The notes: generated from the sequence alone by a model not told the origin. A DNA stretch of 54,909 nucleotides from an uncultured bacterium (GCA_903927265.1 CAIYMF010000020.1:1-54909), one strand, 5' to 3'. Numbered from the stretch's first letter, positions 1 through 54,909 are shown. Made by a program: numbers and translations.

Positions 1-1
1 G

Positions 2-178
2 CAGTTGTTGAGTTTGACCTCCAAGGGTCAGCGTCTCGTCGAGGAAACGGCCGAGGCACTTGACCAAGCGTTTATCGAACGATTCAGCGATTACGAAAGC
101 AGTGACCTTGCCGCATTCCACGCCGATCTCAATCGAGTGTTGGAGCATCTGATGACAATTCCTAAGGTGACGATATGA
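2..178 (+). CDS. MarR-family regulator, C-terminal end only
   Basis: This is the last 58 codons of a gene entering from the left edge, ending in TGA. The visible part reads LTSKGQRLVEE and then a long amphipathic helix. This is the usual end of the MarR winged helix (wing, then the helix that dimerises the protein). The DNA-reading helix lies outside the window. It sits 79 bp before a drug-type MFS exporter on the same strand. A MarR repressor directly ahead of the pump it controls is a common arrangement, so the regulator probably senses a pump substrate; that is inference. It could belong to another winged-helix family, but the LT.KG....E motif favours MarR. Confidence 0.75.
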   Translation, partial: QLLSLTSKGQRLVEETAEALDQAFIERFSDYESSDLAAFHADLNRVLEHLMTIPKVTI

Positions 179-206
179 GGAACAACTTCGCGCTTAGTAC
201 GGCCGC

Positions 207-220
207 GCAGGAACACCTGC
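207..220. promoter_or_regulatory. Possible MarR operator (GCAGG-N4-CCTGC)
   Basis: A perfect 5-bp inverted repeat, GCAGG-AACA-CCTGC, lies in the short gap between the MarR gene and the exporter. MarR proteins bind inverted repeats of this kind, and the position would suit control of the exporter. Only one copy is visible and the half-sites are short, so chance is possible. Confidence 0.25.
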
Positions 221-257
221 CTGCCAGGACACGTGCCCTCGGTGCCAAGGATGCACG

Positions 258-1799
258 TTGACGTCAACAGAAGAGCGACCGGTCAGTGGAGCAATGAGTA
301 AGCGCCGGCGCTGGATCGCTTTGGGAATCCTGTGCCTGAGTCTTCTGCTGTCGGTTGTCGACAACACCATCGTGAACGTGGCGCTTCCAACGCTCAACCA
401 AGACTTGGGCGCCGGAACGACCGAACTCCAATGGATCGTTGATTCCTACACGCTCGTCTTCTCAGCTCTGCTTCTAGCCATGGGTCACTTTGGCGATCGC
501 TTTGGTCGCAAGCGTGCCTTGCAAGTAGGGCTGCTCATCTTCGCGTTCACGTCCGGACTCGCCGCAATGTCGACAACGTCGGGGCAACTCATCGGCGCAC
601 GAGCGCTGATGGGAATTGGTGCGGCGCTGATCTTCCCAGCAACGTTGGCGATCTTGGTGAACGTGTTCACCGAGCCCAAGGAACGTGCGGCGGCGATTGG
701 TGTGTGGTCAGCGATGGTGGGAGTGGCTGTCGCCATCGGCCCGGTGACGGGTGGACTACTTCTTGAACACTTCTGGTGGGGTTCGATCTTCATGGTCAAC
801 ATTCCTGTCGTGATCATTGCGATCGTGCTTGGGGCTTTCCTCCTGCCGGAATCGCGCGATCCGCAGGTCGGTCCGATGGACTACGTGGGCTTGGTGCTCT
901 CTGCGTCCGGAGTTGGACTTCTCATTTGGGCGATTATCGAGGCTCCCACCTGGGGGTGGACGTCACCTGCAATCCTCGCTGCACTAGTGGGCGGTATCGC
1001 ACTACTCGCCGTATTCGTCATCGTCGAACGTCGGCTGGAGCATCCGTTGCTTGACGTAGGACTCTTCTCGAATGCTCGGTTCACGGCCGCCAGTCTTTCA
1101 GTGACCACGGCGTTCTTCGCCCTATTCGGATTCATCTTCCTCATCACGCAATTCCTGCAACTTATTCAGGGGTACAGCCCGCTTGAGGCGGGTGTTCGCA
1201 CTCTGCCCTTCGCGATCGCCACGGGAATCATGTCGCCAGTGGCTATCACGCTGATGCATCGATTCGGTTCAAAGGCGATCGTGACGATCGGCCTGCTGGT
1301 GATGGCGGTCGGGTTCGTCATCGCTGCGACCGTGCAGGTTGATACTCCCTACTTCGGGCGGGTCCTGATTTCGATGGTGACGATTGCGGCGGGACTCGGT
1401 CTGGCGTCGAGTCCGGCAACGGAATCGATCATGGGTGCGCTGCCGCCGGAAAAGGCGGGGGCAGGGGCAGCAGTGAACGACACCACCCGTGAATTTGGTG
1501 GCACGCTTGGCGTAGCCGTTGTCGGATCGGTGTTTCTTAGCGTCTACGGGTCCGAAGTTGTCGACGGCTACCGAAGCCTGGGTCTTCCTCCTCAGTTTGA
1601 GTCGATCGTCCGAGAGTCGCTAGGCGGAGGGCTGGCAGTCGCTGCGAAACTGCCCGACGCTGCGTCATCGCAGCTGGCCGCAATCGCCAAGAACGCCTTC
1701 GTCGATGGACTGAGTCGAGGTTCGTTGGTGTCGGCTGCCGTTGTTGTGGTGGGTGCCATCGTCGCGTGGAAGTTCCTGCCGGCGCGCGCTGCGTCGTGA
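258..1799 (+). CDS. MFS multidrug exporter, DHA2 (14-TM) family
   Basis: A 513-residue polytopic membrane protein that should export drugs or toxic metabolites using the proton gradient. After a basic N-terminus, the first helix carries the motif VVDNTIVNVALPTL, characteristic of 14-helix drug:H+ antiporters (motif D1). The loop between helices 2 and 3 has GHFGDRFGRKRAL, the MFS motif A. GARALMGIGAALIFPATLA matches motif B and helix 5 carries the motif C glycines. The length fits the 14-TM class. Two starts are possible: TTG at 258 after AAGGAT, or ATG at 294 after GGAG; both have usable ribosome sites, and the ATG version loses only 12 residues. The gene follows a MarR gene and is probably repressed by it. 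Confidence 0.9.
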   Translation: MTSTEERPVSGAMSKRRRWIALGILCLSLLLSVVDNTIVNVALPTLNQDLGAGTTELQWIVDSYTLVFSALLLAMGHFGDRFGRKRALQVGLLIFAFTSGLAAMSTTSGQLIGARALMGIGAALIFPATLAILVNVFTEPKERAAAIGVWSAMVGVAVAIGPVTGGLLLEHFWWGSIFMVNIPVVIIAIVLGAFLLPESRDPQVGPMDYVGLVLSASGVGLLIWAIIEAPTWGWTSPAILAALVGGIALLAVFVIVERRLEHPLLDVGLFSNARFTAASLSVTTAFFALFGFIFLITQFLQLIQGYSPLEAGVRTLPFAIATGIMSPVAITLMHRFGSKAIVTIGLLVMAVGFVIAATVQVDTPYFGRVLISMVTIAAGLGLASSPATESIMGALPPEKAGAGAAVNDTTREFGGTLGVAVVGSVFLSVYGSEVVDGYRSLGLPPQFESIVRESLGGGLAVAAKLPDAASSQLAAIAKNAFVDGLSRGSLVSAAVVVVGAIVAWKFLPARAAS

Positions 1800-1815
1800 G
1801 TGTGAAGCGAGGCGG

Positions 1816-2349
1816 CTAACTCTCAACACTCGCTGCTGGCGTTGCGTGCTGTGAGGCTGTGAGTGCGCCTGCGTGCGTGATGCGGCGCCGGACGACGAGA
1901 AACAAAATAATAGGAACGGCAAGTGACAGGGCCACGATGATCACCAGACTGACCATCGTGTCGACCGTGATCGGAAAGCCGTCCTTGCTCAGCGTGCCGA
2001 CAGCTCCGAAAAGGCCGAAGTACAGGGCGAAGACCATCATCGACCAAATCAGTGCCATCACGTTGAGTCGGCGCATGGTGCTCAGTCGGTCGGAGAAGAT
2101 AGCGGCACCCACACCGATGAGGCTGACGATGACGAGTGGAATGCTGGTGATGAACGCGAACAGCAGCAGCAGGCCGGTCTGCCGTGGGTAACCAGACGGA
2201 TTAGGAATCTGCGAGCCGGCGAACAGGCTCTGCAGGAACCAGCCAACGAACATCGCCGTTGGCCCCGCGATCCACGCGATTGACACGAACAGGCGTACAT
2301 CGTTGCTTGCTTCTTGCTCTGGAACTGCAGTTATTGCATCGTTGAGCAT
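1816..2349 (-). CDS. Four-helix membrane protein of unknown function
   Basis: A 177-residue protein with four clear hydrophobic helices (roughly residues 18-42, 58-85, 95-118 and 130-155) and an Arg-rich stretch after the last helix. I recognise no family motif. I chose ATG 2349; an in-frame TTG at 2409 would add 20 Arg-rich residues that look non-coding. It lies 114 bp downstream of the F420/NADP-reductase-like gene on the same strand and convergent with the exporter, 16 bp away. It may be the last gene of the leftward operon of the catabolic region, but nothing in it points to a role there. Confidence 0.6.
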   Translation of the reverse strand: MLNDAITAVPEQEASNDVRLFVSIAWIAGPTAMFVGWFLQSLFAGSQIPNPSGYPRQTGLLLLFAFITSIPLVIVSLIGVGAAIFSDRLSTMRRLNVMALIWSMMVFALYFGLFGAVGTLSKDGFPITVDTMVSLVIIVALSLAVPIILFLVVRRRITHAGALTASQHATPAASVES

Positions 2350-2463
2350 GGCACCGCCCCGCGCCCGAGCACGTGGTCTTTCCACGAGTGTTTCTAGTCT
2401 GGCACGCAACTACCGCCGGCTCTAGGTCGAAAGACACGTCATCGGGCAGATCACAGCGACCAC

Positions 2464-3153
2464 TTATTGGTCGCGGTAGCGCTTCGCTGCTGCCGCCAAC
2501 TCGGCAATCTCGGCAGCGCCTGCAGAGCGGGCACCTGCGGCCCAGTTCGCAGGATCGGCGGCATACATCACTCCGTAGGCAGCGGTGTCACGCTGAACCC
2601 GCCAGCCTTCGGCCAGTGCTCCGAGGTCGTACGTGTCGTAGCCGATGTGATCAAGTAGCTCGGTGACGCGCGCCTTCGCCTCGGCGTCGTCGCCCGCGAT
2701 GGCGAGGGCACTGCGTTCTGGGTCACCGGCCGGACGCGCGAGCGAAGCGAGGTGCTGGAAGAAGATGTTGTTGAACACCTTCACCACGTGCGAATCTGGC
2801 AGGTAGGTCTGCAGTAGTTCGGAGGTAGTCGTCGACTCGTTGTCGAGCTCGGCGATCTGACCGTCTCGCCCGGGGTAGTAGTTCATCGTGTCGATGACTA
2901 CCTTGCCGCTCAGTTCAGCCACCGGAACATCGCGATAGTTCCTCAAGGGAATCGTGACCACGACGATGTCGCCAGCAACTGCCGCCTCGGTAGGCGTCGA
3001 GGCACTCGCGTGAGAGCCAAGTTCGGCGACGATGTCGGCGAGCGTCTCAGGTCCGCGACTGTTGCTGAGCACCACATCGTCTCCGGCGTTCACCGCCAAG
3101 CGTGCAACCGTGCTGCCGATGCTTCCGCTGCCGATGAATCCCCAGGTAGTCAT
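2464..3153 (-). CDS. NADPH-dependent F420 reductase-like oxidoreductase
   Basis: A 229-residue Rossmann protein of the COG2085 type. The N-terminus reads TTWGFIGSGSIGSTVARLA (the GxGxxG nucleotide loop) and is followed by SNSRGPETL, the segment that in F420:NADP+ oxidoreductases holds the 2'-phosphate of NADPH. VIDTMNYYPGRDG and KVFNNIFFQHL are further family blocks. Members reduce NADP+ with F420H2, or the reverse; others are general NADP oxidoreductases, so the electron partner is not proven. ATG 3153 is chosen because the Rossmann motif begins four residues later; upstream in-frame sequence is not conserved-looking. It follows the aminomethyltransferase gene by 97 bp on the same strand and may supply or recycle reductant for the N-dealkylation pathway. 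That link is inference. Confidence 0.8.
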   Translation of the reverse strand: MTTWGFIGSGSIGSTVARLAVNAGDDVVLSNSRGPETLADIVAELGSHASASTPTEAAVAGDIVVVTIPLRNYRDVPVAELSGKVVIDTMNYYPGRDGQIAELDNESTTTSELLQTYLPDSHVVKVFNNIFFQHLASLARPAGDPERSALAIAGDDAEAKARVTELLDHIGYDTYDLGALAEGWRVQRDTAAYGVMYAADPANWAAGARSAGAAEIAELAAAAKRYRDQ

Positions 3154-3250
3154 GCTGGGGTGAACCGTCAGGGTGCCGTGAGTATTCCGCCGTGTGTCGA
3201 TTGGGGCGAATCCGGATGAGCCAAACGGGATGACGCTCAAGGAAACGTGC

Positions 3251-4444
3251 CTAGCCGCGGAAGTGTTGGCCCGTGGGGTCATACAGCGGTTGCAGTGCCA
3301 ACTTCGCTGGCAACTGACGCCCGTCGACTTCAACGGTCAATTCAACATCGGTCGGTAGATTCGTGGGCAAATAGACGTACCCGATGGCGCCGCCGAGCGT
3401 GTAGCTGATGCCGCCGCTCGTCAGTTTCGATGCGACTCCCGCGCCTGTCACGGGCTCGCCACCCCGCAAAACGAGATTCGGCTCGTCCACGGTCACACAT
3501 TGCAGGGTCTCGGTCGGCTCAGTCGCGCCTTCAAGTGCTGACCGGCCGTAGAAGGTCTTGTCCATTGCGACGAACTTGGCCAGCCCGCTCTCGAACGGGG
3601 TGCGATCGGCTGTGAGGTCATCGCCGAGGTAGAGGTAACCCTTTTCGGCACGGAGTGAGTCGACGCACATGAACGCCGCTCGTCGACCGCCGGCCTCGTC
3701 GACCGCTTCGGTCAGGCGTGACCAGAGCCAGCGGCCCCATCCGGTCGGTACGTAGACCTCCCAGCCAAGTTCGCCAACGAACGTCACCCGAGACAGGCGC
3801 ACCGCAACGTCGCTGATGCTTGCGTCACGACTATGCATGTACGGAAAATCGTCGGTTGCCAGCGAAATATCGACTAGTGGTTGCAGGATGTCGCGTGCGA
3901 GGGGTCCCCACAGGCCGAAGCAAGCCCACCCGTTGGTGACATCGGTGATCGTGACAGGCCCGGCGAGGGGAGTCTTAGGGTCAACGGCCCGCTCGGCGAA
4001 CCACTTCAGGTCATGTGCAAGTGCACCGGTGTTCGTAATAGCCACAAACTTGTCGGGGGCAAGTTGCGTGACCGTGAAGTCACCGATGACTCCACCTTCA
4101 ATGTTCAGCATCTGCGTGTAGGTGATTCGCCCAACTCCGCGGGCAATTCGGTTAGTGCACAGCCACTCGAGCAACGACTCGGCTCCTGGGCCAGCTACCT
4201 CGATCTTGCCGAAAGTGCTGAAATCAAAGAGCCCGGCAGTGTTTCGGACTGCATGGTGCTCAACGGGAACTGCCGTCGACCATGCGTCGCCCTCAAATCC
4301 TTCGGGGCGAAAGGATTCGTAGTCTGGGGAAGAGTTGTGAGCGAAGTAGTCCACGCGCCGCCAGCCGCTGTTGACATGGAATTTGGCATCGGCACTGAGG
4401 TGAGATTCGTAGGCAGGCGAAGCGCGAAACGATTCCGTCGTCAC
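3251..4444 (-). CDS. Stand-alone folate-dependent aminomethyltransferase (GcvT-like; C-terminal half of DMGDH/SARDH type)
   Basis: A 397-residue GcvT-fold protein. The opening FHVNSGWRRVDYF and then AVRNTAGLFDFSTFGKIEV match the point where the folate half of dimethylglycine and sarcosine dehydrogenases begins. YTQMLNIEGGVIGDFTV carries the acidic folate-site motif, and VTFVGELGWEVYVP, DSLRAEKGYLYLGDD and DKTFYGR are later family blocks. In DMGDH/SARDH this half takes the methylene from the imine onto tetrahydrofolate, and an FAD domain precedes it; here no FAD domain is present. The GTG start has GAGG five bases upstream. It is transcribed away from the permease/TMADH operon across a promoter region holding two identical operator motifs, so it probably accepts the C1 unit released by that operon's flavoprotein (inference). 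Confidence 0.85.
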   Translation of the reverse strand: MTTESFRASPAYESHLSADAKFHVNSGWRRVDYFAHNSSPDYESFRPEGFEGDAWSTAVPVEHHAVRNTAGLFDFSTFGKIEVAGPGAESLLEWLCTNRIARGVGRITYTQMLNIEGGVIGDFTVTQLAPDKFVAITNTGALAHDLKWFAERAVDPKTPLAGPVTITDVTNGWACFGLWGPLARDILQPLVDISLATDDFPYMHSRDASISDVAVRLSRVTFVGELGWEVYVPTGWGRWLWSRLTEAVDEAGGRRAAFMCVDSLRAEKGYLYLGDDLTADRTPFESGLAKFVAMDKTFYGRSALEGATEPTETLQCVTVDEPNLVLRGGEPVTGAGVASKLTSGGISYTLGGAIGYVYLPTNLPTDVELTVEVDGRQLPAKLALQPLYDPTGQHFRG

Positions 4445-4531
4445 AGGGGCCTCATTCGTTGTGGATTGATGGTTCGAGGGACGCTGTTCGCAGAGGGCAG
4501 AGCAGTCGTGACCTCAACGATAGATTCGAAA

Positions 4532-4553
4532 ATCAATCGATCGATCGATCGAG
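4532..4553. promoter_or_regulatory. TCGA-type operator 1 (ATCGA-N4-TCGAT)
   Basis: The sequence ATCGA-tcga-TCGAT at 4536-4549 lies within a longer run of TCGA units. It is the promoter-side copy nearest the leftward aminomethyltransferase gene, ending about 90 bp from its GTG start. The same 5-4-5 inverted repeat occurs at 4653, 12443 and 13184, always in front of genes of this region and none elsewhere that I could find outside coding sequence. Confidence 0.65.
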
Positions 4554-4652
4554 ACGCTAGCCAACTGCGTAAGCCCAGTCAAGGGTTTCGGTCGCGGAGA
4601 AGTTTCTTGACTGAATGCTTGACGTGAGTTGGTGGCAGGGCCATCATGAGCA

Positions 4653-4672
4653 AATCGATCGATCGATCGATT
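4653..4672. promoter_or_regulatory. TCGA-type operator 2 (20-bp perfect palindrome)
   Basis: AATCGATCGA followed directly by TCGATCGATT is a perfect 20-bp palindrome that contains ATCGA-N4-TCGAT in two overlapping registers. It lies about 120 bp before the permease start and just after a candidate -10 box, a position that would block transcription of the rightward operon. It is probably bound by the TetR protein encoded at 12482 (inference). Confidence 0.7.
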
Positions 4673-4790
4673 CTTTTGCAGTCTCACACTGTCCGCCACC
4701 ACAGCAGAACCGCAAGGCTCAGGTGATCTGGAGTTTGCCCCAGATCGCGAGAAGTCGAGCCCTCGGTCGGAGAGCAAGGAGAATTTTCGG

Positions 4791-6239
4791 ATGACGAATG
4801 CATCAGAGGTCACAAGCGAAACCTCTACGACGCTGAGGGGCGGGGCGCTGAGTCTGTCGGCCGCCACACTCGTGGGCCTGGGCTATTGCGCGGTGGCCGT
4901 GTCGGCCTACGCGATTCTGCCGTACGCCGTTGCGAGTACCGGACCGAGCGCGATTTGGGCCGTCCTCCTGACGACGTTGGCAATCTTGCCTACCGCCGTC
5001 AGCATCTACATGCTTTCTACGCGGCGACCCGACGCGGGCGGCGCCTATGCGTGGGCATCGGAAGGTCTCGGTCCGTGGATCGGGGCCATGCTGGGCTTCG
5101 CGATCATCATCATGGTCGGTCCGCTCACTTCGCTATTGCAGCCGGCAGTTGGTGGTCAAACATTCAATGCCTTGCTCGACGCTATGGGCATCGAGACGAA
5201 CTTCACGACGGGCGTCATCGGCGCCATGGTCTTTGCCGTTATCTGCGCTCTGCTTGTTGCAAAGAACGTGACACTTTCAACGAAGGCAGTTTCCTGGTTG
5301 TTCGCCTCTGAAGCTGTGTTCATGGTTGTCTTCTTCGTCTTCATCATCATCAAGCAGTCACTCTCGGGTCACTTCGTCAATATCTTCTCGGCGGAATCGT
5401 TCACAGGTGGTTTTGATGGTTTCAAAGCAGCCCTGATCTTCACCGTCTTCGCCCTCGCCGTCGTGGACGTTCCCGTGTCGATGGCGGAGGAAACCGCCGA
5501 GCCGCACCGCAACATTCCGAAGATGACCGCTTTGATTCTTGGACTTGCCACCTTGGCGGCGGTGCTGTCGAGTTACGCGCTCAGCGTCGCTGTGACCCCG
5601 GACGAATTGACTAGTGACATTGAGAATGCCAACCAGGTGGGCCCGGTGTATCTCATCGCTGAGCAGTTCATTGGGTGGGGCAAGTACGGCGTCATCATCA
5701 CCTCCGCTACATCGATCATGGCTCTGTTCATCGCAACGATCCTCTTCGCCGCTCGCTTCACACATGCAATGGCTCGCGATGGTCTGGCTCCGCAGTGGTT
5801 GGGCAAGCTCGACCCCAAGCACCAGACGCCGCGCAACGCTCAGCTCCTCTACGTTGCGATGGCCCCCGTTCTGGTGATCGGCATCGGCGTCTGGCAAGGA
5901 CAAAGCCTGGCTAGTGCCTATGCGTGGGGTGGAGGAATCTTCTCGGGCCTCGTTCTCACGATCTACTTGATGATCAACGTGGCGGCGATTGCATTCTTCC
6001 TGCGTCGCAAGAAGCACGGCGAGTCATACAACCCACTGATGCATCTGGTGATTCCGCTTATCGGAATTGCGGTCAGCGCGTGGTTCCTGTACCAAGCGTT
6101 CTTCGCCAACTACCTCAACAGTGAGGCTGGCTTCGTGGCAGCTCAGAGCATTCTTGTTGCGTGGGCAGCCATCTTCATCTTGGGTGGCATTAGCGCAGCT
6201 ATCTTCCTTGCTCGGCGGAAGTCGTCTGCCAACCGCTAA
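4791..6239 (+). CDS. APC-superfamily amino acid/amine permease
   Basis: A 482-residue transporter with about 12 hydrophobic helices. A polar N-terminus leads to GGALSLSAATLVGLGYCAVAV, then PDAGGAYAWASEGLGPWIGA. This is the loop typical of APC amino-acid/polyamine transporters (G-GxY-W....G). MAEETAEPHRNIPKM is the equally typical E-(x)n-P-R/HNIP block in the middle loop. The family imports amino acids, polyamines or related amines by ion symport or exchange. It opens the rightward operon behind operator 2 and is followed 37 bp later by an amidase, so it should bring in the compound that the operon degrades. The substrate cannot be read from sequence, but an amino-acid-like or amine molecule fits. 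Confidence 0.9.
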   Translation: MTNASEVTSETSTTLRGGALSLSAATLVGLGYCAVAVSAYAILPYAVASTGPSAIWAVLLTTLAILPTAVSIYMLSTRRPDAGGAYAWASEGLGPWIGAMLGFAIIIMVGPLTSLLQPAVGGQTFNALLDAMGIETNFTTGVIGAMVFAVICALLVAKNVTLSTKAVSWLFASEAVFMVVFFVFIIIKQSLSGHFVNIFSAESFTGGFDGFKAALIFTVFALAVVDVPVSMAEETAEPHRNIPKMTALILGLATLAAVLSSYALSVAVTPDELTSDIENANQVGPVYLIAEQFIGWGKYGVIITSATSIMALFIATILFAARFTHAMARDGLAPQWLGKLDPKHQTPRNAQLLYVAMAPVLVIGIGVWQGQSLASAYAWGGGIFSGLVLTIYLMINVAAIAFFLRRKKHGESYNPLMHLVIPLIGIAVSAWFLYQAFFANYLNSEAGFVAAQSILVAWAAIFILGGISAAIFLARRKSSANR

Positions 6240-6276
6240 TACCGGTGAGACGACGACACACTTACGTGGAGGTCTT

Positions 6277-7167
6277 ATGAAGTCGGTCATCGCAACCTGC
6301 AGCTTCCCCGGCACCTACGACGCCGATATAAATCTGGCGTTGCACCTTGAGTACATGCGCGAGGCCGCGGCACAGGGTGTGCAACTCCTCGTCTTCCCCG
6401 AGCAGAGTATGCAGGGATATCCCCGCACCTACTCCGCAGAGGAGGAAGGCCAGGTCATCGACGGTGTGAACGCCAACGCCGAGACACTTGAGGGTCCTCA
6501 TGTACGCGCGGTCGCATCTCTGGCCGCCGAACTGGGAATTGAAGTGATATTCGGCCTAGCCGAGGCAGGCGTGCGACCCGGGGTTACGTACAACAGTGCG
6601 GTACTTGTAAATGGTTCTCAAGGAGTTGTCGGGGCCTATCGGAAGATCCATGTGCCACTGCAGGAGCGAATCTTCTTCTGGCCCGGCAATGAGTGGATGG
6701 TGCTCGACACCGTGGCTGGCAGTGCCGGACTGCTCATCTGCTATGACAAGGCGTGGCCGGAGTCCACTCGTGAGCTGCTTCTTCGCGGTGCCGACATGTT
6801 CATCATGCCCACGGCATGGTGGTTGTGGGACGAATCGGCGGGGCCGACTGACATGTGGTTCGAGCACTATTGCCTGTTTGAGCGTGTTCGTGCCGTGGAA
6901 AATAACCGCTGGTTCATCTCTTCGAACTTGGCAGGTGATATCGGCGGCCGGAGCTTCTTCGGGGTTTCGCAAATCATCAACCCGAACGGGCAGATCGTGG
7001 CGGCGACGCCGTTCGGTGAGCCGGGTCTGGCCATCGCGGAGGTCGACATCGCACGAGGAATCCAGGACTCGTACCACCTGAACTCAGGCGCCCACCTCCT
7101 TCGGGACCGCCGCCCCGACACGTACGAAGTTCTTGATGGTCGTCGGCCGATCGCGATTGACGGTTAG
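6277..7167 (+). CDS. Nitrilase-superfamily amidase (carbon-nitrogen hydrolase)
   Basis: A 296-residue CN-hydrolase with the complete catalytic triad: Glu42 (FPEQSMQGYP), Lys123 (GAYRKIHVP) and Cys155 (GLLICYDKAWPE). Proteins of this family hydrolyse C-N bonds other than peptide bonds (amides, N-carbamoyl compounds, ureas); nitrile activity is rarer. The segment ERIFFWPGNEW resembles aliphatic-amidase and carbamoylase members. ATG 6277 follows GTGGAGG by six bases and begins exactly at the family N-terminus. The gene lies between the permease and the TMADH-like flavoprotein, so it probably hydrolyses an amide in the imported substrate or in an early intermediate. Amide order relative to demethylation is unknown. 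Confidence 0.85.
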   Translation: MKSVIATCSFPGTYDADINLALHLEYMREAAAQGVQLLVFPEQSMQGYPRTYSAEEEGQVIDGVNANAETLEGPHVRAVASLAAELGIEVIFGLAEAGVRPGVTYNSAVLVNGSQGVVGAYRKIHVPLQERIFFWPGNEWMVLDTVAGSAGLLICYDKAWPESTRELLLRGADMFIMPTAWWLWDESAGPTDMWFEHYCLFERVRAVENNRWFISSNLAGDIGGRSFFGVSQIINPNGQIVAATPFGEPGLAIAEVDIARGIQDSYHLNSGAHLLRDRRPDTYEVLDGRRPIAIDG

Positions 7168-7224
7168 TGGTGGGTTCGTGACCGTTGTGGTTTCACCCTC
7201 GAACAACGTTGAAAGGTTGAATTG

Positions 7225-9366
7225 ATGTCCCGTGACCCGAGGCACGATGTCCTCTTCGAGCCCGTCACAGTCGGTCCCAAGGTTGCCAAGAATCGCTTCT
7301 GGCAAGTTCCGCAGTGCAACGGCGCCGGATCCGAGAAGCCCGGAATGCAGGCAGCGCATCGCGAAGTGAAGGCCGATGGAGGTTGGGCCGTCATTTTCAC
7401 TGAGTCGTGCGTGATCACCCCAGACGCAGATCAGATGCCTGGGGGAATCACTGCACGGATCTGGGACGAGGGTGACATCACGAACCTGAGTCTGATGACC
7501 GAGCGGGTGCATGCTCATGGGTCACTCGCTGGCATCGAACTCAAGCACGGTGGTGGGCTTGCCCAGAACGGTGAGTCCCGCTACGCCTCGCGCGGGGTGA
7601 GTCAGATTCAGAACGACTACCGGTATCTCAACACTCCGCATGAGATGACGGTCGACGAGATCGGCCAACTCCGACGTGACTTCGTGGCGGCGGCACTACG
7701 AAGTGAGCGTGCAGGTTTTGACCTCATCAGTATTTACGCGGGAGTCGCATCACTTCCGGCGTTCTTCCTATATCCCTACTACAACCAGCGCACCGACGAG
7801 TACGGCGGCAGCTTCGAGAATCGAATCCGCCTGATGCGTGAACTGCTTGAGGACATTCGCGAAGCAGTGCCGGGGCTAGCGGTGGGACTTCGCTTCGCCA
7901 TCGACACCTTGGAGGCTCCCTACGGGCTGGGCGATAAGGGAATCCGTTCGGACGGTGAGGGAATCAAGGCAATTGAGTACCTCGACTCCCTGGTCGACTT
8001 CTGGGACATCAACATAGGCAGTATCAACTGGGGAGAGGATGCTGTTTCGTCCCGTTTCAAGGACACCAACTACGAGGCCGAATACACCAGCATCGCCAAG
8101 ACCGTGGCGACCAAGCCAGTAGTCAATGTGGGGCGGATGACGAGTCCCGATGTCATGGCGTATGCCATCACGTCAGGTCAATGTGACTTCATTGGGGCTG
8201 CTCGACCGGCAATTGCTGATCCTTTCATTCCGCGCAAGATTGAGGAAGGACGCACCGACGAAATTCGCGAATGCATCGGATGCAATGTGTGCATCTCGCG
8301 ATGGGAGACAGGTCCGACCCCCATTTGGTGCACTCAAAACGCAACGGCAGGCGAGGAGTATCGCAGAGGGTGGCATCCCGAGAAGTTCTCGCGGGCCCGC
8401 AACGCTGACAACCTCGTGTTGGTCATAGGTGCCGGGCCAGCCGGGATGGAATGCGCGACGGTACTTGCTAAACGGGGTTATGAGGGCGTGCACCTCGTCG
8501 ATGCGGATGATTCCCTGGGTGGTCACCTCAAGTGGACCGCCCGCCTTCCGGGGCTATCTCAGTGGGGTCGAGTCACCGACTACCGGCAAATTCAAATCGA
8601 CAAACTCGACAACTGCGAGTTCGTGCCGAATCGTCGGCTCACTGCTGATGAAGCACTCGCGTACGGTGCCGACTACATCGTGGTGGCCACCGGATCGTCA
8701 TGGGCTCGCGATGGGCTCAATGGCATCACTCAGCGGCCGATTGCAGGCATCGAGTGGCAGTCCGTTCTGACTCCTGAGGACATCATGGTGCGCGGCGCTC
8801 AGGTGGACGGTGACGATGTAGTTGTTTATGACACCGACGGCTACTACATGGCCGTTTCGCTTGCTGAGCATCTGGCGATGCAGGGGAAGAAGGTCACCTA
8901 TGTGACGCCGTGGGACACCATGGCGCCGTACATGCGTAAGACCTTAGAAGAACACCGGATGTATGAGCGGCTGATGTCGTTAGACGTACGGATTCTGACT
9001 CAGACGTCGGTCGCCGAGACTGCTCAAACGTATGCGCGCATTGAGCATCTCTGGTCGGGAGCGAGCGAGGAGTTACCCGCGGCAGGGGTCGTGCTCGTCA
9101 CTCAACGGATTTCCGACGACACGCTGTATCGCGAACTCTCGTCTGACGGAAAGCTCGAAGCAGCAGGGGTAAAGGGCGCATTCCTGATCGGTGACGCATT
9201 CGCACCGGTGATCATCGCGCAATCGATCTTCCACGGTCATCGCTTGGCACGCGAATTCGACACCGACGACCCAAACACTCCTTTGCCGTACATCCGCGAA
9301 AGGCGACTAGCCAATCGAGAAACCTACAAGTTTGGAGACTTCCAAGTCACCAGCAGCACGCCCTAA
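7225..9366 (+). CDS. Trimethylamine-dehydrogenase-like iron-sulfur flavoprotein (N-dealkylase/amine dehydrogenase)
   Basis: A 713-residue member of the OYE/TMADH family: an FMN (beta/alpha)8 barrel (about 1-345), a 4Fe-4S motif CIGCNVCISRW...C near 350-370, then FAD/ADP-type Rossmann domains (VLVIGAGPAGMECA near 394). RFWQVPQC places Cys31 where trimethylamine dehydrogenase attaches FMN covalently, and NATAGEEYRRGWHPEKF matches TMADH almost letter for letter. The family includes trimethylamine, dimethylamine, histamine and dimethylglycine dehydrogenases and N-methylproline demethylase. From remembered TMADH numbering, Trp264, Trp355 and Asp267 are kept, but Tyr60 is Ser61 here and His172 is Val, so the substrate is not trimethylamine. 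ATG 7225 follows GAAAGG. Its partner for C1 capture may be the GcvT-like protein at 3251. Confidence 0.9.
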   Translation: MSRDPRHDVLFEPVTVGPKVAKNRFWQVPQCNGAGSEKPGMQAAHREVKADGGWAVIFTESCVITPDADQMPGGITARIWDEGDITNLSLMTERVHAHGSLAGIELKHGGGLAQNGESRYASRGVSQIQNDYRYLNTPHEMTVDEIGQLRRDFVAAALRSERAGFDLISIYAGVASLPAFFLYPYYNQRTDEYGGSFENRIRLMRELLEDIREAVPGLAVGLRFAIDTLEAPYGLGDKGIRSDGEGIKAIEYLDSLVDFWDINIGSINWGEDAVSSRFKDTNYEAEYTSIAKTVATKPVVNVGRMTSPDVMAYAITSGQCDFIGAARPAIADPFIPRKIEEGRTDEIRECIGCNVCISRWETGPTPIWCTQNATAGEEYRRGWHPEKFSRARNADNLVLVIGAGPAGMECATVLAKRGYEGVHLVDADDSLGGHLKWTARLPGLSQWGRVTDYRQIQIDKLDNCEFVPNRRLTADEALAYGADYIVVATGSSWARDGLNGITQRPIAGIEWQSVLTPEDIMVRGAQVDGDDVVVYDTDGYYMAVSLAEHLAMQGKKVTYVTPWDTMAPYMRKTLEEHRMYERLMSLDVRILTQTSVAETAQTYARIEHLWSGASEELPAAGVVLVTQRISDDTLYRELSSDGKLEAAGVKGAFLIGDAFAPVIIAQSIFHGHRLAREFDTDDPNTPLPYIRERRLANRETYKFGDFQVTSSTP

Positions 9367-9395
9367 GCACGGCAGCAACAGACGCAGCACGAACT

Positions 9396-9424
9396 GGATG
9401 CGCCGGAAACCAGTCCGGTCATCC
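9396..9424 (+). other. Intercistronic hairpin
   Basis: GGATG...CCGG-loop-CCGG.CATCC forms an interrupted hairpin in the 78-bp gap between the flavoprotein and the SDR. It has no T-tract, so it is more likely an mRNA stability or processing element than a terminator. Function is unproven. Confidence 0.3.
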
Positions 9425-9444
9425 ACTACTCGGAAGAGGAAATC

Positions 9445-10203
9445 ATGAGTGACGCTAGCCTCCGCGACAAGCGAGTGATCATCACCGGCGCGGCCTCCGG
9501 TCTGGGTCGTGCATTGTCGGTCATGGCTGTCGAGCAGGGCGCTCACGTCGCGCTCATGGACATCAATGCCAGCGGCCTTGAGGAGACTGTCGGCATGTTG
9601 GGCGACGCCACTGTCGTTTCCATCGTGGCGGACATCTCGGACTGGAACTCCGTTGAAGCAGGCGTCAAGGAAGCTGTCTCGGGCCTCGGTGGGTTGGATG
9701 CCGTGTGCAACGTCGCCGGTTGGGATGAGCCAGGACGTTTCTGGGAACAGCCGCTGGATTTCTGGGAGAAGATCATTGCCATCAACCTGTGGGGCACCCT
9801 CTACATGACGCGAGCAACCGTTCCGATTCTCATGGAACAAGGTGCGGGAACGATCGTGAACGTTGCGTCTGATGCTGGGCGCGTTGGTAGCAAGGGAGAA
9901 ACGGTATATGCAGCGGCGAAGGGTGGGGTGATGGCTCTCACCAAGTCTCTGGCTCGTGAAATGGCGCCGTATTCGGTGACGGTCAATTGTGTCTGCCCCG
10001 GCCCGATGATGACCCCACTCCTGCAGGCCGAGATGGAGTCAACTCCAAAACTCATCGAGAAATTGGTGCGTGCGATTCCTCTTCGCCGTGTTGGCCAACC
10101 GGAAGACGTCGCTGCTCTCATCACCTTCCTTGCCAGTGATGCCGCCAACTACATGACCGGTCAGGTCATTAGTGTCAGTGGCGGTCTCACGATGGTCGGA
10201 TGA
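9445..10203 (+). CDS. Short-chain dehydrogenase/reductase (classical SDR)
   Basis: A 252-residue classical SDR. TGAASGLGRA near the N-terminus is the cofactor-binding TGxxxGxG, and CNVAGWD replaces NNAG. The catalytic set Ser142 (NVASDAG), Tyr155 and Lys159 (YAAAK) is intact, followed by VNCVCPGPMMTP. The protein should oxidise a secondary alcohol or reduce a ketone with NAD(P). Placed between the flavoprotein and a CoA ligase, and in a cluster with a BadI-like hydrolase, it could act like BadH, oxidising a 2-hydroxy-cycloalkyl-CoA to the 2-keto thioester before ring opening; this role is inferred from context only. ATG 9445 follows AGAGGAAATC, giving a good ribosome site. Confidence 0.88.
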   Translation: MSDASLRDKRVIITGAASGLGRALSVMAVEQGAHVALMDINASGLEETVGMLGDATVVSIVADISDWNSVEAGVKEAVSGLGGLDAVCNVAGWDEPGRFWEQPLDFWEKIIAINLWGTLYMTRATVPILMEQGAGTIVNVASDAGRVGSKGETVYAAAKGGVMALTKSLAREMAPYSVTVNCVCPGPMMTPLLQAEMESTPKLIEKLVRAIPLRRVGQPEDVAALITFLASDAANYMTGQVISVSGGLTMVG

Positions 10204-10205
10204 GT

Positions 10206-10228
10206 GCACACATTGATGAGAGGTGTGC
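10206..10228 (+). terminator. Weak hairpin with T-rich tail (attenuator-like)
   Basis: GCACAC and GTGTGC form a six-pair stem around an 11-base loop, followed by TTGTCTT, between the SDR and the CoA ligase. The stem is short and the tail is broken, so at most it lowers read-through into the downstream genes. Confidence 0.25.
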
Positions 10229-10273
10229 TTGTCTTGCAGTTGTGCATGAGATTCACGGCCCTAAGGACCCCCT

Positions 10274-11611
10274 GTGAATGAGATGCTCAAACGAGTCCAT
10301 GATTCAGGTACGGAATTCGCCGACCCGGAGGCGCTCCGTGGTCTGCAGTGGTCAAAGTTGACAGGCATCCTTCAGTACGCATCTCAATCGAATCCGTTCT
10401 ATCGAGGAATCTGGAATGCGGCTGATGTCGATGTCGCATCCCTTAAGAATCTCGATGACTTTCAGTCGGCCGTTCCGTGGGTCGACAAAGGCATGTTCCT
10501 TGAGGATCAGATTGCCAACCCTCCTTCTGGTTCTCGGATGTCCACGGAGCTGGATCCGGACGAACCCCTTGAGTACTACACGACGAGTGGCACGTCGGGT
10601 AGGGGCTCGGAGCTTCACGCACAGACGAAAACCGAGCTTGGCCAGATGGTTGACATGTATCGGTATGGCTTCACGTGGGCGGGCCTGATCCAAGGCGAGA
10701 GAATGGCGCTTACTCTTCCCATCACCATGCTTGCGGGCGGACGCGTCGAATATCAGGCCGCGGTGGGTTTCGGAATGTCGGTGCTGCCTATCGGGAACTA
10801 CGATGCCGAACGCAAATTAGAGACACTTCGTCAGTTCAGGCCCTCGAGCTTGTTTGGGTCGACGAGTTACTTCGCTCATCTCGCGGCCGTGAGTGACCAG
10901 CCGGTGCGCGACATCGGAGTCCGTACGCTGCTGACAGGCCTTGAAGGAGTGGGTCCTGGGTACGCGAATCGACTCGAGGAAGTGTGGGGTGCCAAGGCTT
11001 ACGACCGGTTCGGATGTGCGCAGATGCGCGCTGACTTCCTGTTCTCTTGCGAGCATGGTTTCGGGACTGACTCCTCGCCCGGTGTCTTGCATGCCGTCGA
11101 TCCGTACGTCCTCGTGGAGGTTCTTGATCCCGCGACGAGTCAACCAGTCGCCGATGGCGAGTACGGCGAGATGTACGTGACGAGTTTGTATCACCGCGAG
11201 ACACCACTCATCCGATGCCGACTGTACGACGGTGGCGTATACCGCGCGCCGTCGTCCTGTGCCTGTGGTCGCTCGTTCTCCGGAATTGAGATTTGCACGA
11301 TCGGTCGCACCGACGGGGTCAAGAAGATCAAGGGCATCAACGTGTATCCGCAGGCCGTGGACAAGGCGATCTTCTCGGTGGCGGGGGTCGATGAGTATCA
11401 CATCCTGCTACAGAGCAAAGGTGAAGCGGACGTTGCCGTCGTGACGTTGTTGCTTGACGACAGTCATCTCAGCGCTGCGCAAAGCGTTGTCACGGAGGTG
11501 CGTGAGTCACTGAGGCACACCACAGGTCTGGGATTCGATGTATCGATCGGCCACGTAGCGCGCAGCGAATACAAAGTGGCGCGGTGGACGGATGAGCGGC
11601 ACCGCACGTGA
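10274..11611 (+). CDS. PaaK-type adenylate-forming CoA ligase
   Basis: A 445-residue member of the phenylacetate-CoA ligase branch of adenylating enzymes. It carries the ATP loop YYTTSGTSGRGSE near residues 100-112, the aromatic-acid site region YDRFGCAQM, a Cys-rich SCACGRSF near residue 330 (the zinc-like patch of PaaK relatives) and GRTDGVKKIKGINVYPQAV leading to the small C-terminal domain. LRYTTGL-like RHTTGLGFDV and the final Lys region match PaaK ends. It should activate a carboxylic acid, probably cyclic or aromatic, to its CoA thioester with ATP. The GTG start has AAGGA six bases upstream. Its stop overlaps the next crotonase start (GTGA), so the two are translationally coupled. This would be the entry point to the CoA part of the pathway. 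Confidence 0.85.
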   Translation: MNEMLKRVHDSGTEFADPEALRGLQWSKLTGILQYASQSNPFYRGIWNAADVDVASLKNLDDFQSAVPWVDKGMFLEDQIANPPSGSRMSTELDPDEPLEYYTTSGTSGRGSELHAQTKTELGQMVDMYRYGFTWAGLIQGERMALTLPITMLAGGRVEYQAAVGFGMSVLPIGNYDAERKLETLRQFRPSSLFGSTSYFAHLAAVSDQPVRDIGVRTLLTGLEGVGPGYANRLEEVWGAKAYDRFGCAQMRADFLFSCEHGFGTDSSPGVLHAVDPYVLVEVLDPATSQPVADGEYGEMYVTSLYHRETPLIRCRLYDGGVYRAPSSCACGRSFSGIEICTIGRTDGVKKIKGINVYPQAVDKAIFSVAGVDEYHILLQSKGEADVAVVTLLLDDSHLSAAQSVVTEVRESLRHTTGLGFDVSIGHVARSEYKVARWTDERHRT

Positions 11612-12378
11612 CCACGTTTTCGGACGGTGCACCGCTGGTTTCCATGCCGGCAACAGGGGTCGCACTCGTTACCCTCAATCGGCCGAACGTTCTCAATGCA
11701 CTTCGACATTCGGACCTGCTCGCGTTGCTCGATTTCTGTGTCGAATTTGAGGGCGACTCTGACATCCGTGCAGTCGTGATCACCGGCGCCGGTCGAGCAT
11801 TCTGTGCCGGCGGCGACGTGCGCGCCTTGCGTAGGCTTGATGCCAGCGAAACGGAGCCCTATCTGAGGGTGTACTCGGAACTCGCCGAGGCGATGTCTGA
11901 CCTGCGTGTGCCGGTGATTGCGGCGCTGAATGGAATCACCTTCGGGGGAGGGCTAGAACTCGCGTGTATGGCCGACATCCGCGTTGCCGCAGTCGACGCT
12001 ACTTTCTGCGCGGCCGACGTGTCGCTGGGACTCATACCCACGGGTGGCCTTACCTGGCGGTTGCCTCGGCTGGTTGGCCACGGCCGTGCCTCATGGCTGT
12101 TGTTGTCGAACGCAACGGTCGATGCCAGCGAGGCGGCAGGTATGGGGTTGTGTGACGTAATCGCGGGGGAGGGCAAGGCCGTGGACAAGGCCGTCGAACT
12201 CGCTTGCTCAATTGCGGCTTGTCCACCGCACGGTGTCGCTGCCACGAAACGTGCTCTGAGACTTGTGCAGCAGTCGTCTTCGGCGCAGGCGACAGGCTTT
12301 GAAGTTGAAGCGAATCAGTACTTGATATGGAATTCAGTCACGCGGCAGCGACTCAACGAGGTGTTGCCAGACTCATAG
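11608..12378 (+). CDS. Enoyl-CoA hydratase/isomerase family protein (crotonase 1)
   Basis: A 256-residue crotonase-fold protein. VALVTLNRPNVLNAL is the N-terminal signature, GAGRAFCAGGDVRAL forms the first half of the oxyanion hole, and ALNGITFGGGLELACMADI forms the second. Of the two catalytic glutamates of classical hydratases, the first is kept (GGGLEL). At the second the usual PE is replaced by AD (CAADVSLG), so chemistry may differ from simple hydration. The GTG start overlaps the CoA ligase stop, and the gene ends the first operon 103 bp before tetR. It probably adds water to, or isomerises, an unsaturated acyl-CoA made from the ligase product (inference). Confidence 0.85.
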   Translation: MTTFSDGAPLVSMPATGVALVTLNRPNVLNALRHSDLLALLDFCVEFEGDSDIRAVVITGAGRAFCAGGDVRALRRLDASETEPYLRVYSELAEAMSDLRVPVIAALNGITFGGGLELACMADIRVAAVDATFCAADVSLGLIPTGGLTWRLPRLVGHGRASWLLLSNATVDASEAAGMGLCDVIAGEGKAVDKAVELACSIAACPPHGVAATKRALRLVQQSSSAQATGFEVEANQYLIWNSVTRQRLNEVLPDS

Positions 12379-12442
12379 CCGCGCCCGAGTTGACCCTCGG
12401 TCGCGGTCAAGGCTCCAGCCTCCCGAAGTGCGTCAAGGTACT

Positions 12443-12456
12443 ATCGAACGGTCGAT
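12443..12456. promoter_or_regulatory. TCGA-type operator 3, upstream of tetR
   Basis: ATCGA-ACGG-TCGAT lies 25 bp before the tetR start, overlapping the end of a candidate -10 box TACTAT (12439-12444). This is the least repetitive copy and therefore the most informative one: both half-sites are kept while the spacer differs. The position is that of an autoregulatory operator. Confidence 0.7.
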
Positions 12457-12481
12457 TGACTAAGGATGAGGAGTCTGGAGC

Positions 12482-13126
12482 ATGGCGCGCTCGAAGAGTG
12501 TCGCAAGTAACGATCCGAGCACTGGGGAGCTCGTCTACTCATGCGCAGTCGATTTGATGTACGAGCGTGGCTTCCACGGGACTTCGATGCGCGACGTTGC
12601 TCGATCGGTCGGCGTGCAGATGTCGACCCTTTACCACTATTTTCCGAGCAAGCAAGATCTCCTCATGTCGATCATGACGACCGCGATGGAGGCCATGACT
12701 GATCGGGTAACCGAGGCGATCGCCGAAATTGATGATCCGCGCGAGCAACTCAAGACTGCAGTGCACGCGCACATCACGTTCCACGCTGATCAACTCAAAG
12801 AGGCGGTTGTCGCTGATACCGAGCTTCGATCGCTCGAGGGCGACGATCTCAAGTCGATCATTGCGTTGCGCGACCGGTATGAGGGAATCTTCAGGGCGAT
12901 TATCGATAGCGGACAACGAGCAGGGGAATTCCGGCCGAGTGATTCCAAGTTGACAACGCGAGCCATTCTCGGTGCGATCACCGACGTTGGTAACTGGTAT
13001 CGGCCGCGCGGTCGGTTGGCTCTCGACGCTATTTCCACTGAATACCTCGACATTTTCATGAGTGGAATCAACGCGACAACCAGCGCCGCTGCACCTGTGC
13101 GACGCCGTTCGACCACCCGCCGTTGA
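12482..13126 (+). CDS. TetR-family transcriptional regulator
   Basis: A 214-residue TetR protein. Residues about 15-65 form the DNA-binding domain: AVDLMYERGFHGTSMRDVARSVGVQMSTLYHYFPSKQDLL, with the recognition helix ending in the invariant LYHYF..K. The all-helical remainder has the length and TTRAILGAITDVGNWYRP block seen in fatty-acid and acyl-CoA-responsive members (KstR2/FadR-like), so an acyl-CoA intermediate is a plausible ligand. The ATG follows AGGAGTCTGGAGC. It sits between the two rightward operons of the region, with ATCGA-N4-TCGAT copies before itself, before both operons and in the divergent promoter. It is therefore the obvious candidate repressor of the whole set (inference). 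Confidence 0.9.
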   Translation: MARSKSVASNDPSTGELVYSCAVDLMYERGFHGTSMRDVARSVGVQMSTLYHYFPSKQDLLMSIMTTAMEAMTDRVTEAIAEIDDPREQLKTAVHAHITFHADQLKEAVVADTELRSLEGDDLKSIIALRDRYEGIFRAIIDSGQRAGEFRPSDSKLTTRAILGAITDVGNWYRPRGRLALDAISTEYLDIFMSGINATTSAAAPVRRRSTTRR

Positions 13127-13173
13127 CGGCAGCAGTGCGTTACCGCGAAAGCGTTGTTTGACTCCGTGAATTG

Positions 13174-13202
13174 TTGACAGTCGATCGAGCGATCGATAGA
13201 GT
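13174..13202 (+). promoter_or_regulatory. Promoter of the second catabolic operon
   Basis: A near-consensus -35 box TTGACA (13174-13179) and a weaker -10 TAGAGT (13197-13202) are separated by exactly 17 bp, and that spacer is occupied by the operator at 13184-13197. Repressor bound there would exclude RNA polymerase. The -10 match is only moderate. Confidence 0.6.
13184..13197. promoter_or_regulatory. TCGA-type operator 4, between -35 and -10
   Basis: ATCGA-GCGA-TCGAT, extended to a 7-bp-arm palindrome TCGATCG-AG-CGATCGA (13181-13196), lies in the spacer of the promoter for the second operon. It matches the 5-4-5 inverted repeat of the other three sites. Confidence 0.75.
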
Positions 13203-13256
13203 TTCGCATCTGCTCGTGACGTCATCTGAGGTATTCTGCGATGAGAGGGAGTGTCC

Positions 13257-14009
13257 ATGGCCCCCTCGTTGAAATTGGTGAAGGACGCGCATCAAGGCGC
13301 GATTTGGGTAGCCACCATTAATCGGCCAGAACGCAGAAATGCGCTCGACAACGCGGCAATTGATGCGCTCGTGGGGGCATTACGAGAAGCTGCTGGAAAT
13401 GAGCAGGTTCGTGCTGTCGTTATCACCGGCGCTGGCACGACAGCCTTCTGTGCTGGTTCAGATCTCAAAGCCGCCCGAGACATGACTCCCGTGGAGCGCG
13501 TAGATCACACGGCGCGAGCCCAAACGCTCATGCGGTTGATCGAATCGCACCCCTGCCTCATTGTCGCGGCCATTGAAGGCTATGCCTTGGGTGGAGGTTT
13601 CGAACTTGCGCTGGCATGTGATCTGCGGGTAGCCGGATCGGGTGCCCAGTTCGGTCTCCCCGAAGTTGCCAAGGGGATGATTCCGACCTGGGGCGGAACA
13701 TTCAGACTGACACAGGCGCTCGGACTGGCACGAGCGCAGTCGATGCTGCTCGGCGGGGCGCGAATGAATGCGGACGAGGCGCTCGCCGCCGGACTCGTTC
13801 TGTCAGTGGCGCGCGAAGGTGAGGCCGCGATGCAATCAATTGCGATCCTGGCGGATCTGACGGCTGAGTCAACGCGCGATAACCACGCGCGCGCGAAGGC
13901 ATTGCTGCGGGCTGGTGTTCATGCAGACAGCGCCACGGCGAGCACTCTTGAACTGATGGCCGAAACCCTGATTGCTCAGGGTGAGGCATATGGAAATCCA
14001 ACGGCCTAA
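13257..14009 (+). CDS. Enoyl-CoA hydratase (crotonase 2)
   Basis: A 250-residue crotonase with the complete hydratase signature. VATINRPERRNAL and GAGTTAFCAGSDLKAA form the CoA and oxyanion sites. GGGFELALACDLRVAGSGAQFGLPEV keeps both catalytic glutamates (GFELAL and LPEV). A true hydratase or related lyase acting on a 2-enoyl-CoA is the best reading. I use ATG 13257, which lies six bases after GAGAGGGAG; an in-frame GTG two codons earlier is too close to that site. It heads the second operon and is followed 33 bp later by the CCR-like enzyme. Confidence 0.87.
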   Translation: MAPSLKLVKDAHQGAIWVATINRPERRNALDNAAIDALVGALREAAGNEQVRAVVITGAGTTAFCAGSDLKAARDMTPVERVDHTARAQTLMRLIESHPCLIVAAIEGYALGGGFELALACDLRVAGSGAQFGLPEVAKGMIPTWGGTFRLTQALGLARAQSMLLGGARMNADEALAAGLVLSVAREGEAAMQSIAILADLTAESTRDNHARAKALLRAGVHADSATASTLELMAETLIAQGEAYGNPTA

Positions 14010-14042
14010 TCAGAGGCTGCATCCGGATGAAGGGACACATGC

Positions 14043-15323
14043 GTGAGCGCCGAGTCAAGTGAGCGGACGAACGTTTCCACTGCGGGGCTCGAGCCCACGC
14101 CCCTTGGTGAACTGCCTCCACTCGGGCAGGTTCCCGAATTCATGCACGCTCAGGTGGTGCGCCAGGACCGTTTCGGAGATCCTTCCACCGCCTTCCAAGC
14201 CGAGGTCGTGAGAACTCCGGAGATCGGACCCGATGAGGTGTTGATCGCGGTGATGGCCGCGGGTATCAACTTCAACAATGTGTGGGCTGCTCGGGGATAC
14301 CCGGTTGATCAGATCGCCACCCGGCAACGCCGTGGAGAAACTGAAGACTTCCACGTTGGAGGTTCCGACGCCTCTGGCATCGTGTACGCAGTCGGATCAA
14401 ACGTGACCGCCGTCGAAGTTGGGCAGCATGTGGTGACACACCCCGGCGTCTGGGATTCGCAGGACGCGTGGGTTCAGCGGGGAAAGGATCCGATGATAGC
14501 TCCGTCGGCGTGCATCTACGGATATGACACAAACTACGGATCGTTCGGCCAGTTCACACGCGTTCAGTCGCACCAGCTTCTACCGAAGGCACCGCACTTC
14601 ACCTGGGCCGAGGCCGCTGCGCCCACTCTCGTCGGCACGACGGCGTATCGCATGCTGCACGGATGGGCAGGCAACACAGTCTCTGAAGGCGATGTTGTTC
14701 TCGTGTGGGGTGGGTCGGGAGGTCTCGGTACTCAGGCCTCCCAGATCGCCGCGCTCGCTGGAGCGATTCCGGTGGCAGTCGTGTCCGATGCGGAGCGTGC
14801 TGCCTACGCGCAACGCTTTGGTGCAGTTGGTGCGATCAACCGCCGAGACTTCACCCACTGGGGAATTCCTCCTCTCGTGGATGACGCGGCCGGTCAGAAG
14901 GAATGGACCGCCGGCGCGCGCGCATTCGGAAAGGCACTGTGGGACATCGTAGGCTCGCGAACTGACCCTGCCATCGTGTTTGAACACCCGGGCGCAGCGA
15001 CCGTTCCCACCAGCATCTTCGTGTGCCAGCCGGGAGGCATGGTCGTCATTTGTGCCGGAACAAGTGGCTACGACGCGATGGTTGATCTTCGATATCACTG
15101 GACTCGGCAGAAGCGATTCCAAGGCTCGCACGGAACCAACGACGAGCAGGCAACCGCCTACAACGACCTGGTGCTTCAGGGAAAGATTGACCCCGCGCTC
15201 GGTCGCGTTATCGCTTTTGGCGACATCGCCGAGGCTCATGCGCGAATGGGACGCGGCGAGGACGTTTTCGGAAATGTCGTCGCGTTGCTCGGCGCTCCCA
15301 GCCCTGATAGCGGCCGCACCTGA
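14043..15323 (+). CDS. Crotonyl-CoA carboxylase/reductase-family enoyl-CoA reductase
   Basis: A 426-residue zinc-free medium-chain reductase of the CCR group, normal length for the family. Diagnostic blocks are GINFNNVWAARGYP, GSFGQFTRVQSHQL, VWGGSGGLGTQASQIA (the NADPH loop), FGAVGAINRRDF..WG, IVFEHPGAATVPTS and RQKRFQGSH. CCRs reduce an enoyl-CoA with NADPH and trap the enolate with CO2. From remembered CCR structures the CO2 pocket is Asn-Phe-Glu-His. Here the Asn (residue 79) and His363 are present, but the Phe-Glu pair is Tyr161-Asp162. It could therefore carboxylate poorly or act as a plain enoyl-CoA reductase. The GTG start follows GAAGGGA. It lies between two crotonases in the TetR-controlled operon. 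Confidence 0.88.
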   Translation: MSAESSERTNVSTAGLEPTPLGELPPLGQVPEFMHAQVVRQDRFGDPSTAFQAEVVRTPEIGPDEVLIAVMAAGINFNNVWAARGYPVDQIATRQRRGETEDFHVGGSDASGIVYAVGSNVTAVEVGQHVVTHPGVWDSQDAWVQRGKDPMIAPSACIYGYDTNYGSFGQFTRVQSHQLLPKAPHFTWAEAAAPTLVGTTAYRMLHGWAGNTVSEGDVVLVWGGSGGLGTQASQIAALAGAIPVAVVSDAERAAYAQRFGAVGAINRRDFTHWGIPPLVDDAAGQKEWTAGARAFGKALWDIVGSRTDPAIVFEHPGAATVPTSIFVCQPGGMVVICAGTSGYDAMVDLRYHWTRQKRFQGSHGTNDEQATAYNDLVLQGKIDPALGRVIAFGDIAEAHARMGRGEDVFGNVVALLGAPSPDSGRT

Positions 15324-15374
15324 TTCGTCCCCGCCGCATCGCCCATCCGTTGGATTCTCCCGAAGGAGCACATC

Positions 15375-16178
15375 ATGGTCCCTGAGTTTGAGGACATCCT
15401 TTACGCCGTCGAGAACCAGGTCGCGATCATCACGATCAACCGGCCTGAGGTTCTCAATGCCTTTCGAGTCAAGACCGTCAACGAATTGATCCACGCATTC
15501 AGGCTGGCTGACGCCGACCCGAATGTTGCGGCCATCATCTTTACCGGCGCCGGAGATCGGGCGTTCTCGGCAGGTGGCGATCAGAAGGAGCGTGAGCACA
15601 CGGGGCACGAGCGCGACGTCCTCACGGGAGAAGCCGCCCGGGATATGGAATTGCACGCCGCAATCCGCAACACAGGTAAGCCGGTAATCGCCGCCGTCAA
15701 CGGTTACGCAATCGGTGGTGGACATGTACTGCACGTTCTGTGCGACATCAGTTTGGCATCTGAGAACGCGATCTTCGGTCAGGTCGGACCCAAGGTGGGT
15801 AGTTTCGATGCCGGGTACGGAACCATCGTCCTCGCGCGAGTCATCGGGGAGAAGCGTGCTCGCGAAATGTGGTACTTCTGCCGCAGGTACAACGCGCAGG
15901 AGGCCTATGACATGGGTCTGGTGAACAAGGTGGTGCCAGCCGATCAATTGATGATAGAAGCAAAGTCGTGGGCGGCCGAACTCGTTGATAAGAGTCCTAC
16001 CGCCTTGAAGTTCCTCAAGTTCTCGTTCAACACCGACACCGCCCAAGCTGGTGGAATCTCGTCAATGGCCTTCGCGGCACTTGATCTGTACCAAGACTCT
16101 GAAGAAGCCCGCGAAGGAAACGCCGCGTTCAACGAGAAGCGGCCGGTCGACTACTCGCCCTACCGTCGTCAGAGCTGA
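15375..16178 (+). CDS. BadI/MenB-like crotonase (probable ring-opening 2-ketocycloacyl-CoA hydrolase)
   Basis: A 267-residue crotonase of the MenB/BadI subgroup. FEDILYAVENQVAIITINRP, GDRAFSAGGDQK, GYAIGGGHVLHVLCDI, FGQVGPKVGSFDAGYGT and ARVIGEKRAREMWYFCRRY are its hallmark blocks. MenB closes the naphthoate ring by a Dieckmann reaction; BadI runs the reverse type of reaction, cleaving 2-ketocyclohexanecarboxyl-CoA to pimelyl-CoA. The GYGT (rather than GYGS) segment, and the absence here of other menaquinone genes I would expect nearby, favour BadI-like ring opening. That is a judgement from memory of both sequences, not an alignment. AAGGAG precedes ATG by eight bases. Together with the SDR and CoA ligase it suggests an alicyclic-ring pathway. 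Confidence 0.82.
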   Translation: MVPEFEDILYAVENQVAIITINRPEVLNAFRVKTVNELIHAFRLADADPNVAAIIFTGAGDRAFSAGGDQKEREHTGHERDVLTGEAARDMELHAAIRNTGKPVIAAVNGYAIGGGHVLHVLCDISLASENAIFGQVGPKVGSFDAGYGTIVLARVIGEKRAREMWYFCRRYNAQEAYDMGLVNKVVPADQLMIEAKSWAAELVDKSPTALKFLKFSFNTDTAQAGGISSMAFAALDLYQDSEEAREGNAAFNEKRPVDYSPYRRQS

Positions 16179-16201
16179 CCATGAGTCGAGGAGAACAAGC
16201 A

Positions 16202-17041
16202 ATGTCTGATCAACCAGAGATGCAGCCACACTCCGACGTCGTGGTTGTCGAGATCGCTGACGCAATCGCGACGATCACGATTAACCGTCCTCGTAAACTC
16301 AACGCGCTGAACCGCGAGGTGTTGGACTCTCTGAGTGTGGCGTTCATCGATGTCGAGGCTAACGATGATGTGCGAGTCATTGTGCTCGCGGGATCGGGTG
16401 GAAACTTTTCGGCGGGCTACGACATCTCCAACAGTTCCGTCGTGGCGGCACCCGACTCTGCGGGGGCCCACACATACTTGTCGCTCGAGGCTGCTCTCAC
16501 CATGCAGTTGTGGTCGTTGAGTAAGCCAACAATTGCTGCGGTCGAAGGTTGGTGTTTGGCAGGTGGATTCGACCTCGCACTCGCCTGCGACCTTATCGTC
16601 GCGGCCGACACAGCCAAGTTCGGAATGCCTGAAATACGCTACGGATCGGGCCCGGTGACGTTGCTGCTTCCCTTCCTGATGGGGCAAAAGGCTGCAAACA
16701 AGATGCTGTTTACCGGAGACACCTACACCGCAGCGGACGTCCTGGAGCTGGGACTCATCAACGATGTGGTACCCGCGAGTGAGCTTGAAACCGAAGTGGC
16801 GCGTCTGGCTGCGAGGATCACACCCACGCCGCTACCGATTCTGAAGTTCACCAAGTTGGGGCTCATCCGCGCGTATGAGGCGATGGGATTGCGGCAAGCA
16901 GTTCAGAGCAACCTCGATTTGTCCGCGATTCTGAACAAGGCCTACACCGACGAGGGCGCAGAGTTCTTCAGCATCGTTGAGACGGAGGGCCTGACCGCTG
17001 CACTCAAGTGGCGGGACTCCCGCTATGGAACAGGGCTGTAA
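16202..17041 (+). CDS. Enoyl-CoA hydratase/isomerase family protein (crotonase 4)
   Basis: A 279-residue crotonase. IATITINRPRKLNALNREVL and GSGGNFSAGYDIS are the family blocks; the second begins the oxyanion hole. In the catalytic region LAGGFDLALACDLIVAADTAKFGMPEI the first catalytic Glu is Asp (GFDLAL), while the second Glu (MPEI) is kept. This resembles isomerase, dehalogenase or hydrolase members more than a classical hydratase. ATG 16202 is preferred to ATG 16181 because GGAGAA lies six bases before it. It is the last gene of the second operon and ends 16 bp from the convergent helicase gene. Confidence 0.83.
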   Translation: MSDQPEMQPHSDVVVVEIADAIATITINRPRKLNALNREVLDSLSVAFIDVEANDDVRVIVLAGSGGNFSAGYDISNSSVVAAPDSAGAHTYLSLEAALTMQLWSLSKPTIAAVEGWCLAGGFDLALACDLIVAADTAKFGMPEIRYGSGPVTLLLPFLMGQKAANKMLFTGDTYTAADVLELGLINDVVPASELETEVARLAARITPTPLPILKFTKLGLIRAYEAMGLRQAVQSNLDLSAILNKAYTDEGAEFFSIVETEGLTAALKWRDSRYGTGL

Positions 17042-17057
17042 CGCGCTCGGCTGCGAC

Positions 17058-18779
17058 CTACCGATCGGGAAGTACGCGCGCCTTCGGCTTGCGACCACGA
17101 ATGTGGGTTGAACTCAGCGCAGCGACCACGTCCTTGGCGCGCTTACTGGGAACTTCAACCACGGTGAAGCGGTCAGAAATCTCAATGCCACCGACCTCGC
17201 GACCCTTCATGCCGGTCTCGTTCGCGATGGCGCCCACGACGTCCTGAGGCCGAATACCCGCTTCTTTCCCAAGATTAATCTGCACGCGCGTGATGCCGCC
17301 GCCACCACCGTCGGCACTGTGGGACTTCTTGCCGTGACCCTTACCGGGCTCTTTGCCGTGGTGCTTGAGGCGATCTTTTCCGTGTTCCTTGCGATCGCCA
17401 TGCTTCTTGGAGCTATCGCCGCCGACAGGGGGCGCTTCGTCGGGAATGTCGTCACCGCCGATCGGACCATTCGTCGCCTCATGTGCCAGCCGCACCGCAG
17501 CAAGAGCAATCTCGACAAAGTCATGCTCGTCGCCCAGTGATTCGACTACGCCGCGGAACATGTCGAGATCGTCGGCAGCGAGTGCCTCGACCAGTGCTTC
17601 GCGCGTCATCTCGAGTCGACGCGTCTGCAAGTCGGCGACGGTCGGCAGCTTCTCGATGATGATGTCGTTGCCGGTGACGCGTTGAATGGTCTTGAGAATG
17701 CGGTGTTCTCGCGGTTCGGCCAGCGTGATGGCGACTCCCGCCCGGCCCGCGCGACCGACCCGACCGATGCGGTGCACATACGACTCCGGTGCTGACGGCA
17801 CATCGAAGTTCACGACGTGAGTGAGCTGATCAATGTCCAACCCTCGAGCGGCGACATCGGTGGCCACAATGAGATCGGCCGACCCTGAACGCAATCGCGC
17901 GATCACGCGCTCGCGTTGGGATTGGTCAACTCCACCGTGCAGTGCAGCCGCCCTGTAACCCCGACCGTTGAGAGTCTCAGTCAGTGTGTTGACCTCGTCG
18001 CGGGTGCGACAGAACACGATTGTGGCGACGGGCGACTCAATGTCGAGGATGCGCCCGAGCGCAGCGGTCTTGTTGGCGCGCGACACCATGTAGGCCGTTT
18101 GGCGAACAGCGGGGGATTCACCGTGAGCAACCGGTGCACTTTCGCTCTGGATGCGCGCGGGATTGTTGAGGTACTTGCGTGCAATGTTGTTGATGCGCGA
18201 CGGCATGGTGGCCGAGAACAGAACGGTCTGGCGCGACGTCGGCGTGGCGTCGAGAATCATCTCGAGGTCTTCTTGGAATCCCATGTCGAGCATCTCGTCG
18301 GCCTCGTCAAGCACGACGACGCGTACGCGATCGAGTGCGAGGGTTCCGCGCTTGATGTGATCGACCGCGCGACCGGGAGTTGCGATGACGACGTCGACGC
18401 CGCGCTTGAGTTCACGAAGCTGACGCACGATGGGCTGGCCGCCGTAAATCGGAAGGCAGCGCACGTTCAGGTCGCGGCCGTAGCGGTGCATCGCCTCGGA
18501 GACCTGCATACAGAGTTCGCGCGTGGGCACGAGGATGAGAGCAGTGGGCTCGGGTGCCCGATGTCCGGACTCGAGTAGTTGCAGAATCGGAAGCGCGAAG
18601 GCAGCGGTCTTTCCAGTTCCGGTCGCGGCCTGGGCCATCGCGTCGCGGCCCTCGAGCAGCACGGGAATGGCGTCGCGCTGAATCGGAGTGGGCTCCTCGT
18701 ACCCGAGTGAGGAGAGGGCGCGCTGGAGTTCATCACGCAGGTTAAGGTCGGCGAACGTCACGTCCGCAGCGTCAGTCAC
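17058..18779 (-). CDS. deaD: DEAD-box RNA helicase (DeaD/CsdA type)
   Basis: A 573-residue ATP-dependent RNA helicase. Visible motifs in order are the Q motif (EEPTPIQRDAIP), motif I AATGTGKT (51-58), PTREL, TPGR, DEAD (158-161), SAT in FSATMPSR and HRIGRVGRAGRAG (motif VI). After a low-complexity Lys/His/Gly-rich linker (about 450-485) comes a DbpA-type RNA-binding domain (RVQINLGKEAGIRPQDVVGAI...GREVGGIEISDRFTVVEV). This C-terminal domain and the length identify the DeaD/CsdA class, which helps ribosome assembly and RNA turnover, especially in the cold. The gene stands alone, convergent with the catabolic operon, and shows no link to it. Confidence 0.95.
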   Translation of the reverse strand: MTDAADVTFADLNLRDELQRALSSLGYEEPTPIQRDAIPVLLEGRDAMAQAATGTGKTAAFALPILQLLESGHRAPEPTALILVPTRELCMQVSEAMHRYGRDLNVRCLPIYGGQPIVRQLRELKRGVDVVIATPGRAVDHIKRGTLALDRVRVVVLDEADEMLDMGFQEDLEMILDATPTSRQTVLFSATMPSRINNIARKYLNNPARIQSESAPVAHGESPAVRQTAYMVSRANKTAALGRILDIESPVATIVFCRTRDEVNTLTETLNGRGYRAAALHGGVDQSQRERVIARLRSGSADLIVATDVAARGLDIDQLTHVVNFDVPSAPESYVHRIGRVGRAGRAGVAITLAEPREHRILKTIQRVTGNDIIIEKLPTVADLQTRRLEMTREALVEALAADDLDMFRGVVESLGDEHDFVEIALAAVRLAHEATNGPIGGDDIPDEAPPVGGDSSKKHGDRKEHGKDRLKHHGKEPGKGHGKKSHSADGGGGGITRVQINLGKEAGIRPQDVVGAIANETGMKGREVGGIEISDRFTVVEVPSKRAKDVVAALSSTHIRGRKPKARVLPDR

Positions 18780-18927
18780 GCTTCTATCGTCTCGCAGTTT
18801 GGAGGCGCTTCACACCACCGGGGTTCGTTGAGCAGGCGGACCGGTTCGCAGGTGCAATCGCGGAACCGTGGGAACGCCCCAGAGAATCGTCGATTTGCGC
18901 TCCCCGACATCGCATCGTAAATTGAAA

Positions 18928-19025
18928 GTGCAAGGGGAGTATCCCCATCGCTAGGAAGTCGTCATCACGACGCTCACGCGTCCGGCTCCTAGGCCAGTTC
19001 CGACTGGTGGCGAGAGACCTTGTGC
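18928..19025 (+). ncRNA. yybP-ykoY Mn2+ riboswitch
   Basis: The leader of terC carries the conserved blocks of the manganese riboswitch in the right order: GGGGAGTA after the 5' P1 strand, then GTCGTCA, CCGGC and GCGAGAGACCTT. P1 forms between GTGCAAGG (18928-18935) and CCTTGTGC (19018-19025). The class senses Mn2+ and normally turns on TerC/Alx-type exporters. Here the 3' strand of P1 (CCTTGTG, 19018-19024) is perfectly complementary to CACAAGG (19049-19055), which overlaps the Shine-Dalgarno sequence. A small hairpin (GCAGC-AACA-GCTGC, 19031-19044) lies between. The simple model is translational: metal-bound P1 frees the ribosome site. The class assignment rests on recalled consensus. Confidence 0.85.
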
Positions 19026-19062
19026 CATGCGCAGCAACAGCTGCCTGACACAAGGAGTTGCA

Positions 19063-20019
19063 GTGGACGTACCCCTTTCGCTCTGGATTGCCCTCATCGC
19101 GGGTATCGCCGTGATGCTTGCGGTCGACCTGTTGCTGCATCGAGACGCACACGAAATCGGCCTCAAGGAGGCCGGAATCTGGTCTGCGGTGTGGGTGACG
19201 GTGGGGCTGGCCGTCGGTGCAGGCATCTGGTGGCATTTTGGTTCGGAGTTCGGACTTCAGTACCTCGGCGGGTACATCATCGAGAAGTCTCTGGCCGTCG
19301 ACAACGTGTTTGTCTGGGCCATGTTGCTGAGCTACTTCGCCGTACCGACTAGGTATCAGCACCGGGTGTTGTTCTACGGAGTCGTCGGCGCCCTCGTGTT
19401 CCGCGCCATCTTCATCGCTGCCGGATCAGTGCTGATTGCGAGTGCGAGTTGGGTGCTCTACCTGTTCGGCGCGTTTCTCATCCTCACGGGTATTCGCATG
19501 CTGGTGCAGCGCAACGAGCACGCAGATCCAGGTAAGTCGAAGACTTTGCGCCTGTTGCGCCGGTTTGTGCCGACCACTGAAGAATTCGACGGTCAACGAT
19601 TCTTCACTCGACGCAATGGTCTGCTGGTCGCAACGCCTCTCCTCGTGGTGCTGATCGTGATTGAGGTGACCGACATCATCTTCGCGGTCGACTCGATTCC
19701 GGCAATCTTCGCCATCACCGAAGAGCCTTTCCTCGTATTCGCCAGCAACGCGATGGCGATCCTCGGCTTGCGGGCCATGTACTTCTTGTTGGCCGATGTC
19801 ATGGACCGTTTCGTCTACCTCAAGGCGGGACTGTCGCTGGTGCTCGTGTGGGTCGGCATCAAGATGATCGTCGGACACTCACTGCTGCCGATTCCCACGG
19901 CACTTGGGCTGGGAGTCGTGGTGCTGATCTTGGTTGTGGCAGTCGTCGCCAGCCTGCTTGCGACTCGTTCGGGTCAGGCGCCGATCGAGAGTGAACCCAA
20001 GGAGAACGAACGGCTCTAG
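19063..20019 (+). CDS. terC: TerC-family membrane protein, probable Mn2+ exporter
   Basis: A 318-residue integral membrane protein with about nine hydrophobic helices and the TerC hallmarks EKSLAVDNVFVWAM and IEVTDIIFAVDSIPAIFAIT. These are the two acidic intramembrane motifs thought to bind the metal. TerC/Alx proteins export Mn2+, in part to metallate exoenzymes; the name comes from tellurite resistance. GTG 19063 is chosen because AAGGAG lies seven bases upstream and the riboswitch's complementary strand targets exactly that site. An earlier in-frame ATG (19027) would fall inside the switching hairpin. Its stop shares the palindrome CTAG with the stop of the convergent downstream gene. Confidence 0.92.
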   Translation: MDVPLSLWIALIAGIAVMLAVDLLLHRDAHEIGLKEAGIWSAVWVTVGLAVGAGIWWHFGSEFGLQYLGGYIIEKSLAVDNVFVWAMLLSYFAVPTRYQHRVLFYGVVGALVFRAIFIAAGSVLIASASWVLYLFGAFLILTGIRMLVQRNEHADPGKSKTLRLLRRFVPTTEEFDGQRFFTRRNGLLVATPLLVVLIVIEVTDIIFAVDSIPAIFAITEEPFLVFASNAMAILGLRAMYFLLADVMDRFVYLKAGLSLVLVWVGIKMIVGHSLLPIPTALGLGVVVLILVVAVVASLLATRSGQAPIESEPKENERL

Positions 20020-20399
20020 TTCATCGCGAGGTCAACGATGCGGCACGGAACGTCGAGGTTTTCGTCAAGGTGGTAACTCGCGCACACTCGGTGGTAGCCG
20101 TCGGCGATTTCTAGGGGAAACCCTCGATCGAGCGAACCGCGCACCAGTAACACCGGTGATAGTGGTGTGCCTGCTTTCACCTTGGCTAAGTCCTTCGACA
20201 CGTGATGGTCATTGGCAGGCAAGAGGTCGAGGCGCGACGAACGCATGATGTCTTTCGCCTTGAAGTGAGTGACTTCGGCGGCCTGGAGCGACTTCACCGT
20301 AGCCTCGACGATGTCGGGTGTAGCCACCAACGATAGGTACGACGCTGCGGCCGGATAGTCGTGCTCATCTGGCTCGCTCTTCCAAACGACCTGCGTCAC
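20016..20399 (-). CDS. Conserved hypothetical protein, ParB-like fold suspected
   Basis: A 127-residue soluble protein. The segment LSPVLLVRGSLDRGFPLEIADGYHRVCASYHL resembles the ParB/Srx nucleotide-binding core (x-PLxV....DGxHRxxA), in which the GxHR motif binds phosphate. The last residues (VPCRIVD) also fit that fold. I do not know a function. GTG 20399 is used because AGGAGG lies directly upstream; the frame stays open to 20444 but without such a site. It is divergent from the SulP transporter (60-bp gap) and convergent with terC, with overlapping stop codons. Confidence 0.7.
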   Translation of the reverse strand: MTQVVWKSEPDEHDYPAAASYLSLVATPDIVEATVKSLQAAEVTHFKAKDIMRSSRLDLLPANDHHVSKDLAKVKAGTPLSPVLLVRGSLDRGFPLEIADGYHRVCASYHLDENLDVPCRIVDLAMN

Positions 20400-20459
20400 T
20401 ACGCCTCCTATGGCTCTCGATCGGTAATAATCATTGCACCCCAACCGAGGTGAGGCGTC

Positions 20460-22163
20460 ATGTCGTCAGTGCTTAGCCGATTCACCCCCGTGTCGCTCCG
20501 AGGCTACAAGCGTGCCTGGCTCAGTACCGACGTCATTGCTGGCCTCACTCTTGCGGCGGTGGCGATCCCAGAAACGATGGGGTACACCTCGATCGCCGAG
20601 ACGCCCATCGTGACTGGCCTCTACACAGTCATCTTCCCAACCTTGCTTTTCGCGCTACTCGGTGCGAGCAAATTGCTGGTCGTCGGCGCCGATTCGGCCA
20701 CGGCTGCGATTCTGGCAGCCGGCTTGCTGTCGGCCAACATCTCCGGAGTCACTCCCGGGTCACCTGAGTGGCTCGCCTACACGAGTTTCATCGCGCTCAT
20801 CTGCGGTGGGCTGCTCGTGCTTGCGCGCGTGCTTCGACTCGGCTTTCTGGGTGACTTCCTGAGCGCCTCAGTGCTCGTCGGATTTCTTACCGGTGTCGGA
20901 GTGCAAGTCTTCTCCGGCCAGATTCCCGACATGCTCGGAATCGCGAAGGGTGCCGGAACGTGGCTCGAGCAGCAGTGGTACATGCTCACTCACCTCAATG
21001 AGATTTCGTGGACCACCTTCGCTTTCGCGGCGGCCACCTTGGTGATCATCATGGGCTTCAAGAAGTTCCTGCCGAAGGTTCCCGGTGCGATCGTCGCGGT
21101 CATTCTGCTCATCGTCGTGAGCGCTGCGACTCAGGCGAGCACTCATGGCGTCGCGGTTGTTGGCGCAGTCACAGGTGGTTTCCCGCCCATCGGACTTCCG
21201 CAGGGGATCGACCTCGGCAACTTCGGATCCGTCGTGACCATTGCGTTCTCGTGTTTCATCCTGATCATCGCGCAGAGCGCCGCCACCTCACGCAGTTTCG
21301 CGATGAAGCACGGTGACAACGCCGACGTGAATCGCGATCTCATCGGCCTCAGCGGCGCGAACTTCGCAGCGGGACTCAGCGGAACCTTCGTGGTGAATGG
21401 CAGTCCCACGAAGACGCAGATCCTCGACGAGCAAAAAGGCCGAACCCAGTTGGCCAACATCACGATGTCGGCAGTGGTGCTACTGGTGGTGCTGTTCTTC
21501 ACCGGCGTGCTCACCGATATGCCCAAGGCTGTCTTGGCGGGCATCGTGTTCTTGATTGGTGTTGACCTAATCGACATCCAGGGTTTGAAGCGCATTTGGA
21601 AGCGTCGTCGCGGCGAGGCAATCATCGCCATCATCACCGCTGTCGTCGTGTGCGCGGTGGGTGTCGAGCAAGGCATCATCCTCGCCATCGTGTTGTCACT
21701 GCTCGATCTCATCCACCGCCAGTACAAGCCGAACGACTTTGTCGTAGGCATCAACAAGTCGGGCGACCCCACGTATCAAGTGGCCGCGCCAGGAACTCAA
21801 AGTGCGCCAGGGTTGCTGGTCTTCCGTTACGACTCGGATCTGTTCTACGCCAACGCGAACCGCTTTATCGACGATGTCGAATCTCTCATCAACTCGGCAC
21901 CTGATCCGGTTCGATGGCTCATCCTTGATATGGGTGCGATCGCTGATGTCGACTACTCGGCCGGAATTGCACTCGGAGGCCTGCTCGACTTCCTCAAGGC
22001 ACGCAACATTCACTTCGCGATGGCACGGGCTGACGAGGGTTTGATGAAGACCCTGAAGGATTACGACCTGGACAAGCGTGTGGCCTCCGATCAGATCTAC
22101 GGCAACCTCATCGACGCGGTGAATGCGTTCCGCGCGCAACCTACGACACCTAGCCCGTCATAG
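20460..22163 (+). CDS. SulP-family anion transporter with STAS domain
   Basis: A 567-residue transporter. The SulP signature appears at the start of the membrane domain (AGLTLAAVAIPETMGYTSIAETPIVTGLY, read in overlapping parts). It is followed by about 12 helices up to residue 420, with NGSPTKTQILDEQKG in the conserved cytoplasmic loop. Residues about 440-555 form a STAS domain (FRYDSDLFYANANRFIDDV... LDMGAIADVDYSAGIAL). Members carry sulfate, bicarbonate or other anions; the substrate cannot be told from the sequence. The single transcription unit starts just right of a divergent small gene. Confidence 0.92.
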   Translation: MSSVLSRFTPVSLRGYKRAWLSTDVIAGLTLAAVAIPETMGYTSIAETPIVTGLYTVIFPTLLFALLGASKLLVVGADSATAAILAAGLLSANISGVTPGSPEWLAYTSFIALICGGLLVLARVLRLGFLGDFLSASVLVGFLTGVGVQVFSGQIPDMLGIAKGAGTWLEQQWYMLTHLNEISWTTFAFAAATLVIIMGFKKFLPKVPGAIVAVILLIVVSAATQASTHGVAVVGAVTGGFPPIGLPQGIDLGNFGSVVTIAFSCFILIIAQSAATSRSFAMKHGDNADVNRDLIGLSGANFAAGLSGTFVVNGSPTKTQILDEQKGRTQLANITMSAVVLLVVLFFTGVLTDMPKAVLAGIVFLIGVDLIDIQGLKRIWKRRRGEAIIAIITAVVVCAVGVEQGIILAIVLSLLDLIHRQYKPNDFVVGINKSGDPTYQVAAPGTQSAPGLLVFRYDSDLFYANANRFIDDVESLINSAPDPVRWLILDMGAIADVDYSAGIALGGLLDFLKARNIHFAMARADEGLMKTLKDYDLDKRVASDQIYGNLIDAVNAFRAQPTTPSPS

Positions 22164-22175
22164 CGTCTCGGTAAC

Positions 22176-22484
22176 CTAGCGTAATCCTCGAGGAGCGTCG
22201 GGGTCGTGACCTCGCGCTATCGACATCGCAGCGGCCAGTTGCTGCAACGGGATGATCTGCACGATCGGAGCTACGGCGTCGTTCATGTCGGAAGCCACAC
22301 GGTGGCCGCGGGATGTGGCGCATGCGTGGCGTCACCCATGACCAGCAGATCTGCGCCGCGCTCGCCGAGTCGTTCAAGCACGGGAATCATCGCCCGTCCG
22401 CCGGCAGCAGGAGAGACGATGGCGATCACCGATCGGTCTTCATCACTCATCGCCAAGGGCCCGTGCATGAGGTCGGAGTTGCGT
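22176..22484 (-). pseudogene. Remnant of a SIS-domain sugar isomerase/aminotransferase (GlmS-like C-terminus)
   Basis: Read leftward, the first part gives SDLMHGPLAMSDEDRSVIAI...ERGADLLVMGDA...VWLP and stops at TGA 22283. Shifting frame by one base at about 22286 continues NDAVAPIVQIIPLQQLAAA and then ARGHDPDAPRGLR, ending at TAG 22176. Together these are the well-known end of the second SIS domain of GlmS-like proteins (HGP....; P.QLLA...A..RG.DPD.PRGL). The start of the gene is missing: the glycosyltransferase reading frame ends where the fragment begins. A frameshift plus a missing N-terminus means this is dead sequence, filling the 320 bp between SulP and the glycosyltransferase. A sequencing error could explain the frameshift but not the truncation. 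Confidence 0.8.
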
Positions 22485-23647
22485 CAGCGACGACCCGCGT
22501 CGCGCCACGCGACGATGCCGGCAACAAAGCGGTCAGCCATATCTTCGATCGCGAGCCCATCCGACGATGCCACGGCGCCGTCTTGAAGTGTGCGCAGTCT
22601 CGGCCGATCCTTCAAGAGAGCAACGACGCCCTCGGCATACTGCTGTGGGTTGTGCGCAGTGATGACGGCATTCACGTGTGGTGTGAGGTACTCGAACTCC
22701 GTGGAGTGTGTCGGAAAGTCCGTGGTGATGATCGGAATGCCCGCGGCGAAGGAGTCAACCGCCACGAGACCTACCCACTCCGGAATTGTCAGCACCTGTG
22801 CTGACCGCAGTGCCAGTGCCTTGCGCGCACCATTGAGTCGGCCGAGGTAGCGCACCGGGGCTCCTGCCTTTTCGGCGGTAACTACTTCATGGGTCAATGC
22901 GCCGGCGCCACCCACCAGCAGCGTGAATGTAGGAATCCGAGTGCGAATTCGAGTGGCGGTGTCGAGTAGGAATCGAATTCCTTTGCGCTCATCCACACCC
23001 CCGATGAACAGGCCGGCTGTGTGAGGCTCGAACGACAATTCACGGGCGAAGTTCTCAACGTCATCGTCGGTGATGAGTGCGAGGTTCGCGCGTAGCGCGC
23101 GCAGATCCATGGTGTTGCGTAAGACGGTGACCCGGCCGCTCGGGAAGCCGTGCTCGATCACGTGTTGCCCACCTCGGGGGGTGTACGCGAAGAACCAATC
23201 AGAACGCCGGGTGAATGTCGACTTCACTGTGGCAAGAAGCCCTGTGTCGGATGCGTTGCCGTCAATTCCGTGGCCCCACAGTGCAATCCGAGGAGCTGTT
23301 GAACGCCTACTGCGTAAGAGCAACTCAGACGTCTCGAGATTCTTGACGGCCTGCTCAGTGATGATCAGATCGGGGGTGAACTGCCTCAAGACCGGGCCAA
23401 TTCTTCGACGCACGAGTCGCCGACCCGCCGTGGTGAGACTGCGCTCAGTGAGAGGGACGTCGATGTGTGTCGGTCCTGTGTCGTCAAGTCGGGCACCACT
23501 AGTGGGCGTCGGTTGTGACGCGGCCACAATGAGTTCGATCCGCTGCTCGTGCAACTGCTCTTTTAGCAGCGGGTAGAGCGGTGCACGGTACTCGGCGATG
23601 TACGGCTGAATGATGAGTAGGCGAGTGTGTGCCGTTGGTCTGCCCAT
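22484..23647 (-). CDS. Family-4-type glycosyltransferase
   Basis: A 387-residue GT-B glycosyltransferase. The N-terminal half starts with LLIIQPYIAEYRAPLYPLL, a common acceptor-domain opening. The C-terminal half has GLFIGGVDERKGIRFLL (sugar-nucleotide domain start), LVGGAGALTHE and PEWVGLVAVDSFAAGIPIITT, which holds the E(x7)E-like region in altered form (PEWVGLVAVDS). It should add a sugar from a nucleotide donor to a surface glycan or lipid. GAAGGTGAA precedes the ATG. It lies next to a broken SIS-domain gene and near a degenerate GGDEF gene; its pathway is not evident. Confidence 0.82.
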   Translation of the reverse strand: MGRPTAHTRLLIIQPYIAEYRAPLYPLLKEQLHEQRIELIVAASQPTPTSGARLDDTGPTHIDVPLTERSLTTAGRRLVRRRIGPVLRQFTPDLIITEQAVKNLETSELLLRSRRSTAPRIALWGHGIDGNASDTGLLATVKSTFTRRSDWFFAYTPRGGQHVIEHGFPSGRVTVLRNTMDLRALRANLALITDDDVENFARELSFEPHTAGLFIGGVDERKGIRFLLDTATRIRTRIPTFTLLVGGAGALTHEVVTAEKAGAPVRYLGRLNGARKALALRSAQVLTIPEWVGLVAVDSFAAGIPIITTDFPTHSTEFEYLTPHVNAVITAHNPQQYAEGVVALLKDRPRLRTLQDGAVASSDGLAIEDMADRFVAGIVAWRDAGRR

Positions 23648-23688
23648 TTCACCTTCTGACGTTGGTGAAGTGAGCCTACCGACTTGGG

Positions 23689-24165
23689 TTACCGGGTCGG
23701 TCGGGTGAGGAGCGCTTCGCGCATCTGGCGCGAAAGGGACAAGGCCGTTTCGTCATCGTCAGCCATCGCCATTCCGGCGGTAGTCGAGATGTGGAACTTC
23801 AGGCCGCCCACAAAGATTGGTTCACCGATGCAGCTTTGAATCTTGGCCGATACGGTCTGGGCGTCGTGCAAATCACGCAGCCCACGCAGCACGATCACGA
23901 GTTCGTCATTGTTGCTTCGACTGAGGAGGTCGCTGCTGCGAATCACTGAGCGCGCGCGCCACCGAACTGACTCAAGAACTTCTTCAGCGATGGCGTCACC
24001 ATGCAGGCTGCGAATTCCGTCGGCGTCATCGACACTGAGAACCAGGATGCACACGTGTCGTGTTGCCTCGGCAGGCGCGGTGAGCATGGTGTCGACGCGG
24101 CGACGGAGGTCGATCTCTAGCGGGCCATCGACTCGTCGTGTCGATGGGCGTTCGGTAAACGTCAT
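23689..24165 (-). CDS. Degenerate GGDEF-domain protein
   Basis: A 158-residue single-domain protein with the diguanylate-cyclase fold: ILVLSVDDADGIRSLHGDAIAEEVL corresponds to the metal-binding first strand and following helix, and SRSNNDELVIVL stands at the signature loop. GGDEF has become NNDEL: the two glycines needed for GTP binding are lost, while the Asp and Glu remain. Such proteins usually do not make c-di-GMP; they may bind it, bind GTP, or act as a partner. No sensor or membrane segment is present. ATG 24165 follows GGAG by five bases; a GTG two codons earlier would overlap that site. Confidence 0.78.
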   Translation of the reverse strand: MTFTERPSTRRVDGPLEIDLRRRVDTMLTAPAEATRHVCILVLSVDDADGIRSLHGDAIAEEVLESVRWRARSVIRSSDLLSRSNNDELVIVLRGLRDLHDAQTVSAKIQSCIGEPIFVGGLKFHISTTAGMAMADDDETALSLSRQMREALLTRPTR

Positions 24166-24448
24166 GATCACTCCTCAGTGGGCCTGACGGTATGGCCAGT
24201 CATCCTCAGAGTGCTCCCGAATCGACCTCGATGGGACTGCCGCCGCCCGGTTGGCCCATATTGAAATGACGCGGCGAAGGGCAATCCTGCATGTCCGAAT
24301 TCAACGGTTTTCCACGTATTCTTAGGTTAACCATGACATCCCACGAAGGACTGAGAGACGATTACGCTGGGTTCACATACCTTGCACCCAGAGTAATGAC
24401 TGCGCTAGCGTGCTTTTTCACATGCTGGCGACCGGGGTGGAGGTAAGT
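24166..24448. other. Divergent intergenic region without identified elements
   Basis: This 283-bp non-coding stretch separates the leftward GGDEF-like gene from the rightward LuxR-type gene and must hold both promoters. I found no convincing boxes, repeats, riboswitch motif or small gene in it. Confidence 0.5.
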
Positions 24449-25300
24449 ATGCGTACGTCAACTACAAGCGCGTCCCCATCAGGGTCGATGTCCATGGGAC
24501 GCATCCGGACTTTCCTCGATCTCCTCACAGGTGTCCCCGATGGCGACACCGTTGCGCGAGCCCTCGCGGCCGGTGTGCTCATGGATTTGCGGGCTCATGT
24601 CACGTGCATCTACCGACTTTCCGACACTGGCCGCGATTTGTTGCTCGTCGGCAAGTACGGGGGATCACCTGAGCAGTTGCGCGCCCTCGAAGTAGTGCCA
24701 CTAGATCTTGCGTGGTCGGTGGGCCGTGCGTTTCACCGGGATCGGGTGTTGTTTGAGGCGATCGACGACATTCGTCAGTCCTCACCGCTCACCACGCCAC
24801 TGTGTGGAGCCGATGTTGCTGGCTCGGCGGGTGGCACTCTGGCGGTTCTACCGCTACATCATGCGGGCGTGAGCATCGGTGTGCTCACGGCGGCAGTTGA
24901 AGTGCCTTTGCGGCCAGGTGACGTTCTGGCCGATCAACTGGAATTGGTGTCGCCGCTGATTTCGCTGTGGCTTCTGGCGGCAATGTCGCGCGGTTGTCTC
25001 AGAGAACCATCGGCCGACAAAGGTCGTCGAGTGCTCACCGACCGGCAGTTGCAGGTACTGCAGTTAATGGATCAGGGACTGAGTAACGGCGAAATTGCTC
25101 GAGTCGTTGGTTACTCGGAACCGACAATCAAGGCCGACATCTCTGGGCTCTATCGCTTGATGCCGTCGGCGAGTCGTTCGGAACTACTAGCCAATGCTGC
25201 GCGAGCCGGATTGTTGACTGTTGACCTGCGCTCTACGGCGGAACCGAACCGCGTACTTGTACCACGTAGTGGCGCGACTGCCATCTCGATCTCGCACTGA
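24449..25300 (+). CDS. LuxR-type regulator with GAF-like sensor domain
   Basis: A 283-residue regulator. Residues about 25-190 look like a GAF domain (ARALAAGVLMDLRAHVTCIYRL...GTLAVLPLHHAGVSIGVLTAAV), a ligand or redox sensor fold. The C-terminus is a LuxR helix-turn-helix: LTDRQLQVLQLMDQGLSNGEIARVVGYSEPTIKADISGLYRLM (in overlapping parts), with the usual E-recognition region changed to Q in DRQLQVLQL. ATG 24449 is chosen because GGAGG lies six bases upstream; an earlier ATG at 24410 lacks one. It precedes an atypical response regulator and the mannoside cassette and may control them; there is no direct evidence. Confidence 0.82.
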   Translation: MRTSTTSASPSGSMSMGRIRTFLDLLTGVPDGDTVARALAAGVLMDLRAHVTCIYRLSDTGRDLLLVGKYGGSPEQLRALEVVPLDLAWSVGRAFHRDRVLFEAIDDIRQSSPLTTPLCGADVAGSAGGTLAVLPLHHAGVSIGVLTAAVEVPLRPGDVLADQLELVSPLISLWLLAAMSRGCLREPSADKGRRVLTDRQLQVLQLMDQGLSNGEIARVVGYSEPTIKADISGLYRLMPSASRSELLANAARAGLLTVDLRSTAEPNRVLVPRSGATAISISH

Positions 25301-25427
25301 TACCCCCAGATAGCCCAATGGGGCCGTAAGCGGAGTGCAATCGCCTGTTCACTGAAGGTAATCGGGCTCGCGGTGTGAAGAACTTTCTCGGCTACGTGCC
25401 TGATCGGGCCATAGAGAGGAGTCGATT

Positions 25428-26051
25428 ATGCCGGCGACAGCTCAGGCGTTAACAGAACCGGTCTACGCACTTCCTGCGACGGCGTTTGAAGCGCTCGTCG
25501 TGGCATCATCACCTGCTCGGCGCACGGTGATTGAGACAGCATTGCGCCGCCTCGGGTCACGCCACATCTTGGTAGCCAGCAGTGTGTCTGAAGTGGGCGA
25601 ATGTGCCGTGATCCCGATGTCGCGCGACGTTGCCGTGGTTGATGCCGATCTTGTGGATGGCACTGCGTTTGAGGCTTTTAGAATCTTGCGCGAAGCCGGA
25701 TGGCGACGCGTGGTCATGATGTCGTCGCGTGACGACCCGCTGGCGATCGTGGCGGCCGGAACTGTTGGGGTGCGCAACTACCTTGTGGTCCCTGAACATT
25801 GCGAATCGGGAATGCGCATTCCACCTCGAATTCACGATCGCACGGCCGTCGATAGCGGCCGACTGTCTGAGCGTGAACTTGAAGTGCTGCAGTTGGTTGC
25901 CGATGGGATGTCGAATAAGGACGTGGCACGCATCCTGGGACTTTCTGCTCTCACAGTGAAGAGTCACCTTGCTCGGATCTCACGCAAATTGCAGACCGGA
26001 GATCGTGCCGAAATGGTCGCCATTGCAATGCGTGCAGGAAAGATTCGGTGA
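25428..26051 (+). CDS. Atypical NarL-type regulator with degenerate receiver domain
   Basis: A 207-residue protein laid out as a NarL/FixJ response regulator. The receiver-like half begins EALVVASSPARRTVIETAL, where the usual acidic pair (DD) is Ala-Ser. The phosphoacceptor-like Asp is kept in VAVVDADLVDGTAF. The C-terminal HTH is standard: LSERELEVLQLVADGMSNKDVARILGLSALTVKSHLARISRKL. Without the acidic pair Mg2+ binding should be poor, so the domain is probably not phosphorylated normally and may respond to a ligand or to level alone. AGAGGAG precedes the ATG. No partner kinase is adjacent; the gene is 236 bp ahead of the GT4 cassette. Confidence 0.82.
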   Translation: MPATAQALTEPVYALPATAFEALVVASSPARRTVIETALRRLGSRHILVASSVSEVGECAVIPMSRDVAVVDADLVDGTAFEAFRILREAGWRRVVMMSSRDDPLAIVAAGTVGVRNYLVVPEHCESGMRIPPRIHDRTAVDSGRLSERELEVLQLVADGMSNKDVARILGLSALTVKSHLARISRKLQTGDRAEMVAIAMRAGKIR

Positions 26052-26287
26052 TGTCGATGACGACACCGTGTGTCTCACTGGCTTGGTGTCTATCGCCACG
26101 TTGGTAGCTTGAAGCCCTCGCGTGCTTCTTCACATGAAGTGGCTCAGCATCGATTTCATTATCGAGAACTCACCCAGCCGTGATCACTCTGGAGAGGTAT
26201 CCGCGGCGCAGACCGCGCGCACGAGCGGCCCATGACGTGGCCGCGCCAGTACGGATTTCGGCGCTGGCAAGCATCGGAGGTTGCACG

Positions 26288-27427
26288 ATGACGACGTACG
26301 GGGTTCTGGGTACGTATCCGCCTACGCAATGTGGCCTCGCCACGTTCAGCGCGGCTCTCGTGAAAGCATTGCGTTCGGATGACGATGGCGTTGAGGTGGT
26401 GGCGTTGGTTGACTCCATCGATTCGGCTTTTCCTGCCGACGTGAGCCATCAGTGGGTGCGCGGCGAGCCGGGTGGAGATAGTCGGGCGGCAGCGCGTCTC
26501 AACCTCAATGACATCGTGATTGTGCAACACGAGTACGGCATCTTTGGCGGTCTCGATGGTGCCGATGTGTTGGACGTTGTTCGTCAGTTGCGTGTGCCTG
26601 TCGTCGTTGTGTTCCACACCGTTCTGGAAGCACCGACGGTGCGTCAGCGCAGCATTCTCATGGAGTTGTCACGCCGCAGTGATTCCGTGGTGACCATGAC
26701 CTGGACTGCTCGTCGTCGCCTGATCGAACAGTACGGCGTTTCCGCGAACCACATCACGGTGATTCCGCATGGTGCCTCCGACATTCACGTGCGTGGTGTG
26801 CAATGGACGCCTCCTGCACGCAAGGCGCGGCCGGTCATTCTCACGTGGGGATTGCTCGGACAAGGCAAGGGAATCGAGTGGGGCATCGCCGCGATGGCGC
26901 TGCTGCGGGACGTTGATCCTTCACCGGTCTACCGCATCGTCGGGGAAACACATCCGAAGGTTGCGGCGTGTGAGGGTGAGGCGTATCGGCGTCGACTTGA
27001 GCTTCAAGTGCGGGAGCTCGGAGTCGAACACATGGTGTCGTTTGATAATCGATACATCGAAACCGATGAGTTGCAAAGAATCGTTGCGGCGGCCGACTTC
27101 GTACTACTGCCATACGACTCGCGTGATCAAGTGACATCGGGTGTCTTGGTTGAGGCAGTCACCGCGGCCAAGCCCGTCGTATCGACCGGTTTTCCGCATG
27201 CGGTTGAACTCTTGTCGCGAGGAATGGGACTTCTCGTCGAACGACAAAGTGCGTCGGCGATTGCTGCTGCCGTGCGTCGATTGATTGATGATCCGCAGTC
27301 GGCTCAGCGCATGTCTGATGAAGCGCGTGCCGCAGCGAAGGACCTGCTCTGGTCGGCCGTGGCGGATCGTTACCGTGACCTTGCGGAGAGCCTGCACGCT
27401 ACGTCACTCGCGTCGGTGAGCGCGTGA
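26288..27427 (+). CDS. GT4 glycosyltransferase (probable mannosyltransferase)
   Basis: A 379-residue GT-B enzyme. It opens with TYGVLGTYPPTQCGLATFSAAL, the glycine-rich acceptor loop of GT4 enzymes, followed by VIVQHEYGIFGG. The donor domain has ILTWGLLGQGKGIEW and YRIVGETHPKV, and VLLPYDSRDQVTSGVLVEAV supplies the E(x7)E-type motif in shortened form. ATG 26288 follows GGAGG and coincides with the family start; the longer open frame upstream is Arg-rich and not protein-like. The stop overlaps the next gene (GTGA). Grouped with a GH130 protein and a mannose-isomerase-type cupin, it probably transfers mannose from GDP-mannose, but the donor is inferred from neighbours only. Confidence 0.87.
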   Translation: MTTYGVLGTYPPTQCGLATFSAALVKALRSDDDGVEVVALVDSIDSAFPADVSHQWVRGEPGGDSRAAARLNLNDIVIVQHEYGIFGGLDGADVLDVVRQLRVPVVVVFHTVLEAPTVRQRSILMELSRRSDSVVTMTWTARRRLIEQYGVSANHITVIPHGASDIHVRGVQWTPPARKARPVILTWGLLGQGKGIEWGIAAMALLRDVDPSPVYRIVGETHPKVAACEGEAYRRRLELQVRELGVEHMVSFDNRYIETDELQRIVAAADFVLLPYDSRDQVTSGVLVEAVTAAKPVVSTGFPHAVELLSRGMGLLVERQSASAIAAAVRRLIDDPQSAQRMSDEARAAAKDLLWSAVADRYRDLAESLHATSLASVSA

Positions 27428-28431
27428 GCGCCGCCGGGATTCGATACGACCACCTCATCGCGATGAGTGATGACATTGGCTTGTTCGAACACGCGAAATA
27501 TACGGTGCCGCGCACTGAGCATGGCTACTGCGTGGACGATGTGGCTCGAGGACTCATCGTCGTGGTGCGGGAGCCCGAGCCGGATGACCAATTGCGCGCA
27601 CTCGCGCGGGTGTACCTGCGATTCATCGCTGAAGCGCAGTCGTATGACGGTCGCTTCTGCAATCGTCGCGGCGCCGACGGTGAATGGCACGATGAGCCCA
27701 GTTCACGCGACTGGTGGGGGCGTGCGCTGTGGGCACTGGGCACGACAGTCGCGCGATCAGAAGAACTCGCAGATGAAGCGCAAGCTCTATTCGATCGAAG
27801 TGTCACCTTACGTTCGTCGTGGCTTCGGCCCATGACATTTGCGGCGCTCGGGGCTGCTGAAGTGCTCTCAGTTCAGCCGGAACATCGGTCGGCGCGCGCG
27901 TTGCTCTGTGCTGCGGCTCAGCGCATTGCAGTTCCCTCTGTCGAGGGTGAGTGGCCCTGGCCCGAGTCACGTTTGCAGTACGCGAATGCGGCGTTACCTC
28001 AGGTGTTGATGGCGGCCGGATCGCTCCTTGATGAGCCGCACTGGCAGGAACAGGGTCTGGCCATGTTGGAGTGGCTCGTCACGGTGGAAACGCGAGGTGA
28101 GCACCTCTCGGTCACCCCTGTAGGCGGTTGGGTGTTGGGAGAGGCGCGACCAGGATTCGACCAGCAACCTATCGAAGTCGCGGCACTCGCCGATGCGTGT
28201 GCCGTGGCGTTCGGACTCACGGCGAACCCACTGTGGAGTCACACTCTTGAACGATGCGCGCAGTGGTTTGACGGAGTCAATGATGTGGGTGTCGCTCTCT
28301 GGAACCCCGCAGATGGATCAGGCTGTGATGGGCTTGAGCGGCTAGGGCGTAATGAGAACTGTGGTGCGGAGTCGACCCTGTCGATGCTCGCCACCTTCCA
28401 GCAGGTGTCACGCTCGCTGGCTGTGACGTGA
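27424..28431 (+). CDS. (alpha/alpha)6-barrel-like protein linked to GT4/GH130
   Basis: A 335-residue soluble protein of mostly helical character. Repeated aromatic-rich helices and the blocks TVPRTEHGYCVDDVARGLI, SRDWWGRALWALG, YANAALPQVLMAAG and NENCGAESTLSML resemble helical-barrel glycan enzymes (trehalase or N-acylglucosamine epimerase type folds). I cannot name a family. The acidic and aromatic residues in EHGYCVDDVARG and SRDWWGRAL would suit a sugar-binding or catalytic groove. It is coupled to both neighbours by overlapping start/stop codons (GTGA before, ATGA after), so it most likely works in the same glycan pathway, as a hydrolase, epimerase or accessory subunit. Confidence 0.75.
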   Translation: MSAAGIRYDHLIAMSDDIGLFEHAKYTVPRTEHGYCVDDVARGLIVVVREPEPDDQLRALARVYLRFIAEAQSYDGRFCNRRGADGEWHDEPSSRDWWGRALWALGTTVARSEELADEAQALFDRSVTLRSSWLRPMTFAALGAAEVLSVQPEHRSARALLCAAAQRIAVPSVEGEWPWPESRLQYANAALPQVLMAAGSLLDEPHWQEQGLAMLEWLVTVETRGEHLSVTPVGGWVLGEARPGFDQQPIEVAALADACAVAFGLTANPLWSHTLERCAQWFDGVNDVGVALWNPADGSGCDGLERLGRNENCGAESTLSMLATFQQVSRSLAVT

Positions 28432-29915
28432 TGAACAGTTCCGGACTTCTGCGTCGCAGCGAAGTCCGGATGCTTCCTGACACGACGCGGGTGGTGACAC
28501 GCCCGTTCTTGCCGGGTCAAGAGGCTCATACACACGGAATCTCACGTGCTGAGTCGGTGGTCGATCGCATCATGGCACTCAGTGAAGCCGAAGTCGCCGT
28601 CGCTTTGTCGTCGGTGCTTGCGTCGTTCGCCGGACGCCACTCCGATCTTGAACAGACGTTCCGCGAGCATTTCGCTTTGGTCGCGCACCGGGTTCCGACG
28701 TGGCCCGATCTCACCCGCGATCGCATCACTCTCATTGGTGCCTACCTGACTCATGAGTACTCGATTGAGGGTGCAGCACTGTTCAATCCAGCAATCGTTG
28801 CGCATCCAGACCAGAGTGGCTGTCACGACGGAGAATTGAGATTTCTGATGTCGGTACGTGCCGTGGGGGAGGGGCATATCTCGAGTGTCGAATTTCGCAC
28901 CGGAATCGTTGGACCCGACGACGTGATCACCCTCGACGTGCCTGGCGGGGACCTGTCGACAGGAGTGGTCACTCCCGGCCTGATGTCGGTTGCCTTCTTG
29001 CGCGAGGCTCTTGATCTGCACGGTGATGCCTTCAATGCGGAGAGCCTGCTGCAGCACCTGCCGGAGATGTTCCTGCCGAGCGAGTTAGAGGAGGTGCTCG
29101 CGTCAACGGCATTGGACAGTCCGTTAGGTAGTGGGAGCGACGGCCTCCTTGAGCGAATTCGTCGGACGGCTGCTTCGACCTACCGATTGCGCTTTTCCGC
29201 GGGATATCAATTATCTGAGCGCGTCATCATGCCAACAAGCGCGGCTGAGAGTCATGGGCTGGAAGATGTGCGTCTCGTAGAGTTTCGCCAAGCAGACGGA
29301 ACTCTCACGTACTTGGGTACCTACACCGCCTACGACGGATCGCACATTGCCCCGCACATGATGCGCACCGACGACTTTCTGACTTTTGACTTCGGGCCAA
29401 TGATGGGTCCGGCCGCTCACAACAAGGGGATGGCACTCTTTCCGCGCCGCATCGGCGGTTTGATGTGGACGCTGTCGCGTTGGGACAGAGAGAACATCAG
29501 CATTGCGAGTTCAATTGATGGAATCCGCTGGGAGTCTCCGGCGGTCTTGGTCACTCCTCGCCGGGCGTGGGATCTGGTTCAGGTGGGTGCCTGCTCGTCG
29601 CCGATCGAAATGCCAGAAGGATGGCTGGTGTTCACGCACGGCGTTGGCCCGATGAGGGTGTACAGCATCGGTGCGGTGCTGCTCGATCTCGACGATCCCA
29701 CGCGAGTGATTGGGGTGCTGGATGCTCCGTTGCTCTCGCCGCAGTCAGATGAGCGTGACGGATATGTTCCCAACGTTCTTTACTCGTGCGGTGCGCTGAT
29801 CCATGGAGACTCCGTGGTGCTGCCCTATGGCTGCAGTGACGCCACCATCCGCTTCGCATTCATCGATCTCGCTGAACTTCTGAGCCAGTTTCACCCACCG
29901 CGAGGATCGGAGTAG
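28428..29915 (+). CDS. GH130-family beta-mannoside phosphorylase/hydrolase
   Basis: A 495-residue protein whose C-terminal 300 residues form the five-bladed GH130 propeller. AAESHGLEDVRLVEF matches the family's conserved EDPR block (P is V here), followed by YTAYDG, KGMALFPRRIGGLMWTLSRWDRENISIA, SPIEMPEGWLVFTHGVG and DGYVPNVLYSCGALIHGD. GH130 enzymes act on beta-mannosides, as phosphorylases (giving mannose-1-phosphate) or as beta-1,2-mannosidases. Which applies depends on the phosphate-binding basic residues, which I cannot place with certainty. The 190-residue N-terminal extension is helical and beyond the usual core length of 300-400. ATG overlaps the previous stop (ATGA). Confidence 0.85.
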   Translation: MMNSSGLLRRSEVRMLPDTTRVVTRPFLPGQEAHTHGISRAESVVDRIMALSEAEVAVALSSVLASFAGRHSDLEQTFREHFALVAHRVPTWPDLTRDRITLIGAYLTHEYSIEGAALFNPAIVAHPDQSGCHDGELRFLMSVRAVGEGHISSVEFRTGIVGPDDVITLDVPGGDLSTGVVTPGLMSVAFLREALDLHGDAFNAESLLQHLPEMFLPSELEEVLASTALDSPLGSGSDGLLERIRRTAASTYRLRFSAGYQLSERVIMPTSAAESHGLEDVRLVEFRQADGTLTYLGTYTAYDGSHIAPHMMRTDDFLTFDFGPMMGPAAHNKGMALFPRRIGGLMWTLSRWDRENISIASSIDGIRWESPAVLVTPRRAWDLVQVGACSSPIEMPEGWLVFTHGVGPMRVYSIGAVLLDLDDPTRVIGVLDAPLLSPQSDERDGYVPNVLYSCGALIHGDSVVLPYGCSDATIRFAFIDLAELLSQFHPPRGSE

Positions 29916-29917
29916 TC

Positions 29918-30301
29918 ATGAGTCTGAGGTCGCACCCGCTCGACAGTGTCTTCATTGAAGATCGCCCGTGGGGACGGTTCGAACAGTTCGTGAGCAATGA
30001 GCAGGTGAGTGTCAAGTTGTTGACCGTGGCATCCGGTCAGCGGCTGTCGCTACAGCGGCACCAGTCGCGTGACGAACTGTGGCAGGTACTTGATGCGCCG
30101 CTTGATGTTCAGGTTGATGAGCACCAGTGGTCGGCAGGGGTTGGCGAGCGCGTCTGGATTCCGCGCGGTGCCACGCATCGACTAGGAAACTCTGGTGCTG
30201 CCTCTGCTCGGGTGCTTGAGGTTGCCTTCGGGCACTTCGACGAGACCGACATTGAACGCTTTGAGGACGACTACCACCGTGAGCCTGAGGTCACCGCCTA
30301 G
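29918..30301 (+). CDS. Cupin, type II mannose-6-phosphate isomerase-like
   Basis: A 127-residue single cupin domain. EDRPWGRFEQF is the typical beginning of the isomerase domain of ManC/ManA type II enzymes. LSLQRHQSRDELWQVL supplies the metal-binding His..His..Glu set, and VWIPRGATHRLGN gives the last metal histidine. Members interconvert mannose-6-phosphate and fructose-6-phosphate, though short stand-alone cupins can have other roles. It follows the GH130 gene by two bases with GGAG as ribosome site and fits a route between mannose polymers and central metabolism. Its stop overlaps the convergent kinase gene by four bases. Confidence 0.85.
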   Translation: MSLRSHPLDSVFIEDRPWGRFEQFVSNEQVSVKLLTVASGQRLSLQRHQSRDELWQVLDAPLDVQVDEHQWSAGVGERVWIPRGATHRLGNSGAASARVLEVAFGHFDETDIERFEDDYHREPEVTA

Positions 30302-32055
30302 TTCGGTGAGATGACGACCTCAAGTCGAGAGCCCTCGACAGTAGGGGTGATGGCCCACTGCCCCTGGCTCACTTGGGTCAGGTAGGCGGAGCCAATTCCC
30401 GGCCGCCCACCTTGCGGCCCAATGCCGTTGTCAGAAACCACCACATGCAGTGCCTGGTGTGCGTCAGCCGTCACGTCAATGTCGATATGGGTCGCCTTGC
30501 CGTGTCGAATGGCGTTCGCGATCGCTTCCTCCACCACGCGACCAACGGCGGGTGCATCGCCCTGTAACCGTAGCGATGCCATCGAGTCGATCTGTACGTC
30601 GAAGGTGCAGAACCCTTCCCAGAGTGAGACTTTGCGCGCCACCTCCGATGAAAGACTCGATGTGGTGAGACTTGGTGTGGCGGGCGCTCCAAGCGCACTG
30701 AGTGCCTCGGTGAGGGCGAGGTTCAAGGTTGACTCGTCTTCGCTAGCAGCCGCTTGTTCGATGACCATGGCGCAGGTGACAAGTCGAGTTTGCACGGACC
30801 CATGAAGGGATTGGGCTGTTTCGCGAGCGAGTGAGGCTACCTGACGGCTGCGGGCGATTGACTCGACCTGATCGTGCTGAATGTCGGCGCGTACATTGCT
30901 GCGCAATTCGTTCTCCTTGTCGCGCCAGGCGCCGAACCCTGACGTGGCGAACGTGACAATGAGGCTGGCGATCATCTGGGTGAGTTGCCAGGGAATCGAC
31001 GCGGACCCGGGAATCCACACCTCGCGCAACTCAGCGCGAACTAGCACCGAAGTGAGGATCAGTAGTGAGCCGGCCATGAAGATCGCCGCGTGCCAACCGG
31101 GACGGCGCCTCATCAGGACGTTGGCAAGCAGGCCCACGGGGATGGTGATGGCGAGTCCGGCGAGTAAGAGGAGGATTCCGCGAGCGACGCCGAAGACCTT
31201 CATCTGCACTACGAGCGTGCCGAACAAGTCAATGAGTGCGTACGCGAAGGGCCGAAAGGGCTGGTAGCGAACGATGTTGATGATGAGTGACCACCATGGG
31301 GTCTTGGGGTACCGCTCTTCTGTGCGCTGCCAGAGCCTCTTGCTCAGAGGCCGCACGGAGTTGTCGGCGGTTCCCAGAAGCAGGTTCGACACAGACTCCC
31401 ACTCCTCGCGACTCACCGGCAATGTGCTTCCGTCTGGTGCTGTGGTGATGTTCAGCAAGGCTTCGACGTGTTCACGAGCGGGGTTGAGTTCCGCACCGAT
31501 CTCCTCATTGATTTCGGTGCGGATGCGATCAAGGATTTCTGACTGCTGCATGCGTGCGAGTTCGAGTGCTACAGAATCCGCGATCAGTTGACGGCGGGTA
31601 ATCGCTGCCTGTTCGCGGTAGTCGAAGAAGTAACTCAGGGCTGGCCCCCACCAGATGGCATAGAGGACGTTGAGCACGCAGCGTTCCAGAATGCTTTGGT
31701 TGGTCGGAAGTGCCAGCGTCTGGGCACCGATGCCAACGACAAGGCTGAATACAATGCCGCACAGACCATCGAATGCGATGACCCAGCCCACAGCAACGGG
31801 ATGAACTCGTCGATTGCGAAAGACGCTGACATTGGCGGCGAGGAGGAGTGCTCCGAGTGCGACAGATGCGAGCAGCCACAGGGCAATCCATGAGACGGCC
31901 ACACTGCCGGTCGTGGTCGTAGAGGACTCTCCGGCCAGCAACGCGAAGAGTCCGAGGCCGGCAGTGATGAGGTACGCCTGCCACGCAATGGCCCACCTGC
32001 CGCCGATGCGTTCGCGTAGCGTGCGCGTGGGTGAGTTCTCAGGTGAGTCGGGCAC
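30298..32055 (-). CDS. Membrane sensor histidine kinase (NarX/DesK class)
   Basis: A 585-residue kinase with an unusual layout: a first block of about four membrane helices (residues 22-145), a cytoplasmic-looking helical stretch (about 150-265), a second block of about four helices (265-385), then the kinase core. The phosphoacceptor is in RETAQSLHGSVQTRLVT, the ATPase N-box in VEEAIANAIRHGKA and the G-boxes in VSDNGIG and RPGIGSAY. This is the DesK/NarX architecture. The GTG start lies inside the last 17 bases of the response regulator gene, so kinase translation is coupled to it. The signal is unknown; no periplasmic sensor domain is visible, so a membrane cue is likely. Confidence 0.88.
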   Translation of the reverse strand: MPDSPENSPTRTLRERIGGRWAIAWQAYLITAGLGLFALLAGESSTTTTGSVAVSWIALWLLASVALGALLLAANVSVFRNRRVHPVAVGWVIAFDGLCGIVFSLVVGIGAQTLALPTNQSILERCVLNVLYAIWWGPALSYFFDYREQAAITRRQLIADSVALELARMQQSEILDRIRTEINEEIGAELNPAREHVEALLNITTAPDGSTLPVSREEWESVSNLLLGTADNSVRPLSKRLWQRTEERYPKTPWWSLIINIVRYQPFRPFAYALIDLFGTLVVQMKVFGVARGILLLLAGLAITIPVGLLANVLMRRRPGWHAAIFMAGSLLILTSVLVRAELREVWIPGSASIPWQLTQMIASLIVTFATSGFGAWRDKENELRSNVRADIQHDQVESIARSRQVASLARETAQSLHGSVQTRLVTCAMVIEQAAASEDESTLNLALTEALSALGAPATPSLTTSSLSSEVARKVSLWEGFCTFDVQIDSMASLRLQGDAPAVGRVVEEAIANAIRHGKATHIDIDVTADAHQALHVVVSDNGIGPQGGRPGIGSAYLTQVSQGQWAITPTVEGSRLEVVISPN

Positions 32056-32698
32056 TGACGGCGCCTGTGAGTTGGTAGTACACCTGCGCGATCATCACCC
32101 GTTGATTCTGGGCAGGGGACGCCTGCAGACCGAGTTGCTTGATGAGGCGGGCAATGGCCTTTTCTACTGAAGGAACCGTCAGCGATCGGCGCCGGGCAAT
32201 CTCAGCGTTGGAATAGCCGGCGGCCACCATGCGCATCATGTCGATCTGCAAATCGCTCATGCCACTCGCTGCGTGGGTGGCGCTTGCGGGGGTGGCGAGT
32301 CCCTCGCGCAGGTCCGGATCGACCGCCATCTGCAGTGCGCGCTCAAGAACGGCGGTGTCGACGACAGTGCGCTTCACGAGGTAAATCGATCCGGCGGGGA
32401 GGGGGGGTTGGTTGTAGCCCATGAGTCGAGGCTCTTCGTAGGTCGACAACACGACGATTCCGAGTGATGGAATCACGGCGCGAAGGCGGTGTGCGAGGTC
32501 GATTCCCGTGGGGCCTTCGCCGAGGTCGAGGTCGAGCACGGCGACATCGGGAGAGTGGAGGTGACCTTCACTGAGTCCCTGTGCTGCCGAGGTGGCTTCA
32601 CCCACGACCTCGCAGCCGATCGTGCGCAGCATCGAACTCATCATGGTGAGAGTGAAGGGGTCGTCGTCGACAAGAAGAACGCGCAGTGGTGCGGCCAT
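32039..32698 (-). CDS. Response regulator, NarL/LuxR type
   Basis: A 219-residue partner of the kinase that overlaps it. The receiver has the acidic pocket VLLVDDDPF, phosphoacceptor Asp56 in VAVLDLDLGEGPTG, the Thr/Ser switch in VVLSTYEE and Lys in YLVKRTV. The C-terminal HTH (DLQIDMMRMVAAGYSNAEIARRRSLTVPSVEKAIARL, in overlapping parts) is LuxR-like. AAGGAG lies just before ATG 32698. Regulator-then-kinase order with overlap is frequent in actinobacteria. Targets are unknown; nearby glycan genes are candidates. Confidence 0.92.
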   Translation of the reverse strand: MAAPLRVLLVDDDPFTLTMMSSMLRTIGCEVVGEATSAAQGLSEGHLHSPDVAVLDLDLGEGPTGIDLAHRLRAVIPSLGIVVLSTYEEPRLMGYNQPPLPAGSIYLVKRTVVDTAVLERALQMAVDPDLREGLATPASATHAASGMSDLQIDMMRMVAAGYSNAEIARRRSLTVPSVEKAIARLIKQLGLQASPAQNQRVMIAQVYYQLTGAVSARLT

Positions 32699-32813
32699 CG
32701 CGACTCCTTCCCTTCGTCAACGTAGCCAACCTACGCGAGTGAAGGTTGTCGCGGTATCTCGATCGTGGTCCGACCTGCCTCATTGTGGGCAGATGGGGTG
32801 CTAGCACCACAGG

Positions 32814-33668
32814 TCATGCGGGCAGGTTTGAGAACCACGCGTGGAGCACATCGACAAGACGCGCAGTCGCAAAGTCAGGGGGCTGCGTTGCCCGGTGGCC
32901 GATCTCGCTTGTGGTGAAGGAAGGCCCGACGGGTTCGGGTAAGTCGCGGTCCGTGGCAGCGAAGTAGTCGCGAAACTTGAAGTCGTCACCGACGATGGGA
33001 TTGCGTGTTCGGCTCCACACAGCAGGCACTCCGTACGCCTCGGCGACGATCAATCCGTGGAGCGAAGAGGAGACGATCACATCGCAGGCTGTGATGGCGT
33101 CCACCGTGGTGCGCCAGTCTCTGGCAGTGACATCAACGACGTAGGCGTCGGGTGCCAGAGATGAAGCGATCGGTAGATCGACATAGTGCGGTACGAATCC
33201 GATGCGATGGCGAGTTGCCTGTGGGGGCGTGTAGAACGTGGGCAGCAGCAGAGCCGGATCGCCAAGTGGAGTATGGGGGTCGGCGCGCGTGAGCTGCACT
33301 GATAGGGGTCCCCGCAAGGCAAGAACGGTGACACCGGCAACGTCAACGTCCTGATCGCAAATTGCGCCGCTGCCCCACACGGTGTCGCCTACTCGTGCGT
33401 TGGAGAGAATGCTTCCGACGGTCAGCAACTTGCCCGTTGACGCTCGATGGGTCAGTCGCGGAAGCGTTCCGGTGATGTATTCAACTAGTGCTGTGCCGAC
33501 CAGGTCGCCGAAATTGCACACGCCCGTGAACCAGTACGCGCTGAGTTGGTGCTGGCTCTGGTGCACCGTACTGGCTCTCAACGCTGAGAGAGGGGCTCCA
33601 TCGCGCAGTGAGCGCGCCGAAGCCCGCAGCGTGCGAGCTGCACGTCGTACGGTCGAACTGCTCACCAT
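32814..33668 (-). CDS. Polysaccharide pyruvyl transferase family protein
   Basis: A 284-residue protein of the ExoV/CsaB/PssM group. YWFTGVCNFGDLVGTALVEY is the N-terminal NxGD block of the family, VWGSGAICD and VLALRGPLSVQL (RGP.S) are the second, and IVSSSLHGLIVAEAYGVPAVW is the diagnostic S-LHG...A.......P motif near the end. Members add ketal-pyruvate to sugars of exopolysaccharides or cell-wall glycans using phosphoenolpyruvate. AAGGCGAA precedes the ATG. It is a single gene between the two-component system and an SDR, in a region with several other glycan genes. Confidence 0.87.
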   Translation of the reverse strand: MVSSSTVRRAARTLRASARSLRDGAPLSALRASTVHQSQHQLSAYWFTGVCNFGDLVGTALVEYITGTLPRLTHRASTGKLLTVGSILSNARVGDTVWGSGAICDQDVDVAGVTVLALRGPLSVQLTRADPHTPLGDPALLLPTFYTPPQATRHRIGFVPHYVDLPIASSLAPDAYVVDVTARDWRTTVDAITACDVIVSSSLHGLIVAEAYGVPAVWSRTRNPIVGDDFKFRDYFAATDRDLPEPVGPSFTTSEIGHRATQPPDFATARLVDVLHAWFSNLPA

Positions 33669-33704
33669 TTCGCCTTAGTTTTCAGGATTTCCGGGCCAGG
33701 ACCC

Positions 33705-34442
33705 TTAGAAGATGCTGCGCCGTACTCCGCCATCGACCGACAGGGTCGAGCCTGTCAACAGATCGGCGGCGGGGTCAAGGAGCCCGAGAATGAGCGTGGC
33801 AACGTCGTCTGCCGTCGGGATACGTCCAAGTGGAGAGTCGGCGACCATCTGTTCGCGCATGAGTTCAATGGACATCCCCTCCCCTGAAGCCTTCGACGCG
33901 ATGAGGCGTTCGGTGCGGGGGCTTTCAAAGGGGCCGGGGGCGACTAGATGAATGGTGGCTCCGCGTCGGCCGAGCGGCCCTACGAGTTGGCGAACGAGGT
34001 TGGCCAGGGCCGCGTTGGCGACTCCGGCGAGGGGCGCGTGTTCGCTGGGTTCGTTTCCCAAGTGGCCACCGACAGCGACGATCCTGCTGTGCGCGACGAT
34101 TCGCTCGTCGACGGCGCGCAGTACCCGCAGTAGACCTCCGGCTTTGACGTCGACGGCGTCTGCCAGCAGACCCGGTTCAACGGTTGTCACGCCCGGGGCC
34201 GGCGGAACTCCGACAGCGTGCACCACCATGGCGAGTTCGCCGGCAGGAAGGGCGCCGCGGATGACGTCGATAGCGGTATCACTCGCCAGGTCGGCCGCAA
34301 CCGTCGCTGCCTCACCGGCATGAGGTGCTGTTCCCGAGTGCGAGACGGCGAGTACAGACAGGCCGCGTGCGGCGAGCGCGGCTACGAGGCGGGAACCAAG
34401 ATGACCGGACGCGCCTGTCACCACGGCAATCTGCAGCGTCAT
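33705..34442 (-). CDS. Atypical SDR lacking the Tyr-Lys catalytic pair
   Basis: A 245-residue Rossmann protein. IAVVTGASGHLGSRLVAALA is a clean NAD(P)-binding start and HAVGVPPAPG replaces NNAG. Where classical SDRs have YxxxK, this one reads LAGVANAALANLVRQL, with neither Tyr nor Lys. The C-terminus (TADDVATLILGLL...LLTGSTLSVDGG) is normal for the family. It may have lost dehydrogenase activity, use another residue, or bind cofactor for a regulatory role. ATG 34442 begins right at the fold; an earlier ATG at 34493 adds Arg-rich sequence. No strong ribosome site is visible. Divergent from the tautomerase gene. Confidence 0.75.
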   Translation of the reverse strand: MTLQIAVVTGASGHLGSRLVAALAARGLSVLAVSHSGTAPHAGEAATVAADLASDTAIDVIRGALPAGELAMVVHAVGVPPAPGVTTVEPGLLADAVDVKAGGLLRVLRAVDERIVAHSRIVAVGGHLGNEPSEHAPLAGVANAALANLVRQLVGPLGRRGATIHLVAPGPFESPRTERLIASKASGEGMSIELMREQMVADSPLGRIPTADDVATLILGLLDPAADLLTGSTLSVDGGVRRSIF

Positions 34443-34523
34443 GTGTCGAACGTAGTGCACGTTCGACGTCGCGCGACTCCGACGTGCCATCATCGGTGTT
34501 CAACGACTAGCCCGGGAAGTGAC

Positions 34524-34985
34524 ATGCCGATTCTCACGTACCACCTTGTTCATGGCCAACACGATGATGACGCTCTCGCCGCCCTGCTCACGCGCTCGGC
34601 CGCACTCTTCGCCGACGTGACCGAGACACCTGTCGACCGAATTCGCGTGATGGTTGACGAGCGGTCACCGAAGCGGGTGTGCGTGGGTGACTCGTTGGTG
34701 AGTGAGTCGGGAGCGTCCGCCCCCTTCTTCACCTTCTGGCTGATGAAGGGCCGTCCCATTGAACAGGCGCACCAATTGCTCGCCGGTTTCACCGATCTAC
34801 TGGCTGACACGCTCGGTGTTGAGCGCTCAAGCGTCAGAGGCGTGGTGACCATGGTCGAACCCGAGCACTGGGCGATCGCCGGTGTACCTGCGAGTGTGGT
34901 GCGGCAGAAAGAGATCGATGCGCGAGCTGCCGCGTCAGGAGGGGCCGTCGCGCAAGATACGTCGGAGGATCTTGCCGGACGCTGA
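34524..34985 (+). CDS. Tautomerase-superfamily protein (two-domain, cis-CaaD-like length)
   Basis: A 153-residue protein that begins MPILTYHLV, leaving Pro as the mature N-terminus, the catalytic base of the tautomerase superfamily. Two beta-alpha-beta units follow (residues 2-60 and about 66-125); this length fits cis-3-chloroacrylate dehalogenase-like or malonate-semialdehyde-decarboxylase-like members rather than 62-residue 4-oxalocrotonate tautomerase. GGAAGTG precedes the ATG. It overlaps the convergent CoA ligase gene by 51 bp. Because the neighbouring kynurenine operon leads to 4-oxalocrotonate, a 2-hydroxymuconate tautomerase role is possible, but only by position. Confidence 0.75.
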   Translation: MPILTYHLVHGQHDDDALAALLTRSAALFADVTETPVDRIRVMVDERSPKRVCVGDSLVSESGASAPFFTFWLMKGRPIEQAHQLLAGFTDLLADTLGVERSSVRGVVTMVEPEHWAIAGVPASVVRQKEIDARAAASGGAVAQDTSEDLAGR

Positions 34986-36491
34986 CTTGGGAATCGCGTC
35001 GATCACGGTGACTTCACCGAGTCGCTTGTAGGTCGCTACCTGACCAGCGATGAACTCCTGAACTTCTTCGGGAGTCACCGACTGACCCGGCTTGAGCACC
35101 ACGAACGCAATCGGAATCTCGCCGGCTTCCTCGTCGGGTTTGCCGACGACGGCCGCATCTGCGATGGCGGGGTGCGTCAGCAGAAGTGCTTCGAGTTCGG
35201 CGGGTGGAACCTGAAAGCCCTTGTACTTGATGAGTTCCTTGAGGCGATCGACCACGAAAACGTGTCCGTCACTGTCGACATGTCCGATGTCGCCGGTGTG
35301 CAGCCAACCATCGGAGTCAAGCGTGTCGGCGGTGGCCTGCGGGTTGTTGAGGTAGCCCTTCATCACCTGCGGACCGCGAATCCACATTTCGCCGTCGACA
35401 TCAATGTCTAAGTCTTCACCCGTAGCCACATCAACGATGCGCAACTCGGTGTTGGGCGTTGTCACGCCAACCGACCCAGGCTTGAACATGCCGGGAGGAG
35501 TCAACTGAGACACCGGGGAGAGTTCGGTCATGCCGTAACCCTGCACAACCTCGCAGTCCAGACGGTTTCCGGCTTCAAGTGCCAAGCTCGCTGACAGCGG
35601 AGCGGCACCACTAAACACCTGCACCAGTTTCGACAGGTCGTAGTTGTCGACCATGGGGTGCTTCGCCAGTGCGACCACGATGGGAGGAGCGACAAACGAT
35701 CGCGTGATGCCGTGGTCTTGGTGTAGCTGCAGGAACTGCTCAAGGTCGAATCGCGGCATGGTGATGATCGTTGCTCCAGCGCGCAGTCCGGTGTTCATGA
35801 GCACCTGCATGCCGTAAATGTGGAAAAACGGCAGCACCGCGATCAAGGTGTCGTCGGCAGAAATGTCGGCGGGTGACAGCACCTGCTCGATGTTGGCGAT
35901 CAGATTGCGGTGCGTGAGCATGACGCCCTTGTTCACGCCGGTGGTTCCGGAACTGTAAGGGAGCACCACGATGTCGTCAGGGCTCACGGGTTCGGACACC
36001 GACCGGGGTGCACCCATCAAGCTGGTGAGTGCCGGTATATCGGAACCTTCAGGGCCTTCGCCGAGAACAAAGATCTCTCGCACATTGGTGTCCGCGGCTG
36101 CGGCGATGGCTGTTTCCAGGAATAAGCCGACGGTGACAAGGATGCGGGCGTTGGAGTCAACGAGTTGGTGGTGAACCTCGCGCTCGGTGTAGGTGGGATT
36201 GATGGTGGTGATGATGCCGCCGGTCATCGCAACAGCGTGGAAGACCACGGCGTACTCGGGGATGTTGGGCGAAATGAGGGCCAGCACATCGCCCTTTTCA
36301 AAGCCGTGCGATGCCAGTCCGCCGGCGAGCGAGCGCACGGCGCCCACCAACTGCGAATAGGTGAGTGTGCGTCCGGTCGGCCCATCGATGAGAGCGGGTT
36401 TGTCTCCTCGAGCCGCTGCGCCTTCGAGTACGAAGTCAGTGAGCGGGACGTCGGGGATAACGACATCGGGAAGTGGGCTTGCGTGGATCAT
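34935..36491 (-). CDS. 4-coumarate:CoA ligase-like acyl-CoA synthetase
   Basis: A 518-residue ANL-family ligase with all core motifs: ATP loop PYSSGTTGVNKGVMLTH, PFFHIYG, GYGMTELSPVS (A5), GWLHTGDIGHVD (A7), KELIKYKGFQVPPAELE (A8) and the catalytic Lys in PKSASGKILRR (A10). It activates an aromatic or fatty acid to CoA via an acyl-adenylate. The closest style is plant/actinobacterial 4CL-like ligases. GGAGGAAG precedes the ATG. It lies 84 bp downstream of the tryptophan dioxygenase gene on the same strand, so it could be part of that transcript, perhaps handling anthranilate or another aromatic acid; this is speculative. Confidence 0.88.
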   Translation of the reverse strand: MIHASPLPDVVIPDVPLTDFVLEGAAARGDKPALIDGPTGRTLTYSQLVGAVRSLAGGLASHGFEKGDVLALISPNIPEYAVVFHAVAMTGGIITTINPTYTEREVHHQLVDSNARILVTVGLFLETAIAAAADTNVREIFVLGEGPEGSDIPALTSLMGAPRSVSEPVSPDDIVVLPYSSGTTGVNKGVMLTHRNLIANIEQVLSPADISADDTLIAVLPFFHIYGMQVLMNTGLRAGATIITMPRFDLEQFLQLHQDHGITRSFVAPPIVVALAKHPMVDNYDLSKLVQVFSGAAPLSASLALEAGNRLDCEVVQGYGMTELSPVSQLTPPGMFKPGSVGVTTPNTELRIVDVATGEDLDIDVDGEMWIRGPQVMKGYLNNPQATADTLDSDGWLHTGDIGHVDSDGHVFVVDRLKELIKYKGFQVPPAELEALLLTHPAIADAAVVGKPDEEAGEIPIAFVVLKPGQSVTPEEVQEFIAGQVATYKRLGEVTVIDAIPKSASGKILRRILRDGPS

Positions 36492-36575
36492 TCTTCCTCC
36501 AAGCAGTGTCGACCGGCCGGACAGTGAGCCCCATCTTGTCTGCCCGACGTGGGTTATGCCAGTGGAATGATCCGA

Positions 36576-37421
36576 TCAGACCTGCGAACGCGCAGTCCAG
36601 ATCTCCGGGAATGGCATCTTGGCCAGACTCCGCTCAAGCCAGGCAACGCCTGAGGAGCCGCCGGTACCCTCCTTGTTGCCCATCGTGCGGCGCACGGCGG
36701 TGAGGTGCCAGAACTTCCACTCACTGATGCGCTGCGCGACATCGGTCAGGGCCTCGGCGAGCACGATTTCTGGGGTTGGTTCATTGAGATAGATCGTCAC
36801 CCAGACGGCCTCCACCTCGTCAGATGGCTCGTACGGAGCGTCCAGAGCGCGATCAAGAACATCGACAGGAACGGCGAAGCCGCGACGGCCCAACCAGGCC
36901 AAGGTTTCGTCGTAAAGACTCGGCGACTCGAGCGCCTCGGCAAGATCTCGGTGCAGTTCAGGGTTGCCCTTATGTGCGGCGAGCATCTGCCGCGACTTGT
37001 TGCCGAGCAGGAATTCCATTCGTCGGTACTGCGCTGACTGGAATCCCGATGCCTCACCAAGGTCAGCGCGGAAGGTGTTGAACTCGCGCGGTGTCATCCA
37101 CGACAGCGAAAGCCACGCTGCATTGAGCCCATCGATGGAACTGCAACTGCGCTTCAGGGCCTGCAAGGCGGTGTCGAGATCATCGTCGCGCAGTGCCTCG
37201 ATTGTCCGCTTCCATTCCCAGCAGATCAGACCGAAGTACAACTCCATGATCTGACTCACGACGAGGAACGGCATTTCCGAGGGCTCATCGGTGAACAGGG
37301 TCTGCATCGTGGCCAGTTTGGTGGCGCCGACGTAGGCGTCATAGGGCGTGCCTTCAACGAATGTCAGCTTCGGTTCATCTGAGGCACGGTCCGGCGATGG
37401 GGTGCGTGAACGCTTACGCAT
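36576..37421 (-). CDS. kynA: Tryptophan 2,3-dioxygenase with altered distal residue
   Basis: A 281-residue heme dioxygenase that opens the indole ring of L-tryptophan to N-formylkynurenine. Family blocks are PSEMPFLVVSQIMELYF (start of the active-site helix), FRADLGEASGFQSAQYRRMEFLLGNK (in overlapping parts), EWKFWHLTAVRRTMGNK with the heme-ligand His, and GTGGSSGVAWL. In bacterial TDOs the first block reads xHQT.ELW, and its His (His55 in the Xanthomonas enzyme) lies over the substrate indole. Here that position is Ser56, as Ser167 in indoleamine dioxygenase. The stop of the HAAO gene ends three bases before this ATG, so it is in the kynurenine operon. Confidence 0.92.
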   Translation of the reverse strand: MRKRSRTPSPDRASDEPKLTFVEGTPYDAYVGATKLATMQTLFTDEPSEMPFLVVSQIMELYFGLICWEWKRTIEALRDDDLDTALQALKRSCSSIDGLNAAWLSLSWMTPREFNTFRADLGEASGFQSAQYRRMEFLLGNKSRQMLAAHKGNPELHRDLAEALESPSLYDETLAWLGRRGFAVPVDVLDRALDAPYEPSDEVEAVWVTIYLNEPTPEIVLAEALTDVAQRISEWKFWHLTAVRRTMGNKEGTGGSSGVAWLERSLAKMPFPEIWTARSQV

Positions 37422-37424
37422 GAC

Positions 37425-37949
37425 TCATCCCTTCCCGGGGTGCAGAACCCCGCATGAGGGGCAGGTGCGCGCTTCGATGTTGGCGTGGAAGGCGTCGAAG
37501 ATGGGCGGCATGTCGACGGCGATGTCGTTGAGTTGAACTTCGACATCGTGAACTTTGGTGCCGCATTCCATGCAGTACCACTGGAAGTGTTCGGTGGTGC
37601 CGAGCTCGCGAATGCGCTCGACCACCATGCCGATCGAACCCGCTTCGGGCCGTTGGGGTGAGTGAGGCATGTTGCGCGGCAGCATCCACATTTCGCCTTC
37701 GCGAATGTCAATGCGTGCGGGGCCGTTCTCAGTGACGACGTTGAGGTGCATGTTGCCCTTGATTTGGTAGAAGAACTCCTCGTACGGATCGACGTGATAG
37801 TCAGTGCGTTGGTTCGGGCCACCCACGATCATGATGATGAAGTCGGAGTGTCCGGGGAACATCTCACGGTTCGAGACCGGTGGCTTCAGTAGTGGGCCGT
37901 TTTCAGTGAGCCACGCGGTGAAGTCGATGGGGGCAGGTGCTTCGGTCAT
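37425..37949 (-). CDS. haaO: 3-hydroxyanthranilate 3,4-dioxygenase
   Basis: A 174-residue cupin dioxygenase that cleaves 3-hydroxyanthranilate to 2-amino-3-carboxymuconate semialdehyde. [20 protein letters not shown] gives the first two iron ligands (His, Glu) and [12 protein letters not shown] the third (His). The C-terminal Cys pairs, CMECG and CPSCG, form the rubredoxin-like second iron site typical of the bacterial enzyme. Length matches Ralstonia and Pseudomonas HAAO. Its start overlaps the deaminase stop (ATGA-type), and the TDO gene follows directly. Confidence 0.96.
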
Positions 37950-38377
37950 GAGGGGTTCCCTTCCTCGGGTAGCACGGCAACGGCCTGGATTTCGATGACT
38001 AGGTCGGGGTGGGGTAATTGGTGCACGGCGACGGTGGTGCGCGTCGGTCCGTTGTGATCGAAGAACTCGGCGTAGGTCTGGTTGTAGCCGGCGAAGTCAT
38101 CCATCGACACGAGGTAACTCGTCACCTGAACCAGATCAGTGAGTGCGGCTCCGACGGTGGCCAGTAGATCGGCAATGTTGTCGATGACGGCGCGTGTCTG
38201 CACGCGAATGTCGTACACCATCTCGCCGTCGACCAGGTCGGCCCCGGCGATCGTGTCGTCAGGTCGGCGGCTACTCGTTCCGGAGACGTAGACGGTGCGG
38301 CCGACCACTTTCACATGGGGATAGGCGCCGCGAGGCGTGGCTTTGCCCTCCACGGTGACACTGCGTATGTCGCTCAT
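37946..38377 (-). CDS. RidA-family 2-aminomuconate deaminase
   Basis: A 143-residue RidA/YjgF-fold protein. [40 protein letters not shown] and [29 protein letters not shown] (in overlapping parts) are the family strands, with the Arg of TRTTV that binds the carboxylate. In nitrobenzoate and kynurenine catabolic clusters the corresponding protein (NbaF/AmnD) hydrolyses 2-aminomuconate to 4-oxalocrotonate and ammonia. Its placement between KMO and HAAO supports that role over a general imine deaminase. ATG overlaps the KMO stop (ATGA). Confidence 0.88.
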
Positions 38378-39729
38378 GCGCTGTCGCCCTTGCGACCGAT
38401 GAGTGAGCCGAGTGAATCGCTGACTCGAGAAGCGACGCCGGTGGCAACCGACCGTGCCTGCGATGGCACCGTCGTGCGGCGCACCACTTCTGCGTACGGA
38501 ACGGTGCTGAACGAGACGAGTTCGTAGCGCGAAACGTAGTGCTCGGGCAGGATGCGTTCGAGGGTGTGTTCGACATCCTTTTGAGCCTGGAAGACTTTGC
38601 TCGCTGACCGGGTGCTCATCTCAACGAAGTTCTCGAGGGCCATGTCGGCGATCGCGTTGGCGTTGGCGACGCGTCGCTGCTCATAGAGCGGGAATGCACG
38701 CGCCCAATCGCCACCCGTTTCGTCAAGGCAGCGGTCAAGTTCGACCACATCCTCGAAACCACAGTTGGCGCCTTGGCCGAAGAAAGGCGTGATCGCGTGT
38801 GCTGCGTCGCCGATGAGGCCGACGACACCGTTAGCCGACCAACGGGCACAACGCACGGTCACCAAGTTGCCCACGGGGTTGTCGTCGAATTCCTCAACGA
38901 GGTTGGGCATGAGGGGCACGGCATCGGGGTAGTTGGCCTTGAAGTAGCCCAACGCCTTCTCGCCCGAGTCGATTTCGTCGAACGAACCGGGGCCCGTGGG
39001 TGGCCAGAACAACGTGCACGTGAACGTGTGGTCGGGGTTGGGTAGCGCGATCATCATCGAGCCCCCGCGCGGCCAGACGTGCAGTGCTTCCGGGTCGATG
39101 GCGAAATCGTCATCACGCGGCGGAATGGTGAGTTCCTTGTACTGAGCGCCGAGGTAGTCCTGGCGGTAGTCGAATCCGGGCGTTGCGAGGAGGCGGGCCC
39201 GTACGGCGCTATAAGCACCATCAGCGCCAATGACAACACCGGCATCGATGGTGCTGATGCCGTCAGGGGTTTCGAATTCAAGGGTGCCGTCTTCGAGTCC
39301 GAGTCGAAGCAGTCGGTGCTCGAACACTGCCGTGACGAGAGGCGACTCAAGTGCCGCCGACAACAGTGTTTCATTGAGCGCTGAGCGCGAGATCGATTCG
39401 ATCGCCCGTGTGCCGTCGTGGCTGTAGGGCGTGAATACGGTCTGCCCTGCGATGTCGTGAATGCGGCGGCCACGCATCGGCAGCGCCTCGGCCATGACCT
39501 GATCGCGCAATCCGATGCGATCGAGTGCATCGATTCCGCGCGCCGAGATGGCGAGGTTGATTGACCGACCACGCTCAGCGTCGGCTGCCCGCGGATCGCT
39601 GCGTCGTTCGTAGAGAGTGACTGACAATCCACGCCGCGAAAGGAAGCACGCGAGTAGGCAGCCGACGAGGCCGGCACCCACGATGGCGACATCGGTGGTG
39701 GTCGACTGGGTGCGCGTTGGTGGTGTCAT
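38374..39729 (-). CDS. kmo: Kynurenine 3-monooxygenase
   Basis: A 451-residue FAD hydroxylase that converts kynurenine to 3-hydroxykynurenine with NADPH and oxygen. [22 protein letters not shown] is the FAD Rossmann loop, [17 protein letters not shown] is the KMO-specific block, [15 protein letters not shown] is the DG motif and [24 protein letters not shown] (overlapping parts) is the GD motif with the KMO-type FGQG. The C-terminus carries a Met/aromatic helix, though no strong membrane anchor. I use ATG 39729, eight bases after GAGG and overlapping nothing; an ATG six bases earlier is too close to that site. Confidence 0.95.
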
Positions 39730-39740
39730 CTGCATGTCCT

Positions 39741-41003
39741 CTACATCGTGGCCAGCGCGTCTGCCACGCGCCAGCAATCGTCGTACGTGCAATACAAGGG
39801 AACGGGGGCGAGTCGAATGACATGTTCACCGCGAGCGTCGGCGATGACTCCGTGATCGTGGCGCAACGCGCGAGTGATACTGCGAGCGTCCCGTTTGCCG
39901 ACGTCGAGTGACAGTTGTGAGCCACGCGCTGCAGGGTCGCTCGGCGTGAGAACGGTGAATCCGCGATCGATGACGTGGGCGTCGAGGAGTTGGTTGAGAT
40001 AGCTGGTGAGGCGCAGGCTGCGCTCGCGCAAGGTCGAGATTCCAACTGAGTCGAAGATCGCGAGCGACGTCAGCACAGGGGCCAGGCCCAGGATGGGCGG
40101 GTTCGACAATTGCCACGCGTCGGCCGAGAACACCGGTGTCAGCGTCGGCAGCATCTCGAAGCGGTTCGACGGATCGTTACTCCACCAACCCGAAAGGCGA
40201 GAAATCGACTGATCGGCGAGGTGACGTTCGTGAACGAAAGCTCCTGCGACTGCGCCCGGTCCGCTGTTGAGGTACTTGTAGCTGCACCACGCGGCGAAGT
40301 CGACATTCCAGTCGTGCAGTTGCAGCGGCACGTTGCCGGCGGCATGCGCGAGATCCCATCCCACCCTCACTCCTGCTGACTGCGCGGAGGCGGTGATCGT
40401 GGGAATGTCCATCAACTGCCCGGTGAGGTAGTTGACTCCTCCCAACATGATCAGAGCGATCGACTCACCCTCGCGAGTCACTAGGTCGATGACGTCCTCA
40501 GTGCGCAGGGTCGTTTCGCCTTCGCGCGGCCGCAATCGCACGATTGCTTCGTCAGCGTTGTAGCCACGGAATTCGGCGTGACTGCGCACTGCGTAACTGT
40601 CGGACGGGAACGAGGAGTCTTCAATGACGATGCGGTGACGAGTCGCAGTGGGTTGATAGAACGATGCCATCAAGAGATGCAGGTTGACGGTGAGCGAGTT
40701 CATCGCCACGACTTCTGCTTCACGCGCACCGACCAAGCGCGACAGGGGTGCGCGCAGGAACTCATGGAAGTCGACCCACGGGTGCGTTCCTTCCAAGTGC
40801 GCTTCAACGGCGAGCGTGGCCCAGTCGTTCAACTCGATCGCGAGGTCGTCAGCCACGGCGCGCGGCTGCAGACCCAGTGAGTTGCCGGCCATGTAGGCGA
40901 CTTCGCCGCGGGCGTGCGGAGGTATGAGGAAGTCGTGGCGCCGGGTGGGTACCGCATCGGAGTTCTCGCGAGCGGTTGCGTCGTCGCGCCCCGGAATGCT
41001 CAT
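39741..41003 (-). CDS. kynU: Kynureninase
   Basis: A 420-residue PLP enzyme that splits 3-hydroxykynurenine (or kynurenine) into 3-hydroxyanthranilate (or anthranilate) and alanine. YMAGNSLGLQPRAV is the N-terminal family block, VGWDLAHAAGNVPLQLHDWNVDFA carries the pyridine-N Asp, and WCSYKYLNSGPGAVAGAFVH holds the Schiff-base Lys. GWWSNDPSNRFEM is another kynureninase-specific stretch. ATG overlaps the ACMSD stop (ATGA). Confidence 0.96.
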   Translation of the reverse strand: MSIPGRDDATARENSDAVPTRRHDFLIPPHARGEVAYMAGNSLGLQPRAVADDLAIELNDWATLAVEAHLEGTHPWVDFHEFLRAPLSRLVGAREAEVVAMNSLTVNLHLLMASFYQPTATRHRIVIEDSSFPSDSYAVRSHAEFRGYNADEAIVRLRPREGETTLRTEDVIDLVTREGESIALIMLGGVNYLTGQLMDIPTITASAQSAGVRVGWDLAHAAGNVPLQLHDWNVDFAAWCSYKYLNSGPGAVAGAFVHERHLADQSISRLSGWWSNDPSNRFEMLPTLTPVFSADAWQLSNPPILGLAPVLTSLAIFDSVGISTLRERSLRLTSYLNQLLDAHVIDRGFTVLTPSDPAARGSQLSLDVGKRDARSITRALRHDHGVIADARGEHVIRLAPVPLYCTYDDCWRVADALATM

Positions 41004-42025
41004 GTGTTCACCGTGTTACTGCCCGGACCGTTGAGGAAGGTGAGCGCGTTCCCGCGCAGGAGTGCCTGCTGCTCGTCGGCCGAAAGAAGGGGGTTGTCGC
41101 GAACCACCGCGCCAGCGGGTCGCTCGCCGAGTGCGTAGGGGTAGTCGCTTCCCATCATCACGCGCTCAGAGCCCATCACGTCGACGAGGTAACGCAGGGT
41201 GCGCTGATCGAACACCACGCTGTCGACGCTGAATCGGTCGACGTAGTACGACGGCGGATGCTCGGTGGTGCCGACGATGTCGTGCCGGTTCTTCCATGCG
41301 TTATCCATGCGGCCGAGCCACATGGCGATCGAGCCGCCGCCATGTGCGAAGCAGATGCGCAGATCGCGTGGCAGCCGATCGAAGGCGCCACCAAGAATCA
41401 TTGCTGTAATCGACAGATGCGTTTCCTGTGGCATTCCGACCAGCCACTGTGCCATCCAGCGATTGAGGCGAGGCGATTCGGGCATGTCCCACGGGTGTAC
41501 GAAAACGGGGGCGCCGACCGAGGCGCAGTGTTGAAGGAACGTGACGATGCCTTCATCGTCGAGGTCGCGGTCGCCGATGTGGTTTCCGATTTCGACACCC
41601 CGGAAGCCGGCGTCCATGCAGCGATCGAGTTCGCGGCAGGCGGCGTCGGTGTCTTGAAGGGGCACCTGGCAGAAGGGGATGAGCCGGTCGGGAGCTTCGC
41701 TGCACAACTCGAGCGCAAGGTCGTTGAAGATGCGCGCGACGGGGACGGCTTGCTCGGCGGGACGCGTGAAGGAGAAGAACATCGGCGTCGGTGAGATGAC
41801 CTGAATGCCCACGCCGTCGGCGTCCATATCGGCGAGGCGGGTGTCGGCGCTCCAGGCCGAATCAGTGACGGGACGGAATTCCTGACTGCCCATCATGATC
41901 ATCGCGTCGCGTTCGGAGTCGATGCGCAGGGAGGGCCAGTTGTCGCCGCCGCCCGCAGCGACGGCCAGATCGGGCCAGCCGCGGGGCACGTTGTGGTTGT
42001 GCACGTCGATGGCGTCGGCGGTCAA
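41000..42025 (-). CDS. 2-amino-3-carboxymuconate-6-semialdehyde decarboxylase (ACMSD)
   Basis: A 341-residue amidohydrolase-fold decarboxylase. Metal ligands are seen in IDVHNH (HxH), FVHPWDMP (His) and MMGSDYPY (Asp), and FAHGGGSIAM supplies the active-site His; QVPLQDTDAACRELDR and RGVEIGNHI are ACMSD blocks. It turns the HAAO product into 2-aminomuconate semialdehyde, committing the route to catabolism rather than quinolinate/NAD. The start is TTG 42025 with GAGGAG upstream; no better start exists. It is the first gene of the leftward kynurenine operon. Confidence 0.93.
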   Translation of the reverse strand: MTADAIDVHNHNVPRGWPDLAVAAGGGDNWPSLRIDSERDAMIMMGSQEFRPVTDSAWSADTRLADMDADGVGIQVISPTPMFFSFTRPAEQAVPVARIFNDLALELCSEAPDRLIPFCQVPLQDTDAACRELDRCMDAGFRGVEIGNHIGDRDLDDEGIVTFLQHCASVGAPVFVHPWDMPESPRLNRWMAQWLVGMPQETHLSITAMILGGAFDRLPRDLRICFAHGGGSIAMWLGRMDNAWKNRHDIVGTTEHPPSYYVDRFSVDSVVFDQRTLRYLVDVMGSERVMMGSDYPYALGERPAGAVVRDNPLLSADEQQALLRGNALTFLNGPGSNTVNT

Positions 42026-42109
42026 AGTTCAGTCTCCTCGTGGGGTGGCGGCACCTGCGAGTCTGTCGGGCCGGAGGTATGTACTGCCAATGCTGATTCC
42101 GTGCACAAG

Positions 42110-42127
42110 TATGTTTAAACAGGCATA
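42110..42127. promoter_or_regulatory. Candidate LysR operator (TATG-N10-CATA)
   Basis: TATG and CATA form an inverted repeat with a 10-base AT-rich spacer in the 110-bp gap between the ACMSD operon and the divergent LysR gene, ending eight bases before the LysR start. LysR proteins bind dyads of this size containing T-N11-A. The repeat is short; only position supports it. Confidence 0.35.
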
Positions 42128-42135
42128 GTTAGCAC

Positions 42136-43071
42136 ATGGCCGCGCCACACCTCCTCGATGGTCGACTCAAGATTCGTCACTTGGTGTTGATGATCGCCGT
42201 GGCCGACCAGGGAACGGTGCTGCGCGCCTCCGAACAGTTGCGGGTGACCCAGCCGGTTGTCTCACGCGGCCTGCAGGAGCTCGAGGCCCTGCTTGAGGTT
42301 CGGCTCTTCGACCGCGGCAAGCGTGGCATGACCATCACGCCTGTCGGCGAGGTGTTTCTTGAGCATGCTCGGGCGGTCGTGGCTCAGTTGAATTCCGCGG
42401 CCGAGCACGTGCAGGAAGTGGCGAGCGGTGAGATCGGCACGGTCACCATCGGAACCCACTTGGCCGGCTCCAACCGACTGCTTCCCGCTGCTGTCGACGC
42501 CTTCAAGAAGGCGTACCCACGAGCCGGTGTGGTGATTCAGGAAGCAACTCCGGATCTGTTGCAGGTGAGTCTGCTCGCAGGTGCCGTTGATCTCGTGGTC
42601 GGTCGGCTGGCCGCGGTGGGATCGGATGCGCGACTTGAGCAGGTGGCGTTGTATCGCGAGCCGATCCGTGTGGTCGTATCGGTTGATCACCCGGCGGCCT
42701 CGATGCGCGATCCGCAATTGAGAGACCTGATTGACGATCCGTGGATTCTGCCGGTCGCGCAAACACAGTTGCGGGGTGAGTTGGAGGTTGCGTTCGCGCG
42801 CGAAGGTGTCGAACTTCCGCAAAACCGGGTTGAGACCACGTCGATTCTCACCCTGCGTTCGCTGATCGTGTCATCGAAGTACATCGGCGTGCTGCCTGAA
42901 CTCATTGCGCGCGATGATCGGCAATTGCGACTACTTTCGACACCTCTTGAAGGAGTGAGCCGAACAGTGGGCGTGAGTAGTCGCCGCGATGTTCCAGCAA
43001 CTCCGGTGTGTCAGGCGTTCCTCGCGTGCCTTGTCGATGAGGGCCGACGCATCCGTCACAGCCTGCAGTAA
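42136..43071 (+). CDS. LysR-family regulator, probable activator of the kynurenine operon
   Basis: A 311-residue LysR protein. The winged HTH occupies residues 10-70 (IRHLVLMIAVADQGTVLRASEQLRVTQPVVSRGLQELEALL, in overlapping parts), with the recognition helix TQPVVSRGLQELE. The remaining residues form the periplasmic-binding-type inducer domain. Its opening LKIRHLVLMIAVAD resembles PcaQ/GbpR-type members. It is divergent from the ACMSD operon, the classical position for a LysR activator, so a pathway intermediate such as kynurenine or 3-hydroxyanthranilate may be the ligand (inference). No ribosome site precedes the ATG; the mRNA may be leaderless. Confidence 0.9.
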   Translation: MAAPHLLDGRLKIRHLVLMIAVADQGTVLRASEQLRVTQPVVSRGLQELEALLEVRLFDRGKRGMTITPVGEVFLEHARAVVAQLNSAAEHVQEVASGEIGTVTIGTHLAGSNRLLPAAVDAFKKAYPRAGVVIQEATPDLLQVSLLAGAVDLVVGRLAAVGSDARLEQVALYREPIRVVVSVDHPAASMRDPQLRDLIDDPWILPVAQTQLRGELEVAFAREGVELPQNRVETTSILTLRSLIVSSKYIGVLPELIARDDRQLRLLSTPLEGVSRTVGVSSRRDVPATPVCQAFLACLVDEGRRIRHSLQ

Positions 43072-43107
43072 GTTGATGTGCATCGACGACGTTCAGGAGA
43101 TCGCGCC

Positions 43108-43887
43108 ATGACACGGGTTTCACTTCTGCAGTTGCGCATCGATGCCAGCGAGCCGGTCAGCGAGCGCGTTCCCCGGGCACTGCAATGGGCGCGGTCGGAG
43201 GCCGCGACGGCCGATGTGGTGGTACTTCCGGAGTTGTGGCATGTCGGCGCCTTCGACATCGCCCTGGCGCGATCGAACGCCGAACCGATCAACGGACCGC
43301 TCGTCTCATCTCTCGCCGAGGTGGCGCGTGATACGGCAACGTGGTTGCACGGTGGTTCGTTCTGCGAGGTCACCGATGATGGTCAGCACTTCAACACGTC
43401 GGTGCTCTTTGATCCGGAGGGCAACGTGGTCGCGGTCTATCGCAAGATCCACCTCTTCGGTTTCTCCGGTGGTGAGGCAACCTTGATGAGCGCGGGAGAT
43501 CAGTTGGTGACAGCCGATACTCCGCTGGGACACACCGGACTCGCTACCTGCTACGACCTGAGATTTCCTGAGTTGTACCGCGGATTGGTTGACGCCGGTG
43601 CGACCTCGGTGCTGATGGCATCGGGTTGGCCCACCCCGCGCATCGCACACTGGGCGACGCTGGTTCGTGCGCGGGCGATCGAGAATCAGATGATGATCGC
43701 GGCCTGCAACGAGGTTGGTACCCATGCCGGCACGGTGCTCGGTGGACGATCGGTGATCGTTGACGCGCGTGGTGAGGTGCTGGCTGAAGGCGGAGACGCA
43801 GAGGAGGCAGTGCGCGCAGACGTCGATTGCGATGTGACGGGTCAGTGGCGAGCCCAATTCCCCGTGTTAAACGACCGCGTTCTTTAA
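43108..43887 (+). CDS. Nitrilase-superfamily amidohydrolase (CN-hydrolase)
   Basis: A 259-residue CN-hydrolase with triad Glu42 (VLPELWHVG), Lys113 (YRKIHLFGF) and Cys148 (LATCYDLRFPELYR). YRKIHLFGF and CYDLRFPELYR place it with omega-amidase/Nit2 and YafV-like enzymes. ATG 43108 follows AGGAGA. It lies 36 bp after the LysR gene on the same strand and so belongs to the kynurenine locus. No kynB-type formamidase is seen in the locus, which makes this amide hydrolase a candidate for releasing formate from N-formylkynurenine; equally it may be an unrelated omega-amidase. The stop overlaps the convergent nuclease gene by four bases. Confidence 0.85.
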   Translation: MTRVSLLQLRIDASEPVSERVPRALQWARSEAATADVVVLPELWHVGAFDIALARSNAEPINGPLVSSLAEVARDTATWLHGGSFCEVTDDGQHFNTSVLFDPEGNVVAVYRKIHLFGFSGGEATLMSAGDQLVTADTPLGHTGLATCYDLRFPELYRGLVDAGATSVLMASGWPTPRIAHWATLVRARAIENQMMIAACNEVGTHAGTVLGGRSVIVDARGEVLAEGGDAEEAVRADVDCDVTGQWRAQFPVLNDRVL

Positions 43888-44600
43888 CGCGTCGGTGCGC
43901 GCAGTGTGGGGCAGTTGCTCAGGATGCGCACGAAGGCGGCGCGCTCAGCTGACGTGACCCACAAGTGGTACTTGGCTTTGACGGCTACTTGGCGTGCCAC
44001 GTAAGTGCAGCGGTACGACTTCATCGGAGGTAACCAGGTGGCGGCGTCGCCGTCGCTCTTCTGACCGTTGAGGTGCGACGACGTGGGCTGCAGATTAAGC
44101 GGGTCGTTGGCCAAGGCCACTCGCGTTGCGTAGGGCAGTTTCTGCGCACCCTTTTGCCACGCGTCGCTGAGAGCCACCATGTGGTCGATGTCGATAACGC
44201 GGGCACCGCCGCGCACGAAGCGAATCGCCGCACCCGAGTACGGATCGACGAGGGTGCCGCTATAGACGACGCAGCGGCTGGATCCGCGCATCACGACCTT
44301 CGTCAAGTAGCGACGGAGTGCGTCATTGCGAGCATCGCAGCCGTTGTGGTCGGGGTCTTTCCAGCCGGTGCCGAATTGCGCGCGGGTGTAGCCAGTCTTA
44401 GGTGCCCGGCCCTTGATCGGAAGGGTGCGGGCGAGGGCGAGCGCGGTGAGGGTTGAGGTGGTGAGGTCGGAAGCTACGGGGCCGATGTCGACGATGGCGG
44501 CAGGGTCAACGCTGGCGTCTCGTGCGTGCGCCACACCGATTCCGAGTACCAATGCCGCGGCCACGCCCAAGGCCACTATTCCGCTTTGTCGCCGACTCAT
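43884..44600 (-). CDS. Secreted HNH-type endonuclease (DUF1524/GmrSD C-terminal-like)
   Basis: A 238-residue exported protein. Residues 1-27 form a signal peptide (basic start, hydrophobic core, cut after AHA). The catalytic part has YSGTLVDPYSG, VIDIDHMVALSDAW with the metal-site DH, and LANDPLNLQPTSSHLNGQKSDGDAATWLPP (in overlapping parts) giving the N..N..K-D-(A/W)-P pattern of the family. These proteins are extracellular DNases or nutrient-scavenging nucleases. It follows the aldo/keto reductase with an ATGA overlap on the same strand. Confidence 0.87.
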   Translation of the reverse strand: MSRRQSGIVALGVAAALVLGIGVAHARDASVDPAAIVDIGPVASDLTTSTLTALALARTLPIKGRAPKTGYTRAQFGTGWKDPDHNGCDARNDALRRYLTKVVMRGSSRCVVYSGTLVDPYSGAAIRFVRGGARVIDIDHMVALSDAWQKGAQKLPYATRVALANDPLNLQPTSSHLNGQKSDGDAATWLPPMKSYRCTYVARQVAVKAKYHLWVTSAERAAFVRILSNCPTLRAPTR

Positions 44601-45607
44601 CGCTCACCCCGTCTACCTGCCTCTTCACAGTTGCTCGGCCGCTCTAGTACGAGTGTCTCACTCGGGTACGACATGAGGGGCTGCGAAGCTGAATCGAGGG
44701 CTGCAATCTCCTCTGCAGAGAGCTGCAGGTCTGCCATCGGAAGCAATTCGGCGAGTTGACGCACCGTGCGGGCGCTGGCGATCGGGGCCACCACAGTGGG
44801 GCGTGCGGCCAGCCACGCGAGAGCGGCGGCGGCTAGTGGTACCTCGTGGTCGGCGGCCACGTGCTCGAGAGCGGACAGCACCCCCTCGCCCTGCTCGCCG
44901 ACGTACACCGAGGCACCGGCGGCGCGCACGCTCTCGACGTCGGGGCCACCCACGCGGTATTTGCCGGTGAGGTAACCGCGGGCAAGTGCGTAGTACGGCA
45001 GTACACCGAGGTTGCGCTCGAGACAGACCTGAAGAAGCCCTTTTTCGAATTCGCGGTTCATCAGGTGGTACTCGGGTTGCAGCGCAACGAAGGGCGCCCA
45101 TCCGTTGTCGGTGGCCAGATCGAGGGCGAGGGACAGTCGTTCGGGGGAGTAGTTGGAAGCCGCGAGGTACCGCGTGTGACCGCTGCGCACGAGCGAATCG
45201 AATGTGCCAAGCGCGTCAGGCATGGAATCGTCGTGATCCATGTGTGCGTAGTAGAGGTCGACTCGGTCAGTGCGCAGCAGGCGCAGTGAGCGTTCCATCT
45301 GCGTGCGGATGGTCTCGGGCCGCAGGTTATTCATTCCCGGCAACTTGCCGACCTTGGTGGCAATGATCAGTTCGTCGCGGTTGCTGCGTGCAGCCATCCA
45401 GTCACCGATGATGGTCTCACTTTCGCCGCCGTCTGTTCCTTGCCACGACGAATAGGTGTCGGCCGTATCGATGAAATTACCGCCCGCTTCAACGTACGCA
45501 TCGAGCACCGCGAACGACTGGTCACGGTCGGCGCCCCAGCCAAAGACATTGCCACCGAGGCAGAGTGGATGCACGTTGAGGTCAGTGTTCGGCAGCATTC
45601 GAAACAT
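44597..45607 (-). CDS. Aldo/keto reductase
   Basis: A 336-residue NADPH-dependent AKR of the YdhF/Tas-like group. Catalytic residues appear in order: Asp and Tyr in FIDTADTYSSW, Lys in LIIATKVG and His in LYYAHMDHDD. GVLPYYALARGYLTGKY and APIASARTVRQLAELL bind the cofactor. The substrate is not predictable. Its stop overlaps the nuclease start; the pairing seems incidental in function. Confidence 0.9.
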   Translation of the reverse strand: MFRMLPNTDLNVHPLCLGGNVFGWGADRDQSFAVLDAYVEAGGNFIDTADTYSSWQGTDGGESETIIGDWMAARSNRDELIIATKVGKLPGMNNLRPETIRTQMERSLRLLRTDRVDLYYAHMDHDDSMPDALGTFDSLVRSGHTRYLAASNYSPERLSLALDLATDNGWAPFVALQPEYHLMNREFEKGLLQVCLERNLGVLPYYALARGYLTGKYRVGGPDVESVRAAGASVYVGEQGEGVLSALEHVAADHEVPLAAAALAWLAARPTVVAPIASARTVRQLAELLPMADLQLSAEEIAALDSASQPLMSYPSETLVLERPSNCEEAGRRGER

Positions 45608-45645
45608 GTATCGAGGGTAGCGAGGGTACTGCTGTGACGCGCCGT

Positions 45646-46230
45646 CTAGTCGGGACGAACGTCAAGGCCCATGGCGGTAGCCAGATCGATCGATTGCTGC
45701 CACGTGATGAGTGCGCCACGCAAGGAGCATTCACTGGGGTCGAGAGTGCTGAGGTCGCTGCCGCGTAAATCGCATTCGGCAAGGTTGGCGCCGAAGAGCA
45801 GGGCGCCACTGAAGTCGCAGTCGCGCAGGGAGGCGCCTTCCAGACGTGCCTTCGTGAGGTCAACTTCGCGCAGTCGCACTTCGGTGAACTCAACTCCGCG
45901 CAGATCGGCGCCGATCATGCTGCTGAACGACCAGTCTCCTCCTGTGACTTTGAGCGCGGCGAAAGTGCAGCGATCGAATGTGGAGCCAAAGACGCGGCAG
46001 TCGTCGAATGCGGTGTCGAAGAACGAGCACTGAGTGAACGTGCAGTTGGTGAACGCTGACGATCGAAGAGTTGCGGTGTTGAAGGCGACGTTGCTGAACC
46101 GGCATGTGTCGAACGAACTTGCCGAGAGTTGTGCACCGATGAGCGTGCCATCGGTGAATTGGGTGTGGTCGTGCGAAAGGTCGGCGAGTTCCTGATCTTC
46201 CCAGTCGAAGTCGTGCAACTGCGTGTGCAT
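45646..46230 (-). CDS. Pentapeptide-repeat protein
   Basis: A 194-residue protein made of tandem A(D/N/S)Lxx-type pentapeptides, e.g. GADLRGVEFTEVRLREVDL and GANLAECDLRGSDLS, with many Cys/Phe variants in the first half (CRFSNVAFNTATL). The sequence should fold as a right-handed quadrilateral beta-helix. Some such proteins (Qnr, MfpA) mimic DNA and protect gyrase; the Cys/Phe-rich first half here resembles the Qnr-like group, but this is only a resemblance. ATG 46230 is preferred; GTG 46254 would add eight residues. It is divergent from the MFS gene. Confidence 0.85.
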   Translation of the reverse strand: MHTQLHDFDWEDQELADLSHDHTQFTDGTLIGAQLSASSFDTCRFSNVAFNTATLRSSAFTNCTFTQCSFFDTAFDDCRVFGSTFDRCTFAALKVTGGDWSFSSMIGADLRGVEFTEVRLREVDLTKARLEGASLRDCDFSGALLFGANLAECDLRGSDLSTLDPSECSLRGALITWQQSIDLATAMGLDVRPD

Positions 46231-46354
46231 CTGATTCCGCTGCGAAGGCGCCACTCGATCATTGTGGCAGCGCGGTCAGCTCGGGTGAGCCCGACTATTC
46301 ATTACCGTGCCACCACGGTGGGCGACCGAGACAGTGACCTCTAGGCTCAGCCGG

Positions 46355-47593
46355 GTGACTGAGAACTCTGCGCTGTGGCGCCGCACCGTGATGTGGGCTG
46401 GTATCCCACTGATGATCGGTGCGCTCAACGAATACGCACTCGCGGTGGCACTTCCGAGCATGCGAGACGAGTTTGCTCTCGCCGTGCATGACCTGCGGTG
46501 GGTGATGCTGTGTTTCCTCCTCGCCGACGCGGTGCTACTCATCGCCGCGGGTCGGTATGGCGATCGCGTGGGTCGACGCCGTGTGATGGTGATCGGCTTC
46601 AGCATCGTCGCGGTGGGTTCTCTCGGTGCGGCGATTGCTCCGACGTTTGCGCTGTTTCTGGTGGCGCGCATCATTGAAGGAATCGGTGCAGGATTCCTCT
46701 TCTCGGGATTGCTCGGCATCGTTCGCGATGCGGCTCCCGCTGACAAACTCGGTCGAGCGTTCGGACTCTGGGCTTTCGTGGGTGCCATCGCGGTGTTTCT
46801 TAGCCCCCTTCTTGGCGGGCTACTTACTCAAACTGCGTCATGGCGATGGATCATGGCGTTCAACGCGTTGTTGGCACTCGTTGCGCTGGTTCTCACTCCG
46901 AAGTTCATGCCAGTTACACCCGAATCTGAGCGCCGTGAGCGTGCTCGAACGGGCGGACTGATAGCGCGTGAGCCTTTGGAGAGCGAGGGGTTCATTGCGG
47001 GAACGAGCATCATGATGAGGATCTACGCGACGATGACACTGATCTGGTTCATGTTGACCTTCTTCTTGCAGGCGACATTCGACCTCTCGCCACTCCAGGT
47101 GGGTGCGGTGTTTTGCTCGTACGCGATCTGGTGGCTCGTGTTGACACCATTTACTGGTCGATTGGTCGACCGAGTCGGTGCGCGCGCTCCGCTGCTAATC
47201 GGCCTCGCGCTTGGGGTACTGGGCATGCTGATGCTGGCCATGAGTGCAAGCAGCGAACGTCTTGGCGTGGTGGTGGGCGCCTTGACCCTGTGTGCGTTCG
47301 GGATGGCCTTCGCAGTTCCGGCCACCAATGCCGTCGCTTTTGCCAACGTCGACCCGGCATGGCGCGGTGAGGCATCGGGCATCAATATGACGCTGCGCCT
47401 CGTGGGATCGATCGTCGGCCTCGCCGTTGCCGGACGTGTGATCGCGTCGAACGTAGGCTCGTCGGCGGGTGCTGGCCTGGCGCATTCGGCGGTCACATTG
47501 TGGGTGCTGGGGGCAGTGCTCCTCGCGGTGGCATTCGTCGTTGCTGTCATGCGCGTGAAGAGTCGCGCGGTCGAGGTTACTGCTGAGCAGTAA
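46355..47593 (+). CDS. MFS transporter (DHA-type, 12 TM)
   Basis: A 412-residue transporter of 12 helices. GALNEYALAVALPSM replaces the first-helix motif D, ADAVLLIAAGRYGDRVGRRRVMV is motif A, and ARIIEGIGAGFLFSGLLGIVRDAAPADKLGRAFGLW (overlapping parts) covers motifs B and C. It is probably an exporter of drugs or metabolites. The start is uncertain: GTG 46355 fits the first helix best, but no strong ribosome site is seen. Its end overlaps the convergent thi-type permease gene by 17 bp. Confidence 0.85.
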   Translation: MTENSALWRRTVMWAGIPLMIGALNEYALAVALPSMRDEFALAVHDLRWVMLCFLLADAVLLIAAGRYGDRVGRRRVMVIGFSIVAVGSLGAAIAPTFALFLVARIIEGIGAGFLFSGLLGIVRDAAPADKLGRAFGLWAFVGAIAVFLSPLLGGLLTQTASWRWIMAFNALLALVALVLTPKFMPVTPESERRERARTGGLIAREPLESEGFIAGTSIMMRIYATMTLIWFMLTFFLQATFDLSPLQVGAVFCSYAIWWLVLTPFTGRLVDRVGARAPLLIGLALGVLGMLMLAMSASSERLGVVVGALTLCAFGMAFAVPATNAVAFANVDPAWRGEASGINMTLRLVGSIVGLAVAGRVIASNVGSSAGAGLAHSAVTLWVLGAVLLAVAFVVAVMRVKSRAVEVTAEQ

Positions 47594-48365
47594 CTGACAG
47601 ACGTCGCCAGGGAATGACGAGTCTCTCTAGCGCAAACGTCAGCGCGTACAACATCAGCGTCAGCACTGACGTCACCAGCACGGCCGCAAGTACGAGGTCG
47701 GTACGAAAACTGTTCTTCGCTACCTGCATGTAGATGCCGAGGCCTTCGGTAGCGCCTGCGTACTCCGCGAAGACGGCTGCAACGACGGCGTACGTGATTC
47801 CAATGCGGATGCCGGTGAACAGTGAAGGAAGCGCAGCAGGAAGGCGGAGGTAGCGAAACTCTTGTCGACGAGGTGCGCCCATCGCCACCATGGCGTCATG
47901 AGCTCCGGGCCCGCCACTGGCGTACCCCTGCACCAAACTCACAGTGATCGGAAAGAATGTCACTAACGCCACGAGCAGCACTTTCGGAACGAGCCCAAAG
48001 CCGAACCAGAGCACCATAAGTGGTGCCAGCACGATCAGTGGAAGCGTCTGAGACACGATGAGCAGTGGCATCACTGCGTGCTTGGCCGGACGTGAGAAGT
48101 CGATCAGTACCGACAGTACGAAACCGACGACGATGGCCAGAGCGAAGCCGAGCACAGCAGCGCGCAGGGTGGGTATCGCGTTGTGCCAGAGATCGGCGCG
48201 CCCGAGCCAGGCGCTGTGTGCGACGCGAGTGGGCGCTGGAAGTACCGCCGCACTCACGCCGGACACGAGTGAGTACCACTGCCAGATCGCCAGTAGTGCC
48301 AGCACCACCAGCGCGGGGGCGGCGAAGCGCCACACATGTGCGTTGGTGGCGTGGTCCTTAGGCAT
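47577..48365 (-). CDS. ABC importer permease (ThiX/SsuC type)
   Basis: A 262-residue permease with six hydrophobic helices and the coupling (EAA) loop AMGAPRRQEFRYLRLPAALP followed by GIRIGITYAVVAAVFAEY. This is the NitT/TauT/ThiX group that imports thiamine pyrimidine precursors, taurine or nitrate. It is the third gene of the TPP-riboswitch operon, with its ATG overlapping the preceding stop by eight bases, so it most likely passes a thiamine precursor such as HMP or its formylaminopyrimidine form. An ATPase partner is not encoded here. Confidence 0.9.
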   Translation of the reverse strand: MPKDHATNAHVWRFAAPALVVLALLAIWQWYSLVSGVSAAVLPAPTRVAHSAWLGRADLWHNAIPTLRAAVLGFALAIVVGFVLSVLIDFSRPAKHAVMPLLIVSQTLPLIVLAPLMVLWFGFGLVPKVLLVALVTFFPITVSLVQGYASGGPGAHDAMVAMGAPRRQEFRYLRLPAALPSLFTGIRIGITYAVVAAVFAEYAGATEGLGIYMQVAKNSFRTDLVLAAVLVTSVLTLMLYALTFALERLVIPWRRLSVTAQQ

Positions 48366-48930
48366 CGTTGTCGTTCACGGTGGTCGTCACCATCAGAGTG
48401 GCGCGCTCGAAGATTCGGTCGCCAGCCAGTAAGAGTCGCTCCTGTTCGGCCCACGCATCCCAGTGCTCGGCGAACACTGATCCGTCTTCAACGCGCGACA
48501 GGGCGCGCGCTTGCCTCACACCCGCGCCACAGTCGAGCCAGACTAGATACGACAGGTACTCGGCGCTGGACTTTGCGCCACAGCCGACACCTTCAATGAT
48601 CAGCAGAGGTGGGGGCTCAAGAAGGCGTGGTTGGCCAAACTCGCCACGTTCCCAGTCGTAGTTCGGAACCCGTGCCGCTTCACCACGTGAAAGGGGCGTG
48701 AGTACAGTGGAGGCGAGCAGAGCCACGCCCTGCTCGAGACCATCCCAACCGGGATAGAGCCCTTCCATCGACACGAGCGGACACGCCAACTCGGCCTGTA
48801 GCAATCGCCCTGTAGTGGTTTTGCCACTTCCAGCTCGGCCATCAATGGCGAGCACCGTTGTCGGTCCGCACAGTGGTGTCAACGTGGTGATGCGCGACGT
48901 GACATGGCGGATGAGCGCATTGAGTGTCAT
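48358..48930 (-). CDS. P-loop kinase-like protein (uridine-kinase/AAA type) in the thi operon
   Basis: A 190-residue nucleotide-binding protein. VLAIDGRAGSGKTTTGRLL is a clean Walker A and LLIIEGVGCG a Walker B-like strand, with a short Arg-rich lid region (RQARALSRVEDGSVF). It lacks the ABC signature (LSGGQ), the Q-loop and D-loop, so it is not the missing transport ATPase. The fold and length resemble small uridine-kinase/shikimate-kinase-like enzymes. ATG 48930 overlaps the binding-protein stop (ATGA). Lying between the binding protein and the permease under a TPP riboswitch, it might phosphorylate the imported thiamine precursor; this is inference. Confidence 0.8.
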   Translation of the reverse strand: MTLNALIRHVTSRITTLTPLCGPTTVLAIDGRAGSGKTTTGRLLQAELACPLVSMEGLYPGWDGLEQGVALLASTVLTPLSRGEAARVPNYDWERGEFGQPRLLEPPPLLIIEGVGCGAKSSAEYLSYLVWLDCGAGVRQARALSRVEDGSVFAEHWDAWAEQERLLLAGDRIFERATLMVTTTVNDNDA

Positions 48931-50012
48931 GGCGCGGGGAGGTAGTCGTTGGTGAAATACGAACCCCAGTCGGGCTCGGTCTTCAGTGGGTCGCCGTTGG
49001 CATCGTTGAGCAACGCGTTCTTGTAAAGAAATCCGCCGTAGTCTTTCCATCGAGCAAGCTGCTGATACCCGACCTTGCCGTTGGCGTCGGTGAGATAGCC
49101 GCCGTCGGCGAGTGCCTGCTGGCTATCGATCACCAATTGCGGATTAGGGAACGCTTCCGCATCCGCTGAGATCATGTCCTTGGCGGCATCAACAGGATGT
49201 TGCGCGGCGAATGTGTACCCCTTCTGAGTTGCTGACAGAAATTTCCTGGCCAGATCGCCCTGAGTCTGAAGATAGTGGCGACTGCTCGCGAGCAGAATTG
49301 AGTACTGGTCGGGGAAGCCGTAGTCAGTTAAGGCAAAGAACTTCATGGGCTTACCGGCGGCCGTGGCCTGTACGCCTTCCCACGTGGTGACCGGAATGGT
49401 GAAGTCGGCCGCTCCACCATGGACAGCCTCGTAGGCGCTGGTGTTCAAAGTGACGTTGGTGAAGTCACCGGTGCCGCCGTCGTTCTTGATGATGGTGCGC
49501 AGGAGTGGTATTTCGTCGGGGGTGCCGAACCCAGCGTAGATCGTGCCGTCGAGGTCTTTCGGGCGTGTGATGTCCGTTCGATCGGCTGATACTCCGATCG
49601 CGTAGGTGCCCTTCTGGTCGGGGGCGAACACGGCGATCACGTCTTGGCCGGCCGCGCGTGCGTACGCAACGCCGGCCTGGTAGGTGAAACCAAAGTCGGC
49701 TTTGCCGTTGGCGACCAAGGTTTCGGGAGCGGTTGTCGCGTAGGGAATGATCTGCAGCTCGATTCCTTCGGCCGCGAAGTAGCCACGTTGTTGTGCCACG
49801 TACATTCCGGTGTAGTCGGTGTTCGGGCTCCAACTCAGCGCAACTGTCACCGGAGTGGTGGCGGTGGTTGGGGAGGGTGACGAGTCGCTGCTGCTCGGGG
49901 CCGCTGCGGTCGCTGACGTGCTCGTCGTCGCCGCCGTCGAACCGCCGCACGCGACAAGAACTGTTCCCGCGAAAGCGGTGATGAGTGTGGTGAGGATGAG
50001 CCGTGACTTCAT
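48927..50012 (-). CDS. ABC solute-binding lipoprotein, ThiY/NMT1 family
   Basis: A 361-residue lipoprotein. The signal ends in the lipobox LVAC with Cys22 as the lipidated residue, and a Ser/Thr/Ala-rich linker follows to about residue 52. The mature domain begins VTVALSWSPNTDYTGMYVAQQRGYF (overlapping parts), the NMT1/ThiY opening, and ADFGFTYQAG, GTPDEIPLLR and DFTIPVTTWEGVQ follow. Family members bind pyrimidine precursors of thiamine. The TPP riboswitch immediately upstream supports this. The GGGAGAA at the riboswitch's end is the ribosome site, six bases before the ATG. Confidence 0.92.
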   Translation of the reverse strand: MKSRLILTTLITAFAGTVLVACGGSTAATTSTSATAAAPSSSDSSPSPTTATTPVTVALSWSPNTDYTGMYVAQQRGYFAAEGIELQIIPYATTAPETLVANGKADFGFTYQAGVAYARAAGQDVIAVFAPDQKGTYAIGVSADRTDITRPKDLDGTIYAGFGTPDEIPLLRTIIKNDGGTGDFTNVTLNTSAYEAVHGGAADFTIPVTTWEGVQATAAGKPMKFFALTDYGFPDQYSILLASSRHYLQTQGDLARKFLSATQKGYTFAAQHPVDAAKDMISADAEAFPNPQLVIDSQQALADGGYLTDANGKVGYQQLARWKDYGGFLYKNALLNDANGDPLKTEPDWGSYFTNDYLPAP

Positions 50013-50018
50013 GAGTTC

Positions 50019-50105
50019 TCCCTACGCCGGCATGACCCGAACAGGTTCGACGGTCGGCGGCGCTGTTCAGCCGCCCTCTCAGCCCGGTGCTAGCCCAGAC
50101 TCCCG
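50019..50105 (-). ncRNA. TPP riboswitch (THI element)
   Basis: Read leftward, the leader has GGGAGTCTGGGC, CCGGGCTGAGAGGG (the GCUGAGA pyrimidine pocket), a variable P3a hairpin (GGCGGC...GCCGCC), GACCGTCGAACCTG, TTCGGGTCATGCCGGC and GTAGGGA. These are all the conserved THI blocks in order. The final GGGAG is also the Shine-Dalgarno sequence of the binding-protein gene, so TPP binding would hide it and stop translation when thiamine is plentiful. A possible -10 (TAAGAT) lies at 50129-50134, inside the end of the upstream peptidase gene. Confidence 0.95.
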
Positions 50106-50131
50106 TGTTGGTGAAGTTGTGTACTCGTATC

Positions 50132-52264
50132 TTACTCGGCGACCGCGTTGCCGGCATTGCCGAGACCCATGGCCGCCAGTGCCCACGCCGCGATCTCGGC
50201 TTCGTATTCGAGTTCAGCGAAGCGACCTGAGGGCCCGCCGTGTGCGCCAGCGCCGGTTTCGCATCGGAAAAGAACGGTGCGCGGGCTGACCGGACTTGTG
50301 GGATCGATTCCGACGCCGTGGTCGGGGTCGTCGTCGCGCAGAGCGGATACCCACTTCGCGGGTTCACGCACCAGTACTCGCGGATCGTGCACGGCGCCCG
50401 TGACGAGAAGGGGTGGACGCGCATTGACCGGTGGTCGGTTATCGATCGGCGACCATGAACGCAGCCATTCGTATTCGGCGTTTGCACGTGGGTCACCCCA
50501 CTCGCGCCACTCCTGTGCGGTCAGGGGGAGAGAGGCATCGCACATCGTGGTGATGACGTCGACGAAGGGAACCTCGGCGATGATGCCTGCCCATCGATCG
50601 GGGCGACGACTGTAGAGAGCGCCCTGAAGTAGCCCGCCTGCAGAAATGCCACGCGTGACGATGCGCGCACCGTCGACCAATCCGTTCGCGAGGTAATCGG
50701 CGACCGCGGCCTGATCGTCGAACGTGTGGTGCTTGGTGGCGAGGTGGCCGTCTTCCCACCAACCTCGCCCGAGTTCGCCGCCACCGCGAGGATGGCCCAC
50801 GGCGAAAACAACTCCACGATCGAGAAGCGACGGAAGTGAGCGCCACCAGTCGATTCCCCAGTCGGGATCGCACGACACTTCATACGAGCCATAGCCGTAG
50901 AGCAGCACTGGTGCTGTTCCATCGAGTGGAGTGTCGCGATGGCGCACCACAATTACTGGAACTTCGACGCTGTCTCCGCGATCAACGAGGTGTCGCTCGC
51001 TGACGTAGTCGGTGGGATTGACGCCGACGTTGGAGATGCGATGCCTCTCGCGCAATGAACTGTCAGTGAGGCTGATGTCAGCGTGAACGGCTGGGGTGAT
51101 GAAGGATTCCTCAATCACGGTGACGAAGTCGACGTCGTAGTCGTCGTTACGACCGAGTGACACCATGCCGCCGGCCTCATGCGGCACGACATCGAGCGGG
51201 GTTCCGTCGAGTCGAACGATGCGCAGGCAGGCAGCTCCGTCGCGTCGGAGGCTGATGACGTAGCCGAGTGCGAAGGCGTCAACGTCGAGGATGCGTTCGG
51301 CTGCGTTCTCGTCAATCAATGGCGTCCAGACAGAAGGTGACTCGTCGGCCGCCCACGCGATGCGAAATTCGGCGGCGTCGAGGTTGGTGACGACGTAGAA
51401 ACCATCGCTGCCGTTGGGGCCGTGGCCGGGCGCATGTTCCAGCGAGTACTCGATTCCGTCGACGCGGGGCCGCACCCTCACAGGTTGAGCATCGAGGTCG
51501 TGCAGCGACACCAGGTGCTGCTCAACGGTGTCGCGTGCGAGCAGCGTGATGACGGCCCACGCGCCCGAGCGACTCGCGTGCAGCATGATTTCGTAGCGGT
51601 CGTCTGGTTCGTCAAGTAACAGGGTGTCTGCCGCGGCGTCCGTTCCGAGTCGGTGCAGCCACACCTGATGGGGTCGGTAGGCCTCGTCGTGCACGACGTA
51701 GAGAAACGCTCTGGAATCGGCGGTCCAGGCGCCTCCGTAGTAGGTGCGCGGAATCACGTCGTCAAGGTCGAGGCCGCTGGTCAGGTCTCGGAATCGCAGT
51801 TCGTACACCTCGTTGCCGTCGAGGTCGAGTGACCAGGCGAGGAGGTTTCCGTTCGGACTGATTTCCAGCTGGCCCGCTCTCAGGTAACCAGTGGCCCCCT
51901 CGTCGTGAACCTGCTGGAGGTCAAGAAATACCGATGCCTCGGCGCTTCCGGAGACGGGCCGCCGAGTCAGCGTGGGGTACTCGTTTCCGGGCGCAGTGTC
52001 GCTCAGGTACTGCCAGCCACCCGACTCCCAGGGCGCCGACCGCTCGCGACCGGGCACTCGGGCGATCATTTCAGCAGCCAACTGGCGGCGAAGGGGGCTC
52101 AGGTCGGCCGTCCGGGCGTCGTAGTAGGCGCGCTCTGCCGCGAGGAGTGTGGTGGTCTCCGCTTCGAAAGGGTTCGTGATCCAGCCGTACGGGTCGGTTC
52201 GGGTATCGCCGTGCATGGTGAGCGAGAGTTCGATGCGGCGAGCTACGGGAGGGGTGAGATCCAT
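50132..52264 (-). CDS. ptrB: Prolyl oligopeptidase / oligopeptidase B (S9A)
   Basis: A 710-residue cytoplasmic serine peptidase. The N-terminus (ERAYYDARTADLSPLRRQL) and following beta-propeller repeats (to about residue 420) limit access to short peptides. The hydrolase domain has YGYGSYEVSCDPDW, GHPRGGGELGRGWWEDG and the nucleophile in GISAGGLLQGAL (GxSxGG). The Asp/His follow in GAVHDPRV and GAGAHGGPSGR. The GGLLQG and GAGHGG blocks fit oligopeptidase B, which cuts after basic residues. No clear ribosome site precedes the ATG. The gene lies alone, divergent from a peptide-binding protein gene. Confidence 0.93.
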   Translation of the reverse strand: MDLTPPVARRIELSLTMHGDTRTDPYGWITNPFEAETTTLLAAERAYYDARTADLSPLRRQLAAEMIARVPGRERSAPWESGGWQYLSDTAPGNEYPTLTRRPVSGSAEASVFLDLQQVHDEGATGYLRAGQLEISPNGNLLAWSLDLDGNEVYELRFRDLTSGLDLDDVIPRTYYGGAWTADSRAFLYVVHDEAYRPHQVWLHRLGTDAAADTLLLDEPDDRYEIMLHASRSGAWAVITLLARDTVEQHLVSLHDLDAQPVRVRPRVDGIEYSLEHAPGHGPNGSDGFYVVTNLDAAEFRIAWAADESPSVWTPLIDENAAERILDVDAFALGYVISLRRDGAACLRIVRLDGTPLDVVPHEAGGMVSLGRNDDYDVDFVTVIEESFITPAVHADISLTDSSLRERHRISNVGVNPTDYVSERHLVDRGDSVEVPVIVVRHRDTPLDGTAPVLLYGYGSYEVSCDPDWGIDWWRSLPSLLDRGVVFAVGHPRGGGELGRGWWEDGHLATKHHTFDDQAAVADYLANGLVDGARIVTRGISAGGLLQGALYSRRPDRWAGIIAEVPFVDVITTMCDASLPLTAQEWREWGDPRANAEYEWLRSWSPIDNRPPVNARPPLLVTGAVHDPRVLVREPAKWVSALRDDDPDHGVGIDPTSPVSPRTVLFRCETGAGAHGGPSGRFAELEYEAEIAAWALAAMGLGNAGNAVAE

Positions 52265-52386
52265 AGGTTGACGCTAGCGCTCAGGTTGGGCACGAGTGCA
52301 TCACGATGCCCACATCGGCAGGTGCTGCGGTGTTACTGTGGCCGAAATCCTGACTGACTGGCCAGGAACTGGGAAGGGACCCTCTC

Positions 52387-54264
52387 ATGTCCGTCCGATT
52401 GCCCCGAATTGTGTCGTTTGCAGTGGTCGCGACCATTGTTTCTGCGGGACTCGTCGCGGGGGGTGCACGGGCCGACAGTGCCTCGCCGACGCCTGCCGCG
52501 TCGGCTGACGCGAAGGCCACTCTCACGGTGGGTATCACCCAGGATCTTGACTCGGCAAACCCGTTCACTGGCATCGTGGCGACCGCCTACGAGATCTACC
52601 AGATGCAATACCCGACGCTGACGAACTACTCGGCGCAGGATTTCTCGATTGTGCCGGGATTTGCCGATTCGTGGCAGGAGTCAGCTGACCATTTGACGTG
52701 GACCTACAAGATTCGCTCAGGGTTGAAGTGGAGCGACGGCGAGCCGATGACGGCCAAGGATGCCGCCTACACCTTCAACCGCATCATCAACGGCGAGTAC
52801 GAACAGACCAATTACGGAAACTACGTCGCCAACATCACCAAGGCAGTCGCTACCGATGACACCACGCTCGTGCTGTCGGTCAAGGCAGCCAATCCGATCA
52901 TGACGCACTTGGCTGTCTACATCCTTCCCGAGCACATTTGGTCGAAGGTCAGCGAAGCGCAGGTCAAGACGTACAAGAACGAGCCCGTCGACGGGCAGCC
53001 TGTGGTGGGCGGAGGTCCGTTCGTCATGGCCGAGCGTCGGGTGGGCCAGTTCATTCGAATGACGGCGAATCCCAATTACCCAGGAGGTCCGACCCCCATC
53101 CGCGAGGTCGTCTTCCGGGTCTTCCAAAACCAAGATGCCATGGGTCAAGCGCTCAAGAAGGGCGAGATCGACTTCGCCGATGGCATTGAAGCCAATGTCC
53201 TGAAGTCGCTGGAGGGTGTTCCTGGCATCACGACCGTGAATGCCACGTACTCGGGCTTCAACGAGATCGCGTTCAACTCGGGCGCTGCATTGTCAGATGG
53301 CAAGCCGATTGGTGATGGAAACCCGGTTCTCAAGGACCCCAAGTTCCGTCAAGCGATGTCGTGGGCCATTGACCGCCAAACATTGGCCGACAAGGTCTAC
53401 GGCGGCGCGGCCACTCCGGGCAGCACGATCATCCCCGACATGTATCCGGCGTATCACCTCACGCCGGCCACGCCGTACACGTTCGACCCGGAGAAGGCCA
53501 AGTCGCTGCTCGAGGCGGCGGGTTACAAGGCTGGTGCTGATGGGGTGCGCACCGGACCCGATGGCAAGCCAATCGAATTGCGACTCTTTGGTCGCACCAA
53601 CAGTGCGAATTCCAAGCAGGTCGTGCAGTTCGTGAAGGGCTGGTTCGACGCGGTCGGAATTCCCACGACGGTCACGATGAAGAGTGAAGACGCGCTCACC
53701 GAAATCATTGGGCAGGGAACGTACGACATGTTCGAGTGGGGCTGGGTTGTTGAGCCTGACCCCGACTACCAGGTATCAACGTTCACCTGTGGTCAGCGCT
53801 CGTACGAAGATGCGGGATCTGTTCTCGCTGGGCTATCGGACTCGTTCTACTGCGATGCCGAGTACGACAAGCTCTATGCGGCCCAGGGTAGCGAGACTGA
53901 TCAGGCCAAGCGTTCGGACATCGTCAAGCGCATGCAGCAGATGGTGTACGACGCTGCGCCCTACATCGTCACGGTGTACTACAACAACCTTGAGGCCTAC
54001 CGCAGCGACCGCTTCACCGGTTTCGTGCCGCAACCGAACCCGGGCGGATCGTTGCTGTACCAATACGGCGTGTGGTCGTACGTCAACGCCAAGCCAGTGT
54101 CGAGTGCGGGCGAAGGAACCCAACCCGCTGATGGTTCATCGGGAAGTTCGTCGGGCTGGATGATTCCAGTAGGAATCCTGCTTGCATTGATCGTGCTCGC
54201 GGTGATCGTGGGACTGCTCCTCAAGCGTGGACGTGGCGGCGAGGCGGCCGATGATCGGGAGTAG
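52387..54264 (+). CDS. Peptide/nickel-type ABC solute-binding protein with C-terminal membrane anchor
   Basis: A 625-residue SBP family-5 (DppA/OppA) protein. The signal peptide ends about residue 36 (GGARA-DS) with no Cys, so it is not a lipoprotein. Mature blocks are VGITQDLDSANPFTGIV, DSWQESADHLTWTYKIRSGLKWSDG (overlapping parts), MTAKDAAYTFNRI and FRQAMSWAIDRQTLADKVY. After a Ser/Gly linker, the C-terminus holds one membrane helix, MIPVGILLALIVLAVIVGLL, and then a short basic/acidic tail. Retention by a C-terminal helix instead of lipidation is unusual for the family. GGGAAGGGA precedes the ATG. The permease gene starts four bases after the stop. Confidence 0.92.
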   Translation: MSVRLPRIVSFAVVATIVSAGLVAGGARADSASPTPAASADAKATLTVGITQDLDSANPFTGIVATAYEIYQMQYPTLTNYSAQDFSIVPGFADSWQESADHLTWTYKIRSGLKWSDGEPMTAKDAAYTFNRIINGEYEQTNYGNYVANITKAVATDDTTLVLSVKAANPIMTHLAVYILPEHIWSKVSEAQVKTYKNEPVDGQPVVGGGPFVMAERRVGQFIRMTANPNYPGGPTPIREVVFRVFQNQDAMGQALKKGEIDFADGIEANVLKSLEGVPGITTVNATYSGFNEIAFNSGAALSDGKPIGDGNPVLKDPKFRQAMSWAIDRQTLADKVYGGAATPGSTIIPDMYPAYHLTPATPYTFDPEKAKSLLEAAGYKAGADGVRTGPDGKPIELRLFGRTNSANSKQVVQFVKGWFDAVGIPTTVTMKSEDALTEIIGQGTYDMFEWGWVVEPDPDYQVSTFTCGQRSYEDAGSVLAGLSDSFYCDAEYDKLYAAQGSETDQAKRSDIVKRMQQMVYDAAPYIVTVYYNNLEAYRSDRFTGFVPQPNPGGSLLYQYGVWSYVNAKPVSSAGEGTQPADGSSGSSSGWMIPVGILLALIVLAVIVGLLLKRGRGGEAADDRE

Positions 54265-54267
54265 CCC

Positions 54268-54909
54268 GTGGCGCTAATGCCCGAGGCGGGGCTTGATATC
54301 ACCGCTCCCGAAACGTCACCCGCGAGCGGCTCGTGGGCATCACCGGGAGTTCGCTATGTGGTGCGGCGCATCCTGGCCGCCATTGCCACGCTCATCTTCG
54401 TCGTGCTGTTCAACTTCTTTCTCTTCCGCATGCTGCCGGGCGATCCAGTCAAGCTGTACACGCGCGGTCGCAACGTTGACCCCGAACAGGTGCGCAAGCT
54501 CACGGCTGCGCTTAATCGGCCACTCGGTCAGCAATTCCTTGACTACATCAAGAATCCCTTCGCTGCCAACGTTGACTCGGTCAAGTACAGCCAGCCGGTG
54601 TGGTCGGTGATTGGCGAGCGTGTGTGGCCGACACTCTTGCTCGTTGGGGTAGCGACGCTGATCGCCACCCTGGTCGGTGTCTGGCTGGGCATTCGCAGTG
54701 CGTGGAACCGAGGTGAGCGGTTCGATCGCATCTCGACGAACACCACGTTGGTGCTCTATTCGATGCCTGAGTTCTGGCTCGGCATGATTCTGCTCATCGT
54801 TCTCGGCGTGGGGGTGTTCGGTCTGCCGGGACTGTTCCCCACCGGAGGACTCTCTACCCCTGGTGTTGATACCAGCAGTCTGCGCGGATGGCTTGATGTG
54901 GCATGGCAC
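54268..54909 (+). CDS. DppB-type ABC permease, 5' part (runs off the window)
   Basis: The first 214 codons of a peptide-transporter permease, open to the window edge. After a cytoplasmic lead of about 25 residues, VRRILAAIATLIFVVLFNFF is the first helix. FRMLPGDPVKLY is the DppB/OppB hallmark (P-GDP), followed by LNRPLGQQFLDYI and SVIGERVWPTLLLVGVATLIA; VLYSMPEFWLGMIL is also typical. GTG 54268 has GGAG six bases upstream; ATG 54277 is an alternative three codons later. It forms an operon with the binding protein, and a second permease and ATPases should follow outside the window. Confidence 0.92.
   Translation, partial: MALMPEAGLDITAPETSPASGSWASPGVRYVVRRILAAIATLIFVVLFNFFLFRMLPGDPVKLYTRGRNVDPEQVRKLTAALNRPLGQQFLDYIKNPFAANVDSVKYSQPVWSVIGERVWPTLLLVGVATLIATLVGVWLGIRSAWNRGERFDRISTNTTLVLYSMPEFWLGMILLIVLGVGVFGLPGLFPTGGLSTPGVDTSSLRGWLDVAWH

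Follow-up and report, generated by a model that had tools for sequence, protein, structure and literature searches.

What does a small kinase do in a vitamin uptake operon that has no ATPase of its own? This question is raised by an operon in a 54,909-nucleotide stretch of DNA (GCA_903927265.1 CAIYMF010000020.1:1-54909; the window), which belongs to the 98.4%-complete genome G000 of a freshwater actinobacterium that is unable to make vitamin B1. The operon lies on the minus strand and begins with a TPP riboswitch (THI element; 50006..50112). The riboswitch is followed by the gene for a lipoprotein-type substrate-binding protein (SBP) of 361 residues that belongs to the NMT1/THI5 (ThiY-like) type (48927..50012; PF09084, E 3.4e-54), by the gene for a 190-residue P-loop kinase, predicted here to be a thiamine kinase (48358..48930; PF00485 PRK, E 5.2e-6), and by a ThiX-like ABC permease gene (47577..48365; PF00528, E 1.7e-26). 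The SBP and kinase genes overlap by 4 nt (ATGA) and the kinase and permease genes by 8 nt, and a convergent MFS gene comes after the permease. Gene calls and Pfam searches identified no ABC ATPase in the operon or beside the permease. A sequence-only reading had described the locus as a TPP-riboswitch importer operon with a kinase-like gene and without an ABC ATPase, and the matches to RF00059, PF09084, PF00485 and PF00528 confirmed this description. The span that it gave, to 50105, was placed at the right locus but fell 7 bases short of the full aptamer match.

The riboswitch was matched by cmscan over model positions 1-105 with a score of 43.5 bits (E 1.5e-7 in a 301-base search), which is below the curated Rfam gathering cut-off of 54.3 bits for RF00059. 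The default gathering search missed it, and a search of the short stretch in E-value mode found it. The aptamer core is conserved (CUGAGA...ACCUG...CGUAGGGA). The 3' strand of the aptamer reaches the translation start of the SBP gene, where it lies against the Shine-Dalgarno sequence and the start codon and continues into GGGAGAACUC-AUG. Because this 3' strand (CGUAGGGAG) sits directly at the SBP ribosome-binding site, the riboswitch is predicted to act on translation, and masking of that site is its likely mode of control. A genome-wide search of G000 returned a single TPP riboswitch, that of the window. The same-genus genome G001 carries a riboswitch at the same place (49.6 bits).

The kinase contains a Walker A motif, GRAGSGKT, at residues 31-38 (48817..48840, minus strand). 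The sequence of the protein holds no LSGG signature after Walker A, and no ABC_tran match was obtained in Pfam, as expected from the earlier description of a 190-residue P-loop protein with Walker A and no ABC signature. The match to PF00485 was a weak PRK/uridine kinase match (26.9 bits; cut-off, 22 bits), and NCBIfam NF005115 (PRK06547, a hypothetical P-loop protein) was matched at 124.9 bits, under its equivalog cut-off of 173. Searches for the ThiK family TIGR02721 in NCBIfam and for thiamine pyrophosphokinase PF04263 in Pfam gave no match to the kinase. An AlphaFold2 model of the kinase, built with seven sequences (pLDDT 87.9, pTM 0.85), matched the folds of UCK, PanK and PRK with Z scores of 16-17 at 14-23% identity, and that of NRK1 with a Z score of about 11. 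The model indicates that the protein is a small-molecule kinase of the uridine kinase/PanK/PRK fold and not an ABC subunit; the fold and the missing signature also ruled out an ABC ATPase in disguise. The shared fold leaves the substrate undefined. Residues G31, G36 and K37 were invariant among the 15 transporter-linked homologues that were compared, and the kinase has an invariant signature made up of Y-x-G-W, E-G-x-G and R142/R146.

The complete gene order SBP-kinase-permease-ATPase was found in three relatives, G014 (L033), G006 (L034) and G017 (L035), and the ATPases of these operons have both Walker A and LSGG. The permeases of the intact operons are 60-61% and the SBPs 58-60% identical to the window proteins. 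The presence of the kinase in the operons of these relatives indicates that it is an old member of the operon, and the window's genus has probably lost the operon ATPase. It is scarcely credible that the P-loop protein itself drives import as a substitute for an ABC ATPase. The position of its gene between those of the SBP and the permease would suit such a role, but the protein has a uridine-kinase fold and no ABC signature, and its PnuT partners in other genomes need no ATPase. The normal ABC ATPase beside the kinase in the three relatives contradicts the idea outright. A TPP riboswitch was searched for before the complete operons of G006, G014 and G017 and was not found, and none was detectable anywhere in these three genomes.

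Loss has gone further in G001 (L032), where the permease gene is gone too. Only 27 bases lie between the stop codons of the MFS and kinase genes, and this gap holds an apparent relic of the first codons of the permease. The G001 SBP (L032:10211-11218) lacks approximately 28 residues through an in-frame deletion that lies between two short DANG repeats.

If the importer functions, its ATPase has to be shared from elsewhere, one of the options that the sequence-only reading had offered. The ancestral operon encoded an ATPase, and the nearest one now is that of a paralogous importer. Outside the operon, the best ATPase of the genome (G000:C63:2740-3528) is 47% identical to the ThiZ of L033 and belongs to its own NMT1-type SBP-permease-ATPase set. 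Since the ThiZ that belongs to the operon is conserved at 75% from one family to another, compared to 47% for the C63 protein, the latter is a paralogue and not a displaced gene, and it was rejected as the orthologous ThiZ of the operon. An orphan ThiZ with a THI element, which had been proposed as the object of a genome check, was not found in G000 and is ruled out by the single TPP riboswitch of that genome. The EAA/coupling-helix stretch of the window permease (residues 152-176; 47838..47912, minus strand) has diverged from the intact operons. Its identity to L033 and L035 is 36%, compared to a core mean of 65-68%, which places it in the lowest ~4% of 25-residue windows, and the two intact operons share 68% over this stretch. 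As judged from sequence, this divergence would be compatible both with a switch of ATPase partner and with a relaxation of constraint.

Two TENA_THI-4 family genes were observed near the paralogous NMT1-type importer (L056:11858-13244 on G001:C12, and L055 on G000:C63); both genomes are without ThiE and ThiC. The G001 contig C12 consists of N over 8 kb beside the paralogous importer (L056:1-8001), and the absence of a gene there is uninformative.

These losses raise the possibility that the importer, as opposed to the kinase, is dead, with the ABC part decaying and thiamine entering the cell by another way. The ATPase is absent beside the operon in G000, the permease is deleted in G001, the window permease has a diverged coupling helix, and the G001 SBP carries its in-frame deletion. 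Set against this, the dN/dS values for G000 versus G001 were 0.11 for the SBP and 0.13 for the kinase, similar to those of neighbouring genes and indicative of purifying selection, which argues against simple decay, but these values mostly reflect the time before the losses. The riboswitch is intact in both G000 and G001, and a related ATPase is available at C63. A dead importer is a possibility that we regard as doubtful, and one that is compatible with a thiamine kinase.

Gene neighbourhoods were surveyed in 60 genomes of the order, with inventories made by family searches, and in a phylum set of 396 genomes (Actinomycetota). Homologues of the kinase were present in 31 of the 60 order genomes, and the family was found behind three unrelated types of transporter, ABC ThiXY, PnuT and YkoEDC, each with TPP-riboswitch cases. 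Kinases linked to ABC ThiXY(Z) occurred in G000, G001, G006, G014 and G017. The f7 genomes, which are Nanopelagicaceae-like, carry the kinase directly behind a PnuC/PnuT-type gene (PF04973). A TPP riboswitch lies upstream of pnuT at five f7 loci (L008, L010, L013, L015 and L019), with sub-threshold scores of 32.7-38.8 bits, and sub-threshold TPP riboswitches were also found in the f7 genomes G045 and G041. By the acI operon described in PMC5301498, the f7 genomes resemble Nanopelagicaceae. The third type occurs in two f15 genomes, G284 and G327, where a TPP riboswitch, YkoE (PF09819), YkoD (ABC_tran twice), YkoC (CbiQ) and the kinase form one operon (L193:3089-6789 and L194:3001-6645); the riboswitches score 58.2 bits (G284) and 55.2 bits (G327), over the gathering score. 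YkoEDC may import HMP and not thiamine.

In the f3 genomes and in G057, riboswitch and pnuT are followed by an unrelated AAA_28 kinase. With AAA_28 in the place of the window-type kinase behind riboswitch and PnuT, different kinases appear to do one job, and AAA_28 is a second candidate thiamine kinase family. Riboswitch, PnuT-type gene and AAA_28 (NadR-like) kinase stand in a row at L113, L114, L123, L127, L128, L130 and L139 (genomes G018, G023, G034, G057, G030, G053 and G050, respectively). The riboswitch targets in other families were ThiBPQ-type importers and, where ThiE is present, for the most part a CytX-like permease; these were recognised from sequence, some by profile.

Across the phylum set, window-type kinases were found in 36 of the 396 genomes (E 1e-12). 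Most Actinomycetota homologues lie away from thi genes, as do those of f1g3 and f4 within the order, and no close thi neighbours of homologues were found in Streptomyces-like, Frankia and other genomes except f15. The ThiXY-linked and PnuT-linked kinases fall on separate branches of the tree, are about 30-36% alike, and are not close orthologues. The sequence-only reading had proposed a salvage kinase under TPP control, to be refuted if the protein were a uridine kinase conserved away from thiamine genes. The outcome for the refuting argument was mixed: many homologues outside the order are indeed not thi-linked. The proposal itself gained support from the three kinds of transporter and from the TPP riboswitches in the window's genus, in f7 and in the two f15 genomes. 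A broad role as a nucleoside or metabolite kinase, unrelated to thiamine and present in these operons by happenstance, is distinctly unlikely. The many homologues away from thi genes would agree with such a function, as would the closest folds, which are those of uridine, pantothenate and ribulose-phosphate kinases. However, with one or two such riboswitches per genome, chance would not be expected to produce both the riboswitch link behind three unrelated transporters and the substitution of another kinase family in the same operon position.

The pathway inventory of the 60 genomes covered ThiC, ThiE, ThiL, TPK and ThiK. Family searches detected ThiC and TPK in none of the 60 genomes and ThiK over its cut-off in none, ThiE in five, and ThiL over its cut-off in 54. 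A search of G000 revealed neither ThiC nor ThiE, and ThiL is present there. Among the 60 genomes, none of those that bear the kinase had ThiE, G000, G001 and the full-operon genomes included. Because ThiL needs TMP and ThiE is mostly absent, on this inventory TMP would have to come from thiamine in most of the genomes, and a thiamine kinase would be needed. ThiK was rejected as that enzyme here, as it gave only weak APH-type matches and none over the cut-off; the match in G000 was an APH-type protein with 77.5 bits versus a cut-off of 299. The f7 genomes G022, G041, G045, G055 and G058 contained not even weak ThiK-like matches, which leaves the window-type kinase as the only candidate seen in those five.

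Strong matches to the AAA_28 kinase profile were obtained in 21 of the 60 genomes, all of them f3 and f6. The window-type kinase was present in 29 genomes of f1, f2, f4 and f7, a count that leaves out G040 and G008, whose best matches fall in a divergent paralogue branch of the tree. It overlapped with neither ThiE nor AAA_28, ThiE and AAA_28 occurred together only in G046, and the three jointly covered 54 of the 60 genomes. Alternative enzymes for a single step would be expected to show such mutual exclusion; it follows families, so few independent events lie behind it.

The absence of any other TPK from all 60 genomes could also mean that the kinase is itself a thiamine pyrophosphokinase, converting thiamine directly to TPP like the TPK/Tnr3 beside PnuT in Bacteroides. 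TPK is the classical partner, and tnr3 comes after pnuT in Bacteroides thetaiotaomicron (PMC5613172). We consider this unlikely, in view of the uridine-kinase-type phosphotransferase fold and of the retention of ThiL in 54 of the 60 genomes with ThiE in five, as a direct TPK would strip ThiL of its substrate.

The nature of the imported compound was approached through the SBP. Its nearest PDB relative was 4nmy (E 1e-40), which we take to be a thiamine-bound protein of Clostridium difficile, and the FAMP-binding ThiY 3ix1 came far behind (E 1.7e-25). PnuT transports thiamine (PMC5613172), and together with 4nmy as the nearest SBP relative this favours thiamine over pyrimidine or thiazole precursors. 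The predicted ligand of the SBP is thus probably thiamine. Phosphorylation of an imported precursor, HMP or hydroxyethylthiazole, as put forward by the sequence-only reading, has in its favour the presence of 3ix1 among the SBP relatives and the YkoEDC transporters of G284 and G327, which may carry HMP. No ThiE was found in the kinase-bearing genomes among the 60, there is no known route from such precursors to TMP, and PnuT is a thiamine transporter (PMC5613172). With no ThiC or ThiE to join phosphorylated precursors to TMP, and yet with ThiL present, the proposed substrates were not supported; a precursor kinase is very unlikely and was rejected.

Taken together, the gene contexts and the gaps in the pathway suggest that this is likely a TPP-repressed uptake-and-trapping operon of a thiamine-auxotrophic actinobacterium, and that the kinase is a thiamine kinase of the uridine-kinase/PRK fold. 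The riboswitch would sense TPP, and from its position the TPP-bound form would hide the SBP ribosome-binding site. In the ABC importer, whose most likely cargo is thiamine, the SBP would bind the compound and the permease would form the channel. The lost operon ATPase would presumably be replaced by that of the paralogous NMT1-type importer, the weakest step of the scheme. The kinase, which is not homologous to ThiK, TPK or ThiM, would then phosphorylate imported thiamine to TMP and thereby trap it in the cell, and context and pathway gaps suggest that TMP would feed ThiL for conversion to TPP.

For the order as a whole, which comprises abundant freshwater Actinobacteria without ThiC and mostly without ThiE, we lean towards the view that a candidate family of the uridine-kinase/PRK fold and, in sister families, the unrelated AAA_28 family supply TMP from salvaged thiamine, and that the two replace each other behind riboswitch-controlled PnuT. 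If true, a named candidate would fill the missing step from thiamine to TMP in abundant freshwater actinobacteria, prediction of vitamin B1 auxotrophy from genomes would be improved, and the order would provide a clear example of unrelated kinases swapping behind the same riboswitch and transporter.

A search of the literature available to us found no paper that names this kinase as a thiamine kinase. A THI element ahead of pnuC/pnuT has been reported in acI actinobacteria, with the product as a probable thiamine transporter, and acI strains were described as thiamine auxotrophs in which nearly all enzymes for de novo synthesis and salvage are missing (PMC5301498). Such bacteria would nevertheless have to convert imported thiamine to TPP. 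That acI operon corresponds to the f7 operon described here, and the parts of PMC5301498 available to us do not mention the adjacent kinase. The window operon shares with ThiXYZ (FAMP/thiamine-type) systems an NMT1/THI5 SBP, a BPD_transp_1 permease and, in relatives, an ABC ATPase. It differs from them by the kinase gene within the operon and by the lack of an ATPase in the window and of the permease as well in G001. The kinase belongs to the same sequence family as PRK06547 (NF005115), although its score is below 173 and PRK06547 has no assigned function. It has the fold and Walker A in common with UCK, CoaA, PRK and NRK1, from which it is set apart by an identity of 14-24% and a different predicted substrate. 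Riboswitch-controlled uptake with trapping by a kinase is shared with the pnuT-tnr3 operon of Bacteroides, whereas the kinase here is not a TPK and ThiL would perform the second step. Like ThiK (YcfN) of E. coli, the kinase is predicted to convert thiamine + ATP to TMP + ADP, with ThiL acting next; ThiK, however, is an APH/choline-kinase-type enzyme, and the window kinase, with its predicted uridine-kinase/PRK fold, bears no sequence relation to it.
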